DNA of 64,000 nt from Caenimonas sp. SL110 (GTDB taxonomy: Bacteria > Pseudomonadota > Gammaproteobacteria > Burkholderiales > Burkholderiaceae_C): positions 62,001 to 126,000 of the forward strand of contig NZ_JANU01000031.1 of the NCBI RefSeq assembly GCF_001044395.1, in the 5' to 3' direction. Within the stretch, counting starts at the first letter, position 1. Each line of letters opens with the position of its first letter. Position numbers and translations under genes: made by a program. Below, piece by piece: positions 1 through 64,000 of the stretch. Under the pieces are notes generated by a model. That model was not told where the DNA came from and ran no database searches. It saw only the letters and a program-made list of their open reading frames with translations.

Positions 1-381
1 GTCCATCGCTTCGAGCACGGCTTCCCGGGTCACGTCGTCGGTCAGCGGTTTTTCCAGGATTCGCATCACCCTGCCCTGGTTGATGGCGGCGATGGCAACA
101 TCGCGTTCGGCGTAGGCAGTTGCGAGCAAGCGGATGATGTGGCGGTGCTCGCGCTGCACCACACGCAATAGCTTCATGCCGTCGCGCTCGGGCATGCGAA
201 AGTCAGTGACCAGCACTGCAAACTCGCGTTCGCCCGCAGCAAGGATCTCGAGCGCCTCGGTAACCCCCGAGGCCGTCACGACGTCAAATTCGTCTGCGAA
301 CACCCGCGCGAAAATCTTGCGGGTGAATTCCTCATCGTCAACGAAGAGAACGGAAAGTGATTTGTCGGCGGCTACTGGCAT
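1..381 (-). CDS. Response regulator, receiver domain (3' end outside window)
   Basis: The first 127 residues of a CheY-like receiver protein are visible; the C-terminal part lies beyond the left edge. The acidic pair is D15/D16 (VDDEE), the phosphoacceptor is D60 (VTDFRMP), with T89 and K111 (LEKPL) in the expected places. The ATG at 381 lies 13 bases after the stop of the hybrid kinase, so it is probably co-transcribed and is the likely phosphotransfer target of that kinase. An output domain (HD-GYP, DNA-binding or none) cannot be judged from here. Confidence 0.85.
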   Translation of the reverse strand, partial: MPVAADKSLSVLFVDDEEFTRKIFARVFADEFDVVTASGVTEALEILAAGEREFAVLVTDFRMPERDGMKLLRVVQREHRHIIRLLATAYAERDVAIAAINQGRVMRILEKPLTDDVTREAVLEAMD

Positions 382-394
382 GGGCTGCTGGACT

Positions 395-2911
395 CTACCC
401 GATGGCTGCGGCTCCCTGAGCTCGCAGCCACTCACGCAGTGCCGTGTTGCTGGTTTCGGTGAGTTCTCCCAGATGCGTGACCCACAGGTCTTCCGCCGGC
501 CACTGGCCGGTCTCGCGAAGCGCCACGTACAGTTCGCGTGCGTAGCGGTGAAGCGACTTGGCTCCGCCCTCGCCGCTCATGCCGACCAGTGAATGCATGG
601 CATCGAGCGCAGCCTGCATGTCGCGCGCGTCGCTGGCGCGGCGCACCTGGCCCACGAGAGCCATGCTTCGCGGCACGAAGTCATCGACGAGTTCGGCCAG
701 CATGCCCAGCCGGAGGTAGTTCGCAAGACGGCCCTCGTCCAGCAGCACAGGCTCCTGCGCCTGGGCATGGACGACCGGTGCCGCCGAAGCCGTCCGCAAT
801 CCGAGTAGCTGCGCCAGCTTCGACTGCAAGGCTGCCTGATCGACGGGCTTGGTGATGAAGTCGGATATGCCAGCTGCGCTGCCCTCGGCAATGACCTGCG
901 GTCCGGCATAGCCGGTGATGGCAATGATGGGAATGCGCCTTTCGCCCGCAGCGCCGGACCGGATCGCACGGGCGGTTTCCATGCCGCCCATGCGCGGCAT
1001 CTGCAGGTCCAGCAAGACCGCATCGACCGTGCCGCCTTGCGACAGGAGCGCGAGCACTGCTTCGCCGTCGCTGGCTTCAATTACCGTCGCTCCCAGGTGT
1101 CTGAGCGTTCCCGCCACGCTCATGCGGTTGTAGGCGTTGTCGTCCGCCACCAGGATGGTGCGGTCGTGCAGGGAACCAGCCATGCGCTCGGGAGCGGATG
1201 CGCGCTGGGTCACCGCCAGCTGCAAGGCCTCTATGAACGCCACCGGGTCGGCCGGCTTGGCCACAAAACCGTCGAAACCCGCCTTGGCCGTCTTGACCCG
1301 CGCCACGTGCTCTGGTTCTGCCGTGTGGGCGAGCAGGCAGGTGTCGCGGTTCAGAGGAGCGAGCTGGCCACGCACCGATTCGGCAATTTCGTACCCGTCC
1401 ATGCGCGGCATGTTGAGATCCAGCACGACCATGTCGAACTTTGTTTCGCGCAGCGCCTGCAGCGCCTCGATTCCATCGGCGGCTTCCCGCACCGAGCACA
1501 TCAGCGACAGCAGCAGCTGGCGGGTAGAGGCGCGAATGCCGGCGTCGTCATCCACCACCAGAACCAGCTTGTTGGCGAACTCCCGCCGTGCCTGCGCAAA
1601 CACACGCTCGCGCCCGGTTTCGATTTCCTCGCGGCTGACCGGCGGCATCTCCATCACAAAGGAAGTGGTGCCCGGGGCGCAATTGCAGCTGATCTTTCCG
1701 CCGATGGCTTCCACGGCGCGACGGCAGTACGCCAGGCCCAGCCCCGTCCCGCTGGACTTGCCGCTGGTGTTGAACGGCTGGAAAAGTTCGGCAAGCGCTT
1801 CTGCGGGAATGCCCGGACCCGTGTCGGTCACGCAAATGCGTCCCTCATCGACTTCGAGCCTGACGTGCATACCCGGATAAGCCGGCAGATAGTGCAGAGC
1901 ATTCTTGAGCAGGTTGAAGAGCACGAACAGGAATGCAGTCTCGTCGGCGCGAAAGACAAAGTCGCGCTTGACCACGACGCTGACGCTGGAGCGCTGCACT
2001 TCGTCTTCATAGCCGAATTCGGCGACGGCCTTCCTGCACAGTTCTTCGGCCGATGCATAGCTCAGCCGTTCGGTGTTCAGCGCCTTGGCGTTGACTTCGT
2101 CCAGTGTCATCGTGATGACCTGCAGGCCGCGGCGCACGGCGGTCTCGCCCTGCGAGACATGGCGATAGAGCTGCTCGACGCTGTGCGCATCGATGACCTG
2201 CTCTTGCGCCCGGGCGCTGGGCAACGGAAGCGATTGGCGTATCTGCTCCAGGCTGTGGCGGACCTGAGCGAGCGGGTTGCGCATTTCGTGTGCGATGGAT
2301 CCGGCCAGAGACGCGTAGGCCTGCCGAACCCTCTCGGCGGCGCCCTGCTCCAGCGCGAACTTGAAGACGCTGCCACCGATGATGCTGATGAGCAGCAGTG
2401 GCAGGCGCATCACGTAATCCATGGGCACGCGAGGCTCCGGGCTCACCATGACGTAGAGCCCCGCCGCCGCCCCGAAACCTGCCAGCAGCATGACGATGAG
2501 GTTGCGCCAGTCGGTGAGCAAGAGAAGCATGAAGACGGCCATGAACGTGTTGCCCACGGCACCCGGTCCGCCGCCGTTCATCAGCGAGCTGAAGACAAAG
2601 GTCATCGGCAGCGATACCGTCATGACGAAGTACGAAAAATGGAGGTAATACGGCTTGGCCCTGTCAGGCCAGTAGGCGCGCAGCGCCAGCACGGCAAGGA
2701 TGGCGACATCGAACAGCCGCAGCAGGATGTCGTCGTAGGTGGATGGACTGCGCAGGAACCGCAGCATGTACATCGCGGGCAACCCCACGATGCCAAAGAC
2801 GATCATGTAGCGCAGCAACAGCGGACTTGGCTGGTGGTAGGCCCTGTAATAGGAAAAGATCCGGCTGAACCAATGAGTCATGGTGGACTTTGTGACAGTG
2901 GTGTTCTTCAT
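395..2911 (-). CDS. CqsS/LqsS-like hybrid sensor histidine kinase (HK-REC-REC-Hpt)
   Basis: Membrane hybrid kinase of 838 residues. About six hydrophobic segments fill residues 20-190 without a periplasmic domain. Next come the H box IAHEMRNPL (His near 207), N box FNLLKNA, G1 DTGPGIP and G2 GTGLGLAYC. Two receivers follow (VVDDD/LDLNMP, Asp near 495; VADDN/LDLQMP, Asp near 634), then an Hpt domain with MHSLVG (His near 774). By memory of the family, the membrane part and kinase core resemble CqsS, the Vibrio alpha-hydroxyketone autoinducer sensor; the Hpt tail recalls RpfC. The start at 2911 is chosen because it makes an ATGA overlap with the upstream acyltransferase; longer in-frame starts would run into that gene. 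Confidence 0.88.
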   Translation of the reverse strand: MKNTTVTKSTMTHWFSRIFSYYRAYHQPSPLLLRYMIVFGIVGLPAMYMLRFLRSPSTYDDILLRLFDVAILAVLALRAYWPDRAKPYYLHFSYFVMTVSLPMTFVFSSLMNGGGPGAVGNTFMAVFMLLLLTDWRNLIVMLLAGFGAAAGLYVMVSPEPRVPMDYVMRLPLLLISIIGGSVFKFALEQGAAERVRQAYASLAGSIAHEMRNPLAQVRHSLEQIRQSLPLPSARAQEQVIDAHSVEQLYRHVSQGETAVRRGLQVITMTLDEVNAKALNTERLSYASAEELCRKAVAEFGYEDEVQRSSVSVVVKRDFVFRADETAFLFVLFNLLKNALHYLPAYPGMHVRLEVDEGRICVTDTGPGIPAEALAELFQPFNTSGKSSGTGLGLAYCRRAVEAIGGKISCNCAPGTTSFVMEMPPVSREEIETGRERVFAQARREFANKLVLVVDDDAGIRASTRQLLLSLMCSVREAADGIEALQALRETKFDMVVLDLNMPRMDGYEIAESVRGQLAPLNRDTCLLAHTAEPEHVARVKTAKAGFDGFVAKPADPVAFIEALQLAVTQRASAPERMAGSLHDRTILVADDNAYNRMSVAGTLRHLGATVIEASDGEAVLALLSQGGTVDAVLLDLQMPRMGGMETARAIRSGAAGERRIPIIAITGYAGPQVIAEGSAAGISDFITKPVDQAALQSKLAQLLGLRTASAAPVVHAQAQEPVLLDEGRLANYLRLGMLAELVDDFVPRSMALVGQVRRASDARDMQAALDAMHSLVGMSGEGGAKSLHRYARELYVALRETGQWPAEDLWVTHLGELTETSNTALREWLRAQGAAAIG

Positions 2912-3554
2912 TGCGTTGCCATCCCTGCGACGCCGAGCGCAATCGCCATGTCGCGGGCGCCACCGCGAATCAGCGTATAGACCTTTGCGGTACCTGGCAG
3001 TGGTACATCGCGAGCCAGTACGCTGAAACCGAACCGGCGATAAAGACGACTGAGCGAATGCGTGCACGTGGCCCAGAGCCCATCAACACGAGCCTGGGTG
3101 CAGGCGTATTCGAGGGCCAGATTCATGCAGTGACGAAGCGCGTTCACATCACTGCGGTATTCAGGCGCAAGAACCAGCCGGCCTACTTCCCATTCACCTT
3201 TCTGGATCGACGGAGCACTGCCACCGGCCTGCGGCAGCAGCTGCTCCGTCAAGGTCAAACCGTAGCCCAGTGGCACGATCCGAATCGTGCCGAGCCGCTC
3301 ACCATGAAGGTCGAATGCGACCACGATTCCGCACTCGTCTCTTTTTTTTCGAGACACTCGAACAGCGGCCCTGCGGCCGCTCCTGCGCTCTTGTGCACGG
3401 AAAGGTCGATCTCGTCGCGCAAATGCATGACCGAAGCAACCTCATCAGGAGGAACGCGAACCAGTTGAACGGCATCCAGAAAAGACTGGGACCCGAAAGG
3501 CAGTGCGCCGCCGGCGAATGCCATCGGCCCGGATGAGGTGATTTGTAATTGCAT
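2908..3554 (-). CDS. FeeM-like N-acyltransferase, reading frame broken at an A8 tract
   Basis: Two overlapping frames together make one GNAT-fold acyltransferase of about 215 residues, resembling the N-acyl amino acid synthase (FeeM)/autoinducer-synthase superfamily. The N-terminal frame starts at 3554 after a GGAG site and reads to FECLEKK; the C-terminal frame resumes at KKRDECGIVVAF and contains GRLVLAPEYR and the end of the fold. The junction is a run of eight T on the plus strand (3342-3349), i.e. A8 in the mRNA, where a -1 slip or one extra A restores a single frame. It could be a sequencing error, a pseudogene or programmed slippage. Its stop overlaps the kinase start (ATGA), so the two are coupled. 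Substrate is not known. Confidence 0.6.
3342..3349 (-). other. A8 slippery tract inside the acyltransferase gene
   Basis: Eight consecutive T on the plus strand (A8 in the transcript) sit exactly where the two halves of the acyltransferase change frame. In the upstream frame the codons are GAA AAA AAA; moving back one base leads into the downstream frame AAA AGA GAC. This is the type of tract known to allow -1 ribosomal or transcriptional slippage. Confidence 0.6.
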
Positions 3555-3615
3555 GGCTGCGTACTCCACAGGTTTGAATCAATCGTCACATAATCGCCAT
3601 ACCGGCGTAGCGCCA

Positions 3616-3637
3616 CCCCTGTTAGTTCTGACAGGGG
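3616..3637. promoter_or_regulatory. lux-box-like dyad upstream of the acyltransferase
   Basis: CCCCTGT, 8 bases, ACAGGGG: a perfect 7-bp inverted repeat that contains the CTG-N10-CAG core of LuxR-type boxes. It is centred about 72 bases before the acyltransferase start (3554) and lies between that gene and divergent msrB. It could equally be a different regulator's operator or a hairpin; no LuxR gene is in view. Confidence 0.4.
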
Positions 3638-3758
3638 GTCATATACGGCATTTCCCTATAAAGCGGTCCTGCGAGGCATCTCCCGATTCCTCACCAGCAC
3701 GACACAACTTCACGTGTCGGAACTTTAGCACTAACACTAATCATTTTGTGGCGCACCC

Positions 3759-4172
3759 ATGAGTTACACCATCGAGAAAACCGACGCCGAGTGGAAAGCA
3801 CTGCTTGCCGAAAAGAATGCCGAGCGCGGCGCATTCGAAGTGACCCGCCACGCAGCGACCGAGCGGCCGTTCACAGGCAAGTACGAGGCGGTCTGGGCTG
3901 ATGGCAGCTACCACTGCGTTTGCTGCGGCTCCAAGCTGTTCGACTCCACCACCAAGTTCGATGCGGGTTGTGGCTGGCCGAGCTTTTCGCAGGCCGTCCC
4001 CGGCTCGATCAAGGAAATCCGCGACACCAGCCACGGCATGGTTCGCGTTGAAACGGTGTGCGCCCAATGCGGTGCGCATCTGGGCCATGTGTTCCCGGAC
4101 GGTCCCACCGACACGGGCCTGCGCTATTGCATGAACTCCGCGTCTCTCGATTTCAAAGGCCAGGACCGGTAA
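3759..4172 (+). CDS. msrB: Peptide methionine (R)-S-oxide reductase
   Basis: Reduces methionine-R-sulfoxide in proteins using thioredoxin. At 137 residues it is the usual single-domain MsrB length. Two CxxC zinc pairs are visible (CVCCG and CAQCG), with the GCGWPSF substrate loop and the catalytic cysteine in LRYCMNS near the C-terminus. It is the first gene of a compact plus-strand run with yciB, the bolA-like gene and ppiC (gaps of 6, 14 and 32 bases), an order often seen in Comamonadaceae. Confidence 0.95.
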
Positions 4173-4178
4173 GAACCC

Positions 4179-4727
4179 ATGAAACTTCTGCTCGATTTCT
4201 TCCCGATCATCCTTTTTTTCATTGCGTTCAAGTTTGCGGGTATCTACGTCGCTACAGCCGTGGCCATTGTCGCCACGATCGCGCAGATCGCATGGCTGCG
4301 GTACAGCCGCGGCAAGGTCGAACCCATGCAGTGGATCAGCCTGGGGATCATCGTGCTGTTTGGCGGAGCGACCATCATTTCGCAGAACGAGACCTTCATC
4401 AAGTGGAAGCCGACCGTGCTCTACTGGCTGATGGCCGCTACGCTCGCCTCGGGACAGCTTTTCTTTCGCAAGAACCTGCTCAAGTCGTTGATGGGTGCGC
4501 AGCTTGAACTCCCGGACAACGCATGGCGGGTCATGAACTGGAGCTGGATCGGCTTCTTCACGCTGATGGGGATCATCAACCTCTGGGTGGCGTACAACTT
4601 CGACACCGACACGTGGGTCAACTTCAAGCTGTTTGGCGGGCTCGGGCTCATGGCGGTATTCGTGGTGGGCCAGGCGCTGTACCTCGGTCGCTACATGAAG
4701 TCTGACGAATCGCCCAAGCAGCCCTGA
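4179..4727 (+). CDS. yciB: Inner-membrane septation protein A family (YciB)
   Basis: Polytopic inner-membrane protein of 182 residues with about five hydrophobic segments and the family's opening [13 protein letters not shown] conserved [11 protein letters not shown] segment and a loop with NWSWIGFF support the YciB/IspZ family, which is linked in enterobacteria to septation and envelope synthesis. It begins six bases after msrB. Confidence 0.93.
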
Positions 4728-4741
4728 AGTCAGGCCCAGAC

Positions 4742-5008
4742 ATGCCCACCGGAATCACTGCGCAGGCCATCGAGGCCCGCCTTGCGGAACTCCTGGCCCC
4801 GACTTCGCTCGAAGTGGTGGATGAAAGTGCCGCTCACGCGGGCCACGCCGGGGCCGACGAGAGCGGATCCGGCACCCACTTCAGGGTGCGTATAGCCTCC
4901 CCCCAGTTCGCCGGCATCTCGCGCGTCGCGCGTCATCGCCTTGTGTATGATTCGCTGCGCCAATTCACCGACCAGGGCCTGCACGCGCTCGCGATCGAAA
5001 TTCTCTGA
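4742..5008 (+). CDS. BolA family protein
   Basis: Small protein of 88 residues with the BolA/YrbA class II KH-like fold. The conserved VARHRLVYDSL helix carries the invariant histidine used with monothiol glutaredoxins to hold a [2Fe-2S] cluster, and the end LHALAIEIL matches the family's final strand (HALAI). The first 40 residues are less conserved and contain a Gly/His/Ala-rich insert. Which BolA subtype this is cannot be settled from sequence alone. Confidence 0.88.
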   Translation: MPTGITAQAIEARLAELLAPTSLEVVDESAAHAGHAGADESGSGTHFRVRIASPQFAGISRVARHRLVYDSLRQFTDQGLHALAIEIL

Positions 5009-5040
5009 TCCGTTTTACCCATCCCCACAGGGCATTCCCA

Positions 5041-5820
5041 ATGAAGCAAGTCATCCTGTCCGCAGTTGCAGCGGCCGTTCTCAGCGTCGCCGTGCCGGCG
5101 TTCGCGCAAAACATCGCCATCGTCAATGGCAAGGCCATCCCCAAGGCGCGAATGGACCAGCTCGCCGCTGAGATCACCCGGACGGGCCGGCCGGTCGGCC
5201 CCGAAATGCAGGGCCAGATGCGCGAAGCCGTCATTACCCGCGAAATCTTCATGCAGGAAGCCCAGCGCCGTGGCCTTGACGGCAGCGAAGACTTCAAGGC
5301 GCAGCTCGAGCTGGCTCGCCAGAACCTCATGATCCGCGAGCTGTTCATGGAGTATGCAAAGGCGAACCCCGTCACCGAAGCTGAAATCAAGGCCGAGTAC
5401 GACAAGTTCGCAGCAGCGAACGGCGGCAAGGAATATCGCGCTCGCCACATCCTGGTCGAGAAGGAAGAAGAAGCCAAGGCCATCATTGCTTCGCTCAAGC
5501 GCGGCGGCAAGTTTGACGACATCGCCAAGAAGCAGTCCAAGGACCCTGGATCAGGCGCCAACGGCGGCGACCTCGACTGGGCCAATGCCGGCAGCTACGT
5601 CCCCGAGTTCTCGGCCGCGCTGGTCAAGCTGAACAAGGGCCAGCTGACGCAAGAGCCGGTCAAGAGCCAGTTCGGCTATCACGTCATTCGCCTGGACGAC
5701 ACGCGCGATGCGCAGCTGCCCAAGTTCGATGAAGTCAAGCCACAGATCGCCCAGCAGTTGCAGCAGCAAAAGCTCAGCAAGTTCCAGGAAGACCTGCGCG
5801 GCAAAGCCCGGGTGGAGTGA
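5041..5820 (+). CDS. Periplasmic parvulin-type peptidyl-prolyl isomerase
   Basis: Secreted foldase of 259 residues. Residues 1-22 form a Sec signal peptide ending AFA|QN. An N-terminal helical chaperone region (about 25-120) is followed by a rotamase domain starting at YRARHILVE, with the GGDLDW motif and the SQFGYHVIRLDD end typical of PpiC/SurA/PrsA parvulins. It closes the msrB unit and is followed 43 bases later by a strong terminator. Confidence 0.92.
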   Translation: MKQVILSAVAAAVLSVAVPAFAQNIAIVNGKAIPKARMDQLAAEITRTGRPVGPEMQGQMREAVITREIFMQEAQRRGLDGSEDFKAQLELARQNLMIRELFMEYAKANPVTEAEIKAEYDKFAAANGGKEYRARHILVEKEEEAKAIIASLKRGGKFDDIAKKQSKDPGSGANGGDLDWANAGSYVPEFSAALVKLNKGQLTQEPVKSQFGYHVIRLDDTRDAQLPKFDEVKPQIAQQLQQQKLSKFQEDLRGKARVE

Positions 5821-5862
5821 TTCCAGCGTCTGGCTCCCGCATTTGTGCGGTGACCTGAGCAA

Positions 5863-5885
5863 AGCGGCCTGCGGGCCGCTTTTTT
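5863..5885 (+). terminator. Rho-independent terminator after ppiC
   Basis: AGCGGCC, loop TGCG, GGCCGCT followed by TTTTT. The T run overlaps the stop codon (5884-5886) of the convergent membrane protein gene, so the hairpin may serve both strands. Confidence 0.9.
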
Positions 5886-6654
5886 ATGGGCCCGCCGGTC
5901 GCCCGACAAGCATCAGGACCCCGATCAGCACGGGCTGGTGCAGCATGTACCAGCTCAGGCTCCAGCGGCCCAGCCACGCTAGTGGCGATGCGCCGCGCGC
6001 AATGGCGCCGGTCACCCACTGCCTGCGATGGCGCAACAGCCATTGCCCCGTGGCCATCCCCCACCAGATCACGCCTATCCACGGGATGACAGGCACATAG
6101 TCTTCGGTGATCGGCTTGCGGCTCACCAGGCCCAGCCAGTTGAAGGCCCTGTCATTGAGGAAGTCGAGCGCAGGCCACACCTGGTGCGCGAACCCGGCGG
6201 CGGGCTTCAGTGCCAGGCAGACCGCGCCCGCGATCCAGAGCCAGCGGCCCCAACCGGCTGACAGGCGCACCACGATCAACATCACCGCAATCGCGTGCAA
6301 CACGCCGAAGTAGATAAAGCTCTTCGGGTACATCCACAGCGATCCCGCCGTGACAAGCAACGCACAGGCTGCCACCTGAGCCCATCGTTTCCAGAACCTC
6401 GACCAGCCCTGCCCCTGTTCGACCGCGATCGCCTGCCCGCATCCTGCGCAAAAGAGAAACAGGCTGACGATGAACGTGCGCTGCCAGGTCCACAAAGGAT
6501 CGGCATAGAAGTTCTGGTGCAGCCAGCCGAAGTGATTCAGGTCGAAGCAGAAATGAAAGACTGTCATCCAGGCAATCGCCACGCCGCGCAGCGCATCGAT
6601 CCGGTCGTATCGTTGCCGGTGGTCCTGGGCTGGGCGTTGGAGTGCGGCGGGCAT
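5884..6654 (-). CDS. DUF1624 (heparan-alpha-glucosaminide acetyltransferase-like) membrane protein
   Basis: Inner-membrane protein of 256 residues with about seven to eight hydrophobic segments. The opening RYDRIDALRGVAIAWM and the following FHFCFDLN match the DUF1624/HGSNAT-like acyltransferase superfamily, whose members move acyl groups onto sugars at the membrane; the bacterial substrate is unknown. The start at 6654 places the family motif close to the N-terminus. A -10-like TAGACT lies eight bases before it. It converges with ppiC and diverges from the next gene. Confidence 0.85.
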   Translation of the reverse strand: MPAALQRPAQDHRQRYDRIDALRGVAIAWMTVFHFCFDLNHFGWLHQNFYADPLWTWQRTFIVSLFLFCAGCGQAIAVEQGQGWSRFWKRWAQVAACALLVTAGSLWMYPKSFIYFGVLHAIAVMLIVVRLSAGWGRWLWIAGAVCLALKPAAGFAHQVWPALDFLNDRAFNWLGLVSRKPITEDYVPVIPWIGVIWWGMATGQWLLRHRRQWVTGAIARGASPLAWLGRWSLSWYMLHQPVLIGVLMLVGRPAGP

Positions 6655-6723
6655 GGGCTGCAAGTCTAGAGCTTTCGGTCGCTCGCACTCTCCCGGTTGA
6701 CGCATGTGCGCCCCCGGGCTCCA

Positions 6724-7803
6724 ATGCAAACCATGCAAGAACAAGTTGTCAAACAAACCGTCTTCCCACCGCAGGTCACGCAGGCGCTAGAGCGCGGAGA
6801 CCTGATGGGCGCCATCAGGCTGCTTCGCGCCAGCGGCTTCGGCCTAAAGGAAGCAAAAGACGCGCTCGATGCACACGTGCGCGCCACACGACCCGGCGCG
6901 ACGGACATGAAGCAGCGATTCGATGCGCCCCGGCCAGTGGATGCGACGAAGATCGTCTCGGAACTGTCGCCCGGCCAGGTTCGCAGCATGGGCGAAAGCA
7001 CCTGGCTGTTGATTGCGATCGTCATCGGGGTGCTGGTTTCGCTCTTGCTCACCGGCTGCGCAATGGCGCCTGCGTCTCAAGGCGTGCCGGCAACAACCGT
7101 GGCCCAGATCGCCCCGAGCGGAAAGCTGCGCGCTGCGATCAACTTCGGCAACCCGATCCTGGCTACCAGGGACCCGGTGACCGGTGAGCCCCGCGGCGTC
7201 TCGGTTGATCTTTCGCGCGAACTCGGCAAGCGGCTTGGTGTGCCCGTCGAGCTGGTGACGTTTGAAGCAGCAGGTCGCGTGGTCGATGCAGTGAAGAACG
7301 CGCAAGTCGATATCGGGTTTGTCGCCATCGATCCGGTGCGCGGCGCGGACATCCTGCAGACGCCGGCCTACGTGATCATCGAAGGCGCGTATCTCGTGCG
7401 AGACAACTCGCCGATCCGGCGCAATGAAGAAGTGGACCGTCCGGGCATCCGCATTGCAGTGGGCAATGGCAGCGCCTACGACCTGTATCTCACGCGCGAG
7501 TTGAAGAACGCGAAGCTTGCGAAGGCGCAAACCTCGCCGACCGTCGTGGACTACTTTCTTGCCCAGAACCTGGAAGTTGCAGCCGGCGTCAAGCAGCAGC
7601 TCCAGGCCGATGCGAAGCGCCTCGCGGGGCTGCGCCTGCTCGACGGCCGCTTCATGGTGATCCAGCAGGCGATGGGCTTGCCGAAAGGCCGTGATGCGGG
7701 CGTTGCATACGTCAGCCGGTTCGTGCAAGAGATGAAGGCGTCTGGTTTCGTTGCCGCTGCGCTGGCCCGGCACCGGATCGAAGGCGCGCTGGTCGCGCCC
7801 TGA
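6724..7803 (+). CDS. L7/L12-like domain fused to a lipobox-bearing solute-binding protein
   Basis: A 359-residue composite. Residues 10-55 (QALERGDLMGAIRLLRASGF, then GLKEAKDALD) resemble the ribosomal L7/L12 C-terminal domain found in small membrane proteins. A single hydrophobic segment ends in a lipobox LLTGC, and the remaining 250 residues are a type 3 (amino-acid type) periplasmic binding protein opening with LRAAINFGNPIL. The hydrophobic segment could act as a transmembrane anchor or a lipoprotein signal. No permease or ATPase gene is next to it. Start 6724 is preferred over an upstream TTG; ATG 6733 is also possible. Confidence 0.75.
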   Translation: MQTMQEQVVKQTVFPPQVTQALERGDLMGAIRLLRASGFGLKEAKDALDAHVRATRPGATDMKQRFDAPRPVDATKIVSELSPGQVRSMGESTWLLIAIVIGVLVSLLLTGCAMAPASQGVPATTVAQIAPSGKLRAAINFGNPILATRDPVTGEPRGVSVDLSRELGKRLGVPVELVTFEAAGRVVDAVKNAQVDIGFVAIDPVRGADILQTPAYVIIEGAYLVRDNSPIRRNEEVDRPGIRIAVGNGSAYDLYLTRELKNAKLAKAQTSPTVVDYFLAQNLEVAAGVKQQLQADAKRLAGLRLLDGRFMVIQQAMGLPKGRDAGVAYVSRFVQEMKASGFVAAALARHRIEGALVAP

Positions 7804-7823
7804 TCCACGGGCTCTGCTCTGCC

Positions 7824-10800
7824 CTAACCCACCCAGCGACGCGCGTTACGCCAGATCTCCATCCACGGACTGAACGCGTTCTTGTCACCGTCGGTCCAGC
7901 TCATCTGGATATTGCGGAACACCCGCTCCGGGTGCGGCATGAGCGCGGTGAAGCGGCCGTCTGCCGTGGTCACTGAGGTGAGCCCGCCGGGGCTGCCGTT
8001 CGGGTTGAACGGATAGGTCTCGGTCGGCGCGCCGTGGTTGTCGGTGAATCGCATGGCAGCAATCACCTTTGACTGGTCTCCGCGATACGCGAAGTTGGCA
8101 TAGCCCTCGCCGTGCGCGACGGCGATCGGCGCGCGCAAGCCCGCGAGTCCTGCAAAGAACAGGCTGGGCGACTCCAGCACTTCGACTTGCGACAGGCGCG
8201 CCTCATAGCGTTCGCTGCGATTGGTGGTGAATCGCGGCCAGGCCTGCGCACCGGGAATGATGTCCGCGAGTTCCGCCAGCATCTGGCAGCCATTGCAAAC
8301 GCCCAGGGCGAAAGTGTCTTGGCGGTCGAAGAATGCCTTGAACTGATCGGCCAGCCTGGGGTTGAACATCACGCTGCGAGCCCAACCGATGCCCGCACCC
8401 AGCGTATCGCCGTAGCTGAATCCGCCGCAGGCGACGAAGCCCTTGAAGTCTTCGAGCCGGGCACGGCCTGATTGCAGGTCGGTCATGTGCACGTCGTAGG
8501 CGTCGAAGCCTGCTTCGGTGAAGGTATAGGCCATCTCGACGTGCGAATTCACGCCTTGTTCGCGCAGGATGGCGATGCGGGGACGGGTGGCGAGGATGGC
8601 TGGTGAGGAAACCCCCTCACCCCTGCCCTCTCCCGCGCGCGGGAGAGGGAGAGAGTCTGCATGGCTCCCTCGCCCCTCTGGGGAGAGGGTTGGGGTGAGG
8701 GGCAGCCGCACGTGCAGCCCCGGATCCGCCTGATCCCCCGTCGCCGCATGTTCCAGATCCGCCCCCACCGGGTTGTCCCGCTGCTGGCAGATCTTCCAGC
8801 TCACGCTGTCCCACACCTGGTGCAGGTCGGCCAGCTTCGCCGAGAACACCACCTTGGTGTCGCGCCACACCTGGACTTCGCCCTTGCCGTTGTCGATCTT
8901 CGACGACGCCGGACGGGTCGTGCCCACGAAGTGGCTGTGCTTTGCGAGGCCGTGCGAGCGCAAGACCTGCATGACCTCATTGCGCCCTTCGGTCGGCACT
9001 TGCAGCACAACGCCAAGCTCTTCGTTGAACAGCGCCTTGAGCGTCAACTCGTCACGGCGCGGCCCCACCTGCGAGGCCCAGTTCTTGGCGTCGCCGAAAT
9101 CGGCGCGGCTGTCACTGATGCCATCGCCTTCGGTGATCAGCATGTCCACGTTCAGCGCCACGCCCACATGGCCCGCAAAAGCCATCTCGCATGCCGCCGC
9201 AAAGAGGCCGCCGTCACTGCGATCGTGGTACGCCAGGATGCGCCCCTGCGCGCGCAATTCGTTGACTGCATGCACGAGATCGGCGAGGTCTTTGGCCGCG
9301 TCGAGGTCCGGCACTTCATTGCCTACCTGCCCCACGACCTGCGACAGGATGCTGCCGCCCATTCGATTGCGGCCCTTGCCCAGGTCGACCAGGACCAGCG
9401 TCGTCTCTTGCGTCGCGTTGAGTTGCGGCGTGAGCGTGCCGCGGACATCGGCCAGCGTTGCAAAGGCAGAAACGATCAGGCTGACGGGTGATGTCACCTT
9501 CTTTTTGTCATCGCCATGCGACCACTGGGTACGCATCGACAGGCTGTCCTTGCCGACGGGAATAGAGATTCCCAGGGCCGGACACAGTTCCATGCCCACC
9601 GTCCGCACGGTCTCGTAGAGCGCGGCGTCTTCACCCGGCTCGCCGCAAGCGGCCATCCAGTTGGCAGAGAGCTTGACACGAGACAAATCAATCGGTGCCG
9701 CGAGCAGATTGGTAATGGCTTCAGCCACGGCCATGCGGCCCGATGCCGGCGCATCAATTGCGGCGATGGGCGTGCGTTCGCCCATGCTCATCGCCTCGCC
9801 TGCAAAGCCCTTGTAATCGGCCAGCGTGACTGCGCAATCGGCCACCGGCACCTGCCACGGGCCCACCATCTGGTCGCGATGCGACAGGCCGCCCACTGTG
9901 CGGTCGCCGATGGTGATGAGGAAGCGCTTGGAGGCCACCGTGGGGTGGCTCAGCACCTGGATCGCCGCGTCCTGCAGCTTGATGCCGGTCAGGTCGAGCG
10001 GCTTGAAATCGCGTTGGACGGACTGCACATCGCGGTGCATGCGCGGGGGTTTGCCCAGCAGCACGTTCATCGGCATGTCGACGGGTGGCCGGCCCTCACC
10101 CCGACCCTCTCCCCCGAGGGGAGAGGGAGAAGTGGATTCGGACCCTCCGTGCCTGAACGCGGACTCGCTCTCCGACTCCCTCTCCCGCTTGCGGGAGAGG
10201 GCTGGGGTGAGGGCCAAATCCACATCGCCAACCACCAGATGGCGCTCCTGCGTTGCAACCCCTACCACCGCAAACGGACACCGCTCCCGCTCGCAAAATG
10301 CCTTGAACTGCGCGAGCGACTCCGGCGCGATCGCCATCACGTATCGCTCCTGGCTTTCGTTGCACCAGATCTCTTTCGGCGCAAGACCCGACTCTTCCAG
10401 CGGAACACTGCGCAAGTCAAACCGGGCACCTCGCCCCGCATCGTTGCTCAACTCGGGAAACGCGTTGGACAAGCCGCCCGCGCCCACATCGTGGATCGCC
10501 AGAATCGGATTGCCCGCGCCCTCGGCCCAGCAATGGTTGATGACTTCCTGCGCACGACGCTCGATCTCGGGATTGCCACGCTGCACCGAATCGAAATCAA
10601 GCTCCGCCGCGTTCGCGCCGGTCGCCATCGAGCTGGCAGCGCCACCCCCCATGCCGATCCGCATGCCGGGACCGCCCAGCTGGATCAGCAAGGTGCCTGC
10701 GGGAAATTCGATCTTCTTCGTCTGCCCGGCTTCGATGGTGCCCAGGCCGCCCGCAATCATGATCGGCTTGTGATAGCCGCGCATCACGCCGCCGGCCTCC

Positions 10801-11996
10801 TGCTCATATTCGCGGAAATACCCCAGCAGGTTCGGCCTGCCGAATTCATTGTTGAACGCTGCGCCGCCCAGCGGTCCCTCGGTCATGATCTGCAACGGAC
10901 TTGCGATGTGCTCGGGCTTGCCACCCACTTCGTCGGACCAGCCGCCCCACAGTTTGGATACCGTGAAGCCCGTCATGCCCGCCTTGGGCTTGGAGCCGCG
11001 ACCGGTTGCGCCCTCGTCGCGAATCTCGCCGCCCGCGCCAGTCGATGCGCCGGGAAATGGCGAGATCGCCGTGGGATGGTTATGCGTTTCGACCTTCATC
11101 AGCACGTGATGAAGCGCCTCGCCCTTTTGATACAGAGCCTTGTCCTGCGCACTGGGCAGGAACCGTTCGACCTGCGAGCCTTCCATGATGGATGCGTTGT
11201 CGGAGTACGCGACCACCGTGTACTGCGGATTGAGCTGGTGCGTGTTGCGGATCATGCCGAACATGCTCTTGTCCTGAGGCACACCGTCGATCGTGAACTG
11301 CGCGTTGAAAATCTTGTGGCGGCAGTGTTCGCTGTTGGCCTGCGCAAACATCATCAGTTCGACATCGCTCGGGTTGCGCCCGAGGCCAGTGAAGGCATCG
11401 ACCAGGTATTCGATCTCGTCTTCTGCCAGCGCCAGGCCGAACTGCGTGTTGGCCTTCTCCAGCGCCGCGCGACCGCCGCCCAGCACGTCGACGTGCTCCA
11501 GCGGCGCAGCTTCGAGTTCGGTGAACAGTGCGTGCGCAGTTGCGCGGTCCAGCATGGCGCTTTCGGTCATGCGGTCGTGCAGCAGCGCGGCGACGGCTTG
11601 CAACTGCGTGGGCTCCAGAGACCCCTTGCTGAAAATCCCGCCTTTGACATGAACCCGGAACTCGGTGATGCGCTCGATACGCTTGAGCGCGATGCCGCAG
11701 TTATGGGCGATATCGGTGGCCTTGGAAGCCCACGGCGAGACCGTGCCAAATCGCGGCGTGACCACGATGAGCGCGCCATCGCCGCCTTGCGACGCCGGAT
11801 CGCCATAGGTCAGCAATGCCGCCAGGCGTGAGGTTTCATCGGGGGAAAGGGGATGATCGGTCGCGACCAGGTGCACGAACCGGGCGCTGATGCCTGCGAT
11901 GCGGTCATGGACCGCCTGCAGGCGTGGAAGAAGTTGCTGGACTCGAAATTCGCCGAGGGCATTGCCGCCCTCGAACTCGGTAATGTGCAGGGTCAC
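7824..11996 (-). CDS. purL: Phosphoribosylformylglycinamidine synthase with two repeat-derived inserts
   Basis: Large-type FGAM synthase (purine biosynthesis step 4), 1390 residues against about 1295 in E. coli. The synthetase domains carry [20 protein letters not shown] and the [15 protein letters not shown] region; the C-terminal glutaminase domain has the cysteine in ALGVCNGCQ and the His in MPHPERV. The extra length comes largely from two in-frame peptides encoded by palindromic repeats: near residues 594-636 in a loop of the synthetase part, and near 1098-1128 in the linker before the glutaminase domain. Start is GTG. Antisense open frames here are shadows. Confidence 0.96.
8613..8702. 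repeat. Palindromic repeat element, copy 1, inside purL
   Basis: Outer arms of 22 bases (8613-8634 and 8681-8702) are inverted repeats with two mismatches; inside are two hairpins, CCCTCTCCC-GCGCGC-GGGAGAGGG (8626-8649) and one at 8667-8689. It is translated as part of PurL, giving [11 protein letters not shown] and GEGRGEG at its ends. The same core reappears at 10091. Confidence 0.9.
10091..10215. repeat. Palindromic repeat element, copy 2, inside purL
   Basis: Arms 10091-10113 and 10193-10215 (23 bases) are inverted repeats with two mismatches, again enclosing two CCCTCTCCC/GGGAGAGGG hairpins (10105-10127 and 10178-10201). It is read in the same frame as copy 1, giving LTPALS and GEGRGEG, and falls in a PurL loop just before [11 protein letters not shown]. 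Confidence 0.9.
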
Positions 11997-12096
11997 TGTG
12001 GGGCCTGTGGGGTCGGGAATTTTGGCACGCGTGGGCCGCTGACTGGGGCTGCGCGTTAACCCTCGAATTGTACCTGCGCGAGATCACGCGCTCTGG

Positions 12097-12102
12097 GATA
12101 AT
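12097..12102 (+). promoter_or_regulatory. -10 hexamer placed for a leaderless map transcript
   Basis: GATAAT, preceded by an extended -10 TG (TGGGATAAT), ends seven bases before the map ATG at 12110. Transcription would start at or next to the ATG. No -35 of note and no Shine-Dalgarno sequence. Confidence 0.6.
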
Positions 12103-12109
12103 CCCGGCC

Positions 12110-12913
12110 ATGAGTATCACGTACAAGGACGCAGAAGGCGTCCAGGGCATGCGCACCGCCGGACGCCTCGCGTCGGAAGTGCTGGACTACCTCACGCCCC
12201 ACATCAAACCCGGAATCACCACCCGCGAGATCGACCGTCTGGCGGCCGAGTGCATGAAAAAGCAGGGCAGCGTCTCGGCGACGCTGGGCTACCAGCCGTC
12301 AGGCTATCCGCCCTACCCGGCTTCGCTTTGCACTTCGGTCAACCACGTGGTCTGCCACGGCATCCCCAACGACAAGCCGCTCAAGAAGGGCGACATCGTG
12401 AACGTCGACGTCACAGTCATCAAGGACGGCTGGTTCGGCGACACCAGCCGCATGTTCATGGTCGGTGAAGTTTCCATCGCGGCCAAGCGCCTGTGCCAGC
12501 TCACCTATGACGCCATGTGGCACGGCATCGTGCAGGTCAAGCCCGGCATGCACCTGGGCGACATCGGCGCTTCCATCCAGAAGTTCGCCGAGAGCAATGG
12601 CTTTTCGGTGGTGCGCGAATTCTGCGGCCACGGCATCGGCCGCACATTCCACGAAGACCCGCAGGTGCTGCATTACGGCAAGCCCGGCACGCTCGAAGAG
12701 CTCAAGCCCGGCATGACCTTCACCATCGAGCCCATGATCAACGCGGGCCGCAAGGAAGTGAAGGAACTGGGCAGCGACGGCTGGACCATCGTCACCAAGG
12801 ACCACTCGCTGTCCGCCCAATGGGAGCACACGGTGCTGGTGACCGAGACGGGCTACGAGGTCATGACGCTGTCGGCCGGCAGCCCTCCCCCGCCGCCCTT
12901 TGTCAACGCGTGA
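12110..12913 (+). CDS. map: Type I methionine aminopeptidase
   Basis: Removes the N-terminal methionine from new proteins after deformylation. 267 residues. The five metal ligands are visible: Asp in VNVDVTVIKDGWFGDTS (two), His in CGHGIGRTFHEDP, Glu in FTIEPMIN and Glu in AQWEHTVLV. The C-terminal tail SPPPPPF is an unusual proline run. The start at 12110 follows a -10 hexamer by seven bases, and glnD begins 19 bases downstream of its stop. Confidence 0.96.
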   Translation: MSITYKDAEGVQGMRTAGRLASEVLDYLTPHIKPGITTREIDRLAAECMKKQGSVSATLGYQPSGYPPYPASLCTSVNHVVCHGIPNDKPLKKGDIVNVDVTVIKDGWFGDTSRMFMVGEVSIAAKRLCQLTYDAMWHGIVQVKPGMHLGDIGASIQKFAESNGFSVVREFCGHGIGRTFHEDPQVLHYGKPGTLEELKPGMTFTIEPMINAGRKEVKELGSDGWTIVTKDHSLSAQWEHTVLVTETGYEVMTLSAGSPPPPPFVNA

Positions 12914-12932
12914 TGCCCGGCGCCTGACCTGA

Positions 12933-15527
12933 ATGCATGATCTCGCGGCCCTTCGCGACGACTATCGTGATCGCAAGACCCGGCTGCTGACATCCCTGCA
13001 GTCGCTGGGCTCTTCCACACGCGGCATCCGGTCGCTGCTCCAGAAGCTGGCGCATGAGGCCGATGTGACGCTCACGGCGCTTTGGAATGCAGCGCAGTTC
13101 CCCGACAGCTTTTCGCTGCTGGGCGTAGGCGGGTTCGGTCGCGGCGAGCTCTTTCCGTATTCGGATGTCGATGTACTGCTGCTGATGCCCGACGGCACCT
13201 CGGTCGAAGAAGACCCCGAACTCAAGCGCAAGGTCGAAGGCTTCATCGGCAACTGCTGGGATACGGGACTTGAGATCGGCTCCAGCGTTCGCACCCTGTC
13301 CGAATGCATCGCCCAGGCAAAGTCCGATGTCACCGTCCAGACCTCGCTGCTGGAATACCGCCTGATCACCGGCAGCCAGAAACTCTGCGTGGCATTCCAG
13401 AAGCAGTTCATGCAGGCGCTGGACCCCAAGGCCTTCTTCGTTGCAAAAACGCTGGAGATGCGCCAGCGCCACACCAAGTTCGAAAACACGCCCTACTCGC
13501 TGGAGCCCAATTGCAAGGAGTCGCCCGGCGGGCTGCGCGACCTGCAGGTGATCCTGTGGGTGGCCAGGGCTGCGGGCCTTGGCAAGAGCTGGGACGACCT
13601 GGCGCGCAAGGGACTGGCCACGCCCTTCGAGGCACGCCAGATCAAGCGAAACGAGGCGGTTCTCAACCTGATCCGCGCCCGCCTGCACCTGATCGCGCAC
13701 CGACGCGAAGACCGGCTGGTGTTCGACCTGCAGACGGCCGTAGCAGAGTCCTTCGGCTACACCACCAAATTCAACCCGGACACCGGGCGAGTCACGGCTC
13801 GTGCCAGTGAGGCGCTGATGAAGCGGTTCTACTGGGCTGCCAAGGCGGTCACGCAGCTCAACCAGATCCTGCTGCTCAACATCGAAGAGCGCCTGAACCC
13901 GAGCACGCACGCGCCGCAGCCAATCAACGAACGTTTCCTGAACAAGGCCGGCATGGTCGAAGTCGCGAGCGACGACCTCTACCTGAAAAATCCGCACGCC
14001 ATCCTGGAGACATTTCTCGTCTACCAGACAACGGTCGGAGTGAAGGGCCTGTCGGCGCGCACCTTGCGGGCGCTCTACAACGCACGCACGGTCATGGACG
14101 GCAAGTTCCGCAGCGACCCGGTGAACCACGCGACTTTTCGCAAGATGCTGATGGAGCCCACCGGCATCACGCATGCGATGCGGCTCATGAACCAGACCTC
14201 GGTGCTGGGCCGCTACCTGTGGGTGTTCCGGCGCATCGTCGGGCAGATGCAGCACGACCTGTTCCATGTGTACACGGTGGACCAGCACATCCTGATGGTG
14301 CTGCGCAATGTGCGGCGCTTCTTCATCCCCGAGCACGCGCACGAATACACGTTCTGCTCGCAGCTCGCGGCCGGATGGGACAAGCCGTACATCCTGTATA
14401 TCGCCGCTCTTTTTCACGACATTGCCAAGGGACGCGGTGGCGATCACTCGGAGCTGGGCGCGCGCGAGGTGCGCCAGTTTTGCAAGCAACACGACATCGC
14501 AGCCGAAGACTGCAAGCTCATCGAATTTCTGGTGCGCGAACACCTGACCATGAGCCGCATCGCCCAGAAAGAAGACTTGAGCAACCCGGACGTCATCGCC
14601 GCATTCGCCAAACGCGTGGGCAATGAGCGCTACCTCACGGCGCTGTACCTGCTCACGGTGGCCGACATCCGCGGCACCAGCCCCAAGGTCTGGAACGCGT
14701 GGAAGGGCAAGCTGCTCGAAGACCTCTACCGCTACACCCTGCGCACGCTGGGCGGACGCGCACCCGACCGCGACGCCGAGATCGAATCACGCAAGCGCGA
14801 ATCGCTGGTGCAGCTGGCGCTGTACGCGCTGCCGTTCGAGGGCCACAAGAAGCTCTGGGACTCACTGGACGTGGGCTACTTCATGCGCCACGACGCGTCA
14901 GACATCGTCTGGCACACGCGCCACCTGGCGCGGTTTGCCGGCCAGTCGAAGGTCATCGTTCGCGCACGCCTGTCGCCGGTGGGTGAAGGCTTGCAGATCC
15001 TGGTTTACACCCCGGACCAGAGCGACCTGTTTGCACGTATTTGCGGGTACTTCGACCAGGCGGGCTTCAGCATTCTTGACGCCAAGGTTCACACGACCAA
15101 CAACGGCTACGCGCTCGACACCTTCCAGGTCGTGAGCTCCATGCTGCCCGAACACAACCGCGAACTGGTGTCGATGGTCGAATCAGACCTGCAGCACACG
15201 ATAGAAAAAGCCGGCCCCTTGCCAGCGCCGAGCCGCGGCCGGGTGTCACGCCGGGTACGCAGCTTTCCGATCACGCCACGCGTGCATCTGGCGCCTGACG
15301 AGAAGGCGCAAAAGTGGCTGCTCTCGATTTCCGCGAGCGATCGCGTCGGCCTGCTCTACTCGGTTGCGCGCGTACTGGCCCGGCACAACATCAACCTGCA
15401 ACTGGCCAAGGTATCGACGCTGGGCGAACGGGTGGAAGACACCTTCCTGGTCGATGGTCCCGAGCTGCAGCAAAACAAGCGGCAGATCCAGATCGAGACG
15501 GAACTGCTGGAAGCGCTCAACGCCTAA
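12933..15527 (+). CDS. glnD: [Protein-PII] uridylyltransferase / uridylyl-removing enzyme
   Basis: Bifunctional nitrogen sensor that uridylylates PII proteins when glutamine is low and deuridylylates them when high. 864 residues, the normal length. Order: nucleotidyltransferase domain (GGFGRGELFPYSDVD, residues 66-80), GlnD middle region, HD domain (ALFHDIAKGRGGDHSELG), and two ACT domains near residues 680-760 and 790-864 for glutamine binding. It follows map closely and ends tail to tail with the methyltransferase, overlapping by three bases. Confidence 0.97.
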   Translation: MHDLAALRDDYRDRKTRLLTSLQSLGSSTRGIRSLLQKLAHEADVTLTALWNAAQFPDSFSLLGVGGFGRGELFPYSDVDVLLLMPDGTSVEEDPELKRKVEGFIGNCWDTGLEIGSSVRTLSECIAQAKSDVTVQTSLLEYRLITGSQKLCVAFQKQFMQALDPKAFFVAKTLEMRQRHTKFENTPYSLEPNCKESPGGLRDLQVILWVARAAGLGKSWDDLARKGLATPFEARQIKRNEAVLNLIRARLHLIAHRREDRLVFDLQTAVAESFGYTTKFNPDTGRVTARASEALMKRFYWAAKAVTQLNQILLLNIEERLNPSTHAPQPINERFLNKAGMVEVASDDLYLKNPHAILETFLVYQTTVGVKGLSARTLRALYNARTVMDGKFRSDPVNHATFRKMLMEPTGITHAMRLMNQTSVLGRYLWVFRRIVGQMQHDLFHVYTVDQHILMVLRNVRRFFIPEHAHEYTFCSQLAAGWDKPYILYIAALFHDIAKGRGGDHSELGAREVRQFCKQHDIAAEDCKLIEFLVREHLTMSRIAQKEDLSNPDVIAAFAKRVGNERYLTALYLLTVADIRGTSPKVWNAWKGKLLEDLYRYTLRTLGGRAPDRDAEIESRKRESLVQLALYALPFEGHKKLWDSLDVGYFMRHDASDIVWHTRHLARFAGQSKVIVRARLSPVGEGLQILVYTPDQSDLFARICGYFDQAGFSILDAKVHTTNNGYALDTFQVVSSMLPEHNRELVSMVESDLQHTIEKAGPLPAPSRGRVSRRVRSFPITPRVHLAPDEKAQKWLLSISASDRVGLLYSVARVLARHNINLQLAKVSTLGERVEDTFLVDGPELQQNKRQIQIETELLEALNA

Positions 15528-16222
15528 AGGCCGAAGGACGTGCGCCGGTAGTTGTGCAAGCGGCCCTTGTAAGGACCACCGTCTGCAGGGAGCGAAGTCA
15601 CGCGCTGCTCCGAATGCGCATATCCCAGCACTGCCATCTTGCGGCTGAAGGGTGACTGGTTTCCGCGATCGGGGTCTGCGATCAGCACTTCGACCGTCGC
15701 AGCCGAGTGCCGGTCGATGAACTGCGACAGCACCTCGGGTTGATCGCGGTCATAGAGGACATCGCTGCCGATGATCACGTCGAACAGACCCAGGGCAGGA
15801 TTGGCACGGCCCCAGTTCGCCAGCTCGTACTTCATGGGCAGCATGCCGTTGAGCTTGAGGTTCTCGATCAGGAACTCGCCTGCGAGCGGATGGCAGTCGC
15901 TGGCTGTGATGTTGCCGCCTCTTCTGTGGACGATCAAGCTGGCCAACGCCAGCCCACAGCCGAGTTCGAGCACGCGGCGTCCGTCAAGCTCAAACGTCTG
16001 CATCGCCAGCGAAAGCACGCGGCCCGTCGGCCAGATCAGGCCAAAAAGCGGCCACTGCGCATCCGAGATTCCCTGCATCGCCGCTTCGCCCAGCGGGTCG
16101 TAGTACTGCTGGCGATCGAGCAGCGAACGCACTTGCAGATTGGCTCCAGCGCCGCTGACGGTTTGTTGCTTGACGAGGTAGCCGACCGGGATCGCAGGCG
16201 GGGGGATGGGAGGCGGTGACAT
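15524..16222 (-). CDS. Class I SAM-dependent methyltransferase (METTL21/Methyltransf_16-like)
   Basis: 232 residues. The SAM-binding motif I is VLELGCGLALAS, followed by TASDCHP (acidic loop) and the post-motif DVIIGSDVLYDRD, a signature of the protein-lysine methyltransferase-like Methyltransf_16 family. The upstream WPTGRVL segment is also typical. The methylated substrate is unknown. An AGGAAG site precedes the ATG. Proline-rich N-terminus (MSPPPIPPPAIP) is likely disordered. Confidence 0.85.
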   Translation of the reverse strand: MSPPPIPPPAIPVGYLVKQQTVSGAGANLQVRSLLDRQQYYDPLGEAAMQGISDAQWPLFGLIWPTGRVLSLAMQTFELDGRRVLELGCGLALASLIVHRRGGNITASDCHPLAGEFLIENLKLNGMLPMKYELANWGRANPALGLFDVIIGSDVLYDRDQPEVLSQFIDRHSAATVEVLIADPDRGNQSPFSRKMAVLGYAHSEQRVTSLPADGGPYKGRLHNYRRTSFGL

Positions 16223-16342
16223 GCAGGTAACTTCCTGCGTGCATCACGCCTGGGGGAACGAAGGGTTGCGGCGAACCCTGTGGAGCCAGTGTACGGTACC
16301 TGTGGCGCTTGATCCGGGTCAGCGCTCATCATAGTATTACAC

Positions 16343-16354
16343 TTGTAATTACAA
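16343..16354. promoter_or_regulatory. Palindrome upstream of the AbrB-type antitoxin gene
   Basis: TTGTAATTACAA is a perfect 12-bp palindrome 13 bases before the antitoxin ATG, next to a second GTATTAC half-copy. Antitoxins of this type usually bind their own promoter, so this is a candidate operator. Confidence 0.45.
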
Positions 16355-16367
16355 AATTGAGCAGACC

Positions 16368-16592
16368 ATGTACACATTGAAGTTGACCCAGGTAGGAAAT
16401 TCGGTCGGAGCCGTGTTTCCAAAGGACTTGCTTGCCAAACTGGAACTGGCAAAAGGAGACGAGCTGTACTTGACGGACACACCAGACGGATTTCGGATCA
16501 CCAAACACAACCCGGAATTCGAGCAGCAGATGACTGTGGCGCGCGAGATCATGAAACGGCGTCGCGCGGTCTTGCGAGAACTCGCCAAGTGA
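16368..16592 (+). CDS. AbrB/MazE-type antitoxin
   Basis: 74 residues with a swapped-hairpin AbrB-like DNA-binding N-terminus (YTLKLTQVGNSVGAVFPKDL) and a charged, probably flexible C-terminal helix (EIMKRRRAVLRELAK) suited to wrap a partner toxin. Its stop overlaps the start of the Fic/Doc gene (GTGA), so the pair is translationally coupled. Expected to repress its own promoter with the toxin. Confidence 0.88.
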   Translation: MYTLKLTQVGNSVGAVFPKDLLAKLELAKGDELYLTDTPDGFRITKHNPEFEQQMTVAREIMKRRRAVLRELAK

Positions 16593-16981
16593 GGCGATGG
16601 ATCTGGCTGAACCGTGAAGTCATCCTGGCCGTCCATGGTGCCCAGCTCGCTGAGCATGGCGGCGCGGCGGGCGTGCGCGACATCCACCTGTTTCTGTCCG
16701 CACTGACGCGCCCTGAAAACCTTGCGGCCTACGGTAAGCCTGATGCAGCCGACCTGGCCGCCGCTTATGGATACGGGCTATCGCGAAACCACGCATTCAT
16801 CGACGGAAACAAGCGCACCGGCTACGTGGCCGCCGAATTGTTCCTTGAGCTCAATGGGTTTTCGCTGACAGCGCAGGACGCGGACGCTGCGCTCACCATG
16901 CTGGCCGTTTCCGCAGGGGACATCACGGAACCGGAATTCGCCGCCTGGCTGCGCATGCATCTCGTTGACCTGGCCGCCTGA
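16589..16981 (+). CDS. Doc-type Fic-domain toxin
   Basis: 130 residues, the size of P1 Doc. The Fic motif reads HAFIDGNKRTG (H68, D72, N74, K75, R76), close to the Doc form in which a kinase activity phosphorylates elongation factor Tu and stops translation; canonical AMPylating Fic proteins have a longer glycine-rich continuation. Start is GTG at 16589 overlapping the antitoxin stop. Pairing with an AbrB-like rather than Phd antitoxin is a known variation. It ends 28 bases from convergent def. Confidence 0.88.
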   Translation: MRRWIWLNREVILAVHGAQLAEHGGAAGVRDIHLFLSALTRPENLAAYGKPDAADLAAAYGYGLSRNHAFIDGNKRTGYVAAELFLELNGFSLTAQDADAALTMLAVSAGDITEPEFAAWLRMHLVDLAA

Positions 16982-17009
16982 ATACGGTGCGGTCCTCGGC
17001 GCGTGAAAG

Positions 17010-17555
17010 CTAGTCGTCTTCGCCCGCATCCAGCCCAGGAAACAGCACTTCAGTAAACCCAAACTGCGTGAAGTCGCGCACCCGCATCGGGTAGAGCTTG
17101 CCAATCAGATGATCGCACTCATGCTGCACGACGCGTGCATGGAATCCATCCACCGTGCGGTCAATCGGGTCGCCGTACTGATCGAAGCCTGTGTAGCGAA
17201 TCTTCGACCAGCGCGGAACCACGCCTCGCAAACCGGGCACCGAGAGACATCCCTCCCAGCCGTCTTCTTCGGCATCTCCGATGGGCGTGATCTCCGGATT
17301 GAGAAGCACCGTGCGCGGGACGAGGGGCGCATCAGGGTAGCGAGGATTGGGCGCATCGGTGCCGAAGATCACGAGTTGCAGATCAACACCGATCTGCGGG
17401 GCTGCGAGTCCGGCCCCATTGACCGCGCGCATCGTGTCGAACATGTCCGAGACGAGCAGGTGAATGGCGTCGGAGTCGAAGTCGCCTTCTGGCACCGGTG
17501 GTGCGACGCGCAAGAGGCGCGCATCGCCCATTTTCAGGATTTCACGGACTGTCAT
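17010..17555 (-). CDS. def: Peptide deformylase
   Basis: Removes formyl from initiator methionine. 181 residues. The three metal-site motifs are intact: [18 protein letters not shown] and HECDHLIG. The start at 17555 is fixed by an ATGA overlap with the upstream toxin-like gene, so def is the third gene of an antitoxin-toxin-def unit. Whether this is the main or an additional deformylase depends on the rest of the genome; there is no fmt next to it here. Confidence 0.93.
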
Positions 17556-17977
17556 TTCGCCATTGTGGCCGCTTTCCACGCTGCGGCTGCCCGATGAACG
17601 AGACTCGCGTGAAGCACGCCGAGCTTGGGGTTCTCGCCAAAAGGTCGGTGCGGCGCAGGCTTGAACCAGGCGTTGTTGAAATCGAGTTCAACGGCATCCC
17701 GCAAGCAGAATTTGGTGTCCGATTGGAGCCCGGCCATGCGATATGCGGCGGTGTCCGCGATGCCGACAACAAACTCACCGGCGCGCAAGCTAGTGAGCTT
17801 CTGACTCGTACCGTAGGCCACCCGCACGCGCAACTTGCCCGGATCAATTTCGCGGACTTCCAGGACAAGCGCTGGCCTGGGCTTTGGGCCAGGCTCAAGA
17901 CCGGGTAAATGGGGGAAATGGCACCAGACGATGTCGCCGGCCAGGGGCTCCTGCCACCAGACTCTCGCGTTCGTCAA
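17552..17977 (-). CDS. PemK/MazF-like toxin
   Basis: 141 residues. The opening [13 protein letters not shown] and [11 protein letters not shown] match the SH3-like barrel of PemK/MazF endoribonuclease toxins, with the conserved basic residue before PALVL. A later segment ([19 protein letters not shown]) is longer than in typical MazF (about 110 residues), so activity should not be assumed. It overlaps the upstream antitoxin-like gene and the downstream def gene by ATGA, giving a tightly coupled three-gene unit. Confidence 0.72.
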
Positions 17978-18288
17978 AACAACGTGGATTTCAACTTGCC
18001 CTGGCCGGGCACACCGCCGGCCTTGCGAATGGCACCGAGCTGCTTTTGGGTCAGCGGGCCATCGTCAAGCTCGTACTTGGGAAGCACCTCATCGGCCAGC
18101 TTGCGAAGGGCGTAATGCAAAACCTCCGACTCGCGCTCGTAGCCGAGCTGTCGTGCAATCTGCGTGAGCGTATCGCGGCTCACGCCCGTGGCCGAATCTT
18201 CGCGAAATCTCATCAGGAGCGCGGCGCCCTTTGGAGCGGGCTGCGCCGAGGCCTTGCCTGGTGAGCGACGACTGGAGGAATGCTGCAT
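17974..18288 (-). CDS. Putative antitoxin partner of the PemK/MazF-like protein
   Basis: 104 residues with no family I can name firmly. After a basic, disordered N-terminus (SSSRRSPGKAS), residues 38-70 (DTLTQIARQLGYERESEVLH) look like a ribbon-helix-helix or short helical DNA-binding segment. A Gly/Lys-rich tail could contact the toxin. Position before a PemK-like gene, ATGA coupling and a 19-bp dyad in the promoter all fit an autoregulating antitoxin. Confidence 0.6.
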   Translation of the reverse strand: MQHSSSRRSPGKASAQPAPKGAALLMRFREDSATGVSRDTLTQIARQLGYERESEVLHYALRKLADEVLPKYELDDGPLTQKQLGAIRKAGGVPGQGKLKSTLF

Positions 18289-18305
18289 CGAGCCACTTTA
18301 GCACA

Positions 18306-18324
18306 TGATATCGAATTGATATCA
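18306..18324. promoter_or_regulatory. 19-bp dyad and promoter of the antitoxin-toxin-def unit
   Basis: TGATATC-GAATT-GATATCA is a perfect inverted repeat 18 bases before the antitoxin ATG. Its minus-strand edge provides TTGATA (-35, 18320-18325), 18 bases from CTAAAG (18296-18301), which is itself seven bases from the ATG. Binding here would block the promoter. Confidence 0.6.
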
Positions 18325-18332
18325 ACCGGCCG

Positions 18333-21405
<3,073 letters not shown>

Positions 21406-21409
<4 letters not shown>

Positions 21410-24400
21410 GCCGCCTCCACCATTGAAACTGCTGCGTCCATATCCACCGCAACGATACGCGAGACGCCCTGCTCCTGCATGGTCACACCGATGAGCTGCT
21501 CTGCCATTTCCATCGCGATCTTGTTGTGGCTGATGAACAGGAACTGCGTCTCGCGGCTCATGGCCGTGACGAGCTTGGCATAGCGTTCGGTGTTCGCGTC
21601 GTCCAGCGGCGCGTCCACCTCATCGAGCAGACAGAACGGCGCAGGATTGAGCTGGAAGATCGCGAACACGAGCGCAATCGCCGTGAGCGCCTTCTCACCG
21701 CCCGAGAGCAGGTGAATCGTCTGGTTCTTCTTGCCGGGCGGCTGTGCCAGCACCTGCACACCCGAATCGAGAATCTCGTCGCCGGTCATCACCAGCCGCG
21801 CATTGCCGCCACCGAAGAGCTCGGGGAACATGCGCCCGAAGTGCTCATTGACGATCTTGAAGGTGCCGCCGAGCAGCTCGCGCGTTTCGCCGTCGATCTT
21901 GCGGATCGCGTCTTCCAGCGTGGCCATGGCTTCGTTCAGGTCGGCCGATTGCGCGTCGAGGAACTGCTTGCGCTCGCGCGCCGTCGTCAACTCGTCCAGC
22001 GCTGCCAGATTCACCGCGCCCAGCGCAGCGATCTCGCGGTGCAGGCGGTCGATATCGCCCTGCATGCCTGACAGGCGCACCTTGCCGTCTTCGAGCGACT
22101 TGGCCACCGCTTCCAGGTCGGCCTGTGCGTCGGTGAGCAACTGCGTGTACTGCTCGAAGCCCAGCCGCGCGGCCTGTTCTTTCAGCTGAAATTCGGTGAT
22201 GCGCTGGCGCAGCGGATCAAGCTCGCGCTCCAGTTGCAGGCGGCGCTCGTCGCTGGCACGCAGCTTGGCCGTCAGGTCGTCGTATTCGCTGCGCTTGGCA
22301 CCCAGCGATTGTTCGCGCTCCAGCTTCAATGCCAACGCGGATTGCAGGCCCGCTTGCGCCGCTGCATCGGTCAGACGCAAGAGTTCACTCTGCGCGCGAC
22401 CTTCTTCTTCGGAGATGGAAAGGGCCTGCTGGTCGGCTGTTTCGATGGCGCGCTGCAGCTCGGCCTTGCGTGACTCCACAGAGCGCAACGCGTAGGCGGC
22501 TTCCTGCGCCTGCCGCTCCAGGCTGCGGTGCTGTTCGCGAGCCTCGGCCAGCTTGCGCTCGGCCTCGATCACGCGTTCGTCGAGTTGCGCATGCCGCTCC
22601 TGGCTGTCGGCCAGCTGCATGTCGAGTTCTTCAAAACGACCCTCTGCTGTAACGCGGCGCTCCTGAAGCTCTTCGAGCAGCGCATCGACCTCGGCCATGT
22701 CGCCCGCGATCTGGTCGCTGCGTGCCCGGGTCTGCTCGGCTAGTTGCGTGAGGCGCAGCGTCTCGACCTGCAATTCATGCGCCCTGCCCTGCGTCTCGGC
22801 CGCTTCACGGCGCGCGGTGACCAGGCGCTGTGACGCATCGGTGTAAGCGGCCTCGGCACGAATCAAAGCCGACCGCGCTTCCTCCGAGATCAGCGTCTGC
22901 GCACGCAGCTGCTTTTCAAGGTTCTCGATTTCCTGCTGGCGCGCCAGCAATCCGGCCTGTTCGGAATCCTGCGCGTAGAAGCTCACGCTATGCGGGGTTA
23001 CCGCATGGCCGCTCTTGACATAGATCACTTCACCGGCGGCCAGCTTGTCGCGCGCGGCAAGCGCATCTTCAAATGATGGCGCCGTGTAGCAGCCATGCAG
23101 CCAATCAGCCAGCAGCGCCTTCTGGCCCGCGTCGTTCAGTCGCAAAAGATCCGCAAGACGCGGCAGCGGCCCATTCGGCTCGGGCACTCCCGCCTGCGGA
23201 GGGCTGTAGAACGCGAGCTTGGCCGGTGGCGCGTCATTGCCAAACGCGCGAACCATGTCCAGGCGCGAAACCTCCAGCGAGTTCATCCGCTCACGCATGG
23301 CGGCTTCGAGCGCGCTTTCCCAGCCTTGCTCGATGTGGATGCGGCTCCACAGGCCCTGCAACCCGTCCAGGCCGTGCTTGGCCAACCAGGGTTTCAGCTT
23401 GCCATCGGTCTTGACCTTTTCCTGCAGCGCCTTGAGCGCTTCCATGCGGGCGGACAGGTCAGCCTGCTTCTGGCCCTCTGAATTGACAGCCTGCTGGCGC
23501 GTGCGACGGTCGTCGTCGAGCTGCGGAACCTGCTCCTGCAACTCGTGCAGGCGCGCGTCGGCGGTCTCGAAGGCCTCCTGTGAAGCGGCCAGCTGGGTGC
23601 GCAGGTTTTCAAGCCGCACTTCGTCGGGCGCTGCCAGCGCGTTGCGATCGGTCTGCAGGCGTTCGCGGCGCTGGGTGAGCTGGCGCGATTGTTCTTCGAT
23701 GTTTCGCTGGTCGGCGGCCAGCACCTGTATCTGCTGCTGCACCTGGGTGACACTGCCGCGCTGCTCATTGGCGGCTGCCTGCGCAGAGCGCAGCGCGTCT
23801 TCCAGGTCAGGCATCTGGCCGGCCTGGTCCTCGACCTGGGCCGCGAGAAGAATCGACCGCTCTTCGGTCTCGATGCCTTGTCCGGCCAGCTGCTCGGACT
23901 CGGCCAGCGCCGCGTCCCGGCGGCCGGCCCATTGCTCCGTCTGCTCTTTCAGCTGCGCAAGGCGTTGTTCGACACGCTGACGGCCTTCGACCACGAAGCG
24001 GATTTCGCCTTCGAGGCGGCCCACTTCGGCGCTGGCTTCATAAAGCTGGCCCTGCGCCTGGTTGACCTGGTCACCTGCGGCGTAGTGCGCCTGGCGAATC
24101 GTTTCGAGTTCGCTTTCGATTCGGCGCAAATCGGCGACGCGCGATTCAAGATCGTTGACCGACTTCTCGGCATCGGCCTTGACCTTGGCCTGGTCGGCTT
24201 CGCTTTCTGTGCGTTTGAGGAACCACTGCTGGTGCTGCTTGAGCGTGACCTGCGACTGCAGCGTGTTGTACGTCTGCGCGACTTCAGCCTGCTTTTCGAG
24301 CTTGTCGAGGTTGGAGTTCAGCTCGCGAAGGATGTCCTCGACCCGCGTCAGGTTCTCGCGCGTGTCCGACAGGCGGTTTTCCGTCTCGCGGCGGCGCTCC

Positions 24401-24921
24401 TTGTACTTGGAAACGCCGGCAGCTTCTTCGAGGAAAAGGCGCAACTCTTCCGGCTTGGATTCGATGATCCGGCTGATCGTGCCCTGGCCGATGATGGCGT
24501 AGGCACGGGGCCCGAGGCCGGTGCCCAGGAACACGTCCTGCACATCGCGGCGGCGCACCGGCTGGTTGTTGATGTAGTAACTGGACGTGCCGTCGCGGGT
24601 CAGCACGCGCTTGACGGCGATTTCGGCGAATTGGGCCCACTGGCCGCCTGCGCGGTGGTCGGCGTTGTCGAAGACCAGCTCCACGGATGAGCGCGATGAC
24701 GGCTTGCGGGTGGTGGTGCCGTTGAAGATCACGTCCTGCATCGACTCGCCACGCAGCTCGCTCGCGCGCGACTCGCCCAGCACCCAGCGCACGGCGTCCA
24801 TGATGTTGGACTTGCCGCACCCATTGGGCCCGACCACGCCCACCAGCTGGCCCGGCAACATGAAATTGGTGGGTTCCGCGAAGGATTTGAACCCGGATAA
24901 CTTGATCGAATTGAGACGCAC
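21406..24921 (-). CDS. smc: Chromosome segregation protein SMC
   Basis: 1171 residues. Walker A GPNGCGKSN near residue 32, long coiled coil (about 170-500), hinge (about 510-640), second coiled coil, then the ABC signature HLLSGGEKALTA and Walker B FCLLDEVDAPLDD. Forms the SMC-ScpAB condensin that organises the chromosome. The start codon is GTG at 24921. First gene of the smc-zipA-ligA unit, divergent from dapC. Confidence 0.96.
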
Positions 24922-25002
24922 TGGCCTGCCCGCTGTTCTGACTGTGGGGATGATAGCGGCAAGGCGTGGCGGCTCTGTATCAAACGCCGGGGCGTCTTTA
25001 CC

Positions 25003-25008
25003 GATAAT
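25003..25008 (+). promoter_or_regulatory. -10 hexamer placed for a leaderless dapC transcript
   Basis: GATAAT ends seven bases before the dapC ATG at 25016, the same spacing as at map and chrA-like. No Shine-Dalgarno sequence. Confidence 0.6.
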
Positions 25009-25015
25009 GCCCGCT

Positions 25016-26227
25016 ATGAACCCGTTGCTATCCCGCCTGCAGCCCTACCCTTTCGAGCGGCTGCGCCAGCTTTTCGTGGGTGTCACGCCCAACCCTTCGT
25101 ATCGGCCCATCAGCCTGGGCATTGGCGAGCCCAAGCACCCGACGCCGGAATTCATCAAGACCGCGTTGACCAGCTCATTGGGAGGCCTGGCCGTCTACCC
25201 CGGCACTGCCGGCGAACCCAAGCTGCGGGACTCGTTCCGAAAATGGCTGCAGACGCGCTATGGCCTCATGGCCGTGGACGCCAATACGCAGATGCTGCCG
25301 GTGAACGGCACCCGCGAGGCGCTGTTTGCCTTTGCCCAGACCGTCATCGACCCGACCAAAGACGCCATCGTCGTCTGCCCCAACCCGTTCTATCAAATCT
25401 ATGAGGGCGCGGCCTTTCTCTCGGGCGCGCAGCCGTACTACGCGCCCAGCGATCCGAAACGCAATTTCGCCGTCGACTGGGACAGCGTGCCCAACGCCGT
25501 CTGGGAGAAAACCCAGCTGATCTTCGTCTGCTCGCCGGGCAACCCGACCGGCGCGGTGATGCCGCTGGACGAGTGGAAAAAACTGTTCGCCCTGTCCGAC
25601 AAATACGGCTTCGTCATCGCCTCGGACGAGTGCTACAGCGAGATCTATTTCCGCGATGAGCCGCCTCTGGGAGGCCTGGAAGCCGCACACAAGCTGGGCC
25701 GCAGCGACTTCCGCCGCCTGATCTCGTTTACCAGCCTGTCCAAGCGAAGCAATGTGCCGGGCCTGCGCTCTGGTTTCGTCGCAGGCGACTCGGCCTACAT
25801 CAAGCAGTTCTTGCTGTACCGCACTTATCACGGCAGCGCGATGAGCCCTATCGTGCAGGCGGCCAGCATCGCGGCCTGGGGCGACGAGAAGCACGTCGTT
25901 GAAAACCGGGCCATGTACCGCGCCAAATTCGCCGAGGTGACGCCACTGCTGGCCGACGTGCTCGACGTCAAGCTGCCCGACGCCGGCTTCTACCTGTGGG
26001 CCGCCGTACCGCAAACCCACAAGGGCAGCGAGCCTGCCGATGTCGAGTTCGCCCGCGAGCTATACGCTCAATACAATGTCACGGTGCTGCCGGGCAGCTA
26101 CCTCGCTCGCGAGAGTGATGGGTTCAATCCCGGCAGCGGTCGCATCCGCATGGCCCTGGTGGCCGAGACCGCGGAATGCGTGGAAGCCGCGCAGCGCATC
26201 GTCCAGTTCGTCAAGTCCCGTTCGTAA
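25016..26227 (+). CDS. dapC: Succinyldiaminopimelate aminotransferase
   Basis: Fold-type I PLP aminotransferase, 403 residues, producing N-succinyl-LL-diaminopimelate for lysine and cell wall. The substrate-loop [10 protein letters not shown], the [11 protein letters not shown] motif, [10 protein letters not shown] and the PLP lysine in [17 protein letters not shown] are intact. The start at 25016 is chosen from homology-like opening [16 protein letters not shown] and the -10 hexamer just before it; longer frames run into the smc start region. Followed 23 bases later by dapD. Confidence 0.94.
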
Positions 26228-26250
26228 CAGATCCATCTCAGATCCATTTC

Positions 26251-27075
26251 ATGACCCAACAGATCCAGAAAATCATCGAAGACGCGTGGGAAAACCGCGC
26301 CAGCCTGTCCGCCGCCTCGGCCCCGAAGGAAGTCGTCGACGCCGTCGAACACGTCATCGCCGAAATGAACAACGGCCACTTGCGCGTTGCAACGCGTGAG
26401 AGCGTGGGCCAATGGACGGTGCACCAGTGGATCAAGAAGGCCGTGCTGCTGTCGTTCCGCCTGAAAGACAACGAAGTGATCCGCGCCGGTGACCTGGGCT
26501 TCTACGACAAGGTGCAGACCAAGTTTGCGCACCTGTCGCCCGAGGAAATGGCCGCGACCGGCGTTCGCGTGGTGCCGCCCGCCGTGGCGCGCCGTGGCAG
26601 CTACATCGCCAAGGGCGCGATCCTCATGCCCAGCTACGTGAACATCGGCGCGTACGTCGATGAGGGCACGATGGTCGATACCTGGGCTACCGTCGGCAGC
26701 TGCGCACAGATCGGCAAGGGCGTGCACCTGTCGGGCGGCGTGGGCATCGGCGGCGTGCTGGAGCCGATCCAGGCGGGCCCCACCATCATCGAAGACAACT
26801 GCTTCATCGGTGCCCGCTCTGAAGTGGTCGAAGGCGTCATCATCGAAGAGAACTCGGTTCTGTCGATGGGCGTGTACATCGGCCAGAGCACCAAGATCTA
26901 TGACCGCGAGACCGGCACCGTGACCTATGGCCGTGTGCCTGCGGGTTCGGTGGTGGTGTCGGGCAACCTGCCCAGCGCCGACGGCAAGTACAGCCTGTAC
27001 TGCGCCGTGATCGTGAAAAAGGTGGACGCCAGGACGCGTGCCAAGACCAGCCTCAACGACCTGCTGCGCGACTGA
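26251..27075 (+). CDS. dapD: Tetrahydrodipicolinate N-succinyltransferase
   Basis: Acyl-CoA-dependent left-handed beta-helix enzyme, 274 residues, the step before DapC. Hexapeptide repeats run from about residue 105 to 235, including the conserved [19 protein letters not shown] and [15 protein letters not shown] segments. It starts at [13 protein letters not shown]. Lies between dapC and pilU in a plus-strand operon. Confidence 0.96.
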
Positions 27076-27102
27076 TCCATACCAACCAACTGAGGGGCCT
27101 TC

Positions 27103-28260
27103 ATGTCGACGATGGAACGGATTCTTCGCCTGATGAGCGAAAAAAAGGCGTCGGATGTTTACCTGTCGGCCCACGCACCGGCGCTGATCAAGATCAACGG
27201 GCAATGCCTGCCGATCAACAACCAGCTGCTGCCGCCCGACGCCCCCATCGCGTTGCTGGGCGAAGTGCTGCCTGCTGCCCGCATCGAGGAGCTCGAAGAG
27301 ACCGGTGAGCTGAACATGGCCCACGCCATTGAAGGCGTGGGCAATTTCCGGATTTCAGCGATGCGCCAGCGCGGCACCTACGCTGCCGTCATCCGCTACA
27401 TCACCACCGACATTCCGGCGCTCGCGTCGCTGTCGGTGCCCATGATCCTGGGCGACCTCATCATGGACAAGCGCGGCTTGCTGCTGATGGTCGGCGCGAC
27501 GGGCGCGGGCAAGAGCACGACGCTCGCTTCGATGATGGATTACCGCAACGAAAAGGTCTCGGGCCACATCCTCACGATCGAAGACCCAGTGGAGTTTCTT
27601 TTCAAGAACAAGAAATCGGTGGTGAACCAGCGCGAAGTCGGCAGCGACACCCAGTCGATGCAGACAGCGCTGAAGAATGCGTTGCGGCAGGCGCCAGACG
27701 TGATTCTGGTGGGCGAAATCCGCGACCGCGAAACCATGTCGGCCGCCATCGCCTACGCGCAATCCGGCCACCTGTGCCTGGCCACCATGCACGCCAACAA
27801 CAGCTATCAGGCGCTGAACCGCATCTTGTCGTTTTATCCCGTCGAGGTACGCCCGACCATGCTGGGCGACCTGGCCGCCGCGTTGCGGGCGGTGGTGTCG
27901 CAGCGCCTCTTGCGCACGGTGCACGGTTCGCGCGCGCCTGCGGTGGAAGTCATGCTCAACACCAAGCTCATCGCCGAGCTCATCGAAAAGGGCGACTTCT
28001 CCGGCGTGAAAGAGGCGATGGAAAAGTCGATGGCCGAAGGCTCGCAAACGTTCGAGCAGGACATCGCGCGCCTGATCATCGACGGCACGGTGGACAAGAA
28101 AGAGGGCCTGGCCTACGCCGATTCGCCAACCAACCTTCAGTGGCGTCTGCAAAACGACTTCGCGGGCAAGGACATGGAACGCGCCGAAGACGGTGCATCC
28201 GATGAAGACCTGGCCGACGAACCGTCATTCACCGAAATCACGCTGGATGTGAAACATTGA
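27103..28260 (+). CDS. pilU: PilT/PilU-family type IV pilus retraction ATPase
   Basis: Hexameric motor ATPase, 385 residues. Walker [10 protein letters not shown], Asp box [13 protein letters not shown], Walker [14 protein letters not shown] and His box CLATMHANN are complete, so it should be active. The long acidic tail ([13 protein letters not shown]) and length favour PilU over PilT. A GAGG site precedes the ATG. It sits inside the dap operon, 27 bases after dapD, and its stop overlaps dapE (TTGA); no other type IV pilus gene is near. Confidence 0.9.
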
Positions 28261-29402
28261 AAGCCCTGCACCTCGCCGAACAGCTGATCTCCCGCCGCTC
28301 CGTCACGCCTGACGACGGCGGCTGCCAGGAGATCCTCGCCGCACGCCTGAAGCCGCTGGGTTTCGTGTGCGAAACGATTGAAAGCGGCCCGGCCGATTTC
28401 CGCGTGACCAACCTCTGGGCCAAGCGCGCCGGTCGTGGTGAGCAGACGGTGGTTTTCGCGGGGCACACCGATGTGGTGCCGACCGGACCGCTGGAGCAAT
28501 GGACCAGCGACCCGTTCACACCGACGCATCGGGGTGGCCGGCTTTACGGTCGCGGCGCAGCCGACATGAAGACCTCCATCGCCGCATTCACCGTGGCCGT
28601 CGAGGAGTTTCTGGCCGCCAATCCCGACCCTTCGCTGACGGTCGCCTTGCTCATCACCAGTGACGAAGAAGGCCCGAGCGTCGACGGCACCGTGGTGGTG
28701 TGCGAACAGCTCAAGGCGCGAAATGAACGCCTGGATTACTGCATCGTCGGCGAGCCTACCTCGGTGGAAAAGCTCGGCGACATGATCAAGAACGGCCGCC
28801 GCGGCAGCATGAGCGGCAAGCTCACCGTCAAGGGCGTGCAGGGCCACATCGCCTATCCGCAACTGGCGAAAAATCCGATTCACCTCGCGCTGCCAGCCCT
28901 TGCCGAACTCGCGACGATCGAATGGGATTGGGGCAACGATTTCTTTCCGCCCACCAGCTTCCAGATGAGCAACATCCACGGCGGCACCGGCGCGGGCAAC
29001 GTCATTCCGGGTGCGGTGGTCATCGATTTCAACTTCCGCTATTCGAGCGAATCGACGCCCGAGAGCCTGAAGAAACTCACGCATGAAGTGCTGGACCGGC
29101 ACGGCCTTGAATACACGCTGGACTGGGTGGTTGGCGGATACCCGTTCCTCACCACGCCGGGCGAACTCGTGACTGCGGTGCAGGACGCGATCCGCAGCGA
29201 GACCGGGCTGGAAACCGAGCTTTCCACCACCGGTGGCACGAGTGACGGCCGATTCATCTCGCGCATCTGCAAGCAGGTGATCGAGTTCGGGCCGATCAAC
29301 GCCAGCATCCACAAGATCGACGAATACGTGCCAGTGGACCAGATCGAGCCGCTGAAAAACGTCTATCGCCGCGTCCTGGAAAACCTCGACAAGCTCGCAT
29401 GA
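28257..29402 (+). CDS. dapE: Succinyl-diaminopimelate desuccinylase
   Basis: M20 di-zinc peptidase-like enzyme, 381 residues, releasing LL-diaminopimelate. Metal ligands appear in [28 protein letters not shown] and near the end [12 protein letters not shown]. The start codon is TTG overlapping the pilU stop, giving [20 protein letters not shown], which matches the family opening. Overlaps prmB by ATGA. Confidence 0.95.
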
Positions 29403-30274
29403 CCTTGATGGAACTCATCGAGGCGAGCGCCGCGCGTCTTGAGCAGGCTGGCGTTGCTTTCGGTCACGGCACCGACAACGCTTTCGATGAAGCCGCATGG
29501 CTGGTGCTGTGGCAGCTTGGGATGCCGCTTGATGAACTCGACGAGGTGGCCGACATGTCCATCTCGCCCGAGCAAAGCGACAGCGTGCACGAACTGATCG
29601 GCGAGCGCATCTCCACCCGCAAGCCCGCGGCCTATCTCACCCGCGAGGCATGGCTGCAGGGCGTGCCGTTCTACATCGACGAACGCGCCATCGTGCCGCG
29701 CAGCTTCATCGCCGAATTGCTGGTCGAAGGCGACATTGATCCGTGGTTGAGTGACGAGCGCACGAAGCGCGTGCTGGATCTGTGCACCGGCAACGGCAGC
29801 CTGGCGGTGCTGGCCGCCCTCACCTATCCCGGCGTCATGGTCGATGCCGCCGACATTTCCTCCGATGCGCTGGCCGTTGCGCGCATCAATGTGGACAAGC
29901 ATGAATTGCAGGAGCGTGTTCGCCTGATCGAATCGGACGGCTTGCAAGCGGTTCAAGGCCCCTACGACCTGATCCTGTGCAACCCGCCCTATGTAAATGC
30001 GCAGAGCATGTCCGACCTGCCTGCCGAATACCGCGCGGAGCCTGAACTGGCGCTGGCCGGCGGCGCGGACGGCATGGATTTCATCCGCCAACTGCTGCGC
30101 GATGCCCCTGCGTGCATGTCGGATGAGGCGGTGCTGGTGCTGGAGATCGGCAACGAGCGCGATCATTTTGAAGCCGCGTTCCCCCGGCTGGAAGTGGTGT
30201 GGCTGGAGACGGGCGCAGGCGACGACCAGGTCTTGCTGGTGACGAGAAGAGATTTGCTGTCATTGCGTGCCTGA
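29399..30274 (+). CDS. prmB: Ribosomal protein L3 glutamine methyltransferase
   Basis: 291-residue N5-glutamine methyltransferase of the HemK/PrmB family. An N-terminal helical domain precedes the SAM fold with [13 protein letters not shown] and the catalytic NPPYVN motif. [20 protein letters not shown] and [10 protein letters not shown] are PrmB-like rather than PrmC-like; no prfA gene is beside it, which also favours PrmB. Ends the dapC-dapD-pilU-dapE-prmB unit. Confidence 0.92.
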
Positions 30275-30296
30275 CCCGCAATCCATCTGGGCAAAC

Positions 30297-30321
30297 TTAA
30301 TTGGGGTCAGATTCCAATTAA
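30297..30321. repeat. Short inverted repeat with GGGGTCAG core
   Basis: TTAATTGG, 9 bases, CCAATTAA. The TTGGGGTCAG core recalls a repeat often seen in beta- and gammaproteobacterial intergenic DNA (from memory). It lies between prmB and the next gene's promoter and could act as a terminator-like hairpin, though no T run follows. Confidence 0.5.
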
Positions 30322-30328
30322 TTTCCCA

Positions 30329-30344
30329 GTCCGACATGACATCC
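30329..30344. repeat. Half copy of the TCCG-GACATCC repeat
   Basis: GTCCGACATGACATCC matches the right half of the complete elements at 57385 and 61964; the left arm is absent. Confidence 0.5.
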
Positions 30345-30369
30345 GAGGCTAGGGAAAACCCACATCCGC

Positions 30370-30375
30370 GACAAT
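30370..30375 (+). promoter_or_regulatory. -10 hexamer placed for a leaderless transcript
   Basis: GACAAT ends seven bases before the ATG at 30383 of the PLP enzyme gene. No Shine-Dalgarno sequence. Confidence 0.55.
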
Positions 30376-30382
30376 AGAGCCC

Positions 30383-31630
30383 ATGCCTTCCGACATCACA
30401 ACAAAAATCCTCCACTCCGACCGCCTCGCCGGTGTGGAGCACGGCGCTGTTCTCAAGCCCCTGCACATCGCCACCGCCTACGGTTACGCCACCGCAGCCG
30501 AACTCACCGAGGTCTTCCAGGGCACGCGCTCGGGCCATGTCTATGGCCGCCAGGGCAACCCGACCTCGCAAGCGCTTGAAACCAAGATCACGCTGATGGA
30601 AGACGCCGTCGGCACGGTGTCGTTTGCCACCGGCATGGCTGCCATCTGCTCGGCCATGATGGCGTTGCTGCGCAAGGGCGATCACGTCATTGCGAGCCGA
30701 TTCCTCTTTGGCAACACGGCCAGCTGGATGAACACGCTGCAGCAGATGGGCTGCGAGGTCACGCTCGTCGATGCAACCGATGCCGCCAACGTTGAGGCTG
30801 CCATCACCCCCGCCACGCGCATCGTGTTCGTCGAAACCATCGCCAATCCGCGCACCCAGATCGCCGACCTCGAAGGTATAGGCCGGGTCTGCAAGGACAA
30901 GGGCCTGGTCTTCATCGTCGACAGCACCATGACCACGCCCGCCCTGTTCCGCCCCAAAGCCGTCGGCGCATCGCTGGTCGTGCATTCGCTCTCCAAGTCG
31001 ATTTGCGGCCACGGCAACGCATTAGGCGGATCGATTTCCGACACCGGCGTGTTCGTCTGGACCAGCTACCCGCACATCCTGCCAGCCTACAAAAAGGGCG
31101 AGCCCAAGACCTGGGGCCTGCTGCAAATCCGAAAGAAGGGCCTGCGCGACATTGGCGCGACCCTGAGCGCAGAGCACGCCCACCGTATCGCCGCCGGCGC
31201 GGAAACGCTGGGCCTGCGAATCGAACGCGCCTGCAGCAATGCGCGTGCGCTCGCGGCATTCCTTGAAAAGCAGCCGCTGGTCTCCAAAGTGCATTACCCC
31301 GGCCTTGCCAGCCACGCCCAGCACGAGCGGGCCAAAGCCCTTTTCAAGGACTTCGGCGCGCTCCTGAGTTTTGAAACCGTCGATGGTGTCGATCCCTTCG
31401 ATGTGCTCGATGGCTTGAAGCTCGTGATCAAGTCCAGCCACCTGGGCGACAACCGCACATCTGCCCTGCCCGTCGCGCGCACGATCTTCTGGGAGATGGG
31501 CGCGGAGCAACGCAAGAGCATGGAGATTGCCGATTCGCTGATCCGCGTGTCGGTCGGCATCGAAGCCGAGGCCGACCTGCTCGAAGATTTCGGCAATGCG
31601 CTGGCCACGCTCGGCGGCAAACGCTCATGA
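30383..31630 (+). CDS. Cys/Met metabolism PLP enzyme (cystathionine gamma-synthase / O-acylhomoserine sulfhydrylase family)
   Basis: 415 residues of the fold-type I Cys/Met PLP family. It shows VYGRQGNPTSQALE (phosphate and substrate loop), FATGMAAICSAM, IVDSTMTTP and the PLP lysine in VVHSLSKSICGHG. A long insert around WTSYPHILPAYKKGEPKTWG is characteristic of a sulfhydrylase-like subgroup. Whether it makes homocysteine directly with sulfide or cystathionine cannot be told here. Its stop overlaps the ABC-F start (ATGA). Confidence 0.85.
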   Translation: MPSDITTKILHSDRLAGVEHGAVLKPLHIATAYGYATAAELTEVFQGTRSGHVYGRQGNPTSQALETKITLMEDAVGTVSFATGMAAICSAMMALLRKGDHVIASRFLFGNTASWMNTLQQMGCEVTLVDATDAANVEAAITPATRIVFVETIANPRTQIADLEGIGRVCKDKGLVFIVDSTMTTPALFRPKAVGASLVVHSLSKSICGHGNALGGSISDTGVFVWTSYPHILPAYKKGEPKTWGLLQIRKKGLRDIGATLSAEHAHRIAAGAETLGLRIERACSNARALAAFLEKQPLVSKVHYPGLASHAQHERAKALFKDFGALLSFETVDGVDPFDVLDGLKLVIKSSHLGDNRTSALPVARTIFWEMGAEQRKSMEIADSLIRVSVGIEAEADLLEDFGNALATLGGKRS

Positions 31631-33579
31631 TTTCCCTTCGCAACGTGATCCTTCGCCGCAGCGCGAAGGTCCTGCTCGATCGCGTCTCCACCACCATCAA
31701 CCCCGGCGAAAAAGTCGGCCTGGTTGGTCGCAACGGTGCGGGCAAATCGAGCCTCTTCGGCCTGCTCAATGGCACGCTGCATGAAGACGGCGGTGATTTT
31801 TCGGTGCCCTCGCAGTGGCGCATGAGCCAGGTCGAGCAGAACATGCCCGAGACCTCGGATTCAGCCACTGACTTCGTGCTCGGCGGCGACGCGCTGCTGG
31901 GCAGCCTGCGCGAGGCGCTCAAGCAGGCCGAGATCCGCCACGACGCGGATCCCGACGATCACGACATCGGCATGGAGATTGCGCACCTGCACTCCGACCT
32001 GGCAGATGCCGGCGAGCACGACGCGATTCCGCGTGCGCAGGCGCTCATCCTGGGCTTGGGCTTCCAGACCACCGAGCTCGAAGAGCCGGTGAACAGTTTT
32101 TCGGGCGGCTGGCGCATGCGCTTGCAGCTCGCCCGCGCGCTGATGGCCCCATCGGACCTGCTGCTGCTGGACGAGCCCACCAACCACCTGGACCTCGACG
32201 CGCTGGTCTGGCTGGAAGCATGGCTCAAGCGCTATGCCGGCACGCTGATCGTCATCAGCCACGACCGCGAATTTCTGGACGCGGTCACCGACGTCACCAT
32301 GCACATCGAGCGCCAGCAGCTCACGCGCTACGGCGGCAACTACAGCGCGTTTGAAACGCTGCGCGCAGAGCAGCTCGCGTTGCAGCAAGGCGCGTACTCC
32401 AAGCAGAAGGAAAAGATCGCCCACCTGCAGAAGTTCATCGACCGTTTCAAGGCCAAGGCTTCCAAGGCCAAGCAGGCGCAAAGCCGGGTCAAGGCACTGG
32501 AGCGCATGGAGAAGATCGCGCCCGTGCTGGCCGATGCAGACTTCACCTTCGAGTTCAAGGAGCCGGCGAACCTGCCCAACCCAATGCTCGCGATCACCGA
32601 TGGCGAGTTTGGCTACGGCGACAGGACCATCCTGCGCAACGTCTCCAAATCGGTGCTGGCCGGCCAGCGTATCGGCATCCTGGGTGCCAACGGCCAGGGC
32701 AAATCGACACTGGTCAAGACCATCGCTCGCGACATCCCGGCGCTGGGCGGCACGATCACCGAGGGCAAGGGCCTGAACATCGGCTACTTCGCGCAGCAGG
32801 AGCTGGACGTGCTCAAGCCCGCCGACACGCCGCTCGAACACATGTTCGCGCTGGCACGCAAGCTCGGGCCGGGCTCTGGCGAATCGGGCCGCGAGCAGGA
32901 CCTGCGCAATTTCCTGGGCACGTTCAACTTCACCGGTGACATGGTCAAGCAGGCCGTGGGCACCATGAGCGGCGGCGAAAAGGCCCGGCTCGTGCTGGCC
33001 ATGATCGTGTGGCAACGCCCCAACCTCTTGCTGCTGGACGAGCCGACCAACCACCTGGACCTGGCCACGCGCGAGGCGCTGTCGATGGCGCTCAACGAGT
33101 TCGAAGGCACGGTCATGCTGGTCAGCCACGACCGCGCCCTGCTGCGCGCCGTGTGCGACGAGTTCTGGATGGTCGGACGCGGCAAGGTCACGCCGTTCGA
33201 TGGCGACCTGGACGACTACCAGCAGTACCTGCTCGACGAAGCCAAGCGCGTGCGCGAGGCCGTGAAGCTCGAAGCCAACAAGCCGCAAGCGCCGATTATT
33301 TCTGCTGAAGAGCAGCGGCGTCTCGAAGCACAGGCCAGGCAGCAGGCAGCCGCCCTTTCCAAACCGCTCAAGCGCGACCTGGAACAGGCTGAAAAGCGCA
33401 TGGCGGCACTGACGTCAGAAAAGGAAAAGCTGGAAGCGCAGCTGTCCGAGCCCATGGCTGCGGCAGACCTGGCGAAGTCCGGCAAGCGCCTGAAGCTCGT
33501 CACCGATGAGCTTGCATCGCTCGAGGAGCGCTGGATGGCGCTGTCCGGCGAAATAGAAGCGCTTGAAACGGCGCGCTGA
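31627..33579 (+). CDS. ABC-F family ATPase (YheS/Uup-like)
   Basis: 650 residues, soluble, no membrane segments. Two ABC cassettes: Walker A GRNGAGKSS and GANGQGKST, signatures NSFSGGWRMRLQLAR and GTMSGGEKARLVLA, Walker B LLLLDEPTNHLDL twice. The linker between cassettes is the ribosome-contacting ARE region (KQKEKIAHLQKFIDRFKAKA). The C-terminal 80 residues form a coiled coil (EKRMAALTSEKEKLEAQL). Likely a translation factor acting at the ribosome E site. Follows the sulfhydrylase gene by overlap. Confidence 0.93.
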   Translation: MISLRNVILRRSAKVLLDRVSTTINPGEKVGLVGRNGAGKSSLFGLLNGTLHEDGGDFSVPSQWRMSQVEQNMPETSDSATDFVLGGDALLGSLREALKQAEIRHDADPDDHDIGMEIAHLHSDLADAGEHDAIPRAQALILGLGFQTTELEEPVNSFSGGWRMRLQLARALMAPSDLLLLDEPTNHLDLDALVWLEAWLKRYAGTLIVISHDREFLDAVTDVTMHIERQQLTRYGGNYSAFETLRAEQLALQQGAYSKQKEKIAHLQKFIDRFKAKASKAKQAQSRVKALERMEKIAPVLADADFTFEFKEPANLPNPMLAITDGEFGYGDRTILRNVSKSVLAGQRIGILGANGQGKSTLVKTIARDIPALGGTITEGKGLNIGYFAQQELDVLKPADTPLEHMFALARKLGPGSGESGREQDLRNFLGTFNFTGDMVKQAVGTMSGGEKARLVLAMIVWQRPNLLLLDEPTNHLDLATREALSMALNEFEGTVMLVSHDRALLRAVCDEFWMVGRGKVTPFDGDLDDYQQYLLDEAKRVREAVKLEANKPQAPIISAEEQRRLEAQARQQAAALSKPLKRDLEQAEKRMAALTSEKEKLEAQLSEPMAAADLAKSGKRLKLVTDELASLEERWMALSGEIEALETAR

Positions 33580-33598
33580 AAGCCTCACATTCAGGGCT

Positions 33599-34096
33599 AT
33601 GCCCACATCGCTACAGCTCGCCGCCGGCAACCCGATTCTTTCTGACGCCGTGCGGCGTGCTCGAAAGCTGCTCAACAAGCGCGCCATGGTGGGCGCTGCG
33701 GCCAGTGCGGTGCCCATCCCCGGTCTTGACTGGGCAGTCGATGCCGCCCTCCTGTCGCGCCTGATCCCCGCGATCAATGCCCAGTTCGGCCTTACGCCAG
33801 CGCAGCTGGACAAGTTGCCCGCCCACAAGCGCGAGCAGGTTCAAAAAGCGGTCGCCACCGTCGGCTCCGTCATGGTGGGCAAGCTCGTCACCCGCGACCT
33901 CGTGATCCGCATGGCGCAGGCCGCCGGCAAGCGCATCACCATCAAGCAGGCATCCAAGTACGTTCCGTTTGCAGGACAGGCGGTCGCCGCGATCATGGGC
34001 TACGCAGCCATTCGCTACCTGGGCGAGGAACACATCAAGGATTGCGTGAAAGTCGCGCTCTCGGCGCAGCTGGCACTGCCTGCACCCAAGGCTTGA
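33599..34096 (+). CDS. Conserved hydrophobic protein, YcjF/DUF697-like
   Basis: 165 residues. An amphipathic N-terminus (PILSDAVRRARKLLNKRAMV) precedes AVPIPGLDWAVDAALLSRLI, a pattern seen in DUF697-like helical membrane-associated domains, and a repeated helical hairpin ending with VPFAGQAVAAIMGYAAIRYLG. Function unknown; I place the family with limited confidence. The start at 33599 is 19 bases after the ABC-F stop, so co-transcription is likely. Confidence 0.7.
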   Translation: MPTSLQLAAGNPILSDAVRRARKLLNKRAMVGAAASAVPIPGLDWAVDAALLSRLIPAINAQFGLTPAQLDKLPAHKREQVQKAVATVGSVMVGKLVTRDLVIRMAQAAGKRITIKQASKYVPFAGQAVAAIMGYAAIRYLGEEHIKDCVKVALSAQLALPAPKA

Positions 34097-34131
34097 GCCG
34101 CTGGGCAAGCAGGACAGCCGGGCGCGTGGCG

Positions 34132-34137
34132 TATAAC
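34132..34137 (+). promoter_or_regulatory. -10 hexamer placed for a leaderless transcript
   Basis: TATAAC ends seven bases before the ligase ATG at 34145. No Shine-Dalgarno sequence. Confidence 0.6.
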
Positions 34138-34144
34138 CTCGGGC

Positions 34145-35599
34145 ATGCCCAACAAGACCGTTCCCTCCCCCTACGCTGCAATCTCCGCCCGCTGCGCCGC
34201 CACGCCGGACGCGCTGGCGGTCATCACCCCACAACACCAGGTCACGTACCGGCAGTTCTGCCGGGACATCGAGACCGCGACACGCCTTCTGCAGGCGCTG
34301 AAACTGCCGACCGACAGCCGTGTGGGCGTGGTCACGGCCGGGATGTACCTGCACTGGGTCGTGACCATCTCGCTGTTTCGTCTCGGGCTGCTGGCCACGA
34401 GTTGCGCGCCAGCCAGCCTGCCCATCCTCAAACCCACTGTGGTCATCACCGATTCGGGTATTTCGCATCCCGGTGCCAGGGCGGTGAACATCAGCCGCGA
34501 GTGGCTGCAATCGGACGCCGCAGGCCTGCCAGCCTTTGAAGACTCGCTGCACGAGCCTGATGCACCCGGCCGCATCGTCTTGTCGTCGGGGACCACGGGT
34601 GTGTCCAAGCTCGCTCTGTTCACCAACCAGGAGTTCGCAGAGCGCCTGAGTGCGGTCTGCGCAGACTACGCCTACACGCCGCAAACCCGCGAGCAGTGCC
34701 TGATGGGCGTGACGTCCGTAGGCGGAATTGTCTGGCCGCTGGGCTGCTGGATGACGGGGGGCACGATGCTGCTTTCTCCGCTCACGCCGGACAAGATACT
34801 GGCGCAATTCCTGCGCGACAAACCCACCATGATGTACGCCTCGCCCGCACAGCTCGAGGCATTGCTCAGCACCTTGCCGCCGGGCTTCAAACGCCGCGAT
34901 GATCTGGTGATGTACGTTGCCGGAAGCGTGCTGTCCGATGCGCTCAATCGCCGAACGCGCGAGCGGCTGACAAGCAATCTGGTCCTGGTCTATGGCTCGA
35001 CCGAAATCGGCACCGCCACACTGGCACCCGCATCGGATGCAGATGGCAAACCGGGCCTGACCGGCTACGCCCATCCGCCGGTGCAGATTGAAATCGTGGA
35101 CCACGAAGGACAGCCTGTGCCCGCAGGCGAACTGGGCGAAGTACGGATGCGCAACCTGGGTCAGATCCACCGCTATCTCGACGACGAGGTCGAGACGGAA
35201 TTGACGTTTCGCGGTGGCTGGTTCCACCCTGGCGATCTGGGCATGCTGGAGGCCAATGGCGCTCTCTACATCAAGGGACGCGTGCGCGAGGTGATGAATT
35301 TCGGCGGACTGAAGGTATCCCCGGCTGCCATCGATGAGTTACTGGCAGGCGCGCCGGGCGTGACGGACCTGGCTGCGTTCGCGGCTGAGGCAAACGGCCG
35401 AACGAGGCCTGCTGTCGCGGTGGTGGCGGGTGCTCAATTCGATGAGGCAGCCGAAGGAAAATTGAGGGAGCGTTGCCGTCAGGCGATGCCCTCGCTGCCC
35501 AAGCTCGCCATCATGCGCGTGGCAAGCATTCCGCGAAACGAGATGGGCAAGATCCAGCGCGTCGAACTCTCGCGCCAGTTTGCAGCGAAGCTCGCTTAG
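34145..35599 (+). CDS. AMP-forming acyl-CoA synthetase/ligase
   Basis: ANL-superfamily enzyme, 484 residues. The P-loop motif is VLSSGTTGVSK, the A5-like motif YGSTEIGTA, the hinge region WFHPGDLGMLEANGALYIKG RVREVMNFGGLKV (two parts), and the catalytic lysine is in PRNEMGKIQR near the C-terminus. This gives adenylation followed by a domain swing for thioester formation. It is shorter than typical fatty acyl-CoA ligases (520-560). The acid substrate cannot be read from sequence, and no pathway partners are adjacent. Confidence 0.85.
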   Translation: MPNKTVPSPYAAISARCAATPDALAVITPQHQVTYRQFCRDIETATRLLQALKLPTDSRVGVVTAGMYLHWVVTISLFRLGLLATSCAPASLPILKPTVVITDSGISHPGARAVNISREWLQSDAAGLPAFEDSLHEPDAPGRIVLSSGTTGVSKLALFTNQEFAERLSAVCADYAYTPQTREQCLMGVTSVGGIVWPLGCWMTGGTMLLSPLTPDKILAQFLRDKPTMMYASPAQLEALLSTLPPGFKRRDDLVMYVAGSVLSDALNRRTRERLTSNLVLVYGSTEIGTATLAPASDADGKPGLTGYAHPPVQIEIVDHEGQPVPAGELGEVRMRNLGQIHRYLDDEVETELTFRGGWFHPGDLGMLEANGALYIKGRVREVMNFGGLKVSPAAIDELLAGAPGVTDLAAFAAEANGRTRPAVAVVAGAQFDEAAEGKLRERCRQAMPSLPKLAIMRVASIPRNEMGKIQRVELSRQFAAKLA

Positions 35600-35605
35600 T
35601 GAAAG

Positions 35606-35860
35606 CTAGATCAGCGTGAGCTTTTCTTCGGTCAGGATGGGCTGGAATTCGGTATCGCTCAGCCGGTTGCAGAAGATGCCGTTGCTCCAGAACTGGTTGG
35701 GCGGGTTCACGGCCCATTCGGACCACTCGCCCCCTACACCGCGGGTGCGGACGTAGGCAATGCATTCCTCGATGGTGCGTTCACTGCCATCGAGGGCGCG
35801 GGCCTTCATCGTGTTGATGACTTCCCGCTTGTTTTCGCGCTTTTTGATATTGAGATCCAT
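35606..35860 (-). CDS. Hypothetical protein, 84 residues
   Basis: Unrecognised small soluble protein opening MDLNIKKRENKREVINTMKARALDG and containing W-rich GGEWSEWAVNPPNQFWSNG. A -10 hexamer TAGAAT ends six bases before its ATG, like several other starts in this window, which supports it being real. It converges with the ligase gene, seven bases apart. No function is suggested. Confidence 0.6.
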   Translation of the reverse strand: MDLNIKKRENKREVINTMKARALDGSERTIEECIAYVRTRGVGGEWSEWAVNPPNQFWSNGIFCNRLSDTEFQPILTEEKLTLI

Positions 35861-35866
35861 GGCGCG

Positions 35867-35872
35867 ATTCTA
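35867..35872 (-). promoter_or_regulatory. -10 hexamer placed for a leaderless transcript
   Basis: TAGAAT on the minus strand ends six bases before the ATG at 35860 of the 84-residue hypothetical gene. Confidence 0.5.
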
Positions 35873-35896
35873 GTCTCGCGCCACCGTCTCCAAGCC

Positions 35897-36139
35897 TCAC
35901 TTCTTCGCCGGATCGACCTGCGCCTGGGCAGGTGCCGGCGCAGCCACGGCTGCTGTGCTGCGCGACCTCAGCTCCTCGATCTTCTTGTTGAGCGTCAGCA
36001 CCTGCGACTGCGTGCCCACAATGACGATGTGCGTGCGATAGATGCTCGCGAAGGCCACGACCAGTGCCAGCAGCGCGACGATCATGGCCGATACGGTCCA
36101 GATCGGAAGATTCTCGGTTTCGATGAGGTGTGTGTTCAT
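35897..36139 (-). CDS. Small membrane protein at the end of the Tad locus
   Basis: 80 residues: one transmembrane helix (WTVSAMIVALLALVVAFASI), a short coiled coil (LNKKIEELRSRS) and an Ala/Pro/Gln-rich tail. It is coupled to tadD by an ATGA overlap, so it is probably the last gene of the Tad transcription unit. No known Tad component matches it; an accessory membrane role is inference from position. Confidence 0.65.
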   Translation of the reverse strand: MNTHLIETENLPIWTVSAMIVALLALVVAFASIYRTHIVIVGTQSQVLTLNKKIEELRSRSTAAVAAPAPAQAQVDPAKK

Positions 36140-37029
36140 GAGTGGCTCCTTGTGGTGGATGAAATGGCAATAGCGCCTTGAGAAAAATCCTTGCCCAGCA
36201 GCACGCGAACGCGCGCGTCCCGCTTCAGCGATGCCACCGCAACCAGCGGCAGCGGCGTCGCGAGCTTCGCGTTGATATCGCGCGCGAGCCGTTCGCCGCC
36301 TGCGACGTACTGGATGCGTGAGACAGCGACGCCATAGGGCTTGTCGTTGGCAAAACGTGCCTGCGCGTCATCCTGGCGGACCGCGCTCCAGACGCGCCTT
36401 GCGAGACCGGGCGCACCGTGACCGTTGGCGATCTCGATGCGCTGCGTCGGCGCAGGGCTCACCGAAACAACAGGCACTGGCGGCGCAGGCATTGGTGGCG
36501 CAGGCACGGCCGCCAGCGCCGGGGCCTGCGCTGGCATCTTGACCGTCGCCAGTGCGCTCGCCAGGTTCGAGGCGATGCCCGCATTGCCCGGCTCGAGTTC
36601 GCGCGCGCGTTCGTAGGACGCGATGGCCTCGGCAGCCCGACCCTCGCGCATCAGGTGGTAGCCCAGGTTGTTGTGGACGCGCGCAGCCTGCGGATCGGCC
36701 TTGATCGCGAGGCGAAACGACTGCTCGGCCAGCGCGGCGCGGCCATGCAGCGAATAGATCACGCCCAGCGCATTGAGCGCGTCCACATGCGTGGGCTGCG
36801 CATCAAGCGCGCGGCGATACGTATCTTCTGCCTGCTCGAAGCGCTGCTGTCCCTGGAGGTAGCGGCCCGTTCGATAGAGCGTGTCGGCGTCCATGCCGTG
36901 GCGCACCGACTCGACCGGGCGCACGAACGGTGCGGTCGCCTGCTGCTGCGGCGGCGCCGCGCAGCCAATCACAGTGACGGCGGCAGCAACGGCGGCTGCA
37001 GCGGCGGCAGTGGTTCTGATGGTCAACAT
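36136..37029 (-). CDS. tadD: TadD-like TPR lipoprotein with LytR C-terminal domain
   Basis: 297 residues. Residues 1-23 form a lipoprotein signal with the cysteine in VIGCAAP. Three or so tetratricopeptide repeats follow (LYRTGRYLQGQQRFEQAEDT; VDALNALGVIYSLHGR; AARVHNNLGYHLMREGRAAE). After a Pro/Ala linker, a LytR_C domain starts at RIEIANGHGAPGLARRV. TadD proteins are pilotins or assembly factors for the Tad secretin. Downstream of tadC by 19 bases. Confidence 0.82.
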   Translation of the reverse strand: MLTIRTTAAAAAAVAAAVTVIGCAAPPQQQATAPFVRPVESVRHGMDADTLYRTGRYLQGQQRFEQAEDTYRRALDAQPTHVDALNALGVIYSLHGRAALAEQSFRLAIKADPQAARVHNNLGYHLMREGRAAEAIASYERARELEPGNAGIASNLASALATVKMPAQAPALAAVPAPPMPAPPVPVVSVSPAPTQRIEIANGHGAPGLARRVWSAVRQDDAQARFANDKPYGVAVSRIQYVAGGERLARDINAKLATPLPLVAVASLKRDARVRVLLGKDFSQGAIAISSTTRSHS

Positions 37030-37048
37030 GGAAACCTCCGTGAAGTGC

Positions 37049-37993
37049 TTACTGCCCCGCCAGACGCGGAATCAGGATGCGATAGACGCTGATCACGGCC
37101 GGGCCGAGCAGCACGGTGAGCAACGCAGGAAAAACGCAAAAAATCAGCGGCACCAGCAACTTGACGGGCAGCTTGGCCGCCGCTTCCTCGGCGATGAGGC
37201 GCCGCTTGTTGCGCAGCGATCCGGAGTGCACGCGCAGCGACTCGGAGACGCTGGTGCCGAACCGGTCGGCCTGCACGAGCATCGAGGTCAACGCATCAAT
37301 GTCTTCCAGCGCCACCCGCAGTGCCAGGCTGCGCAGGGCATCGGCACGTGACGCACCGGCGCGCAGTTCCAGGCTGACCAGGTGGAACTCCTCGGACAGG
37401 GCCGGACTCTCCAGCGCCATCTCGCGTCCCACCCTGTCGATGGCTGCGTCCATGCCCAGACCCGACTCGACGCACACGCGCATCAGGTCCAGCGCGTCCG
37501 GGAACGCTTCGAACAGCTCGCGCTGGCGGCGGCTGATCATGTGGGCCAGGGCTGCATTGGGCAGGTAGTAGCCGATGCCGGCCAGCAGCAGCAGCGAGAC
37601 CAGCAGCGGTGTCGTGGTCAGCTTTGCGCCTGAAAACCAGAGCACAACCATCAGCAGCACCGGCAATGCAAACGTGAGCAGTGTCTTCGCGCCGAAATAA
37701 ACCACAGGTGCGGCCACGCCGCGCAGGCCAGCGTTGTAGAAGCGCACGCGCAGCGGCGTTTTCTCCCATGCCTGCTGCGGCAAGGAGGCTCGCGCCAGCG
37801 GCTGGAGCAGGCGCGCAAGCACCTTGGGCAAGCCGTCGAAAACGCCCTGGGCGCTGGCCTGGGTGGGACCGTCGGCCAGTGCATCCACGCGTCGCTGCAC
37901 CGTGCTGGGCACCAGTTGCCGGATGGCAACCCACGTGATGGCGACGACCACCGCAAAGACCAGCACGAGAAACAGGGAATGTGAAAAGCTCAT
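37049..37993 (-). CDS. tadC: Tad pilus inner-membrane platform protein TadC
   Basis: 314 residues, type II secretion GspF-like. Hydrophobic segments near residues 5-25, 95-135 and 280-310 frame a cytoplasmic helical domain with ALDLMRVCVESGLGMDAAID and the QADRFGTSVSESLRVHS motif common to TadB/TadC. Works with TadB as the platform for pilus assembly. Follows tadB by 16 bases. Confidence 0.9.
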   Translation of the reverse strand: MSFSHSLFLVLVFAVVVAITWVAIRQLVPSTVQRRVDALADGPTQASAQGVFDGLPKVLARLLQPLARASLPQQAWEKTPLRVRFYNAGLRGVAAPVVYFGAKTLLTFALPVLLMVVLWFSGAKLTTTPLLVSLLLLAGIGYYLPNAALAHMISRRQRELFEAFPDALDLMRVCVESGLGMDAAIDRVGREMALESPALSEEFHLVSLELRAGASRADALRSLALRVALEDIDALTSMLVQADRFGTSVSESLRVHSGSLRNKRRLIAEEAAAKLPVKLLVPLIFCVFPALLTVLLGPAVISVYRILIPRLAGQ

Positions 37994-38009
37994 GTTGTGT
38001 CTCCTCGTG

Positions 38010-38981
38010 TCAGATGCGGATCTTCACCATCCGCCACATCCACCAGATGCCCAGCGCCATCAGGGCCAGTGCAACGCTGACCATGCGAACGCCCAGTGGG
38101 TCGGTCCACAGTGAAGCGATGAACTGGCGGTTGACGAAGGTGATGGCCAGTGCCAGCACAAACGGCAGCAGCGAAAGAATCCACGCAGAGATGCGGCCCT
38201 CGGCCGACAGCACGCGCACCGCCCCCACCAGCTTCTGGCGATCGCGGATCAAGGTCGAGATCGAGCCCAGGATTTCCGCAAGATTGCCGCCGGTGTCGCG
38301 CTGTATCAGCACGGCGACGACGAAAAAGCGCAAGTCGCTACTGGCCACGCGCGAGGCGAGGTTGCCCAGCGCCTGGTCCAATGGAATGCCGAAATTGATC
38401 TCGTCGAACACCGCGAGAAATTCCTGCGCGATCGGCTGCGGTCCCTCGGTGCCGACCAGGCGCAGCGCGCTGGTGAATGCATGGCCCGCCTGCATCGCCC
38501 GCGCAATCAGGTCCAGCGCATCGGGCAGCTGCTGATCGATCTGCCGCATGCGAGCCAGCCGCATGCGCTGCGCATAGCCAATCCACACAATCGCAGGCAC
38601 GACGGCTGCGGCTATCACCACCACCAGCGGCAGGCCCGCCAGAGCAGCTACCGCGCCACCCGCAACCATCAGCACCACGGTCACCAGGAGAAAAGCCGCG
38701 ACCGTGATGCCCATCCCCGACTGCAGCAGGAACCGGTCCATCACATGCACGCGCGGCAGCAAGAGCAGCATTCGCTCGACCGCGGGCACGCCGCTCAGCA
38801 GGCGCTTGCGCAGCAGCGGCGCATCCACGGCGCTGTCACCGGCCGAGAGCACCTGCAGGCGACGCTCGATGCGGCGGGCCTCGGGGCCGCGATAGGCATT
38901 CCAGGTGAGGTACAGGCCTTCGAGCAGCATGACCACCGCCAGAAAGCCGAGCACCACAAAGAGCAGGAAGGTGGTGTCCAT
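38010..38981 (-). CDS. tadB: Tad pilus inner-membrane platform protein TadB
   Basis: 323 residues, GspF-like. Contains [19 protein letters not shown] and the second-half motif [20 protein letters not shown], both typical of TadB, between hydrophobic regions near the N-terminus, residues 105-150 and 265-320. Starts two bases before the tadA stop region, consistent with translational coupling. Confidence 0.92.
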
Positions 38982-38983
38982 GA

Positions 38984-40342
38984 TCAGACTGCCCCTTGCT
39001 GCGGGTCGAACAGGTCGTCGGGCAAGGCGATGCCGCGAGTGCGCAGGCGCTGCGCGAATTTGGGCCGGATGCCCGTGGCGCGAAACCGCCCCTGCACAGT
39101 GCCGTCAGGCGCGACGCCGGTCTGGTCGAACAGGAAGATCTCCTGCATGGTCACCACGTCGCCTTCCATGCCCGAAATTTCCTGCAGGCTGGTGATCTTG
39201 CGTTTGCCATCCGACAGGCGCGCAGTCTGGATCACCACCGACAGCGCGGAGCTGATCTGCTGGCGCATGGTGCGGGGCGCCGCCTGCATGCCCGTCATGC
39301 CGAGCATGTGCTCCAGGCGGGTGAGCGCGTCGCGTGCAGAGTTGGCATGGATCGTGGTCATGGAGCCGTCATGGCCTGTGTTCATGGCCTGCAGCATGTC
39401 CAGCACTTCAGCGCCACGAACTTCGCCCACGATGATGCGGTCAGGCCGCATGCGCAGGCTGTTGCGCACCAGCGCGCGCTGGTTGATCTCGCCCTTGCCC
39501 TCGATGTTGGGGGGCCGCGTTTCCAGGCGCACCACATGGGGCTGCTGCAACTGCAGTTCAGCGGCATCTTCGATGGTGATGATTCGCTCATTGGGCGGGA
39601 TCGCCGAAGACACCACGTTCAGCAGCGTGGTCTTGCCGCTGCCGGTGCCGCCCGAGATCAGCAGGTTCACCCTGCCCTTGACCAGACCCGCGATCAGGTC
39701 GGCCATCTCGGCTGTGAGCGTGCCGAATCCGATCATGTCCTGCATCGTGTAGGGCACGACTGCAAAGCGGCGTATCGACAGCACCGGTCCGTCGATGGCC
39801 AGCGGCGCGATGATGGCATTCACACGCGAACCGTCGGGCAGTCGCGCATCCACCATCGGGCTGGATTCATCGATGCGCCTGCCGATGCGCGAGACGATCT
39901 TGTCGATGATGCGCATGAGGTGCTGGTCGCTGTCAAAGCGCACGTCGGTGAGCTCCAGCCGTCCGCGCCGTTCCACGTAGACCTTGTTCGCACCGTTGAC
40001 CAGGATGTCGGACACCGTCGGGTCCGCCAGCAACGGCTCGATCGGGCCCAGGCCCATCATCTCGTTCTGGATCGACTCCACGATCTGGTGGCGCTCGGTG
40101 TCGTTGAGCGCCGCGCGGTCTTCGTCCAGCAGGCGCTCGGCCAGGGTCGTGAGCTCCTGGCGAAGACGCTCGGGCGTCATGTTCTCCATGGTGCGCAGGT
40201 CGACCTGCCGCAAGATCTCGGAGTGGATGCGGGCCTTGATCTGCGCAGCCGCTCGCGTTGGCGGGGCGGCGCGCGCGGCCTGCGCGGATGCAGCGGCTGC
40301 GTTGTCGGTCTGCCTCTGTTCCAGGGTGTCGCGCAGTGTCAT
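38984..40342 (-). CDS. tadA: Tad pilus assembly ATPase TadA (CpaF)
   Basis: 452 residues, secretion-type hexameric ATPase. Walker [10 protein letters not shown], Asp box [11 protein letters not shown], Walker [15 protein letters not shown] and His box [13 protein letters not shown]. An N-terminal helical domain includes LERRYRLELTDV-like contacts around [16 protein letters not shown]. Start at 40342 follows a GAGGAA site; longer in-frame starts would overlap tadZ. Powers pilin polymerisation by TadB/TadC. Confidence 0.94.
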
Positions 40343-40370
40343 GTTGGTTCCTCTTTGAGTTCTCGCTGGC

Positions 40371-41537
40371 TCATTCACCGAGCAGGCGGCCGACCCAGCC
40401 GGCAGGTCCGCGCGCGATGTGTTTCCCGCCCAGGGATTCGGCGATTTCGCGCAAGCCCCTGGCCACCGCGCCATGCGGATGCAGCGTGGTGAGGGCAACG
40501 CCGGTGTTCACCGCCTGCGCCACGTCGGTAAAACTGTCGGGCAGCACATGAGACACCGGCAGGCCCACCACTTTTTCGACCTGTTCCAGGTCGATCGCGC
40601 CATCCTTGCGATAGCGGTTCACCACGATCCTGATCTTGCTGTCCGGGTAGCCCAGCGAACGCAGGATGCGCAGCAGCCTGCGTGCATCGCGCATGAACGG
40701 AATCATGTTTTCCATCACGAGATAGATGGTGTCGGCGTGGTCCAGTCCCTTCATCGATGGCGCGTCGAGCACGCGCTCGACGTCCAGCACCACGAAGTCG
40801 TAGATGTGCGCCGCCAGATCGACCACCCGCTCGATCTGCGCGCCGGTGATCGACAGCGCGTCCTCTGCCTCTTCGGGCGCGGCCAGCAGGTCAAAATGCG
40901 GCGCCACCTGCGTCATGCTCGCAGCCAGAAGGCGCGCATCGAGCCGGTCGACCTGGCGCGCCAGGTCCGCCAGGTTGGACTTGCCGGGGCGATCGGTCAT
41001 GAAGTAACACGCATCGCCGTACTGCAGGTTCAGGTCGATCAGCGCCGTGGACTTGCCCTGCTCCGCCGCCAGCATGTAGGCGACATTGGTCGCGACAAAC
41101 GTCGCGCCGCTGCCGCCCTTGCAGGAGATGAAGGCAACCACGCGGCCACGCCGACCTGCGGGCTCGTCGGGCTTGCGCTGGTTGAGCCGGCTGAGCGCAG
41201 CCGCGAATTCGGCAGCGGCCGGTTGCGCAGGCAGCACTTCGCGAACGCCGGCCCGCATCGCGGCGATCAGCAGATCGGAGTCGCGGTTGCCGCTCAGCAT
41301 GACGACCGCCAGCGCAGGCCGCGCCTGCGTCAGCCGCGCCAGGAAGTCGAGGTCACCCTGAGGCGCCCGCCCGCTGTCGATCACCAGCAGGTCCACTGCT
41401 TCGTCGGGTACAAGCGTCTGCAGCGCCTCGCCGGGCTTGCGAACGATGGCATGCGCGACCTGGTGGCCGGCAGCCTGGACGGCGCGGCCCAGCTCGTCGA
41501 GCAGGCCCTGGCTTGCGCAGATCAGGATGGCTTTCAT
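40371..41537 (-). CDS. tadZ: TadZ/CpaE-like localisation ATPase
   Basis: 388 residues. An N-terminal degenerate receiver-like domain (AILICASQGLLDELGRAV; LLVIDSGRAP) precedes a ParA/MinD-like ATPase with a deviant Walker A SCKGGSGATF, followed by LIDLNLQYGDA and FVVLDVERVLD. TadZ places the Tad machine, often at a pole. Lies between tadE and tadA. Confidence 0.9.
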   Translation of the reverse strand: MKAILICASQGLLDELGRAVQAAGHQVAHAIVRKPGEALQTLVPDEAVDLLVIDSGRAPQGDLDFLARLTQARPALAVVMLSGNRDSDLLIAAMRAGVREVLPAQPAAAEFAAALSRLNQRKPDEPAGRRGRVVAFISCKGGSGATFVATNVAYMLAAEQGKSTALIDLNLQYGDACYFMTDRPGKSNLADLARQVDRLDARLLAASMTQVAPHFDLLAAPEEAEDALSITGAQIERVVDLAAHIYDFVVLDVERVLDAPSMKGLDHADTIYLVMENMIPFMRDARRLLRILRSLGYPDSKIRIVVNRYRKDGAIDLEQVEKVVGLPVSHVLPDSFTDVAQAVNTGVALTTLHPHGAVARGLREIAESLGGKHIARGPAGWVGRLLGE

Positions 41538-41559
41538 GGGGGATGGCTCGATTTCTGGC

Positions 41560-41997
41560 TTAGCCGCCGCCCAGCGCCTCGACCGGGAAGGTCGTCGCGA
41601 ACGAAGGCATGGTGATGGTTTCGGGCAGCAGGCTCATGGCCGGCTGGAACAGGATGAACGCGGGCCGGTAGGTGTAGGCAATGCGCACCCGCACGAACTG
41701 GCAGGTGCCGCGGATGCAGATGCCGTTGCCGAAAGTGACGCCATTGACGGAGTAGTCGAGCTCGACGTTGGCCTCCTGCAGTTCGCCGGCCATCATGGTG
41801 TTCATCGCGCCCAGCACTGCCGCCTTGTCGCCGACCGCCGAGATCGCAGCCATTCGAGCGCCAACACGCGTGGCCTCGGTGGCCGAGTTCCATTTGAAGA
41901 TCGCGCGGCCCAGTTCAATCAGGCCGAACAGCAGCAGCAACAGCACGGTCACCACCAGCGCGAACTCCACGGCGACAGCTCCACGAGACCGCTTCAT
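41560..41997 (-). CDS. tadE: TadE-like pseudopilin, second copy
   Basis: 145 residues. N-terminal RGAVAVEFALVVTVLLLLLF carries the TadE hydrophobic helix and the Glu at +5 (AVEF) typical of prepilin-like TadE proteins cleaved by the Tad peptidase. Two cysteines (CIRGTCQF) may form a disulfide. Start 41997 makes an ATGA overlap with the preceding TadE-like gene. Confidence 0.88.
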   Translation of the reverse strand: MKRSRGAVAVEFALVVTVLLLLLFGLIELGRAIFKWNSATEATRVGARMAAISAVGDKAAVLGAMNTMMAGELQEANVELDYSVNGVTFGNGICIRGTCQFVRVRIAYTYRPAFILFQPAMSLLPETITMPSFATTFPVEALGGG

Positions 41998-42434
41998 GAG
42001 GCCCCCTGCCGCATCGTGCTCGAGATGTCGCCGAACCGCATCGCATCCACCGGCATGGACGTGAGCGTCGAAAACGGATAGCCCGAGATGGTCACTGTCA
42101 CCAGGTCGATGGAGCCGTGTCCGGTAGGCACGGCGGATTCGTAGGCGATCGCGACCATGCCGGTTTCCAGCCCCGCCAAGAGCGGATCGCCGCCGCAGCT
42201 GGTGTTGCCGTGCACAGCCAGGCAACGCGCCTGCGCATTGACCTCATTGCGCTGGTGCATCGAGAGGTAACGCGATGCATTGCGCACGGACTTGACCAGC
42301 GCGTTGTAGTGGTAGAACGCGCGGCCCAGCTCGACCATGCCGAAAGCCATGATGACGAGCGGGATCAGCAGCACCGCCAGTTCGACCGAGGCGACACCGC
42401 GAATCGAGCGAGATGGATTTGCGGCCTGTTTCAT
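41994..42434 (-). CDS. tadE: TadE-like pseudopilin, first copy
   Basis: 146 residues. Opens with RGVASVELAVLLIPLVIMAF and the VELGRAFYHYNALVKSVRNA segment of TadE/TadF. Two cysteines flank CLAVHGNTSCGG. It overlaps TadG upstream and the second TadE downstream by ATGA, so these three minor components are made together. Probably a minor pilin needed for Flp assembly. Confidence 0.88.
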   Translation of the reverse strand: MKQAANPSRSIRGVASVELAVLLIPLVIMAFGMVELGRAFYHYNALVKSVRNASRYLSMHQRNEVNAQARCLAVHGNTSCGGDPLLAGLETGMVAIAYESAVPTGHGSIDLVTVTISGYPFSTLTSMPVDAMRFGDISSTMRQGAS

Positions 42435-43717
42435 CGCACTAGCGCCGGCACAGGCGGGCCGAAGTTGCCCGGGATTCCCGAGGTGGCGCACGCGCCCTTG
42501 CTGAGCAGCCCGCGGAATTCGAGCTGGACGTCTGTTGTCGGATCGTTGATCGGCGAGAGCATGAAAGCGCAGGCGTAGTCGATCACATCCATGTTCTTCT
42601 TGTTGGGCGCCCAGCCGCTGCAACTGATGACGGGCACGAACACCATGCGCCTGTCCTGTCCCTTGGTTCCATGCAGCGCCCGGTCCAGCGGCGAAGGATT
42701 GCCCGGCAGCACGGAAGGCTTGCCGTTGTCGTCGAGCAGTGCCGTGGGGTTGTACGGGTCGTGCGTGGTGTTCTTGCGCGTCACATAGTCGGGATACGCG
42801 TTCTGTGGCGCGGCCTGCGGCCAGCTGCCCGGCAGCGTGTTGCCCTTGTTGTCCAGGCGGTTGCCGGTGTAGGCCCAACCGGTGCGGTCCGGCGGGTACA
42901 GGTCGATGTCGTTCCAGCGCCCCGAGTACAAGCCGAAGCGGGTGTTCCACGCCTGCGCCGTGCCGCCCGAAATGCCGGGTTCCACATCGACCAGTGCCGG
43001 TCCTACGTCGCACATGCCCTGCCCGGCCAGCACCTCACCCAGGTCAGAGGAGCCCTGCCCCGAGAAGCGGACCCAGTCGTAATTGCCCTGCACGGCGGAT
43101 CCGGATGCCAGCCGCCCCGTGTACCAGGTGCCAGTGGTGAACCCGAGGTTGGGCGTGGACGATGTGACAGCGCTGCACACGGCAACGGGGATGGCGCAAG
43201 GGCCTTGCCCTCCCACCGTGCGCGCGACGGCCTGCGCGCTGAGATTCCAGTCGGTCAGACCGGCGACGCCCATGAACCAGAGCGCAACGCTCTTCACGTT
43301 GCTTTCGCGCGGTGCGCAACGCACGTACTTGGTGGTGGCTGTGATCTCGCGGCGATAGGTTCCGTCCAGGGTTTCACTGAATGTGACGTCGGCTTCCTGG
43401 ATGCCAGCGCCTTCTGCCCGAAGGCTGACTGCCTGCAGGTCGATGCTGTGGCGGTTGCCGGCCGTGCGGCCTGCCGCCGTGGCGCGCTCGAGTGCGCCGA
43501 CGCCCAGGTCGTTGAGCTCGCGCGCCGCGCTGAGGGCGCACGAATCGGCGGCGTTTTGCAGCTCCGACTTGGTCACATAGAGGTGGCCGAGATCCAGCAC
43601 CAGGCCCAGCATCAGGACCAGCACGACCAGCGAGAACGCGACGACCACGGCGATCGCGCCACGCTCGCCGCGAGCAGCGCGCCATGAACGCTGTGCCGAT
43701 GGTCTGGTCATGCGCAT
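42431..43717 (-). CDS. tadG: TadG-like pilus assembly protein
   Basis: 428 residues. The N-terminal helix GAIAVVVAFSLVVLVLMLGL, the LDLGHLYVTKSELQNAADS motif and AALSAARELND-like continuation define the TadG/putative Flp pilus family (N-terminal TadE-like anchor and a large periplasmic domain). No von Willebrand A motif (DxSxS) is visible in the remaining 300 residues, which are rich in Gly, Asn, Trp and cysteines. Confidence 0.85.
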   Translation of the reverse strand: MRMTRPSAQRSWRAARGERGAIAVVVAFSLVVLVLMLGLVLDLGHLYVTKSELQNAADSCALSAARELNDLGVGALERATAAGRTAGNRHSIDLQAVSLRAEGAGIQEADVTFSETLDGTYRREITATTKYVRCAPRESNVKSVALWFMGVAGLTDWNLSAQAVARTVGGQGPCAIPVAVCSAVTSSTPNLGFTTGTWYTGRLASGSAVQGNYDWVRFSGQGSSDLGEVLAGQGMCDVGPALVDVEPGISGGTAQAWNTRFGLYSGRWNDIDLYPPDRTGWAYTGNRLDNKGNTLPGSWPQAAPQNAYPDYVTRKNTTHDPYNPTALLDDNGKPSVLPGNPSPLDRALHGTKGQDRRMVFVPVISCSGWAPNKKNMDVIDYACAFMLSPINDPTTDVQLEFRGLLSKGACATSGIPGNFGPPVPALVR

Positions 43718-43727
43718 GCGAAGCGCC

Positions 43728-44015
43728 TTATTGCGAACCGCCGCCCGAGCCGCCAGACCCGATGCCGATGTTCAGCACATTCACCGGTGGCGGCGGAACG
43801 TCGAACGACTTCTGATAGCGGTCGATCGCCGACTTGGCCGCCTGGCCGTCGGATCGAAGGGCCGGACGCGCACGCGAAGGCGCATCAGGATCGACGACCT
43901 GGGCAGCGCGCGCGCCGATCAGCGCCTGCCCAAAGTTTGCATCGACAGCTGTGGTCGGCACTGCACAACCAGCGGCCAGCACCGAAGCCGCGCCCAGGAG
44001 GATGAAGACTCGCAT
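43728..44015 (-). CDS. Small Tad-locus lipoprotein
   Basis: 95 residues. Signal MRVFILLGAASVLAAGCA gives a clear lipobox (LAAGC). The rest is low complexity with a proline run (VPPPPVNVLNIGIGSGG) and a glycine-rich end. AAGGAA precedes the ATG. Position between the secretin and tadG suggests an outer-membrane accessory, perhaps an RcpB-like role, but no motif proves it. Confidence 0.75.
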   Translation of the reverse strand: MRVFILLGAASVLAAGCAVPTTAVDANFGQALIGARAAQVVDPDAPSRARPALRSDGQAAKSAIDRYQKSFDVPPPPVNVLNIGIGSGGSGGGSQ

Positions 44016-44047
44016 GTTGATTCCTTGAATGTGTGAGGACCGGCCGT

Positions 44048-45562
44048 TCACTTGAGCTGGAAGCCGCCCGGCTGCGCAGGCGCTGCAGGTGGGGCAGCCG
44101 GTGCAGGTGGGGGCACGCGCGTCCTGCCCTCGCCTTCCATCCGCCCGCCGAGCAGGAAGTCCGATCGCGATGGCGGCACGAAGCTGTCGGTGGGCATTGC
44201 ATAGTTCGCAGGCAGGGGTTTGACCAGGCGCGGCGTGACGATGAACATCAGCTCGGAGCGGTCGGTCTGGAATTCGCTGCTGCGAAACAGCGCTCCGAGC
44301 ACGGGCAACTCGCCGAGCATGGGCAAGGCCTTGATGCTCTCGGTGACGTTGTTCTTGATCAGCCCGCCGATCGCAAAGCTCTCGCCGTCACGCAGCTGCA
44401 CGGTGGTGGAGGCGCGACGCGTGGTGATGGTGGGCAAGATGCTGGTCTGGCCGCCGAGCGTGGTGATCGGCGTCCCGATCTGCGACAGCTCGGAGACTTC
44501 CGGCGTCACGCGCAGGTTGATGCGTCCGCCCTCCAGCAGCGTGGGCGTGAAGCGAAGGCCGACGCCGAACTCTTTTTCTTCCAGCGTGACGCCGCTGCCA
44601 CCCGAGCTGTTGCTTTGCGGCACCGGGATGTAGATTCGGCCGCCGGCCAGGAACGCGCCTTCCTGTCCGCTCATCGCCATGATGGTGGGCTCGGCCAGGA
44701 TCTTGACCAGGCCGTTCTTGACTTCTGCGTCCAGCGAGATGGCAGTGCGTCCGTTGGCTCGGGTGCCTGTGACCGAGTTGGCCGCGCCGCTCAGCAGCTG
44801 GGTCAGCAGCGTGAAGCTTGTGTTGCCGCTGGTGCGCGTGAGGTCGAACTCCACGCCGAGCTTGTCGATCAGTGTCTTGGAAACTTCCGCGACCTTGACT
44901 TCGAGCATGACCTGCTGCGAGCCCTCCACCGATAGCAGGTTGATCACCTTCTTGCCGCCGCTGTACACCTCGGCCAGCGAGACCAGCCGCTGCACTCGCA
45001 TAGGGTCGCTCACGCTTCCCGAAAGCACCACCGAATCACCGAGGGACTCGACGGTGATTGCCAGCTCTCCGGGCACCAGTTCAGCCAGGCGGGTCTTGAG
45101 CGTGGCCGTGTCCAGTCCGACCAGCACGTCCATGATGGTTGTGCGGCCGGACTTGGTCCAGACGAACACATTGGTCGAGCCGGACTTGCGCCCGAGCAGG
45201 TACACCTCGCGCGGGTTGATCAGCATCACATCGGCGATCTCGGGATTGCCGATGGACAGGCGCGTGGCATCGCCCGGCAACCGCACCACCGCTGATTTAC
45301 CTACGGTCAGGCGCATTGCAGGCGCGACCTCGGTGGGCGCGGTGAATTGCGCGCTCTGCGGACCGACGGAAATGGACACCGGTGCCTTTGCCGCTTCAGC
45401 GGCAGCAGGCGCGGTTGCAGGCGCAGCCGCCGATGCCGCCTTGGCGGGCTTCGGTACAGCCTGCGCGGCAGCGCTGGTCGCGCCAAGCAGTGATGCGCAG
45501 GCAAGGGCTGCAAGAACCGCGGTGCCGCGGCGCGCAAAGATGGGTTGTTGGCAGGTGTTCAT
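44048..45562 (-). CDS. rcpA: Tad pilus secretin RcpA/CpaC
   Basis: 504 residues. A Sec signal peptide (about 1-34) is followed by an N-terminal secretin domain (LTVGKSAVVRLPGDATRLSI), a BON/short domain, and the secretin C-domain with VEVKVAEVSK-type LEVKVAEVSKTLIDKLG and RRASTTVQLRDGESFAIGGL, ending with MFIVTPRLVKPL. Forms the outer-membrane pore for the pilus. Proline-rich tail (VPPPAPAAPPAAPAQ). Confidence 0.93.
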   Translation of the reverse strand: MNTCQQPIFARRGTAVLAALACASLLGATSAAAQAVPKPAKAASAAAPATAPAAAEAAKAPVSISVGPQSAQFTAPTEVAPAMRLTVGKSAVVRLPGDATRLSIGNPEIADVMLINPREVYLLGRKSGSTNVFVWTKSGRTTIMDVLVGLDTATLKTRLAELVPGELAITVESLGDSVVLSGSVSDPMRVQRLVSLAEVYSGGKKVINLLSVEGSQQVMLEVKVAEVSKTLIDKLGVEFDLTRTSGNTSFTLLTQLLSGAANSVTGTRANGRTAISLDAEVKNGLVKILAEPTIMAMSGQEGAFLAGGRIYIPVPQSNSSGGSGVTLEEKEFGVGLRFTPTLLEGGRINLRVTPEVSELSQIGTPITTLGGQTSILPTITTRRASTTVQLRDGESFAIGGLIKNNVTESIKALPMLGELPVLGALFRSSEFQTDRSELMFIVTPRLVKPLPANYAMPTDSFVPPSRSDFLLGGRMEGEGRTRVPPPAPAAPPAAPAQPGGFQLK

Positions 45563-45581
45563 CGTGTGCTCGGTGTGGGCG

Positions 45582-46445
45582 TCATTCGACGGATTTCTTC
45601 AGGCCGCGGATCACTTCCAGCTTGTCTTCGGCCGGTTTGGGCGGCGTTTCGACAGCGACCGCCTTGCGCACCGGGCGTGGCGCTACAACGGCCGGGCGGG
45701 CTGCAACCGCCGGCGCTGCTGGCGCCGCGTTCGCGACAACCGCAGTCACCACGGACTTGCCATTGAGCAGGTCGCTCTTGCGGGCCCCGGCGGTGGCCGA
45801 CGAGCCCTTGTCGAGCTGGCTGCGCAGCACAAGCGACAGCGAGCCGATGCTGCGGGCGAGGTCAATCTGTTCGGCCTGCTGCGGTGTCACCTGCAAGGTC
45901 ACCGCGTTCACGACGCGCGGCTTGCTGTCACCGGTGCTCACGTCCTGGGCGACGGCCAGCACGAGGATGCGTTCGAGCACGATCTTGGAAACCGGACGAT
46001 TCGCATCGTCGGGCGTATTGACCATCACATCGACGTAATTGCCCGGCAGCGCAAAACCGCCGACACCGACGATCTCGTTGACCTTGACCGTGATGGCGCG
46101 CGTGCCCTGTTCAAGCACGGCGGAAAGCCCGCCCTTCTCGCCGGGATTCGCGAGCTTGGTCGCGACGATGGGCTCGCCGCGCAGCACCTGCGTGTTGAGC
46201 ACGCGGTCCTGCACCTTGGCGACCGTGTCGAAGGGCTCCTTGAGTGCCGCGCCAGCGGGCCAGTCCACCACCTGGACCATATCGGGACGCAGGCGCGTGC
46301 CGACCTCCAGGTCGCGCGCGGCAACCACCACCTGCGCGGTGGCGACGCTGGCCTGCATGGCGACCCATCGGGCGGCGATGGCCACGGCGATGGCGCCGAC
46401 GATCACCGACACCAGGATGACAAGCAGCGGTCTTGTGTTTTTCAT
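45582..46445 (-). CDS. rcpC: Tad pilus protein RcpC/CpaB
   Basis: 287 residues. One N-terminal transmembrane segment (LLVILVSVIVGAIAVAIAA), then a SAF domain (VVVAARDLEVGTRLRPDMVQ) and the RcpC region with GVGGFALPGNYVDVMVN. CpaB/RcpC acts in the periplasm with the secretin. Encoded between the peptidase and secretin genes. Confidence 0.92.
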   Translation of the reverse strand: MKNTRPLLVILVSVIVGAIAVAIAARWVAMQASVATAQVVVAARDLEVGTRLRPDMVQVVDWPAGAALKEPFDTVAKVQDRVLNTQVLRGEPIVATKLANPGEKGGLSAVLEQGTRAITVKVNEIVGVGGFALPGNYVDVMVNTPDDANRPVSKIVLERILVLAVAQDVSTGDSKPRVVNAVTLQVTPQQAEQIDLARSIGSLSLVLRSQLDKGSSATAGARKSDLLNGKSVVTAVVANAAPAAPAVAARPAVVAPRPVRKAVAVETPPKPAEDKLEVIRGLKKSVE

Positions 46446-46465
46446 GGGGAGTTCCAGTTCGGCTC

Positions 46466-47005
46466 TTATCTGGCGTTGACGAGCCAGCTATGCACGATCG
46501 CGCCAGTGGCGATCGCCAGGGCATAAGGAATACGGGCCCGCACGGTGGGCAGCGAGTCCGCGCGCGGCAGCCTGCGAGCGCCTATGTCGGCCATCACAAG
46601 GATGAGAGCAGTGCGCAGGTTGCGAAACACGGCGCCGGATTGGCGCAGGTACAGCGCATAGGCAATGGACAGCACGCCCCCGGCGACCAGCGTCAGCAGC
46701 ACCACACCGACTGCGCCCGGAAAGCCCGCAAACGCACCCGTCGCTGCCATCAGCTTGACGTCGCCTGCGCCGGTGACGCGCATCAGGTACATCGGCAACA
46801 GCGCCGCGAATCCGGTCGCCATGCCGGCGAGCGCATGACCCGGACCGATACCGCCCGGCGCCATCGACAGGCCCAGCGCCGCCGCACAGCCCGCCAGCAC
46901 AACGCTGTTGGGAATGCGGCGGTAGCGTGCATCGCTCCAGGCCGCAGCTGCCAGCATGGCGCCGGCGGCTGCGAACGAAAGCCAGTGGAACAGATCGGAG
47001 GGCAC
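46466..47005 (-). CDS. tadV: Prepilin peptidase TadV/CpaA
   Basis: 179 residues, A24 aspartic peptidase of the inner membrane that processes Flp and TadE-like pilins. The first catalytic Asp is in AAWSDARYRRIPN, the second in the GAGDVKLMA motif. About five hydrophobic helices. The start is taken as GTG at 47005 because the peptidase sequence begins there; upstream residues are Arg/Pro-rich and look like a shadow. The exact start is uncertain. Confidence 0.85.
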   Translation of the reverse strand: MPSDLFHWLSFAAAGAMLAAAAWSDARYRRIPNSVVLAGCAAALGLSMAPGGIGPGHALAGMATGFAALLPMYLMRVTGAGDVKLMAATGAFAGFPGAVGVVLLTLVAGGVLSIAYALYLRQSGAVFRNLRTALILVMADIGARRLPRADSLPTVRARIPYALAIATGAIVHSWLVNAR

Positions 47006-47042
47006 GGTGAGGCTCGGTGGAGGTTGCGTATGCCGACGAATC

Positions 47043-47264
47043 TCAGGGCGTCGTCGGCGTCGTGGCCGTGGCCTTCCACTTGCAATCGGCGCTCTTCGGA
47101 TCAGCGATGCACTTGGCGATGTCGTTGAAGAGCGTGTTGATGTTGGTGCCGAGCAGCGATGCGCCGGCAATGATCACGACCGAGATCAGAGCCGCGAGCA
47201 GCCCGTATTCGATGGCGGTGGCGCCGCTCTCGTCGGCGGCGAATTCGGTGATGAAAGATTTCAT
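47043..47264 (-). CDS. flp: Flp-type IVb major pilin
   Basis: 73 residues, typical Flp size. The processing site and helix read DESGATAIEYGLLAALISVV, with Glu and Tyr at the conserved positions after cleavage following Gly. Two cysteines near the end (CIADPKSADCKW) could form a disulfide loop. GGAG precedes the ATG. It is the first gene of the minus-strand Tad locus; the 200-base leader before it holds CTTTG/CAAAG inverted repeats (47346-47377) but no recognisable sigma-54 site. Confidence 0.93.
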   Translation of the reverse strand: MKSFITEFAADESGATAIEYGLLAALISVVIIAGASLLGTNINTLFNDIAKCIADPKSADCKWKATATTPTTP

Positions 47265-47345
47265 GTGAAGGCTCCGGTTGGTTGCTTTGACCCGTCCACA
47301 TCGGCCGGGCGTTGCGACACTCGGCAAAAAGCACTTGTGTCTGTT

Positions 47346-47377
47346 GGTAACTTTGAAACAAAGCCCAAAGAAAAACT
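47346..47377. repeat. CTTTG/CAAAG inverted repeats in the flp leader
   Basis: CTTTGAAACAAAG (stem 5, loop 3) is followed closely by CAAAG-AAAAA-CTTTG. The two can fold alternatively. Role unknown; they lie about 85-115 bases upstream of flp. Confidence 0.35.
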
Positions 47378-47541
47378 TTGATATTTGTCATGTGGATGAG
47401 ATACATCGCCCACCTGAAGTGGCGCGTGCATTGACACTCGTCAACATGAAAAGCGCGCGAGCGACAACGCGCGCAGGTGCGCGCAAGCGCTCTACGCGGT
47501 ATGCGCGCGAGATGTGGGCAAGATGTGCCCGATGCGGCGAA

Positions 47542-49278
47542 TTACTTTTGCAGCACGTAGCTGCCTGGCGCAGGCACGGGCAAACCGTCCTGCACCACCG
47601 ACGTGACGGCCCTGGCTTTCACTCGCCGCGTCGAATGCTGCGCGAGCCACTGCGTCCACGCGGGCCACCACGAACCGTGCTCGGGCTGCGCACCCCTGCG
47701 CCATTCATCCGGGTCGGCAGGTGCCTTCATCGCGGCGTGCGATGACAGGTAGTAGCCTGCGGCAGCATCAGCCATCGGACCCGAAGGCGGACTCACGATG
47801 CCCATGTTGTGCCCACCGGAAGCCAGCGCCATCGTCACCGGCGAATGCACCAGCCCATGAACCTTGTAGACCGACTTCCACGGCGCCACATGATCGCGCT
47901 GCGTGGCCGCGACGAACATGGGCACGTCGATCGCATCGAGCCGCACGGTCTGCCCCAGGGCCTTGTAACGGCCCTCGGCCAGGTCGTTGTGCAGGAACAG
48001 GCTGCGCAGGTATTGGCTGTGCATGCGCGCAGGCAGCCGTGTCGCGTCGGCGTTCCACGCACGCATGGCCGTCATCGGGCTTTGCGCGCCCATCAGGTAT
48101 TCGTGCACGAGCTTGGACCACACGAGGTCCTTGGAGTTGATCAGCTGGAACGCGCCCGCCATCTGCCGGCCGTCGAGATAGCCGTGCTCGGCCATCAGGC
48201 CTTCCAGGAAAGCGATCTGGCTCTCGTCGATGAACAGGCCCAGCTCGCCGGGCTCATGAAAGTCGGTCTGCGCGGCCAGCAGCGTCACGCTCGCCAACGG
48301 GTTCGCCTTGTCCGCGCCCAGGAGCGCAGCAGCGATTGCCAGCAGCGTGCCGCCCAGGCAGTAACCCATCGCGTGCACGCGCATGCGCGGCACCATGCGT
48401 CGCACGGCGTCGATCGCATCCATCACGCCGAGTTGCAGGTAGTCGTCCATGCCCAGGTCGCGATCTGCGCTGACGGGGTTTCTCCACGACACCATGAACA
48501 CCGTATGGCCCTGCGACACCAGGTATTCGACCAGCGAGTCGCCGGGCGTCAGGTCCAGGATGTAGAACTTCATGATCCACGACGGAATAACGAGCACCGG
48601 CTCTGCAAAGACCGTCGGCGTTGCGGGTTCGTACTGGATCAGCTCGATCAGTGAATTGCGAAACACCACTTTGCCCGGCGTCAACGCAGTGCCCTTGCCC
48701 GGCACGAATGCCTGGGCGCCCCGCGCGGGACCATCGGTCATCACGGTGACGGCGTCACTCGCCCAGTTGGCAGCGCCTTCGACCAGGTTGGCCCCGCCGC
48801 GGCGCATCGTCTCGGCCAGCACCTGCGGGTTGGTAGCGACAAAGTTCGAGGGCGACCAGATGTCCAGCCACTGCCTTGTTGCAAATGCGGCGACGTCTTC
48901 GTGGTGGCGCGACACGCCGCTCACGCCGGTCATGGCTTCCTGCCACCACTGCTGCTGCAACAGGAAGCCCTGGGCCATGATATTGAATGGCGGCTTGCTC
49001 CACGGCGCAGGATCAAAACGCTTGTCGTTGCCTGCGGGTGCCACGCATGGCGAGCAGTCGGCGCCCCACACGCGCTGCGCGTAGTTTTGCCAGGCGACTG
49101 ATTTGCGCAACGCACTGCCTGCCAAAGCGCTCTGGTGCGAGGGAGAGGCCATGAAGTGCGCGAGCCAGTCGGCATACGCGAGCGAGAGCGCCGACGGCGA
49201 AATGCCGTGGGCCAGGCGCGCGAGCCAGAGTTTCAGCGGCAGGTCGAGAGGGTCGGGTCCGTATTCGTTGGAGCGCAT
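47542..49278 (-). CDS. phaC: Poly(3-hydroxyalkanoate) polymerase family protein
   Basis: 578 residues, the length of class I PHA synthase. The N-terminal PhaC domain includes GKVVFRNSLIELIQY; the alpha/beta hydrolase core has the lipase-like box MGYCLGGT with the catalytic cysteine near residue 306, the Asp in AATQRDHVAPW and the His in SGGHNMGIV. Polymerises hydroxyacyl-CoA into storage granules. The start at 49278 fits a TATCCT -10 and an FNR-like box centred at -41.5. No phaA/phaB is adjacent. Confidence 0.9.
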   Translation of the reverse strand: MRSNEYGPDPLDLPLKLWLARLAHGISPSALSLAYADWLAHFMASPSHQSALAGSALRKSVAWQNYAQRVWGADCSPCVAPAGNDKRFDPAPWSKPPFNIMAQGFLLQQQWWQEAMTGVSGVSRHHEDVAAFATRQWLDIWSPSNFVATNPQVLAETMRRGGANLVEGAANWASDAVTVMTDGPARGAQAFVPGKGTALTPGKVVFRNSLIELIQYEPATPTVFAEPVLVIPSWIMKFYILDLTPGDSLVEYLVSQGHTVFMVSWRNPVSADRDLGMDDYLQLGVMDAIDAVRRMVPRMRVHAMGYCLGGTLLAIAAALLGADKANPLASVTLLAAQTDFHEPGELGLFIDESQIAFLEGLMAEHGYLDGRQMAGAFQLINSKDLVWSKLVHEYLMGAQSPMTAMRAWNADATRLPARMHSQYLRSLFLHNDLAEGRYKALGQTVRLDAIDVPMFVAATQRDHVAPWKSVYKVHGLVHSPVTMALASGGHNMGIVSPPSGPMADAAAGYYLSSHAAMKAPADPDEWRRGAQPEHGSWWPAWTQWLAQHSTRRVKARAVTSVVQDGLPVPAPGSYVLQK

Positions 49279-49315
49279 CGTTGGGAAAGGATAAGGACGC
49301 CGGCCAGCGCGACGC

Positions 49316-49329
49316 TTGACGTGCATCAA
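49316..49329. promoter_or_regulatory. FNR/Anr-like box proximal to phaC
   Basis: TTGAC-GTGC-ATCAA differs from the FNR consensus TTGAT-N4-ATCAA at one position. If transcription of phaC begins near 49281, this box is centred at -41.5 and TATCCT occupies the -10. Confidence 0.6.
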
Positions 49330-49341
49330 CCTGCACGGCGT

Positions 49342-49355
49342 TTGATCCGCGTCAA
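49342..49355. promoter_or_regulatory. FNR/Anr-like box proximal to the universal stress gene
   Basis: TTGAT-CCGC-GTCAA differs from the FNR consensus at one position. It lies 26 bases from the first box and 58 bases before the usp ATG, so each of the two divergent genes has its own near box. Confidence 0.6.
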
Positions 49356-49413
49356 GTGATCCATGCCCCGCCTGCCCGACCATGCAGGCTACTTCAACCA
49401 AACGGAGACAGCC

Positions 49414-49854
49414 ATGTTCAAGCGCATTCTGGTGCCGGTCGACGGCAGTGCGACTTCCCGCAAAGCCCTCACGCAGGCCCTGCAGCTCGCACGCGAACAG
49501 GGGTCCAGCGTGAGGTTGCTGCACGCAATCGACGAACTCGTCTACGTCAATACCTACAGCTACAGCCCGGAGCTCATGGAAGAAGTTCGCACCGCCGCAG
49601 CGAAGGTGCTGGGCGACGCGCTGGAGATGGCGAAGTCCGCTGGCGTCGCGGCCGACACGCAACTGGTCGACCAGCCTGCGCAACGCCTGGGCGCGACCGT
49701 TACCAAGGAAGCCGCAGACTGGGGCGCCGACCTGATCGTGCTGGGCACGCACGGCCGCCGGGGCATCAGCCGCCTGGTCATGGGCAGCGGCGCCGACCAG
49801 ATCCTGCGCGAAGCGACGGTGCCTGTGCTCACCATACGCGGCGACGACTCCTGA
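49414..49854 (+). CDS. Universal stress protein (UspA family)
   Basis: 146 residues. Opens MFKRILVPVDGSATSRKA and carries the ATP-binding G-x2-G-x9-G pattern in GTHGRRGISRLVMGSGADQI, so it is probably an ATP-binding Usp. GGAGA precedes the ATG at 49414. Divergent from phaC with two FNR-like boxes between, which suggests induction at low oxygen. Confidence 0.92.
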   Translation: MFKRILVPVDGSATSRKALTQALQLAREQGSSVRLLHAIDELVYVNTYSYSPELMEEVRTAAAKVLGDALEMAKSAGVAADTQLVDQPAQRLGATVTKEAADWGADLIVLGTHGRRGISRLVMGSGADQILREATVPVLTIRGDDS

Positions 49855-49912
49855 AGTACCCTGCCCTTTCCGCCATTTTTGCCATTTCAACAACCTCGAT
49901 CGGAACCTGCTC

Positions 49913-50107
49913 ATGAAAGTCAACGAAGGCACCCTGGACCGCAGCGTGCGAGTCATTGCCGGCATCGCGCTGATCGCGATGGCGTATATGGGCACGATCG
50001 GTGCCTGGGGCTACATCGGCATCGTCCCGATCATCACGGGTGCGTTGGGGATGTGCCCGCTGTACAGCCTGCTGGGGATATCGACCTGCCCGATGCCCAA
50101 GCGTTGA
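49913..50107 (+). CDS. DUF2892 small membrane protein
   Basis: 64 residues: NEGTLDRSVRVIAGIALIAM, a second helix and the conserved ending CPLYSLLGISTCP. This matches the DUF2892/YgaP transmembrane module, often linked to rhodanese and sulfide or persulfide metabolism. Lies 58 bases after usp; co-transcription is possible. Confidence 0.85.
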   Translation: MKVNEGTLDRSVRVIAGIALIAMAYMGTIGAWGYIGIVPIITGALGMCPLYSLLGISTCPMPKR

Positions 50108-50140
50108 GGCGCGCGGTGCGCAGCGCCGTTGTGAGCTGCA

Positions 50141-51421
50141 GTGAATCCATCTGATCTTGACCTGGCGCAGGGCGCGAAGGCACTGGGCGCAGCGCTCGCT
50201 GTCGGCCTGATGGTCGGCCTTGAACGTGGCTGGCGTGATCGCGAGCTTCCCGAAGGCGGCCGCGTGGCCGGGCTGCGCACGTTTGCACTCATCGGCCTGC
50301 TGGGCGGGCTGCTCGCATTGCTGGGATCGGGCACCGGGCAGCAACTGCTTTTGGCAAGCGGCCTGCTGGCGGTGGTACTGCTCTTTGCGGTGTCGTTTCG
50401 CCGTGCCTCCGAGGCTGCGGGTTCGCTCAGCATCACGACCGCCGTCGCCGCCATGGCGACTTTCGGGCTGGGGGCGCTGGCCGCACACGGACACGCCGTG
50501 CTGGCGGTGGGCGCTGCGGTTGTCGTGGCACTCCTGCTCGATCTGAAACCCGAGCTGCATCGATGGATGCGGCTGATCCAACCCGACGAGCTCAACGCGA
50601 TCCTGCAACTGGGTGTGTTGAGCGCGGTGGTGCTGCCGCTGCTGCCCGATGCCGGGTACGGGCCGTACAAGGCACTCAATCCCTATCAACTGTGGCTGGC
50701 CGTGGTGCTGGTTGCCGCGTTGTCGCTGTTCGGGCATGCGGCGATGCGTTTGCGCGGCGCACGACAAGGCCTGCTCTGGATGGGACTGTTTGGTGGGCTG
50801 GCGTCATCCACTGCGGCGACCCTCGCATTGGCCCGGGCCGCGCGGGCGCACACCGCCATTCAGGGGACCGCAGCCGCTGCGATCATGCTGGCGAGCAGCG
50901 TGATGTTCTTTCGCATGGCGGTGCTGGTCGTTGCGCTGCAGCCCGAACTGGCGGCAGGCATAGGCCTGTTGCTCGTGCTGCCGGGGGTCACGGCGCTCAT
51001 TGCTGCAGCAGCGCTTTGGCGACGCGGTGCAGCACGCGAAACGGCTTCAATCGAAGCGCAGGTGAAAGTATTCGACCTGCCGACGGCATTGGGGTTTGGC
51101 GTCGTCCTGGGCATCGTGGCCGTGGCGATTCGGGCTGGCAAGCAAGTCCTGGGAGATGCCGGCATCTACGGCATCGCGTTCATCTCCGGGTTGGCCGATG
51201 TGGATGCCATTCTGGTCTCCAGTGTGCAGATGCATGAGCAGGGACAACTCGCAGCGAATGCCGCAACGACTGCCATCTTGCTGGCCGCAGGCGCCAACCT
51301 GGTCAGCAAGGCGGCGCTGGCCTTCGGCATTGGCGGCGCAAAGCTGGGATGGCGCGTGCTGTCAGGCTTTGGGGCGATTGCTGTGGTCGGGGCCGTCGGC
51401 TACGGCTGGCAGTACGGATAG
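50141..51421 (+). CDS. MgtC/SapB-DUF4010 family membrane protein
   Basis: 426 residues with about twelve hydrophobic segments. The N-terminal part has the MgtC-like LGAALAVGLMVGLERGWRDR and GLRTFALIGLLGG; the C-terminal half is DUF4010-like (LGVLSAVVLPLLPDAGYGP; MGLFGGLASSTAATLALAR). Substrate or role unknown. Start GTG at 50141. The last 60 bases overlap, tail to tail, with the SulP gene. Confidence 0.88.
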   Translation: MNPSDLDLAQGAKALGAALAVGLMVGLERGWRDRELPEGGRVAGLRTFALIGLLGGLLALLGSGTGQQLLLASGLLAVVLLFAVSFRRASEAAGSLSITTAVAAMATFGLGALAAHGHAVLAVGAAVVVALLLDLKPELHRWMRLIQPDELNAILQLGVLSAVVLPLLPDAGYGPYKALNPYQLWLAVVLVAALSLFGHAAMRLRGARQGLLWMGLFGGLASSTAATLALARAARAHTAIQGTAAAAIMLASSVMFFRMAVLVVALQPELAAGIGLLLVLPGVTALIAAAALWRRGAARETASIEAQVKVFDLPTALGFGVVLGIVAVAIRAGKQVLGDAGIYGIAFISGLADVDAILVSSVQMHEQGQLAANAATTAILLAAGANLVSKAALAFGIGGAKLGWRVLSGFGAIAVVGAVGYGWQYG

Positions 51422-53152
51422 CCGGGGCGTGCTGCCCTCGCCAGCGAGCAGGCCGATCGCTTCATGCAAGCTCAGAAACGGCTTGTTGACCAGCTGTCCC
51501 GGCAAGCTGGTGTGCTTGAGCCGGTCCATCACCGGCCCGCGCACCTCGGCCAGATGCATCTGGATGCCGCGCTCGCGCAGATCGGAGTGAAGGCGCTGTA
51601 GCGCCTCGACGGCGGTGAGATCGATGTGGCCTACGGAGGACAGGTCCAGCACCAGGTGACGCACATCACCCAGGCGGGCTATCTCTTCCTCGATACGCCG
51701 CACCACCGCCGGAATGTTGGCAAAAAACAGGCTCTCGTCCACGCGCAGCAGCAGCAGTCCGGGGTAGGTCCTGACGGAAAAACGGCGCTCATTGCGAAAG
51801 TGTTCGCTTTCACCGACACGGCCCACCACCGCCATGTGCGGACGGCTCGCGCGCCAGAGAAAGGTGCCGATCGACATGGCGACTCCCAGCCCCACGCCTG
51901 CCTCCACGCCCAGGCCCAGTACGCCGATGGCAGTGACCAGCCACGCGACAGCGTCTGCCCGGTCGTAGTGCCACGCGTGCCGCAAGGTCGCGATGTCGAT
52001 GAGACCGACGACGGCCACGATGATGGTGGCGGCAAGCACTGCGAGCGGGAGCCGTTCAAACAGGCCCGTGAGGCCCAGCAGGACCAGCGCCATGAGAGCC
52101 GCTGCCACCACGCCCGCGAGCGGGCTGCGAGCGCCCGCAGCGAAGTTGACCCCGCTGCGCGCGAATCCGCCGGTCACCGGAAATCCGCCCGAGAGTGCGC
52201 TGGCCAGATTGGCTGCGCCCAGACCCCGCAGTTCGGCGTCGGGGTTGATCCGCTCGCCCCGCTTGATCGCAAGCGACTGCGCAACCGACACGCTCTCGAC
52301 AAAGCCGATCAGCGCGATCATCACCGCCGGCACGGCGAGCGCCTGCAGTTGCGGCATTGTGGGCATGGTGACGGCGAGCCTGGGCAGGCCGGCGGGGATT
52401 ACACCCACCACCGCAATACCGGCACCGGTATCCAGGGCGAAGGCGGCCACCGCCGCGATCGCAACCAGCACCACCACCATGGGCGCCAGCTTCGGGACGA
52501 TGTCGGCGGTTTTGGCTCCCAGTCCCATGCTGCGCAACCCCTGGGCCAGAAATCGACGCGATGCCCACAGCGCCGCCGCCGAAGAAACGCCCAGAATCGC
52601 GGTGGGCAGGTGCAGTTGCCCTGCGTGCGACACCAGCGACACGAGTAGCTCCAGCGCCGTGTCCCCCTTGGCAGGAACACCCAGCAGCGGCTTGAGCTGA
52701 CCGATCGCAATCAGCACGGCGGAGCCAGTGACGAAGCCAGAGATCACCGGGTGACTCAAGAGGTTCGCCACGAATCCCATCCGCAGCACGCCAAGCAGCA
52801 AAAGCACCACCCCGCCGATCAGCGCCAGCAGCATGGAGAGCAGCACATAGTCGGCACTGCCTGCCACCGCAAGCGGGGTCACCGCTGCTGCCGTCATCAA
52901 CGAGGCAACCGCGACCGGACCCACGGACAAGGTCATGCTGGAGCCCAATACCGCATAGGCCAGCAGAGGCAGCAGGCTTGCATACATTCCCACGTGCGCA
53001 GGCAAACCTGCAAGCATTGCGTACGCCAGGCTCTGGGGCACCAGCAGGATGGTCACCACGATGCCAGCTACGGCATCCTGGGCGGCCTTGCCGCGGTCGT
53101 AGCCGGCAATCCATGAGGGCAGCCATGTTCGCGCAGATAGAAGAGTTTTCAT
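51362..53152 (-). CDS. SulP family anion transporter with STAS domain
   Basis: 596 residues. The transmembrane part opens AAQDAVAGIVVTILLVPQSL AYAMLAGLP (two parts) and contains the TGSAVLIAIGQLK and LGAANLASALSGGFPVTGGF SulP motifs. The cytosolic STAS domain (about 450-570) includes VRHLVLDLSSVGHIDLTAVE. Imports sulfate, bicarbonate or another anion; the substrate is not determined. A near-consensus promoter drives it (53194-53222). Confidence 0.92.
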   Translation of the reverse strand: MKTLLSARTWLPSWIAGYDRGKAAQDAVAGIVVTILLVPQSLAYAMLAGLPAHVGMYASLLPLLAYAVLGSSMTLSVGPVAVASLMTAAAVTPLAVAGSADYVLLSMLLALIGGVVLLLLGVLRMGFVANLLSHPVISGFVTGSAVLIAIGQLKPLLGVPAKGDTALELLVSLVSHAGQLHLPTAILGVSSAAALWASRRFLAQGLRSMGLGAKTADIVPKLAPMVVVLVAIAAVAAFALDTGAGIAVVGVIPAGLPRLAVTMPTMPQLQALAVPAVMIALIGFVESVSVAQSLAIKRGERINPDAELRGLGAANLASALSGGFPVTGGFARSGVNFAAGARSPLAGVVAAALMALVLLGLTGLFERLPLAVLAATIIVAVVGLIDIATLRHAWHYDRADAVAWLVTAIGVLGLGVEAGVGLGVAMSIGTFLWRASRPHMAVVGRVGESEHFRNERRFSVRTYPGLLLLRVDESLFFANIPAVVRRIEEEIARLGDVRHLVLDLSSVGHIDLTAVEALQRLHSDLRERGIQMHLAEVRGPVMDRLKHTSLPGQLVNKPFLSLHEAIGLLAGEGSTPRLSVLPAVADGPDHSNRPKA

Positions 53153-53169
53153 GACGTGGGGCGCTGTCG

Positions 53170-53198
53170 TTGTGAATTGATATATTCCATAATATTAT
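53170..53198 (+). promoter_or_regulatory. Promoter of the DUF302 gene
   Basis: TTGTGA, 17 bases, TATTAT. Its -10 overlaps the -10 of the opposing SulP promoter, and a TGATATATT copy (53178-53186) lies in its spacer. Confidence 0.55.
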
Positions 53199-53222
53199 AT
53201 TTACTGATATATTGTCTATCAA
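53194..53222 (-). promoter_or_regulatory. Promoter of the SulP gene
   Basis: On the minus strand TTGATA, 17 bases, TATAAT. A TGATATATT copy (53205-53213) lies in the spacer. Transcription would start near 53187, giving a leader of about 35 bases. Confidence 0.7.
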
Positions 53223-53238
53223 CCAACCAGGACAAACC

Positions 53239-53628
53239 ATGTACGGACATCACATTGAAATCGCAGGACCCTTTGACACCGCAATCGAACGCGTTGTCGC
53301 CGCGCTCAAAACCGAGGGTTTCGGCGTGCTGAGCGACATCGACATTCAAAAGGCCATGAAGGAAAAGCTGGGCAAGGACATCCCTGCTCACCGGATTCTG
53401 GGTGCGTGCAATCCGCCATTGGCCTACCAGGCCCTTGAGGCCGACCCCGAGATCAGCCTCTTGCTGCCGTGCAACGTCACGGTGCGAGAGGTGGAGAACG
53501 GCCGCATCAGCGTCGGATTTCTCGATCCGCACATGATGGCCAAACTCTCGCCGCTTGCGGGTATGCAAGCGGTCGCCGACGAGGCGGGCAAGCGCCTGGA
53601 CCGCGCGCGGGCTGCATTGACGCAGTAG
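53239..53628 (+). CDS. DUF302 protein
   Basis: 129 residues of the DUF302 fold, seen in FDTAIERVVAALKTEGFGVL SDID (two parts), DIPAHRILGACNPPLAYQAL and LLPCNVTVRE; the cysteine in GACNPP is conserved in the family. An AGGA site precedes the ATG at 53239. Function unknown. It is divergent from SulP, with overlapping promoters, which suggests opposite or coordinated control. Confidence 0.88.
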   Translation: MYGHHIEIAGPFDTAIERVVAALKTEGFGVLSDIDIQKAMKEKLGKDIPAHRILGACNPPLAYQALEADPEISLLLPCNVTVREVENGRISVGFLDPHMMAKLSPLAGMQAVADEAGKRLDRARAALTQ

Positions 53629-53697
53629 AACCTGCTGGGGTGATTCCCCATGCGCCCTGCCGGACCTCTCGGTATCCTGTCCTGCAGGAGATCACGC

Positions 53698-54510
53698 ATG
53701 GACCAGCCGATTCCAGAAGGCATTGCTGCCGCAGACCCTGCGGTTGCCGCGTCACCTGCAGAGCCTGCACGGCCGCACGCGCGACCGGTCGCGTTCACGG
53801 CACCGCTGCGCTGGCTCTCACGAGGCGCGCAGGACCTGGCCGCCGCACCCGGTATCGCGCTCTTGTACGGCACGTGTTTCTGGCTCATGGCGCTGATTCT
53901 TGGGGCGGTGTTCAGGCACCGCCCGGAATACACGATGACCATCGTTTCGGGTTGCCTGCTGGTGGGCCCCTTTTTGGCGATGGGCCTGTACGAAGTGAGC
54001 CGGCGGCGCGAGAAGGGCCTGCCGCAGTCACTGGGCGCTTCGCTGACCTGCTGGGACAAGCACCTCGGGAGCATGGGGCTGCTGGTGCTGGTGCTCACGG
54101 TGCTGGAGCTGTTGTGGGGACGCGCCTCGCTGGTGGTGTTCGCGGTGTTCTTCAACACCGGCATGCCCTCGAGCGCGAGCGTGTTGCAGGCGGTGTTCAA
54201 TCCGGCCAACTGGCAGTTCCTGGCCGTCTACACGCTCGTTGGTGGCGCGTTCGCGGCGCTGGTCTTTTGCAGCATGGTGGTCGCGATCCCGATGGTGCTC
54301 GATCGCGACACCGATGCGATCACGGCAGCGATCACCAGTTTCAGCGTTGTCTTTACGAACGTGGCAACGATGCTGTTCTGGGGTGCGCTGGTGGTGACGC
54401 TCACCCTTGTCGCGCTATGGCCGTGGGCGCTGGGCGTGCTGGTTGTTGGGCCGTTGCTGGGGCATGCGACCTGGCATGCGTATCGGGAGACGGTGGGGTG
54501 GGATGGTTGA
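53698..54510 (+). CDS. DUF2189 integral membrane protein
   Basis: 270 residues with about six hydrophobic segments; GLYEVSRRREKGLPQSL and the paired hydrophobic hairpins match DUF2189. The first 45 residues are Pro/Ala-rich and cytosolic. AGGAG precedes the ATG at 53698. Function unknown. Followed by a strong terminator. Confidence 0.85.
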   Translation: MDQPIPEGIAAADPAVAASPAEPARPHARPVAFTAPLRWLSRGAQDLAAAPGIALLYGTCFWLMALILGAVFRHRPEYTMTIVSGCLLVGPFLAMGLYEVSRRREKGLPQSLGASLTCWDKHLGSMGLLVLVLTVLELLWGRASLVVFAVFFNTGMPSSASVLQAVFNPANWQFLAVYTLVGGAFAALVFCSMVVAIPMVLDRDTDAITAAITSFSVVFTNVATMLFWGALVVTLTLVALWPWALGVLVVGPLLGHATWHAYRETVGWDG

Positions 54511-54554
54511 GCGACCGGCTGCTCAGCGGGTAACGCGCCATGGTGTCTCAAGAA

Positions 54555-54587
54555 AAAGGCCTGCTACCAAATGGATAGCAGGCCTTT
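54555..54587 (+). terminator. Terminator after the DUF2189 gene
   Basis: AAAGGCCTGCTA, 9-base loop, TAGCAGGCCTTT: a 12-bp perfect stem flanked by A and T runs, so it can work on both strands. Confidence 0.85.
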
Positions 54588-54615
54588 CTGGTGTTACCGG
54601 CAGGAGTTGCCCAGG

Positions 54616-55080
54616 CTATTTCGAGTAGCTCTTGCTACACGCGCCACCGCTCGCCAGCTGTAGCTTTGCCACTGCGGCCTTGCCTTGCTCTTCCGGGACC
54701 GCCTCCAGGTCCGCTCCGCCCACGAAGACGCCCAGCTTGATGAACTGCCGGTAGAAATAGTTCTTGCCGGCGTCCACCAGAATCGAGAGGTCGTTAGGAG
54801 AAAACTCGGACTCGGTGGAGAGCGTGTGATTGCCGGGAGCCACTTGTGTGTAGAAGAAAACGTCCGGTGCGGACTCGCCGACGCACTTGCCATCGAGCCA
54901 GACGTCCTTCTTGAGTGCCTTTCCAACAAAGCTGTCCCGATAGATGTACACGCCAGCCTTGCCGGACTCAGGCTGCGCAAACTGCTTGGCCCTGTTCGAC
55001 GCCTCTTGCGATTCCATCTTCACGGAAGCGCATCCGGTAACCAGTGCCAAAACCAACATGCTGACTGCAAGCTTCTTCAT
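54616..55080 (-). CDS. DUF2846 lipoprotein
   Basis: 154 residues. Lipoprotein signal MKKLAVSMLVLALVTGCASV with cysteine at the lipobox. The body contains GKAGVYIYRDSFVGKALKKD and APGNHTLSTESEFSPNDL, which match DUF2846. GAGGGAGAG precedes the ATG at 55080. Probably sits in the outer membrane; function unknown. Confidence 0.85.
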   Translation of the reverse strand: MKKLAVSMLVLALVTGCASVKMESQEASNRAKQFAQPESGKAGVYIYRDSFVGKALKKDVWLDGKCVGESAPDVFFYTQVAPGNHTLSTESEFSPNDLSILVDAGKNYFYRQFIKLGVFVGGADLEAVPEEQGKAAVAKLQLASGGACSKSYSK

Positions 55081-55178
55081 GACTCTCCCTCTCATTGATA
55101 AGAGCGGGGAATTTACACGAACTCATCAGCAAGGCGCCGACCGCAAAAGTAGGGGCTTGCGAGAAATGAAAACAAAAA

Positions 55179-55207
55179 AAGCTCGCTATCTATTCGATAG
55201 CGAGCTT
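55179..55207 (-). terminator. Terminator of tRNA-Lys
   Basis: AAGCTCGCTATC, TATTC, GATAGCGAGCTT. Read on the minus strand, the 12-bp stem is followed by a run of seven T, just after the tRNA. Confidence 0.88.
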
Positions 55208-55228
55208 CAAGGTGCCTGACGGCAATTC

Positions 55229-55304
55229 TGGTAGGACGTACTGGATTCGAACCAGTGACCAACGGATTAAAAGTCCGCTGCTCTACCAACTGAGCTAACG
55301 TCCC
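55229..55304 (-). tRNA. tRNA-Lys (anticodon TTT)
   Basis: 76 bases including an encoded CCA. The acceptor pair GGGACGT/ACGTCCT, D arm TTAGCTCAGTTGGTAGAGC, anticodon loop CTTTTAA and T arm with GGTTCGAATCC all fold. Anticodon TTT reads Lys codons AAA/AAG. Confidence 0.97.
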
Positions 55305-55316
55305 GCAAAGCCTGCG

Positions 55317-55322
55317 ATTATA
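55317..55322 (-). promoter_or_regulatory. -10 of the tRNA-Lys promoter
   Basis: Consensus TATAAT on the minus strand 12 bases before the mature tRNA end, overlapping the stop codon of tcdA. The -35 is weak. Confidence 0.5.
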
Positions 55323-56136
55323 GCGTCTGCGTTTCGGACTTCTGGCTGGCCAGCTGGTCCAGCACCCACCCAGCGGCGCATTGGCCGAAAGTTGCCGTGA
55401 CGCTCACCACCGATCCGTATCCGCTGCAATTGAGCGTGCCGTCGCCTTCCTCGGCGCCCGCTACGGCACATGATGCGTCTGGCGGCGCAACCGCTTCACG
55501 GCTGAAAACACACGCCACACCCATCTTCTTTCCCTCGCGCGGCGCGCCGTGGGATTTGCGCAGGCGATAGCGAACCTGGGCGAGCAAGGGGTCGTGCGTG
55601 GTGTTGGCAAGGTCGTCGATGTCCACCTTGTGGGCCAGGCGCTTGCCGCCGGCTGCACCCACCGCGATGAACAGGGTCCTGGTGCGACGCGCCCACTCGG
55701 CCATCGCCACTTTCGCCTTGACCTGGTCGCAGGCATCGATCACCGCCGTGACGCCCTGGGGCAATAGCTGCGGCCAGTTCTCAGGCTCGGCAAATTCCTC
55801 GACGCAATTGACGATGCAGGCCGGGTTGATCTGCGCAATGCGCTCGCGCATGGCCTGCACCTTCGCCTTGCCGACCGTGTCCCCCAACGCATGGACCTGC
55901 CGGTTGATGTTGGACTCCGCCACATGGTCCAGGTCGACCAGCGTCAGCTCCCCCACACCGCTGCGGGCCAGCGCCTCCGCCGACCATGAGCCGACGCCGC
56001 CGATGCCGATCACAGCCACATGCGATTTGCGGATGGAGGCTGCGCCCTGCACGCCATAGAGGCGCTCGAGCCCGCCGAAGCGGCGCTGCAGGTCGGGGGT
56101 GTCGTTGATGTCGCTGATGTCATTAAGTGGGGTCAC
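55318..56136 (-). CDS. tcdA: tRNA threonylcarbamoyladenosine dehydratase
   Basis: ThiF/MoeB/E1-like ATPase, 272 residues, forming cyclic t6A in ANN-decoding tRNAs. The nucleotide fold is GIGGVGSWSAEALARSGVG with LVDLDHVAESNINRQ; the catalytic-cysteine region reads GVACVFSREAV. The start is taken as GTG at 56136, because GACAAT lies six bases before it; an upstream in-frame start cannot be excluded. The adjacent downstream tRNA-Lys decodes AAR codons, itself a t6A tRNA, which fits only by chance or loosely. Confidence 0.92.
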   Translation of the reverse strand: MTPLNDISDINDTPDLQRRFGGLERLYGVQGAASIRKSHVAVIGIGGVGSWSAEALARSGVGELTLVDLDHVAESNINRQVHALGDTVGKAKVQAMRERIAQINPACIVNCVEEFAEPENWPQLLPQGVTAVIDACDQVKAKVAMAEWARRTRTLFIAVGAAGGKRLAHKVDIDDLANTTHDPLLAQVRYRLRKSHGAPREGKKMGVACVFSREAVAPPDASCAVAGAEEGDGTLNCSGYGSVVSVTATFGQCAAGWVLDQLASQKSETQTL

Positions 56137-56142
56137 ATCGGT

Positions 56143-56148
56143 ATTGTC
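56143..56148 (-). promoter_or_regulatory. -10 hexamer placed for a leaderless tcdA transcript
   Basis: GACAAT on the minus strand ends six bases before the GTG at 56136. Confidence 0.5.
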
Positions 56149-56174
56149 GCTGCGCCACAGCCACGTTCTTCGCA

Positions 56175-56207
56175 AGCCAATTACTTGACGACGGCAAGTA
56201 ATTGGCT
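56175..56207. promoter_or_regulatory. 33-base perfect dyad upstream of the MarR-GNAT gene
   Basis: Arms AGCCAATTACTTG and CAAGTAATTGGCT with a 7-base centre, ending five bases before the ATG at 56212. Its length and position fit a MarR operator for self-control and perhaps for divergent tcdA. Confidence 0.7.
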
Positions 56208-56211
56208 GACC

Positions 56212-57156
56212 ATGTCATTCATGACGAAGAACCCCGCTGTCTCCCCTGCCCAGGTCCAGGCCGTACGGGGTTTCAACCGATTCTGGACACAGCGCATTGG
56301 CGTGCTCGATCCGTACCTGGGCAGCGAGTTGTCCCTGACCGAAGTGCGCGTGCTTTACGAACTCGCGCATCGCGACCAACCCACCGCCTCGGAACTTGGC
56401 CGGGACCTGGGCCTGGATGCGGGCTACCTCAGCCGCATCCTGCGCCGGTTTGAAAGCCGCGGCTGGCTCGCCCGGGCGCCCTCGCCCGCCGACGCGCGGC
56501 AAAGCCTGCTCAAGCTCACCGAGGCGGGTCACGCAGCGTTCGCGCCCCTGCAGCAGCAGTCGCGCGACGAGGCTGCCGCCCTGCTCGCTGCGCTGCCCAG
56601 CGAGGGGCGCGACAAGCTGATCCGCGCGATGACCACCATGCAGCGGCTGCTCGATGACACCGCGAGCCAGCAGCCCAGCGCAATCCTGCTGCGCGATCCG
56701 GGCCCCGGCGACATGGGCTGGGTCGTGATGCAGCACGCGGAAATCTATTGGCGCGAGTACGGCTTCACCAATGAATTCGAAGCGCTGGTCGCCGACATCG
56801 CCGCCAACTACATCCGCAAGTTCAACCCGGCCTGGGACAAAGGCTGGATCGCCGAGATCGACGGCGAACGGGTGGGCTCGGTGTTTGTGGTGCGCAAGTC
56901 GCCTACAGTGGCGCAACTGCGCCTGTTGATCCTCACGCCTTCTGCGCGCGGCAAAGGCCTGGGTGCGCGGCTGGTCGACGAGTGCATCGCGTTCGCGCGC
57001 GGCAAGGGCTATCGCAAGCTGATGCTGTGGACCAACGGGCATCTCGATGCCGCAAGAGCCATCTACAAGTCGCGCGGGTTCACGGTCACCAGCAGCGAAT
57101 CGTTCCACGGCTACGGCCAGCAGCTCACCAGCGAGATCTGGGAGCTCAAGCTCTGA
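56212..57156 (+). CDS. MarR-type regulator fused to a GNAT acetyltransferase
   Basis: 314 residues. Residues 12-150 are a MarR winged helix (SLTEVRVLYELAHRDQPTAS ELGRDLGLDAGYLSRILRRF, two parts). Residues 160-314 are a GNAT domain (LRLLILTPSARGKGLGARLV; LWTNGHLDAARAIYKSRGF). Such fusions are known; the ligand and acyl acceptor are not. Start may be 56212 or 56221; both lie right after the 33-base dyad. A transporter of the EamA type follows 18 bases later and may be its target. Confidence 0.88.
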   Translation: MSFMTKNPAVSPAQVQAVRGFNRFWTQRIGVLDPYLGSELSLTEVRVLYELAHRDQPTASELGRDLGLDAGYLSRILRRFESRGWLARAPSPADARQSLLKLTEAGHAAFAPLQQQSRDEAAALLAALPSEGRDKLIRAMTTMQRLLDDTASQQPSAILLRDPGPGDMGWVVMQHAEIYWREYGFTNEFEALVADIAANYIRKFNPAWDKGWIAEIDGERVGSVFVVRKSPTVAQLRLLILTPSARGKGLGARLVDECIAFARGKGYRKLMLWTNGHLDAARAIYKSRGFTVTSSESFHGYGQQLTSEIWELKL

Positions 57157-57174
57157 GCAATACATGAACAACGC

Positions 57175-58101
57175 ATGAGCAAGGCGCTTTGGGCTGCGGC
57201 TGGGGCAAGCGTGCTGGTGGGCGCGGGCATCGTCGCTTCACGCTACGCGCTGGTGGAAGTGCCGCCGCTGACGCTGGCGATGATCCGATACGCGATTGGG
57301 TTTGCGTGTCTGGCGCCGTTTGCGTTCAGGGATGCGGGGGCGCTGTGGGCGGCATGGACGCCCGGTGTAGAGCGACAGCCGCATGGATTGCGGATCGAGT
57401 CCGCAATGACATCCAGGTGGGACATTCTGGTGCTGGCGGCGTTGGGCATCGGGCAGTTTGGGGTGCTCATTGCGCTGCTGAACTTCGGCTTGAGGCATGT
57501 CGGCGCGGCGCAGGCTGCGTTCATCTTCAGTTTGTTTCCACTACTCACGATGGTGCTTTCGGCGGTGTTGGGGCGCGAGAGGATCACGCGCTTGCTGCTG
57601 GGCGGCGTGGCGTTGTCGATTGCCGGCGTCGCATTGGCGTTGTCGCCGCGCCTGGGAGCTGCGAGCAGCGGTCACTGGTGGGGCGAGCTTGCAGTCGCGG
57701 CTTCAGCGCTGACCGGGGCCGTCTGCACCGTGCTGTACCGGCCCTACCTGCAGCGCTATCCGACGGTGCCGGTCTCCGCGTTCGCGATGCTGGCATCTGT
57801 CATCGCGCTGGCCTTCATCGCGATTGGCGAAGCCTGGCCGTCTCGCATCTTCTCGTTCAGCGCGCAGGCGTGGGCAGCGATGGTCTTTATCGGGGTGTCG
57901 AGCGGGATTGGTTACTTCTGGTGGCTGTATGCACTCAAGAACGAAGCGCCGACCCGCGTCACCGTGTTTCTCGCGCTCAACCCGGTCACCGCGACCTTGC
58001 TCGGCTGGTTGTTGCTGGGTGAATCGGTGCAGGTCGTCGCACTGCCGGCCCTCGTGCTGATTGCCCTTGGGCTGGGGTTGGCTACGCGAGGCGCACGATA
58101 A
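57175..58101 (+). CDS. EamA/DMT family transporter with a repeat-derived loop
   Basis: 308 residues with ten predicted transmembrane helices in two EamA halves (MIRYAIGFACLAPFAF; FNFGLRHVGAAQAAFIFSLF PLLTM; GYFWWLYALKNEAPTRVTVF LALNP). Residues about 62-81 (TPGVERQPHGLRIESAMTSR) are an extra loop encoded by a palindromic repeat (57385-57414) between helices 2 and 3. Probably exports a small metabolite. Close behind the MarR-GNAT gene. Confidence 0.88.
   Translation: MSKALWAAAGASVLVGAGIVASRYALVEVPPLTLAMIRYAIGFACLAPFAFRDAGALWAAWTPGVERQPHGLRIESAMTSRWDILVLAALGIGQFGVLIALLNFGLRHVGAAQAAFIFSLFPLLTMVLSAVLGRERITRLLLGGVALSIAGVALALSPRLGAASSGHWWGELAVAASALTGAVCTVLYRPYLQRYPTVPVSAFAMLASVIALAFIAIGEAWPSRIFSFSAQAWAAMVFIGVSSGIGYFWWLYALKNEAPTRVTVFLALNPVTATLLGWLLLGESVQVVALPALVLIALGLGLATRGAR
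57385..57414. repeat. Palindromic repeat, copy inside the EamA gene
   Basis: GG-ATTGCGGA-TCGAG-TCCGCAAT-GACATCC: 8-bp stem, 5-base loop. Same layout as the copy at 61964, but two stem base pairs are swapped in a compensatory way. Confidence 0.85.
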
Positions 58102-58102
58102 T
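58097..58102 (+). promoter_or_regulatory. -10 hexamer placed for a leaderless transcript
   Basis: GATAAT ends seven bases before the ATG at 58110 and overlaps the last codons of the EamA gene. Confidence 0.6.
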
Positions 58103-58109
58103 CGCCGCC

Positions 58110-58700
58110 ATGACTTCCCCCGACGCGCCCGTCCCACCGCGCTCGCAACCGAGTTCTCTCTCGGACCTGTTTTTCTCCTTCAGCCTGCTGGCCCTGCAGG
58201 GCTTTGGCGGCGTGCTGGCAGTCGTGCAACGCGAACTGGTCGAGAAGAAACACTGGATGACACGCGAGGAATTCGTGGAGGAATGGGCTGTCGCGCAGAT
58301 CATGCCGGGACCGAACGTCGTCAACCTCGCACTGATGATCGGCGGACGCTACTTCGGGTTTCGCGGTGCGATGACCGCACTGGCCGGCATGCTGACCTTT
58401 CCCCTGCTGGTGGTGATGTGCCTGGCGCTCATCTATGCGCAGATCTCAGGCAACCCCCAAGTCGCCGGTGCGCTGCGCGGAATGGGCGCTGTTGCTGCGG
58501 GTCTCATCACAGCCACGGGCATCAAGCTTTGCAGCGCGCTCAAGAAGAACATTCTGGGCATCCCGGTCTGCATCGCGTTCGGGGTGGCGTCTTTCATCGG
58601 CATAGCCATTCTTCGCTGGCCTCTGGCCTGGGTGCTGCTCGGGCTGGGCGGCCTCGCCTGCGTCATCGCCTATCGCCGCATGGCGGAGGTTGCTGCATGA
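58110..58700 (+). CDS. Chromate transporter, N-half protein
   Basis: 196 residues, one CHR domain with about five to six helices. Motifs LALQGFGGVLAVVQRELVEK and IMPGPNVVNLALMIG mark the ChrA family. Single-domain CHR proteins occur as co-encoded pairs that work together; the partner follows with an ATGA overlap. Exports chromate or exchanges sulfate-like anions. Confidence 0.9.
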   Translation: MTSPDAPVPPRSQPSSLSDLFFSFSLLALQGFGGVLAVVQRELVEKKHWMTREEFVEEWAVAQIMPGPNVVNLALMIGGRYFGFRGAMTALAGMLTFPLLVVMCLALIYAQISGNPQVAGALRGMGAVAAGLITATGIKLCSALKKNILGIPVCIAFGVASFIGIAILRWPLAWVLLGLGGLACVIAYRRMAEVAA

Positions 58701-59275
58701 CGCTGTCGCTTGCGCTGACGCCTGCCGACTGGCTGAACCTGTTTGTTCATTACCTGTCGCTGTCCTTGCTGGCAGTCGGCGGCGCGATCACGACCGCTCC
58801 CGACATGCACCGGTTTCTGGTGGAGCGCCAGCAGTGGCTCACCGATCCGCAGTTCAACGCGTCGATCGCGATTGCCCAGGCCGCCCCCGGCCCCAACGTG
58901 CTCTTTATCGCGCTCATGGGATGGAACGTCGGCCTCAATGCAGGCGGGCTGCCGACGGCGCTGATGGGAATGACCATCGCCATGCTGGGCATCATGATTC
59001 CGAGCACGACGCTCACCTACTTCGCCGCGACGTGGGGCCATCGCAATCGTGAACTGCGTGCCGTGCGCGCATTCAAGCAAGGCATGGCACCCATCGTGAT
59101 CGCCCTGCTAATTGCAACCGGCTGGATTCTGGCGACGGGGACCGGCTACGACGTGCGCAACTGGCCGATCTGGGCGGTGGCCGTCGTATCGGCGCTGGTG
59201 GTCTGGCGCACCAAAGTGCACCTGCTGTGGCTGCTCGGGGCGGGTGCGCTGCTCGGATGGTTCGGGCTGGTGTGA
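58697..59275 (+). CDS. Chromate transporter, C-half protein
   Basis: 192 residues, the second CHR domain of a split ChrA pair. Motifs LAVGGAITTAPDMHRFLVER and AAPGPNVLFIALMGWNVG mirror those of the first protein with diverged charges. The start at 58697 overlaps the upstream stop (ATGA). Confidence 0.9.
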   Translation: MTLSLALTPADWLNLFVHYLSLSLLAVGGAITTAPDMHRFLVERQQWLTDPQFNASIAIAQAAPGPNVLFIALMGWNVGLNAGGLPTALMGMTIAMLGIMIPSTTLTYFAATWGHRNRELRAVRAFKQGMAPIVIALLIATGWILATGTGYDVRNWPIWAVAVVSALVVWRTKVHLLWLLGAGALLGWFGLV

Positions 59276-59315
59276 GCCTGCTTGACGAGCGTCCTTGAGC
59301 AGCTCGTCATCAGCC

Positions 59316-60311
59316 TCAAGCCGACAGCCTCTGGATGAATTCATCGACCTGCTCAGGTCGCCTGAGTTCGACCCACTGCAGATTCGCAAATGTGTTGTTG
59401 GCGCGCAGGGCCGCGAAGCTGCGGCGACGGTCATGGTAGTGGCGTATCACCCACCACAAAATGGATTCGCGCGAGAAGAACGAACGGCCGAACGACTCGC
59501 GGTTGCCGTTCCACAAAAGCGTTCCTTCGATCGACCGGTTCAGGGTGCGCGCGAACACGCGGGCGAATGTGGTCCAGAAAGAAAGGTTCAGCCACACCAC
59601 CATGTCGGCATGCGGCCAGACGATTTCGCGCACCGACGAATAGTTGCCGTCGATCACCCAGCAGGGCGCGTCCACGGCCTGCTTCACGTCCGCACGAAAG
59701 CTGGCGGGCGCACGCGGCTCCCATCCAGGTCCCCAGAAGAGGCCGTCGAGTTCGATGTGGGGGATGCCTGCGCGCGCGGCGATTTCGTGCGCAAGCGTCG
59801 TCTTGCCCGAACCACTCATGCCGATGATGATGATCCGCTGCGGCAGGCGGCGCGTCGATTTGACGCCGGCCACTCGCAGGTAATAGTTGTCCCACTGTGC
59901 GCGCTCGGTCAGCTCGAATCCGTGCCGCTGGTAGAAGCGGTTCGAATCACTGCCGGTCAGGGCGCCGACCCGCAACGGCTGGTTTTTTGCATCAGCTTCA
60001 GCGAACACCGTTTCCAGCACCGCAGCGCCAATGCCTCGCCTCTGGAACGCCGGGCGAATGTAGAGATGGTCCAGCAGCAAGGCGTGCCCGGCCGGCTTGA
60101 CAACCACAAACCCCACGCGCTCGCCGTCGACCACCACATGGCGCGTGTGCTCCGGCACGAACCCCGACAAAAATCGCTCACGCGCACGGCTCGCATCGAA
60201 CCGGCCCACACGCTCCAGGCTTTCACGCATCGCTTCTATGCGCACCTCCACCAGCGCATCGGCGTCACCTGCTTGCGCTGCGACCAGCTCGATCCGTGAC
60301 GGCTCGATCAT
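59316..60311 (-). CDS. GNAT acetyltransferase fused to an adenylate-kinase-like P-loop protein
   Basis: 331 residues. Residues 1-150 are a GNAT domain (LLDHLYIRPAFQRRGIGAAV; NRFYQRHGFELT). Residues 155-330 are a small P-loop kinase-like domain with GMSGSGKTTLA, HIELDGLFWGPGW and WVIDGNYSSVRE, resembling topology-modulation/FlaR-like kinases. The two modules are usually separate genes. Substrates are unknown. Its start overlaps the stop of the upstream GNAT gene. Confidence 0.85.
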   Translation of the reverse strand: MIEPSRIELVAAQAGDADALVEVRIEAMRESLERVGRFDASRARERFLSGFVPEHTRHVVVDGERVGFVVVKPAGHALLLDHLYIRPAFQRRGIGAAVLETVFAEADAKNQPLRVGALTGSDSNRFYQRHGFELTERAQWDNYYLRVAGVKSTRRLPQRIIIIGMSGSGKTTLAHEIAARAGIPHIELDGLFWGPGWEPRAPASFRADVKQAVDAPCWVIDGNYSSVREIVWPHADMVVWLNLSFWTTFARVFARTLNRSIEGTLLWNGNRESFGRSFFSRESILWWVIRHYHDRRRSFAALRANNTFANLQWVELRRPEQVDEFIQRLSA

Positions 60312-60811
60312 GACGCGCGAATCGCCCAGCGCTCATGATCGCGCCAGCGTCCGCCGATCTTCAGGTAGCGCGGCGAAAAGCCTTCTTTCTCGAAACCGCA
60401 GGCCGCAGCCAGAGCAATCGAAGGCGCATTGCCCGGCTGGATGTTGGCTTCGAGCCGGTGCAGCTTGAGCTTCCTGAAGGCATGGTTCACCACGGCCCGC
60501 AGGCCCTCTGCCATCAGGCCCTGCCGCTCGTGCCCGGCGAATCCGTAGTAGCCGAGGTACGCACTGAGAAAACCGCCCAGCACGATGTTTGAAATATTGA
60601 ACACGCCGACGATTTCATAGGTGTCCTTGCGAATCACCAGCAACGAAAAGTGGGTCGGCTGCTTCAGGCGTTCTAGCCACTCGCGGAACTGGGTCGGGGT
60701 GGACGGCGCTTTCACCCAGGGGCGGTGATAGGCGCGACTGCGCGCAACGGCGGCCAGAAACGCCTTCTCATCACTGCGCTCGGGGGCGCGAATGTGGATG
60801 CGCGAAGACAC
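60308..60811 (-). CDS. RimJ/RimL-type GNAT acetyltransferase
   Basis: 167 residues. IRAPERSDEKAFLAAVARSR, AYLGYYGFAGHERQGLMAEG and HRLEANIQPGNAPSIALAAA match the RimJ/RimL N-terminal acetyltransferase family that can modify ribosomal proteins or small substrates. Start GTG at 60811. Part of the rlmB-lipoprotein-GNAT-GNAT/kinase run on the minus strand. Confidence 0.88.
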   Translation of the reverse strand: MSSRIHIRAPERSDEKAFLAAVARSRAYHRPWVKAPSTPTQFREWLERLKQPTHFSLLVIRKDTYEIVGVFNISNIVLGGFLSAYLGYYGFAGHERQGLMAEGLRAVVNHAFRKLKLHRLEANIQPGNAPSIALAAACGFEKEGFSPRYLKIGGRWRDHERWAIRAS

Positions 60812-60817
60812 GGCTTC

Positions 60818-61168
60818 TCAACGGGGGTTGTCGAAGAAGACGTAATGCGTGAAATCGCCGATCTCGAAGTACACCTTCTTCTCGTTCGGATCGACCATGA
60901 AGTTCAGGTTCTCGTCGAGCACGCCGTAGCCGTAGCGGTACGAACGCGGCTTGCCGTCGTCGGTGCCCAAGCCGGTGCTCAGCTTGTCCACTTTCAGCCA
61001 GCGGCGCACGACCTTGTCGCCGGCATAGACCTCCAGCACGCCGTTGGTGCCGGTCCAGTTCTGGATGTCGCGGCCCAGCTTGTTTTGCTGCTCCTGGGTG
61101 CAGGAAGCCAGCAGCAGCGTGGCAGCAATGGCGGCACTGACCGGGATCGCAAGAAGCATTCGTTTCAT
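60818..61168 (-). CDS. Hypothetical lipoprotein, 116 residues
   Basis: Lipoprotein signal [20 protein letters not shown] with the cysteine in LASCTQE. The body shows [20 protein letters not shown] and [20 protein letters not shown], mostly beta structure; I do not recognise a family. ATG overlaps the rlmB stop, so it is coupled to rlmB. Confidence 0.75.
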
Positions 61169-61902
61169 GATGTCCTTTGCCGCAAGGCTTCATACAGGCA
61201 CACGCCGCTGGCTACCGACACGTTCAGGCTTTCGACCGCACCGCGCATCGGGATGCTCACGAGTTCGTCGCAGGTCTTGCGGGTGAGCTGGCGCATGCCC
61301 TCGCCTTCCGCGCCGAGCACCAGCGCGATGGGCACCCTGAGGTCGGCCTGGTACATGCTGCGCGGTGCGTCATCGCTGGTGCCTATGCACCAGATGCTGC
61401 GCTCCTTGAGTTCACCCATCGTGCGTGCGAGGTTGGTGACCATGAAATACGGCACCGTCTCTGATGCGCCGCTTGCTACCTTGGCGACCGTGGCGTTCAC
61501 GCCGACGGCATGGTCTTTCGGCGCGATCACCGCATGGGCACCGGCGCCATCGGCCACGCGCAGGCAGGCGCCCAGATTGTGCGGATCGGTCACGCCGTCC
61601 AGGATCAGCAGGAGTGGCGGCTCGGTGATGCCGTCGAGCAGGTCGTCCAGGGACTTGATGACGGGCAGCGCGGCTACACGGGCTGCGATGCCCTGGTGCC
61701 CGTTGCTGCCGGCGAGCTTGGCCAGGCGGACGGCGTCGGCCTCGATGATGCGGACGCCGGCATCGGTGGCCCGCGCCAGGAACTGCCGCATCCGCGCGTC
61801 CCGCCGCGAGGGGTCGGCGTAGAGCTCGATGATGGAGCCGGGAGCGGTTTTCAGGCGGACGCCCACGGCGTGGAATCCGAATAGCACTTTGGGAGAAGAC
61901 AT
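61165..61902 (-). CDS. rlmB: 23S rRNA 2'-O-ribose methyltransferase RlmB
   Basis: SpoU/TrmH-family knotted methyltransferase, 245 residues, methylating G2251 of 23S rRNA. An N-terminal L30e-like domain ([20 protein letters not shown]) precedes motif 1 [20 protein letters not shown], motif 2 [10 protein letters not shown] and motif 3 [25 protein letters not shown] -10 lies six bases before the ATG. First gene of a four-gene minus-strand run. Confidence 0.95.
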
Positions 61903-61908
61903 CGCCCG

Positions 61909-61914
61909 ATTATC
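61909..61914 (-). promoter_or_regulatory. -10 hexamer placed for a leaderless rlmB transcript
   Basis: GATAAT on the minus strand ends six bases before the rlmB ATG at 61902. Confidence 0.55.
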
Positions 61915-61963
61915 CAGTGGTGGCGGCCGTCATTGCATTCAACGGCCGTCGCCGCTTCGCGGT

Positions 61964-61993
61964 GGATGCCGGATCAGGTCCGGCATGACATCC
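61964..61993. repeat. Palindromic repeat, intergenic copy
   Basis: GG-ATGCCGGA-TCAGG-TCCGGCAT-GACATCC between rlmB and ybbA, ending one base before the ybbA stop codon. Same family as 57385. Confidence 0.85.
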
Positions 61994-61994
61994 G

Positions 61995-62666
61995 TCACGC
62001 GACGATGCGCCCCGCCTCGATCGTGATCTTGCGCTCGCAGCGCTCGGCGATTCCCCTGTCGTGCGTGACGAGCACCAGGGTCGTCCCGAGCTCGCGGTTC
62101 AAATCGAACATCAGCTCCATCACAGTCTCACCGGTCGCAAAGTCCAGGCTGCCAGTCGGCTCATCGGCCAGCAACACCGCCGGCTGCACGACAAACGCCC
62201 GAGCCAGCGCGACACGTTGCTGTTCACCACCGGACAACACCCGCGGGTAGTGTCCGAGCCGCTGCGACAAGCCGACACGGCTCATCATTTCCGTCGCGGC
62301 CTTGCGCGAATCACTGCGGCCCGCCAGCTCCAGCGGCAGCATCACGTTTTCCAGCGCGGTCAGGTTGCCGAGCAACTGAAAGCTCTGGAAGACAAAGCCG
62401 ACCTGGCGCGCCCTCAGGGCTGCGCGCTCATCCTCACCGATGGCAAAGATGTCCTGGCCGGCCAGGCGCACAGTGCCCGTGGTCGGGGTATCGAGCCCCG
62501 CAATGATCGACAGCAGCGTGCTCTTGCCCGAGCCCGACGCGCCAACGATCGCGGCAGTCTCCCTGGGAGCCAGCGAGAAATCGATATCGCGCAAAATGGC
62601 AAGCGTGCCAGTGGAGTCCGTGACCGATTTGTGTACGTGCTCGACGGCGATGATGGGATCAGGCAT
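61995..62666 (-). CDS. ybbA: ABC transporter ATPase, YbbA/LolD family
   Basis: 223 residues. Walker A GASGSGKST, Q-loop FVFQSFQLL, signature LSGGEQQRVALARA, Walker B VLLADEPTGSLD and H-loop VTHD. Head-to-head pairing with the tesA-like gene, as in E. coli ybbA-tesA, supports YbbA over LolD. The permease partner (YbbP) is not seen in this window. Start codon 62666 shares bases with the tesA start. Confidence 0.9.
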   Translation of the reverse strand: MPDPIIAVEHVHKSVTDSTGTLAILRDIDFSLAPRETAAIVGASGSGKSTLLSIIAGLDTPTTGTVRLAGQDIFAIGEDERAALRARQVGFVFQSFQLLGNLTALENVMLPLELAGRSDSRKAATEMMSRVGLSQRLGHYPRVLSGGEQQRVALARAFVVQPAVLLADEPTGSLDFATGETVMELMFDLNRELGTTLVLVTHDRGIAERCERKITIEAGRIVA

Positions 62667-63312
62667 GTTTGAACTTTGTAAGCGCCGCAACTTTATCGCG
62701 GCTGCATTAGCTGGAGGTTATCTGATGGTGGCACAAGCCGCCCCAGGTACCGCTGCGCCCGTCGTGCTCATCGTCGGCGACTCCCTCAGCGCGGAATACG
62801 GATTGAAGCGCGGCGAAGGCTGGGTCGCGCTGCTCGAAAAGCGGATCGCGGCCGAAAAAATCCGCGCGAAGGTCGTCAATGCCAGCATCAGCGGCGACAC
62901 CACGTCGGGCGGCCGCTCACGCCTGCCTGCCCTGCTCACCCAGCACAAACCGGCCGTGGTCGTCATCGAACTCGGCGGCAACGATGCACTGCGCGGATTG
63001 CCGTTGCAGATGAGCGAGGACAACCTGAACCAGATGACGGAGGCCGCGCAAAAGGCCGGGGCCAAAGTGCTGCTGGTCGGCATGCAGGTGCCGCCCAACT
63101 ACGGCACCGATTATTCCAATCGGTTCTCGGGCATCTTCCCCAAGGTTGCCAGGGAAAAGAAAGCGGCCGTCGTTCCATTTCTGCTCAAGGGTGTAGCTGA
63201 CACCGCCGACCCGACCAAACTCTTCCAGGCCGACCGCATCCACCCCAATGCGCTCGCCCATCCGCGAATGCTGGACAACGTCTGGCCCGAGCTGAAAAAG
63301 CTGCTCAAGTAA
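62665..63312 (+). CDS. tesA: SGNH/GDSL arylesterase / thioesterase I (TesA)
   Basis: 215 residues. The N-terminus CKRRNFIAAALAGGYLMVAQ A looks like a signal peptide with a twin-arginine flavour. Block I GDSLSAEYG (nucleophile S40), block II ISGDTTSGG, block III GGNDALRG and block V DRIHPNA (Asp/His) give a complete SGNH triad. Acts in the periplasm on esters or acyl-thioesters. The stop overlaps the mnmH ATG (TAATG). Confidence 0.93.
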   Translation: MFELCKRRNFIAAALAGGYLMVAQAAPGTAAPVVLIVGDSLSAEYGLKRGEGWVALLEKRIAAEKIRAKVVNASISGDTTSGGRSRLPALLTQHKPAVVVIELGGNDALRGLPLQMSEDNLNQMTEAAQKAGAKVLLVGMQVPPNYGTDYSNRFSGIFPKVAREKKAAVVPFLLKGVADTADPTKLFQADRIHPNALAHPRMLDNVWPELKKLLK

Positions 63313-64000
63313 TGCTCCATACCCTGTCAGCAGCCGAGGCCATCGCCAGGCTGGATGAATTCAGCAGCATCATCGACGCGCGCAGCGAAGGCGAGTTCGC
63401 GCAAGATCATCTGCCGGGCGCCATCAACTGGCCTTCGCTCAACAACGATGAGCGCATCCTGGTGGGCACGATGTACGCGCAGCAAGGGCCGTTCGAGGCA
63501 AGCAAGCGCGGCGCGGCTATCGTGGCTTCCAACATTTCAAAACACATCGAACGCAATGTGTTCGACAAGCCCAAGAACTGGCAGCCGCTCGTGTATTGCT
63601 GGCGCGGCGGCAAGCGCAGTGGTTCGCTCGCGCTGGTGCTTGGCCAGATCGGCTTTCGGGTGCATGTGATCCAGGGCGGCTACAAGGCGTTTCGCGGCGC
63701 CGTTCTGGCCGACCTGCCTGTCCTGGTCCAGAAATACGATTTTCGGGTGGTGTGCGGCCCGACCGGCTCGGGCAAGACGCGCCTCTTGCAAGCACTTGCA
63801 ACGCAAGGGGCGCAGGTGCTCGACCTGGAGGCGCTCGCCAGCCACCGCAGTTCGGTGCTGGGACGCATCCCCGGCCAGGAGCAGCCCTCGCAAAAACGAT
63901 TCGACACGCTGGTGTGGGGAACGCTGCGCAAGTTCGATCCCGCCCTGCCCGTCTATGTCGAATCGGAGAGCCGCAAGGTCGGTGACGTGGCGGTGAACGA
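63312..64000 (+). CDS. mnmH: tRNA 2-selenouridine synthase (3' end outside window)
   Basis: The first 229 residues are visible. A rhodanese domain (residues 1-135) with the catalytic cysteine C96 in YCWRGGKRSGS is followed by a P-loop domain starting KYDFRVVCGPTGSGKT (149-156), the SelU/MnmH arrangement. Replaces sulfur by selenium in the wobble uridine of some tRNAs using selenophosphate. Translationally linked to tesA. Confidence 0.93.
   Translation, partial: MLHTLSAAEAIARLDEFSSIIDARSEGEFAQDHLPGAINWPSLNNDERILVGTMYAQQGPFEASKRGAAIVASNISKHIERNVFDKPKNWQPLVYCWRGGKRSGSLALVLGQIGFRVHVIQGGYKAFRGAVLADLPVLVQKYDFRVVCGPTGSGKTRLLQALATQGAQVLDLEALASHRSSVLGRIPGQEQPSQKRFDTLVWGTLRKFDPALPVYVESESRKVGDVAVN

Follow-up and report, generated by a model that had tools for sequence, protein, structure and literature searches.

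A candidate second signaling unit in Caenimonas with a FeeM-like acyltransferase gene split over two frames and a CqsS-like sensor kinase

Three minus-strand genes at the start of the window (the whole 64,000-nucleotide stretch of Caenimonas sp. SL110 DNA that was analyzed) place a CqsS-like sensor kinase directly after a FeeM-like acyltransferase, raising the question of what signal the kinase might sense and how the acyltransferase, whose gene occupies two reading frames, could be made. Direct reading of the sequence bore out the arrangement given in an earlier, first-pass annotation: the acyltransferase stop codon and the kinase start codon overlap as ATGA, and 13 bases separate the kinase stop codon from the next ATG. 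The kinase gene (395..2911) encodes 838 aa, with a predicted six-helix membrane sensor and HisKA (a weak match; E 0.0015), HATPase, two REC, and Hpt domains. The third gene (1..381, with 840 bases more past the window edge; G000:C25:61161-62381) encodes 406 aa in total. It had been described as a receiver protein, and a REC domain was indeed found; by its domain matches, however, the product is a REC-HisKA-HATPase protein and more than a bare receiver.

An acyltransferase gene in two reading frames

The similarity to FeeM that had been proposed for the acyltransferase was upheld by a PF21926 match to the C-terminal half alone (32.1 bits; cut-off, 27; E 1.2e-7), but a break in frame had gone unremarked: the gene consists of two open reading frames in different frames, joined at G-A8-G. 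The N half (3342..3554, minus strand; 3554-3342 in the window) runs in frame 0 for 71 codons from the likely ATG to GAA AAA AAA, and past the join this frame ends at a stop at 3255-3257. The run (3342..3349, minus strand) has G at 3350, A at 3349-3342, and G at 3341, reading GAA AAA AAA GAG in the zero frame and AGA GAC in the shifted frame. The C half (2908..3342, minus strand) lies in the -1 frame, carries the FeeM domain, and stops at 2908-2910. The N half alone matched no Pfam or NCBIfam family.

The same -1 offset was present in 49 of 50 distinct run-bearing sequences, that of Caenimonas sp. SL110 included, and occurs in Ramlibacter, Hydrogenophaga, Caenimonas, Polaromonas, and Paraburkholderia; the hosts of the split gene are soil and freshwater bacteria. 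The frame analysis took in loci other than the weak matches L014 and L016 and loci L102-L106 and L108-L110, and within the genus frames were read only for places that had been given a locus. Sequences for the counts and the tree were deduplicated by exact identity, so that close relatives were counted apart. Eight A's were found in 48 of the 49 and nine in one (L024, in which the -1 offset is kept), always in identical phase. With a median identity of 42% between the proteins, the codons GAA AAA AAA (E, K, K) were invariant in all 49, and the arginine codon AGA was kept in 47 of 48. Codons were mixed in the 26 other columns that are conserved in at least 95% of sequences outside the slip site; the slip-site codons therefore appear to be fixed without an amino acid reason. 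Elsewhere in the C halves, lysine is encoded by AAA and AAG in a ratio of 34:100, and in 552,627 bases of 47 named loci, 39 of the 44 homopolymers of A or T with a length of at least 8 are the acyltransferase join.

Both frames also behaved as coding sequence. For 50 codons on each side of the run, the predicted frames (frame 0 for the N half, the -1 frame for the C half) were free of stops in 49 of 49 sequences, while the two other frames contained stops in 25 and 25 of the N halves and in 45 and 35 of the C halves; divergence was highest at third positions precisely in the predicted frames of both halves. Homopolymers are prone to sequencing error, and two assemblies (L094 and L098) have additional breaks in the acyltransferase gene, for which reason both were kept out of the tree and L098 is also outside the 49. 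Nevertheless, the offset is identical in assemblies from many species, whose third positions have diverged strongly and in which each half shows purifying selection; we therefore reject a sequencing error or pseudogene and give it almost no credence. Homopolymer tracts in coding sequence are also classic sites of phase variation, and the run could be imagined as a contingency locus whose length varies from one generation to the next, with A8 as its OFF state. Run length restored the frame in none of the 49 sequences, however; the A9 of L024 still has the -1 offset, the single frame of L098 results from two bases missing after its A8 run rather than from run length, and the codons around the run are fixed as well. 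This explanation was likewise rejected as very improbable.

Three relatives within the clade lack the A8 run and read in a single frame. One of them (L058) has ELEKKRDACG at the join, which is the peptide predicted for a slip (EKKRD), and in the tree 48 shifted rows and 3 one-frame rows lie on one side of a supported branch. The conservation of both halves would also suit a two-subunit enzyme whose C half is made separately from an internal start and assembles with the N half without any frameshift, and a possible C-frame start at or before the join was found in 12 of the 49 sequences. From the upstream stop to the codon after RD (up to 300 nt examined), the other 37 contain no ATG, GTG, or TTG in the C frame, making internal starts unlikely; together with the fixed slip codons, which have no amino acid reason, and the relatives fused at the join, this led to the rejection of a split enzyme, which we consider highly unlikely. 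The pattern is most likely to reflect a conserved programmed -1 frameshift, through slippage of either the ribosome or RNA polymerase.

Possible mechanism of the slip

The site resembles the A-rich heptamers at which dnaX and IS elements undergo programmed -1 frameshifting, in that A_AAA_AAA is conserved in the right phase and both frames are under selection; it differs in that a presumed signal synthase is encoded, that the long form depends on the shift, and that no stimulator was found. In a test of pseudoknot-free folding, the 60 nt 3' of the run behaved like shuffled sequences (mean z, -0.12; 2 of 49 below -2), and Shine-Dalgarno-like tetramers in the 25 nt upstream were not enriched (7 of 49, versus 14 of 49 in a control stretch). 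An Rfam search over the locus gave no match.

The lack of a structural or Shine-Dalgarno-like stimulator is as expected if RNA polymerase, and not the ribosome, adds an A within the run, and the accessible part of one study suggests that slippage on eight A's is productive in IS elements of Deinococcus radiodurans and Nostoc (PMC1088944). The same part of that study gives nine as the length that shows selection against slippage in a large share of genomes (PMC1088944), whereas the run here is eight in 48 of 49. Moreover, the genome encodes both lysine tRNAs, tRNA-Lys(UUU) at 55229..55304 on the minus strand and tRNA-Lys(CUU) (L115; ARAGORN was applied to 30 of 43 tRNA places), yet the site consists of AAA AAA, which the UUU tRNA alone would be expected to read, and this would fit a ribosomal slip. 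Transcriptional slippage, as one form of the preferred explanation, is given an appreciable but minority chance.

In a programmed -1 frameshift of either kind, full-length synthase would arise only from a slip of the ribosome (or of RNA polymerase) at the conserved A AAA AAA, to give ...E-K-K-R-D...; ribosomes that stay in frame would terminate at a stop 6 to 87 codons past the GAA and leave a truncated N half. The available portion of another report describes A_AAA_AAA as much less shift-prone than A_AAA_AAG in Escherichia coli (PMC5009743), so the efficiency of the slip may be low. If the stop codon of the synthase and the start codon of the kinase overlap, as they do for the kinase at 395..2911, slipping ribosomes could couple translation into the receptor gene; such coupling would not be general, since the gap exceeded 60 nt in 10 of 46 enzyme-kinase pairs and an overlap of 1 or 4 nt was found in only 17.

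To our knowledge, conserved recoding is rare in ordinary chromosomal bacterial genes, and our literature searches found no report of recoding in an autoinducer or signal synthase. Recoding inside a quorum-sensing circuit has a likeness in msi172/msi171, the protein product of which is named FseA. That case, as far as the accessible part of the report describes it, is a quorum-linked +1 frameshift on an integrative and conjugative element of Mesorhizobium loti (PMC5009743). There the product is an excision factor, the shift is +1, and the setting is a mobile element, whereas here a presumed signal synthase is itself read through a -1 shift.

The enzyme, its paired sensor, and a separate CqsA unit

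To judge by family and fold, the acyltransferase probably makes a fatty or acylated signal. The family profile matched the acyl-homoserine lactone (AHL) synthase TofI (3p2f; E 8.6e-6) mostly over the C half, from seven positions before the join. The predicted model of the one-frame relative L058 (pLDDT 90) had a full-length GNAT-like fold that aligned with FeeM over 171 residues (TMq 0.62; Z 14.8) and scored similarly with TofI (Z 14.9) and LasI (Z 14.7), in a comparison in which a plain acetyltransferase topped the list and many ordinary GNAT enzymes tied with FeeM; the alignments for structure covered 24 N halves and 24 C halves, each out of 38, and 9 one-frame proteins. The enzyme thus shares the C-half family score, the whole-length fold, and the TofI profile match with FeeM N-acyl amino acid synthases (PF21926) and LuxI-type AHL synthases, and it differs from both in being read through a conserved -1 shift inside the domain and in having a fixed partner kinase.

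A CqsS-like sensor domain was found downstream of the enzyme match, on the same strand and within 0.9 kb, at 57 of 57 loci (several of which are one genome from two sources), and chance is therefore excluded for the arrangement. Within the genus, 53 acyltransferase matches were listed, 2 of which were second pieces, leaving 51 places; with G303 outside the pairing sample, a sensor lay within 1.5 kb in 50 of 50 testable places. Conversely, the enzyme was present at 50 of 54 strong sensor places, and 4 of the 54 sensor copies stood without it. Thus, the acyltransferase-kinase pairing on which the first-pass annotation had relied proved to be conserved. Across 32 loci, enzyme and sensor co-varied more closely (0.674) than enzyme and kinase core (0.471), with a partial value of 0.556 that was reached in 0 of 500 permutations, though shared ancestry is not fully removed from these values. 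Beyond this, searches at the level of the order (399 genomes) and of the phylum (398 genomes) gave nothing besides the genome's own copy but weak matches, in 4 and 3 genomes, respectively, at E 1.4e-5 to 2.4e-4; they scored at most 10 candidates per genome and missed known Paraburkholderia copies, so that they are no proof of absence; no acyltransferase was found in a plasmid collection at E 1e-5.

Both the membrane domain and the kinase core had been thought to resemble CqsS closely. The likeness was significant for the N-terminal sensor, which was 24% identical to CqsS of Vibrio campbellii over 164 aligned positions (E 1e-7) and was modeled with six membrane-length helices (pLDDT 92), the alignment for structure covering 31 of 46 sensor stretches plus that of the window; among solved structures, the sensor sequence had no match at E values up to 1. 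For the kinase core, the best named NCBIfam family was LuxN at 228.8 bits, far under the cut-off of 1550, with no CqsS family among the 25 matches listed. In Vibrio, LuxM adjoins LuxN as an acyl-homoserine lactone synthase beside a hybrid kinase. The unit described here shares with LuxM/LuxN the placement of a presumed acyl-signal synthase by a hybrid kinase and the best named family of the kinase core; the membrane domain is instead CqsS-like, and the score of the core falls well short of the LuxN threshold.

The head-group residues of CqsS, W104 and S107 in Vibrio cholerae numbering, correspond to W100 and S103 of V. campbellii by an alignment made in this analysis. Among 49 sensor rows, the W was absent from all, and the S position held N in 43, D in 5, and a gap in 1. 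Since LqsS keeps the S without the W, according to the accessible part of one report (PMC3376566), the W does not strictly define hydroxyketone sensors. Nonetheless, because the W..S pair is absent, the kinase at 395..2911 probably senses an acyl signal other than a hydroxyketone.

As had been noted earlier, the enzyme beside this kinase is of the GNAT type and is not the PLP-dependent synthase CqsA or LqsA, which is absent from that position. A cqsA homologue elsewhere in the genome had been named as an observation that would speak against a separate signal, and one exists: a true CqsA homologue at C23:119619-120755 (46% identity to Vibrio CqsA; NF005526, 564.7 bits; cut-off, 428). It adjoins its own CqsS-like kinase, in which the W..S pair is kept, so that it tells against the proposal in form only; the case for a separate acyl signal therefore survives and is strengthened. 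With CqsA encoded in the genome and a sensor homologous to CqsS, the kinase at 395..2911 might alternatively be a second receptor for the CqsA product, with the acyltransferase making an unrelated lipid or protein modification. We regard this as unlikely: CqsA has its own W..S kinase, neither residue occurs in the kinase at 395..2911, and the acyltransferase and sensor are paired almost universally and co-vary. The likeness to CqsA/CqsS and Lqs/Jqs lies in the CqsS-homologous membrane sensor, the hybrid kinase, and a synthase gene adjoining the receptor gene. Relative to CqsA/CqsS, the synthase here is a GNAT-fold acyltransferase rather than a PLP enzyme, the W..S pair is replaced, and the kinase has two REC domains and an Hpt domain.

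A proposed second signaling unit

The explanation that we favor, and hold to be probable, is a second, non-hydroxyketone signaling unit with a FeeM-type synthase made via a -1 slip. In this unit, the GNAT-fold acyltransferase, of the FeeM/autoinducer-synthase type, would produce an acylated signal that the neighboring CqsS-like six-helix sensor kinase would detect, and phosphorelay through HK-REC-REC-Hpt would pass to the REC-kinase next door. More tentatively, the unit may be a quorum-type system controlled at the recoding step: how often slipping occurs at A8 would set the amount of synthase (and, via ATGA overlaps, of receptor), and this amount might thereby come under regulation by the state of translation or transcription. 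The receptor would then belong to a modular CqsS-type family that is matched with CqsA, with the FeeM-like enzyme, or, in Paraburkholderia caribensis, with a KAS III-like enzyme.

Recoded genes are likely to resemble pseudogenes or fragments to annotation software, and a system of this kind would therefore be easily overlooked. If the proposal is true, the locus would provide a new synthase-receptor pair; the 3 one-frame rows beside the 48 shifted ones would offer a natural comparison for why recoding persists; and the contrast with the true CqsA unit of the same genome would bear on how CqsS-type receptors change ligand.

Layout of the unit and its enzyme

Within the window (contig C25, positions 62001-126000, of a 4.72-Mb draft genome), three minus-strand genes make up the unit: first the FeeM-like acyltransferase, and then a hybrid kinase of 838 amino acids (membrane domain, HisKA, HATPase, two REC domains and Hpt) and a protein of 406 amino acids that extends past the window edge. 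Reading the sequence confirmed both gene junctions, an ATGA overlap and a gap of 13 bases. The first-pass annotation described the third product as a receiver protein; a REC domain is indeed present, but the protein also carries HisKA and HATPase domains. Outside the window, a fatty acid desaturase-like gene is convergent to the unit (L003:10201-11244, in the collected locus from this genome; G000:C25:60200-61243), and L003:1548-6860 encodes a protein of 1770 amino acids that combines protein kinase, AAA and GAF domains with a histidine kinase ATPase domain. A desaturase-like gene stood at the unit end in 4 of 57 loci (L003, L018, L057 and L061), and in L143 one adjoins a sensor kinase without an acyltransferase.

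The proposed identity of the enzyme held for its C half, which scored above the PF21926 cut-off, but the N half alone matched nothing. The family profile matched TofI, an AHL synthase, over a stretch that begins seven positions ahead of the frame join and runs through the C half. The model of a one-frame relative (L058; pLDDT 90) matched FeeM, TofI and LasI along almost the entire chain, with many GNAT enzymes scoring equally. In that model the EKKRD join lies within a helix (residues 57-69) ahead of the central sheet, so that a truncated, unshifted product would be without most of the domain. In 14 of 57 loci (L020 and L068 being one genome) there is also a gene for a haem-oxygenase-like iron enzyme (PF14518, as tested in L019), either between acyltransferase and kinase (L019:10207-10881; also L020, L062-L066, L068 and L099) or upstream of the acyltransferase (L053, L054, L056, L059 and L060); it may tailor the signal.

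Two-frame coding of the acyltransferase

The acyltransferase is split over two frames: the N half ends ...LRDEIDLSVHKSAGAAAGPLFECLEKK and then runs out of frame to a stop, and the FeeM domain resumes in the -1 frame as RDECGIVVAFDLHGERLGTIR..., the join reading CTC GAA AAA AAA GAG. Relatives were collected from genome searches (11 of 299 family genomes and 43 of 60 genus genomes) and from named genomes, a scan of which gave 47 loci. Among 63 distinct rows, a G-A8/9-G run was present in 50 and absent from 13, two of which were second pieces of broken genes, leaving 11 one-frame copies. The -1 offset was found in 49 of the 50 run-bearing rows; in the remaining one (L098), two bases are missing after the run, giving one frame there, and another break lies downstream. 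Run contexts among the 49 were GAAAAAAAAGAGAC (42), GAAAAAAAAGAGAT (5), GAAAAAAAAGGGAT (one, L055) and an A9 run (one, L024) that keeps the same -1 offset. Phase variation of the run is contradicted by this set, in which not one frame-restoring length was seen. One-frame paralogues, each with its own CqsS-like kinase, occur in L090, L091 (two copies), L093, L095, L096 and L097, and some genomes carry both types (e.g., Ramlibacter sp. Leaf400, L067 and L090).

The case for a probable frameshift comes from comparison of sequences, which indicates that the two-frame state is a matter of selection and not accident because of the open frames, third-position divergence, fixed join codons, scarcity of A/T runs and the tree. 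Among the 49, the N half had zero stops over 50 codons in its own frame in every sequence (each other frame was stopped in 25), and the C half was stop-free in the -1 frame in all 49 (the other two frames had stops in 45 and 35). Production of the C half from an internal start is unlikely, since 37 of the 49 lack a start codon. Third positions were most divergent precisely in the N-half frame and the -1 C-half frame. At the join, despite a median protein identity of 42%, E61, K62 and K63 each used a single codon in 49 of 49, and R64 was AGA in 47 of the 48 rows with Arg; codons were mixed at the other 26 columns of at least 95% conservation, and Lys elsewhere in the C halves was AAA 34 times and AAG 100 times. 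Over the 552,627 bases (66.6% GC) of the 47 named loci, 44 A or T runs of at least 8 occur, and 39 of them are this join. In a midpoint-rooted tree of 59 rows, a supported branch parted 48 shifted and 3 one-frame sequences (L020, L041 and L058) from 8 one-frame paralogues, a simple reading of which would be one origin of the shifted form and three later fusions. The one-frame L058 retains the peptide ELEKKRD, with codons GAA AAG AAA CGA GAC at EKKRD.

Possible routes to the frame change

The putative slip site fits the X_XXY_YYZ heptamer as A_AAA_AAA, followed by G. This heptamer was among motifs chosen for over 0.10% stimulator-free frameshifting in E. coli (PMC4066793); A_AAA_AAG is described as much more shift-prone in one review (PMC5009743). 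Since the genome encodes tRNA-Lys for both UUU and CUU, AAA AAA rather than AAA AAG would suit a -1 slip by the UUU tRNA. Neither a stem-loop nor an SD stimulator was evident around the run, which makes transcriptional slippage a strong rival to ribosomal slippage as the mechanism, the existence of the shift being common to both; productive slippage on eight A's has been suggested for some IS elements (PMC1088944). A literature search covering few subscription papers did not find a recoded autoinducer synthase.

Sensor pairing and possible ligand choice

The proposed pairing of enzyme and sensor proved to be conserved, with a CqsS-like sensor domain downstream in 57 of 57 loci. Across the genus, the sensor lay at most 1.5 kb from the acyltransferase at all 50 testable places, and the enzyme was present at 50 of 54 strong sensor places. 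At one exception, G314:C9 (L142), the kinase and the first part of a receiver gene remain, the enzyme not being found; a second, G322:C257, is at a contig end. The other two, G300:C3 (L141) and G308:C13 (L143), represent a different operon type that shares the sensor domain (L141:2787-6199 and L143:2943-6288) and comprises genes for a receiver-like protein, a GerE (LuxR-type) domain protein (the domain being tested in L141) and a short kinase. Over 32 loci, enzyme distances tracked sensor distances (0.674) above kinase-core distances (0.471). The sensor domain, with six predicted membrane-length helices, aligned with V. campbellii CqsS, as the likeness noted at first pass had implied; that unannotated record was called CqsS because the adjoining ORF is a CqsA homologue.

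A cqsA homologue, considered earlier as an alternative source of the signal, does exist on contig C23, but it adjoins another CqsS-like kinase, in a unit of hydroxyketone synthase, kinase and receiver protein (G000:C23:117159-120893; L017:9160-12894), and its product passes the alpha-hydroxyketone synthase model. Head-group choice in V. cholerae CqsS is reported to be set by W104 and S107 (PMC3376566), and we matched the corresponding columns to V. campbellii W100 and S103 by our own alignment. The CqsA-partner kinase on C23 has W and S there. At the S column, 43 of the 49 acyltransferase-partner kinases carry N and 5 carry D, the remaining one having a gap (L054, kinase cut short). At the W column, 24 of them carry A, 10 carry S and 6 carry F; 8 have some other residue, one has a gap and none has W. 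Plasmid 2 of P. caribensis encodes a related hybrid kinase (L101:4846-8487; 34.6% identity) that immediately follows a KAS III-like enzyme and has S and E at these columns, possibly another synthase-receptor match. That head-group residues differ among kinases with different partner enzymes fits a single receptor family that would be paired with different acyl signals.
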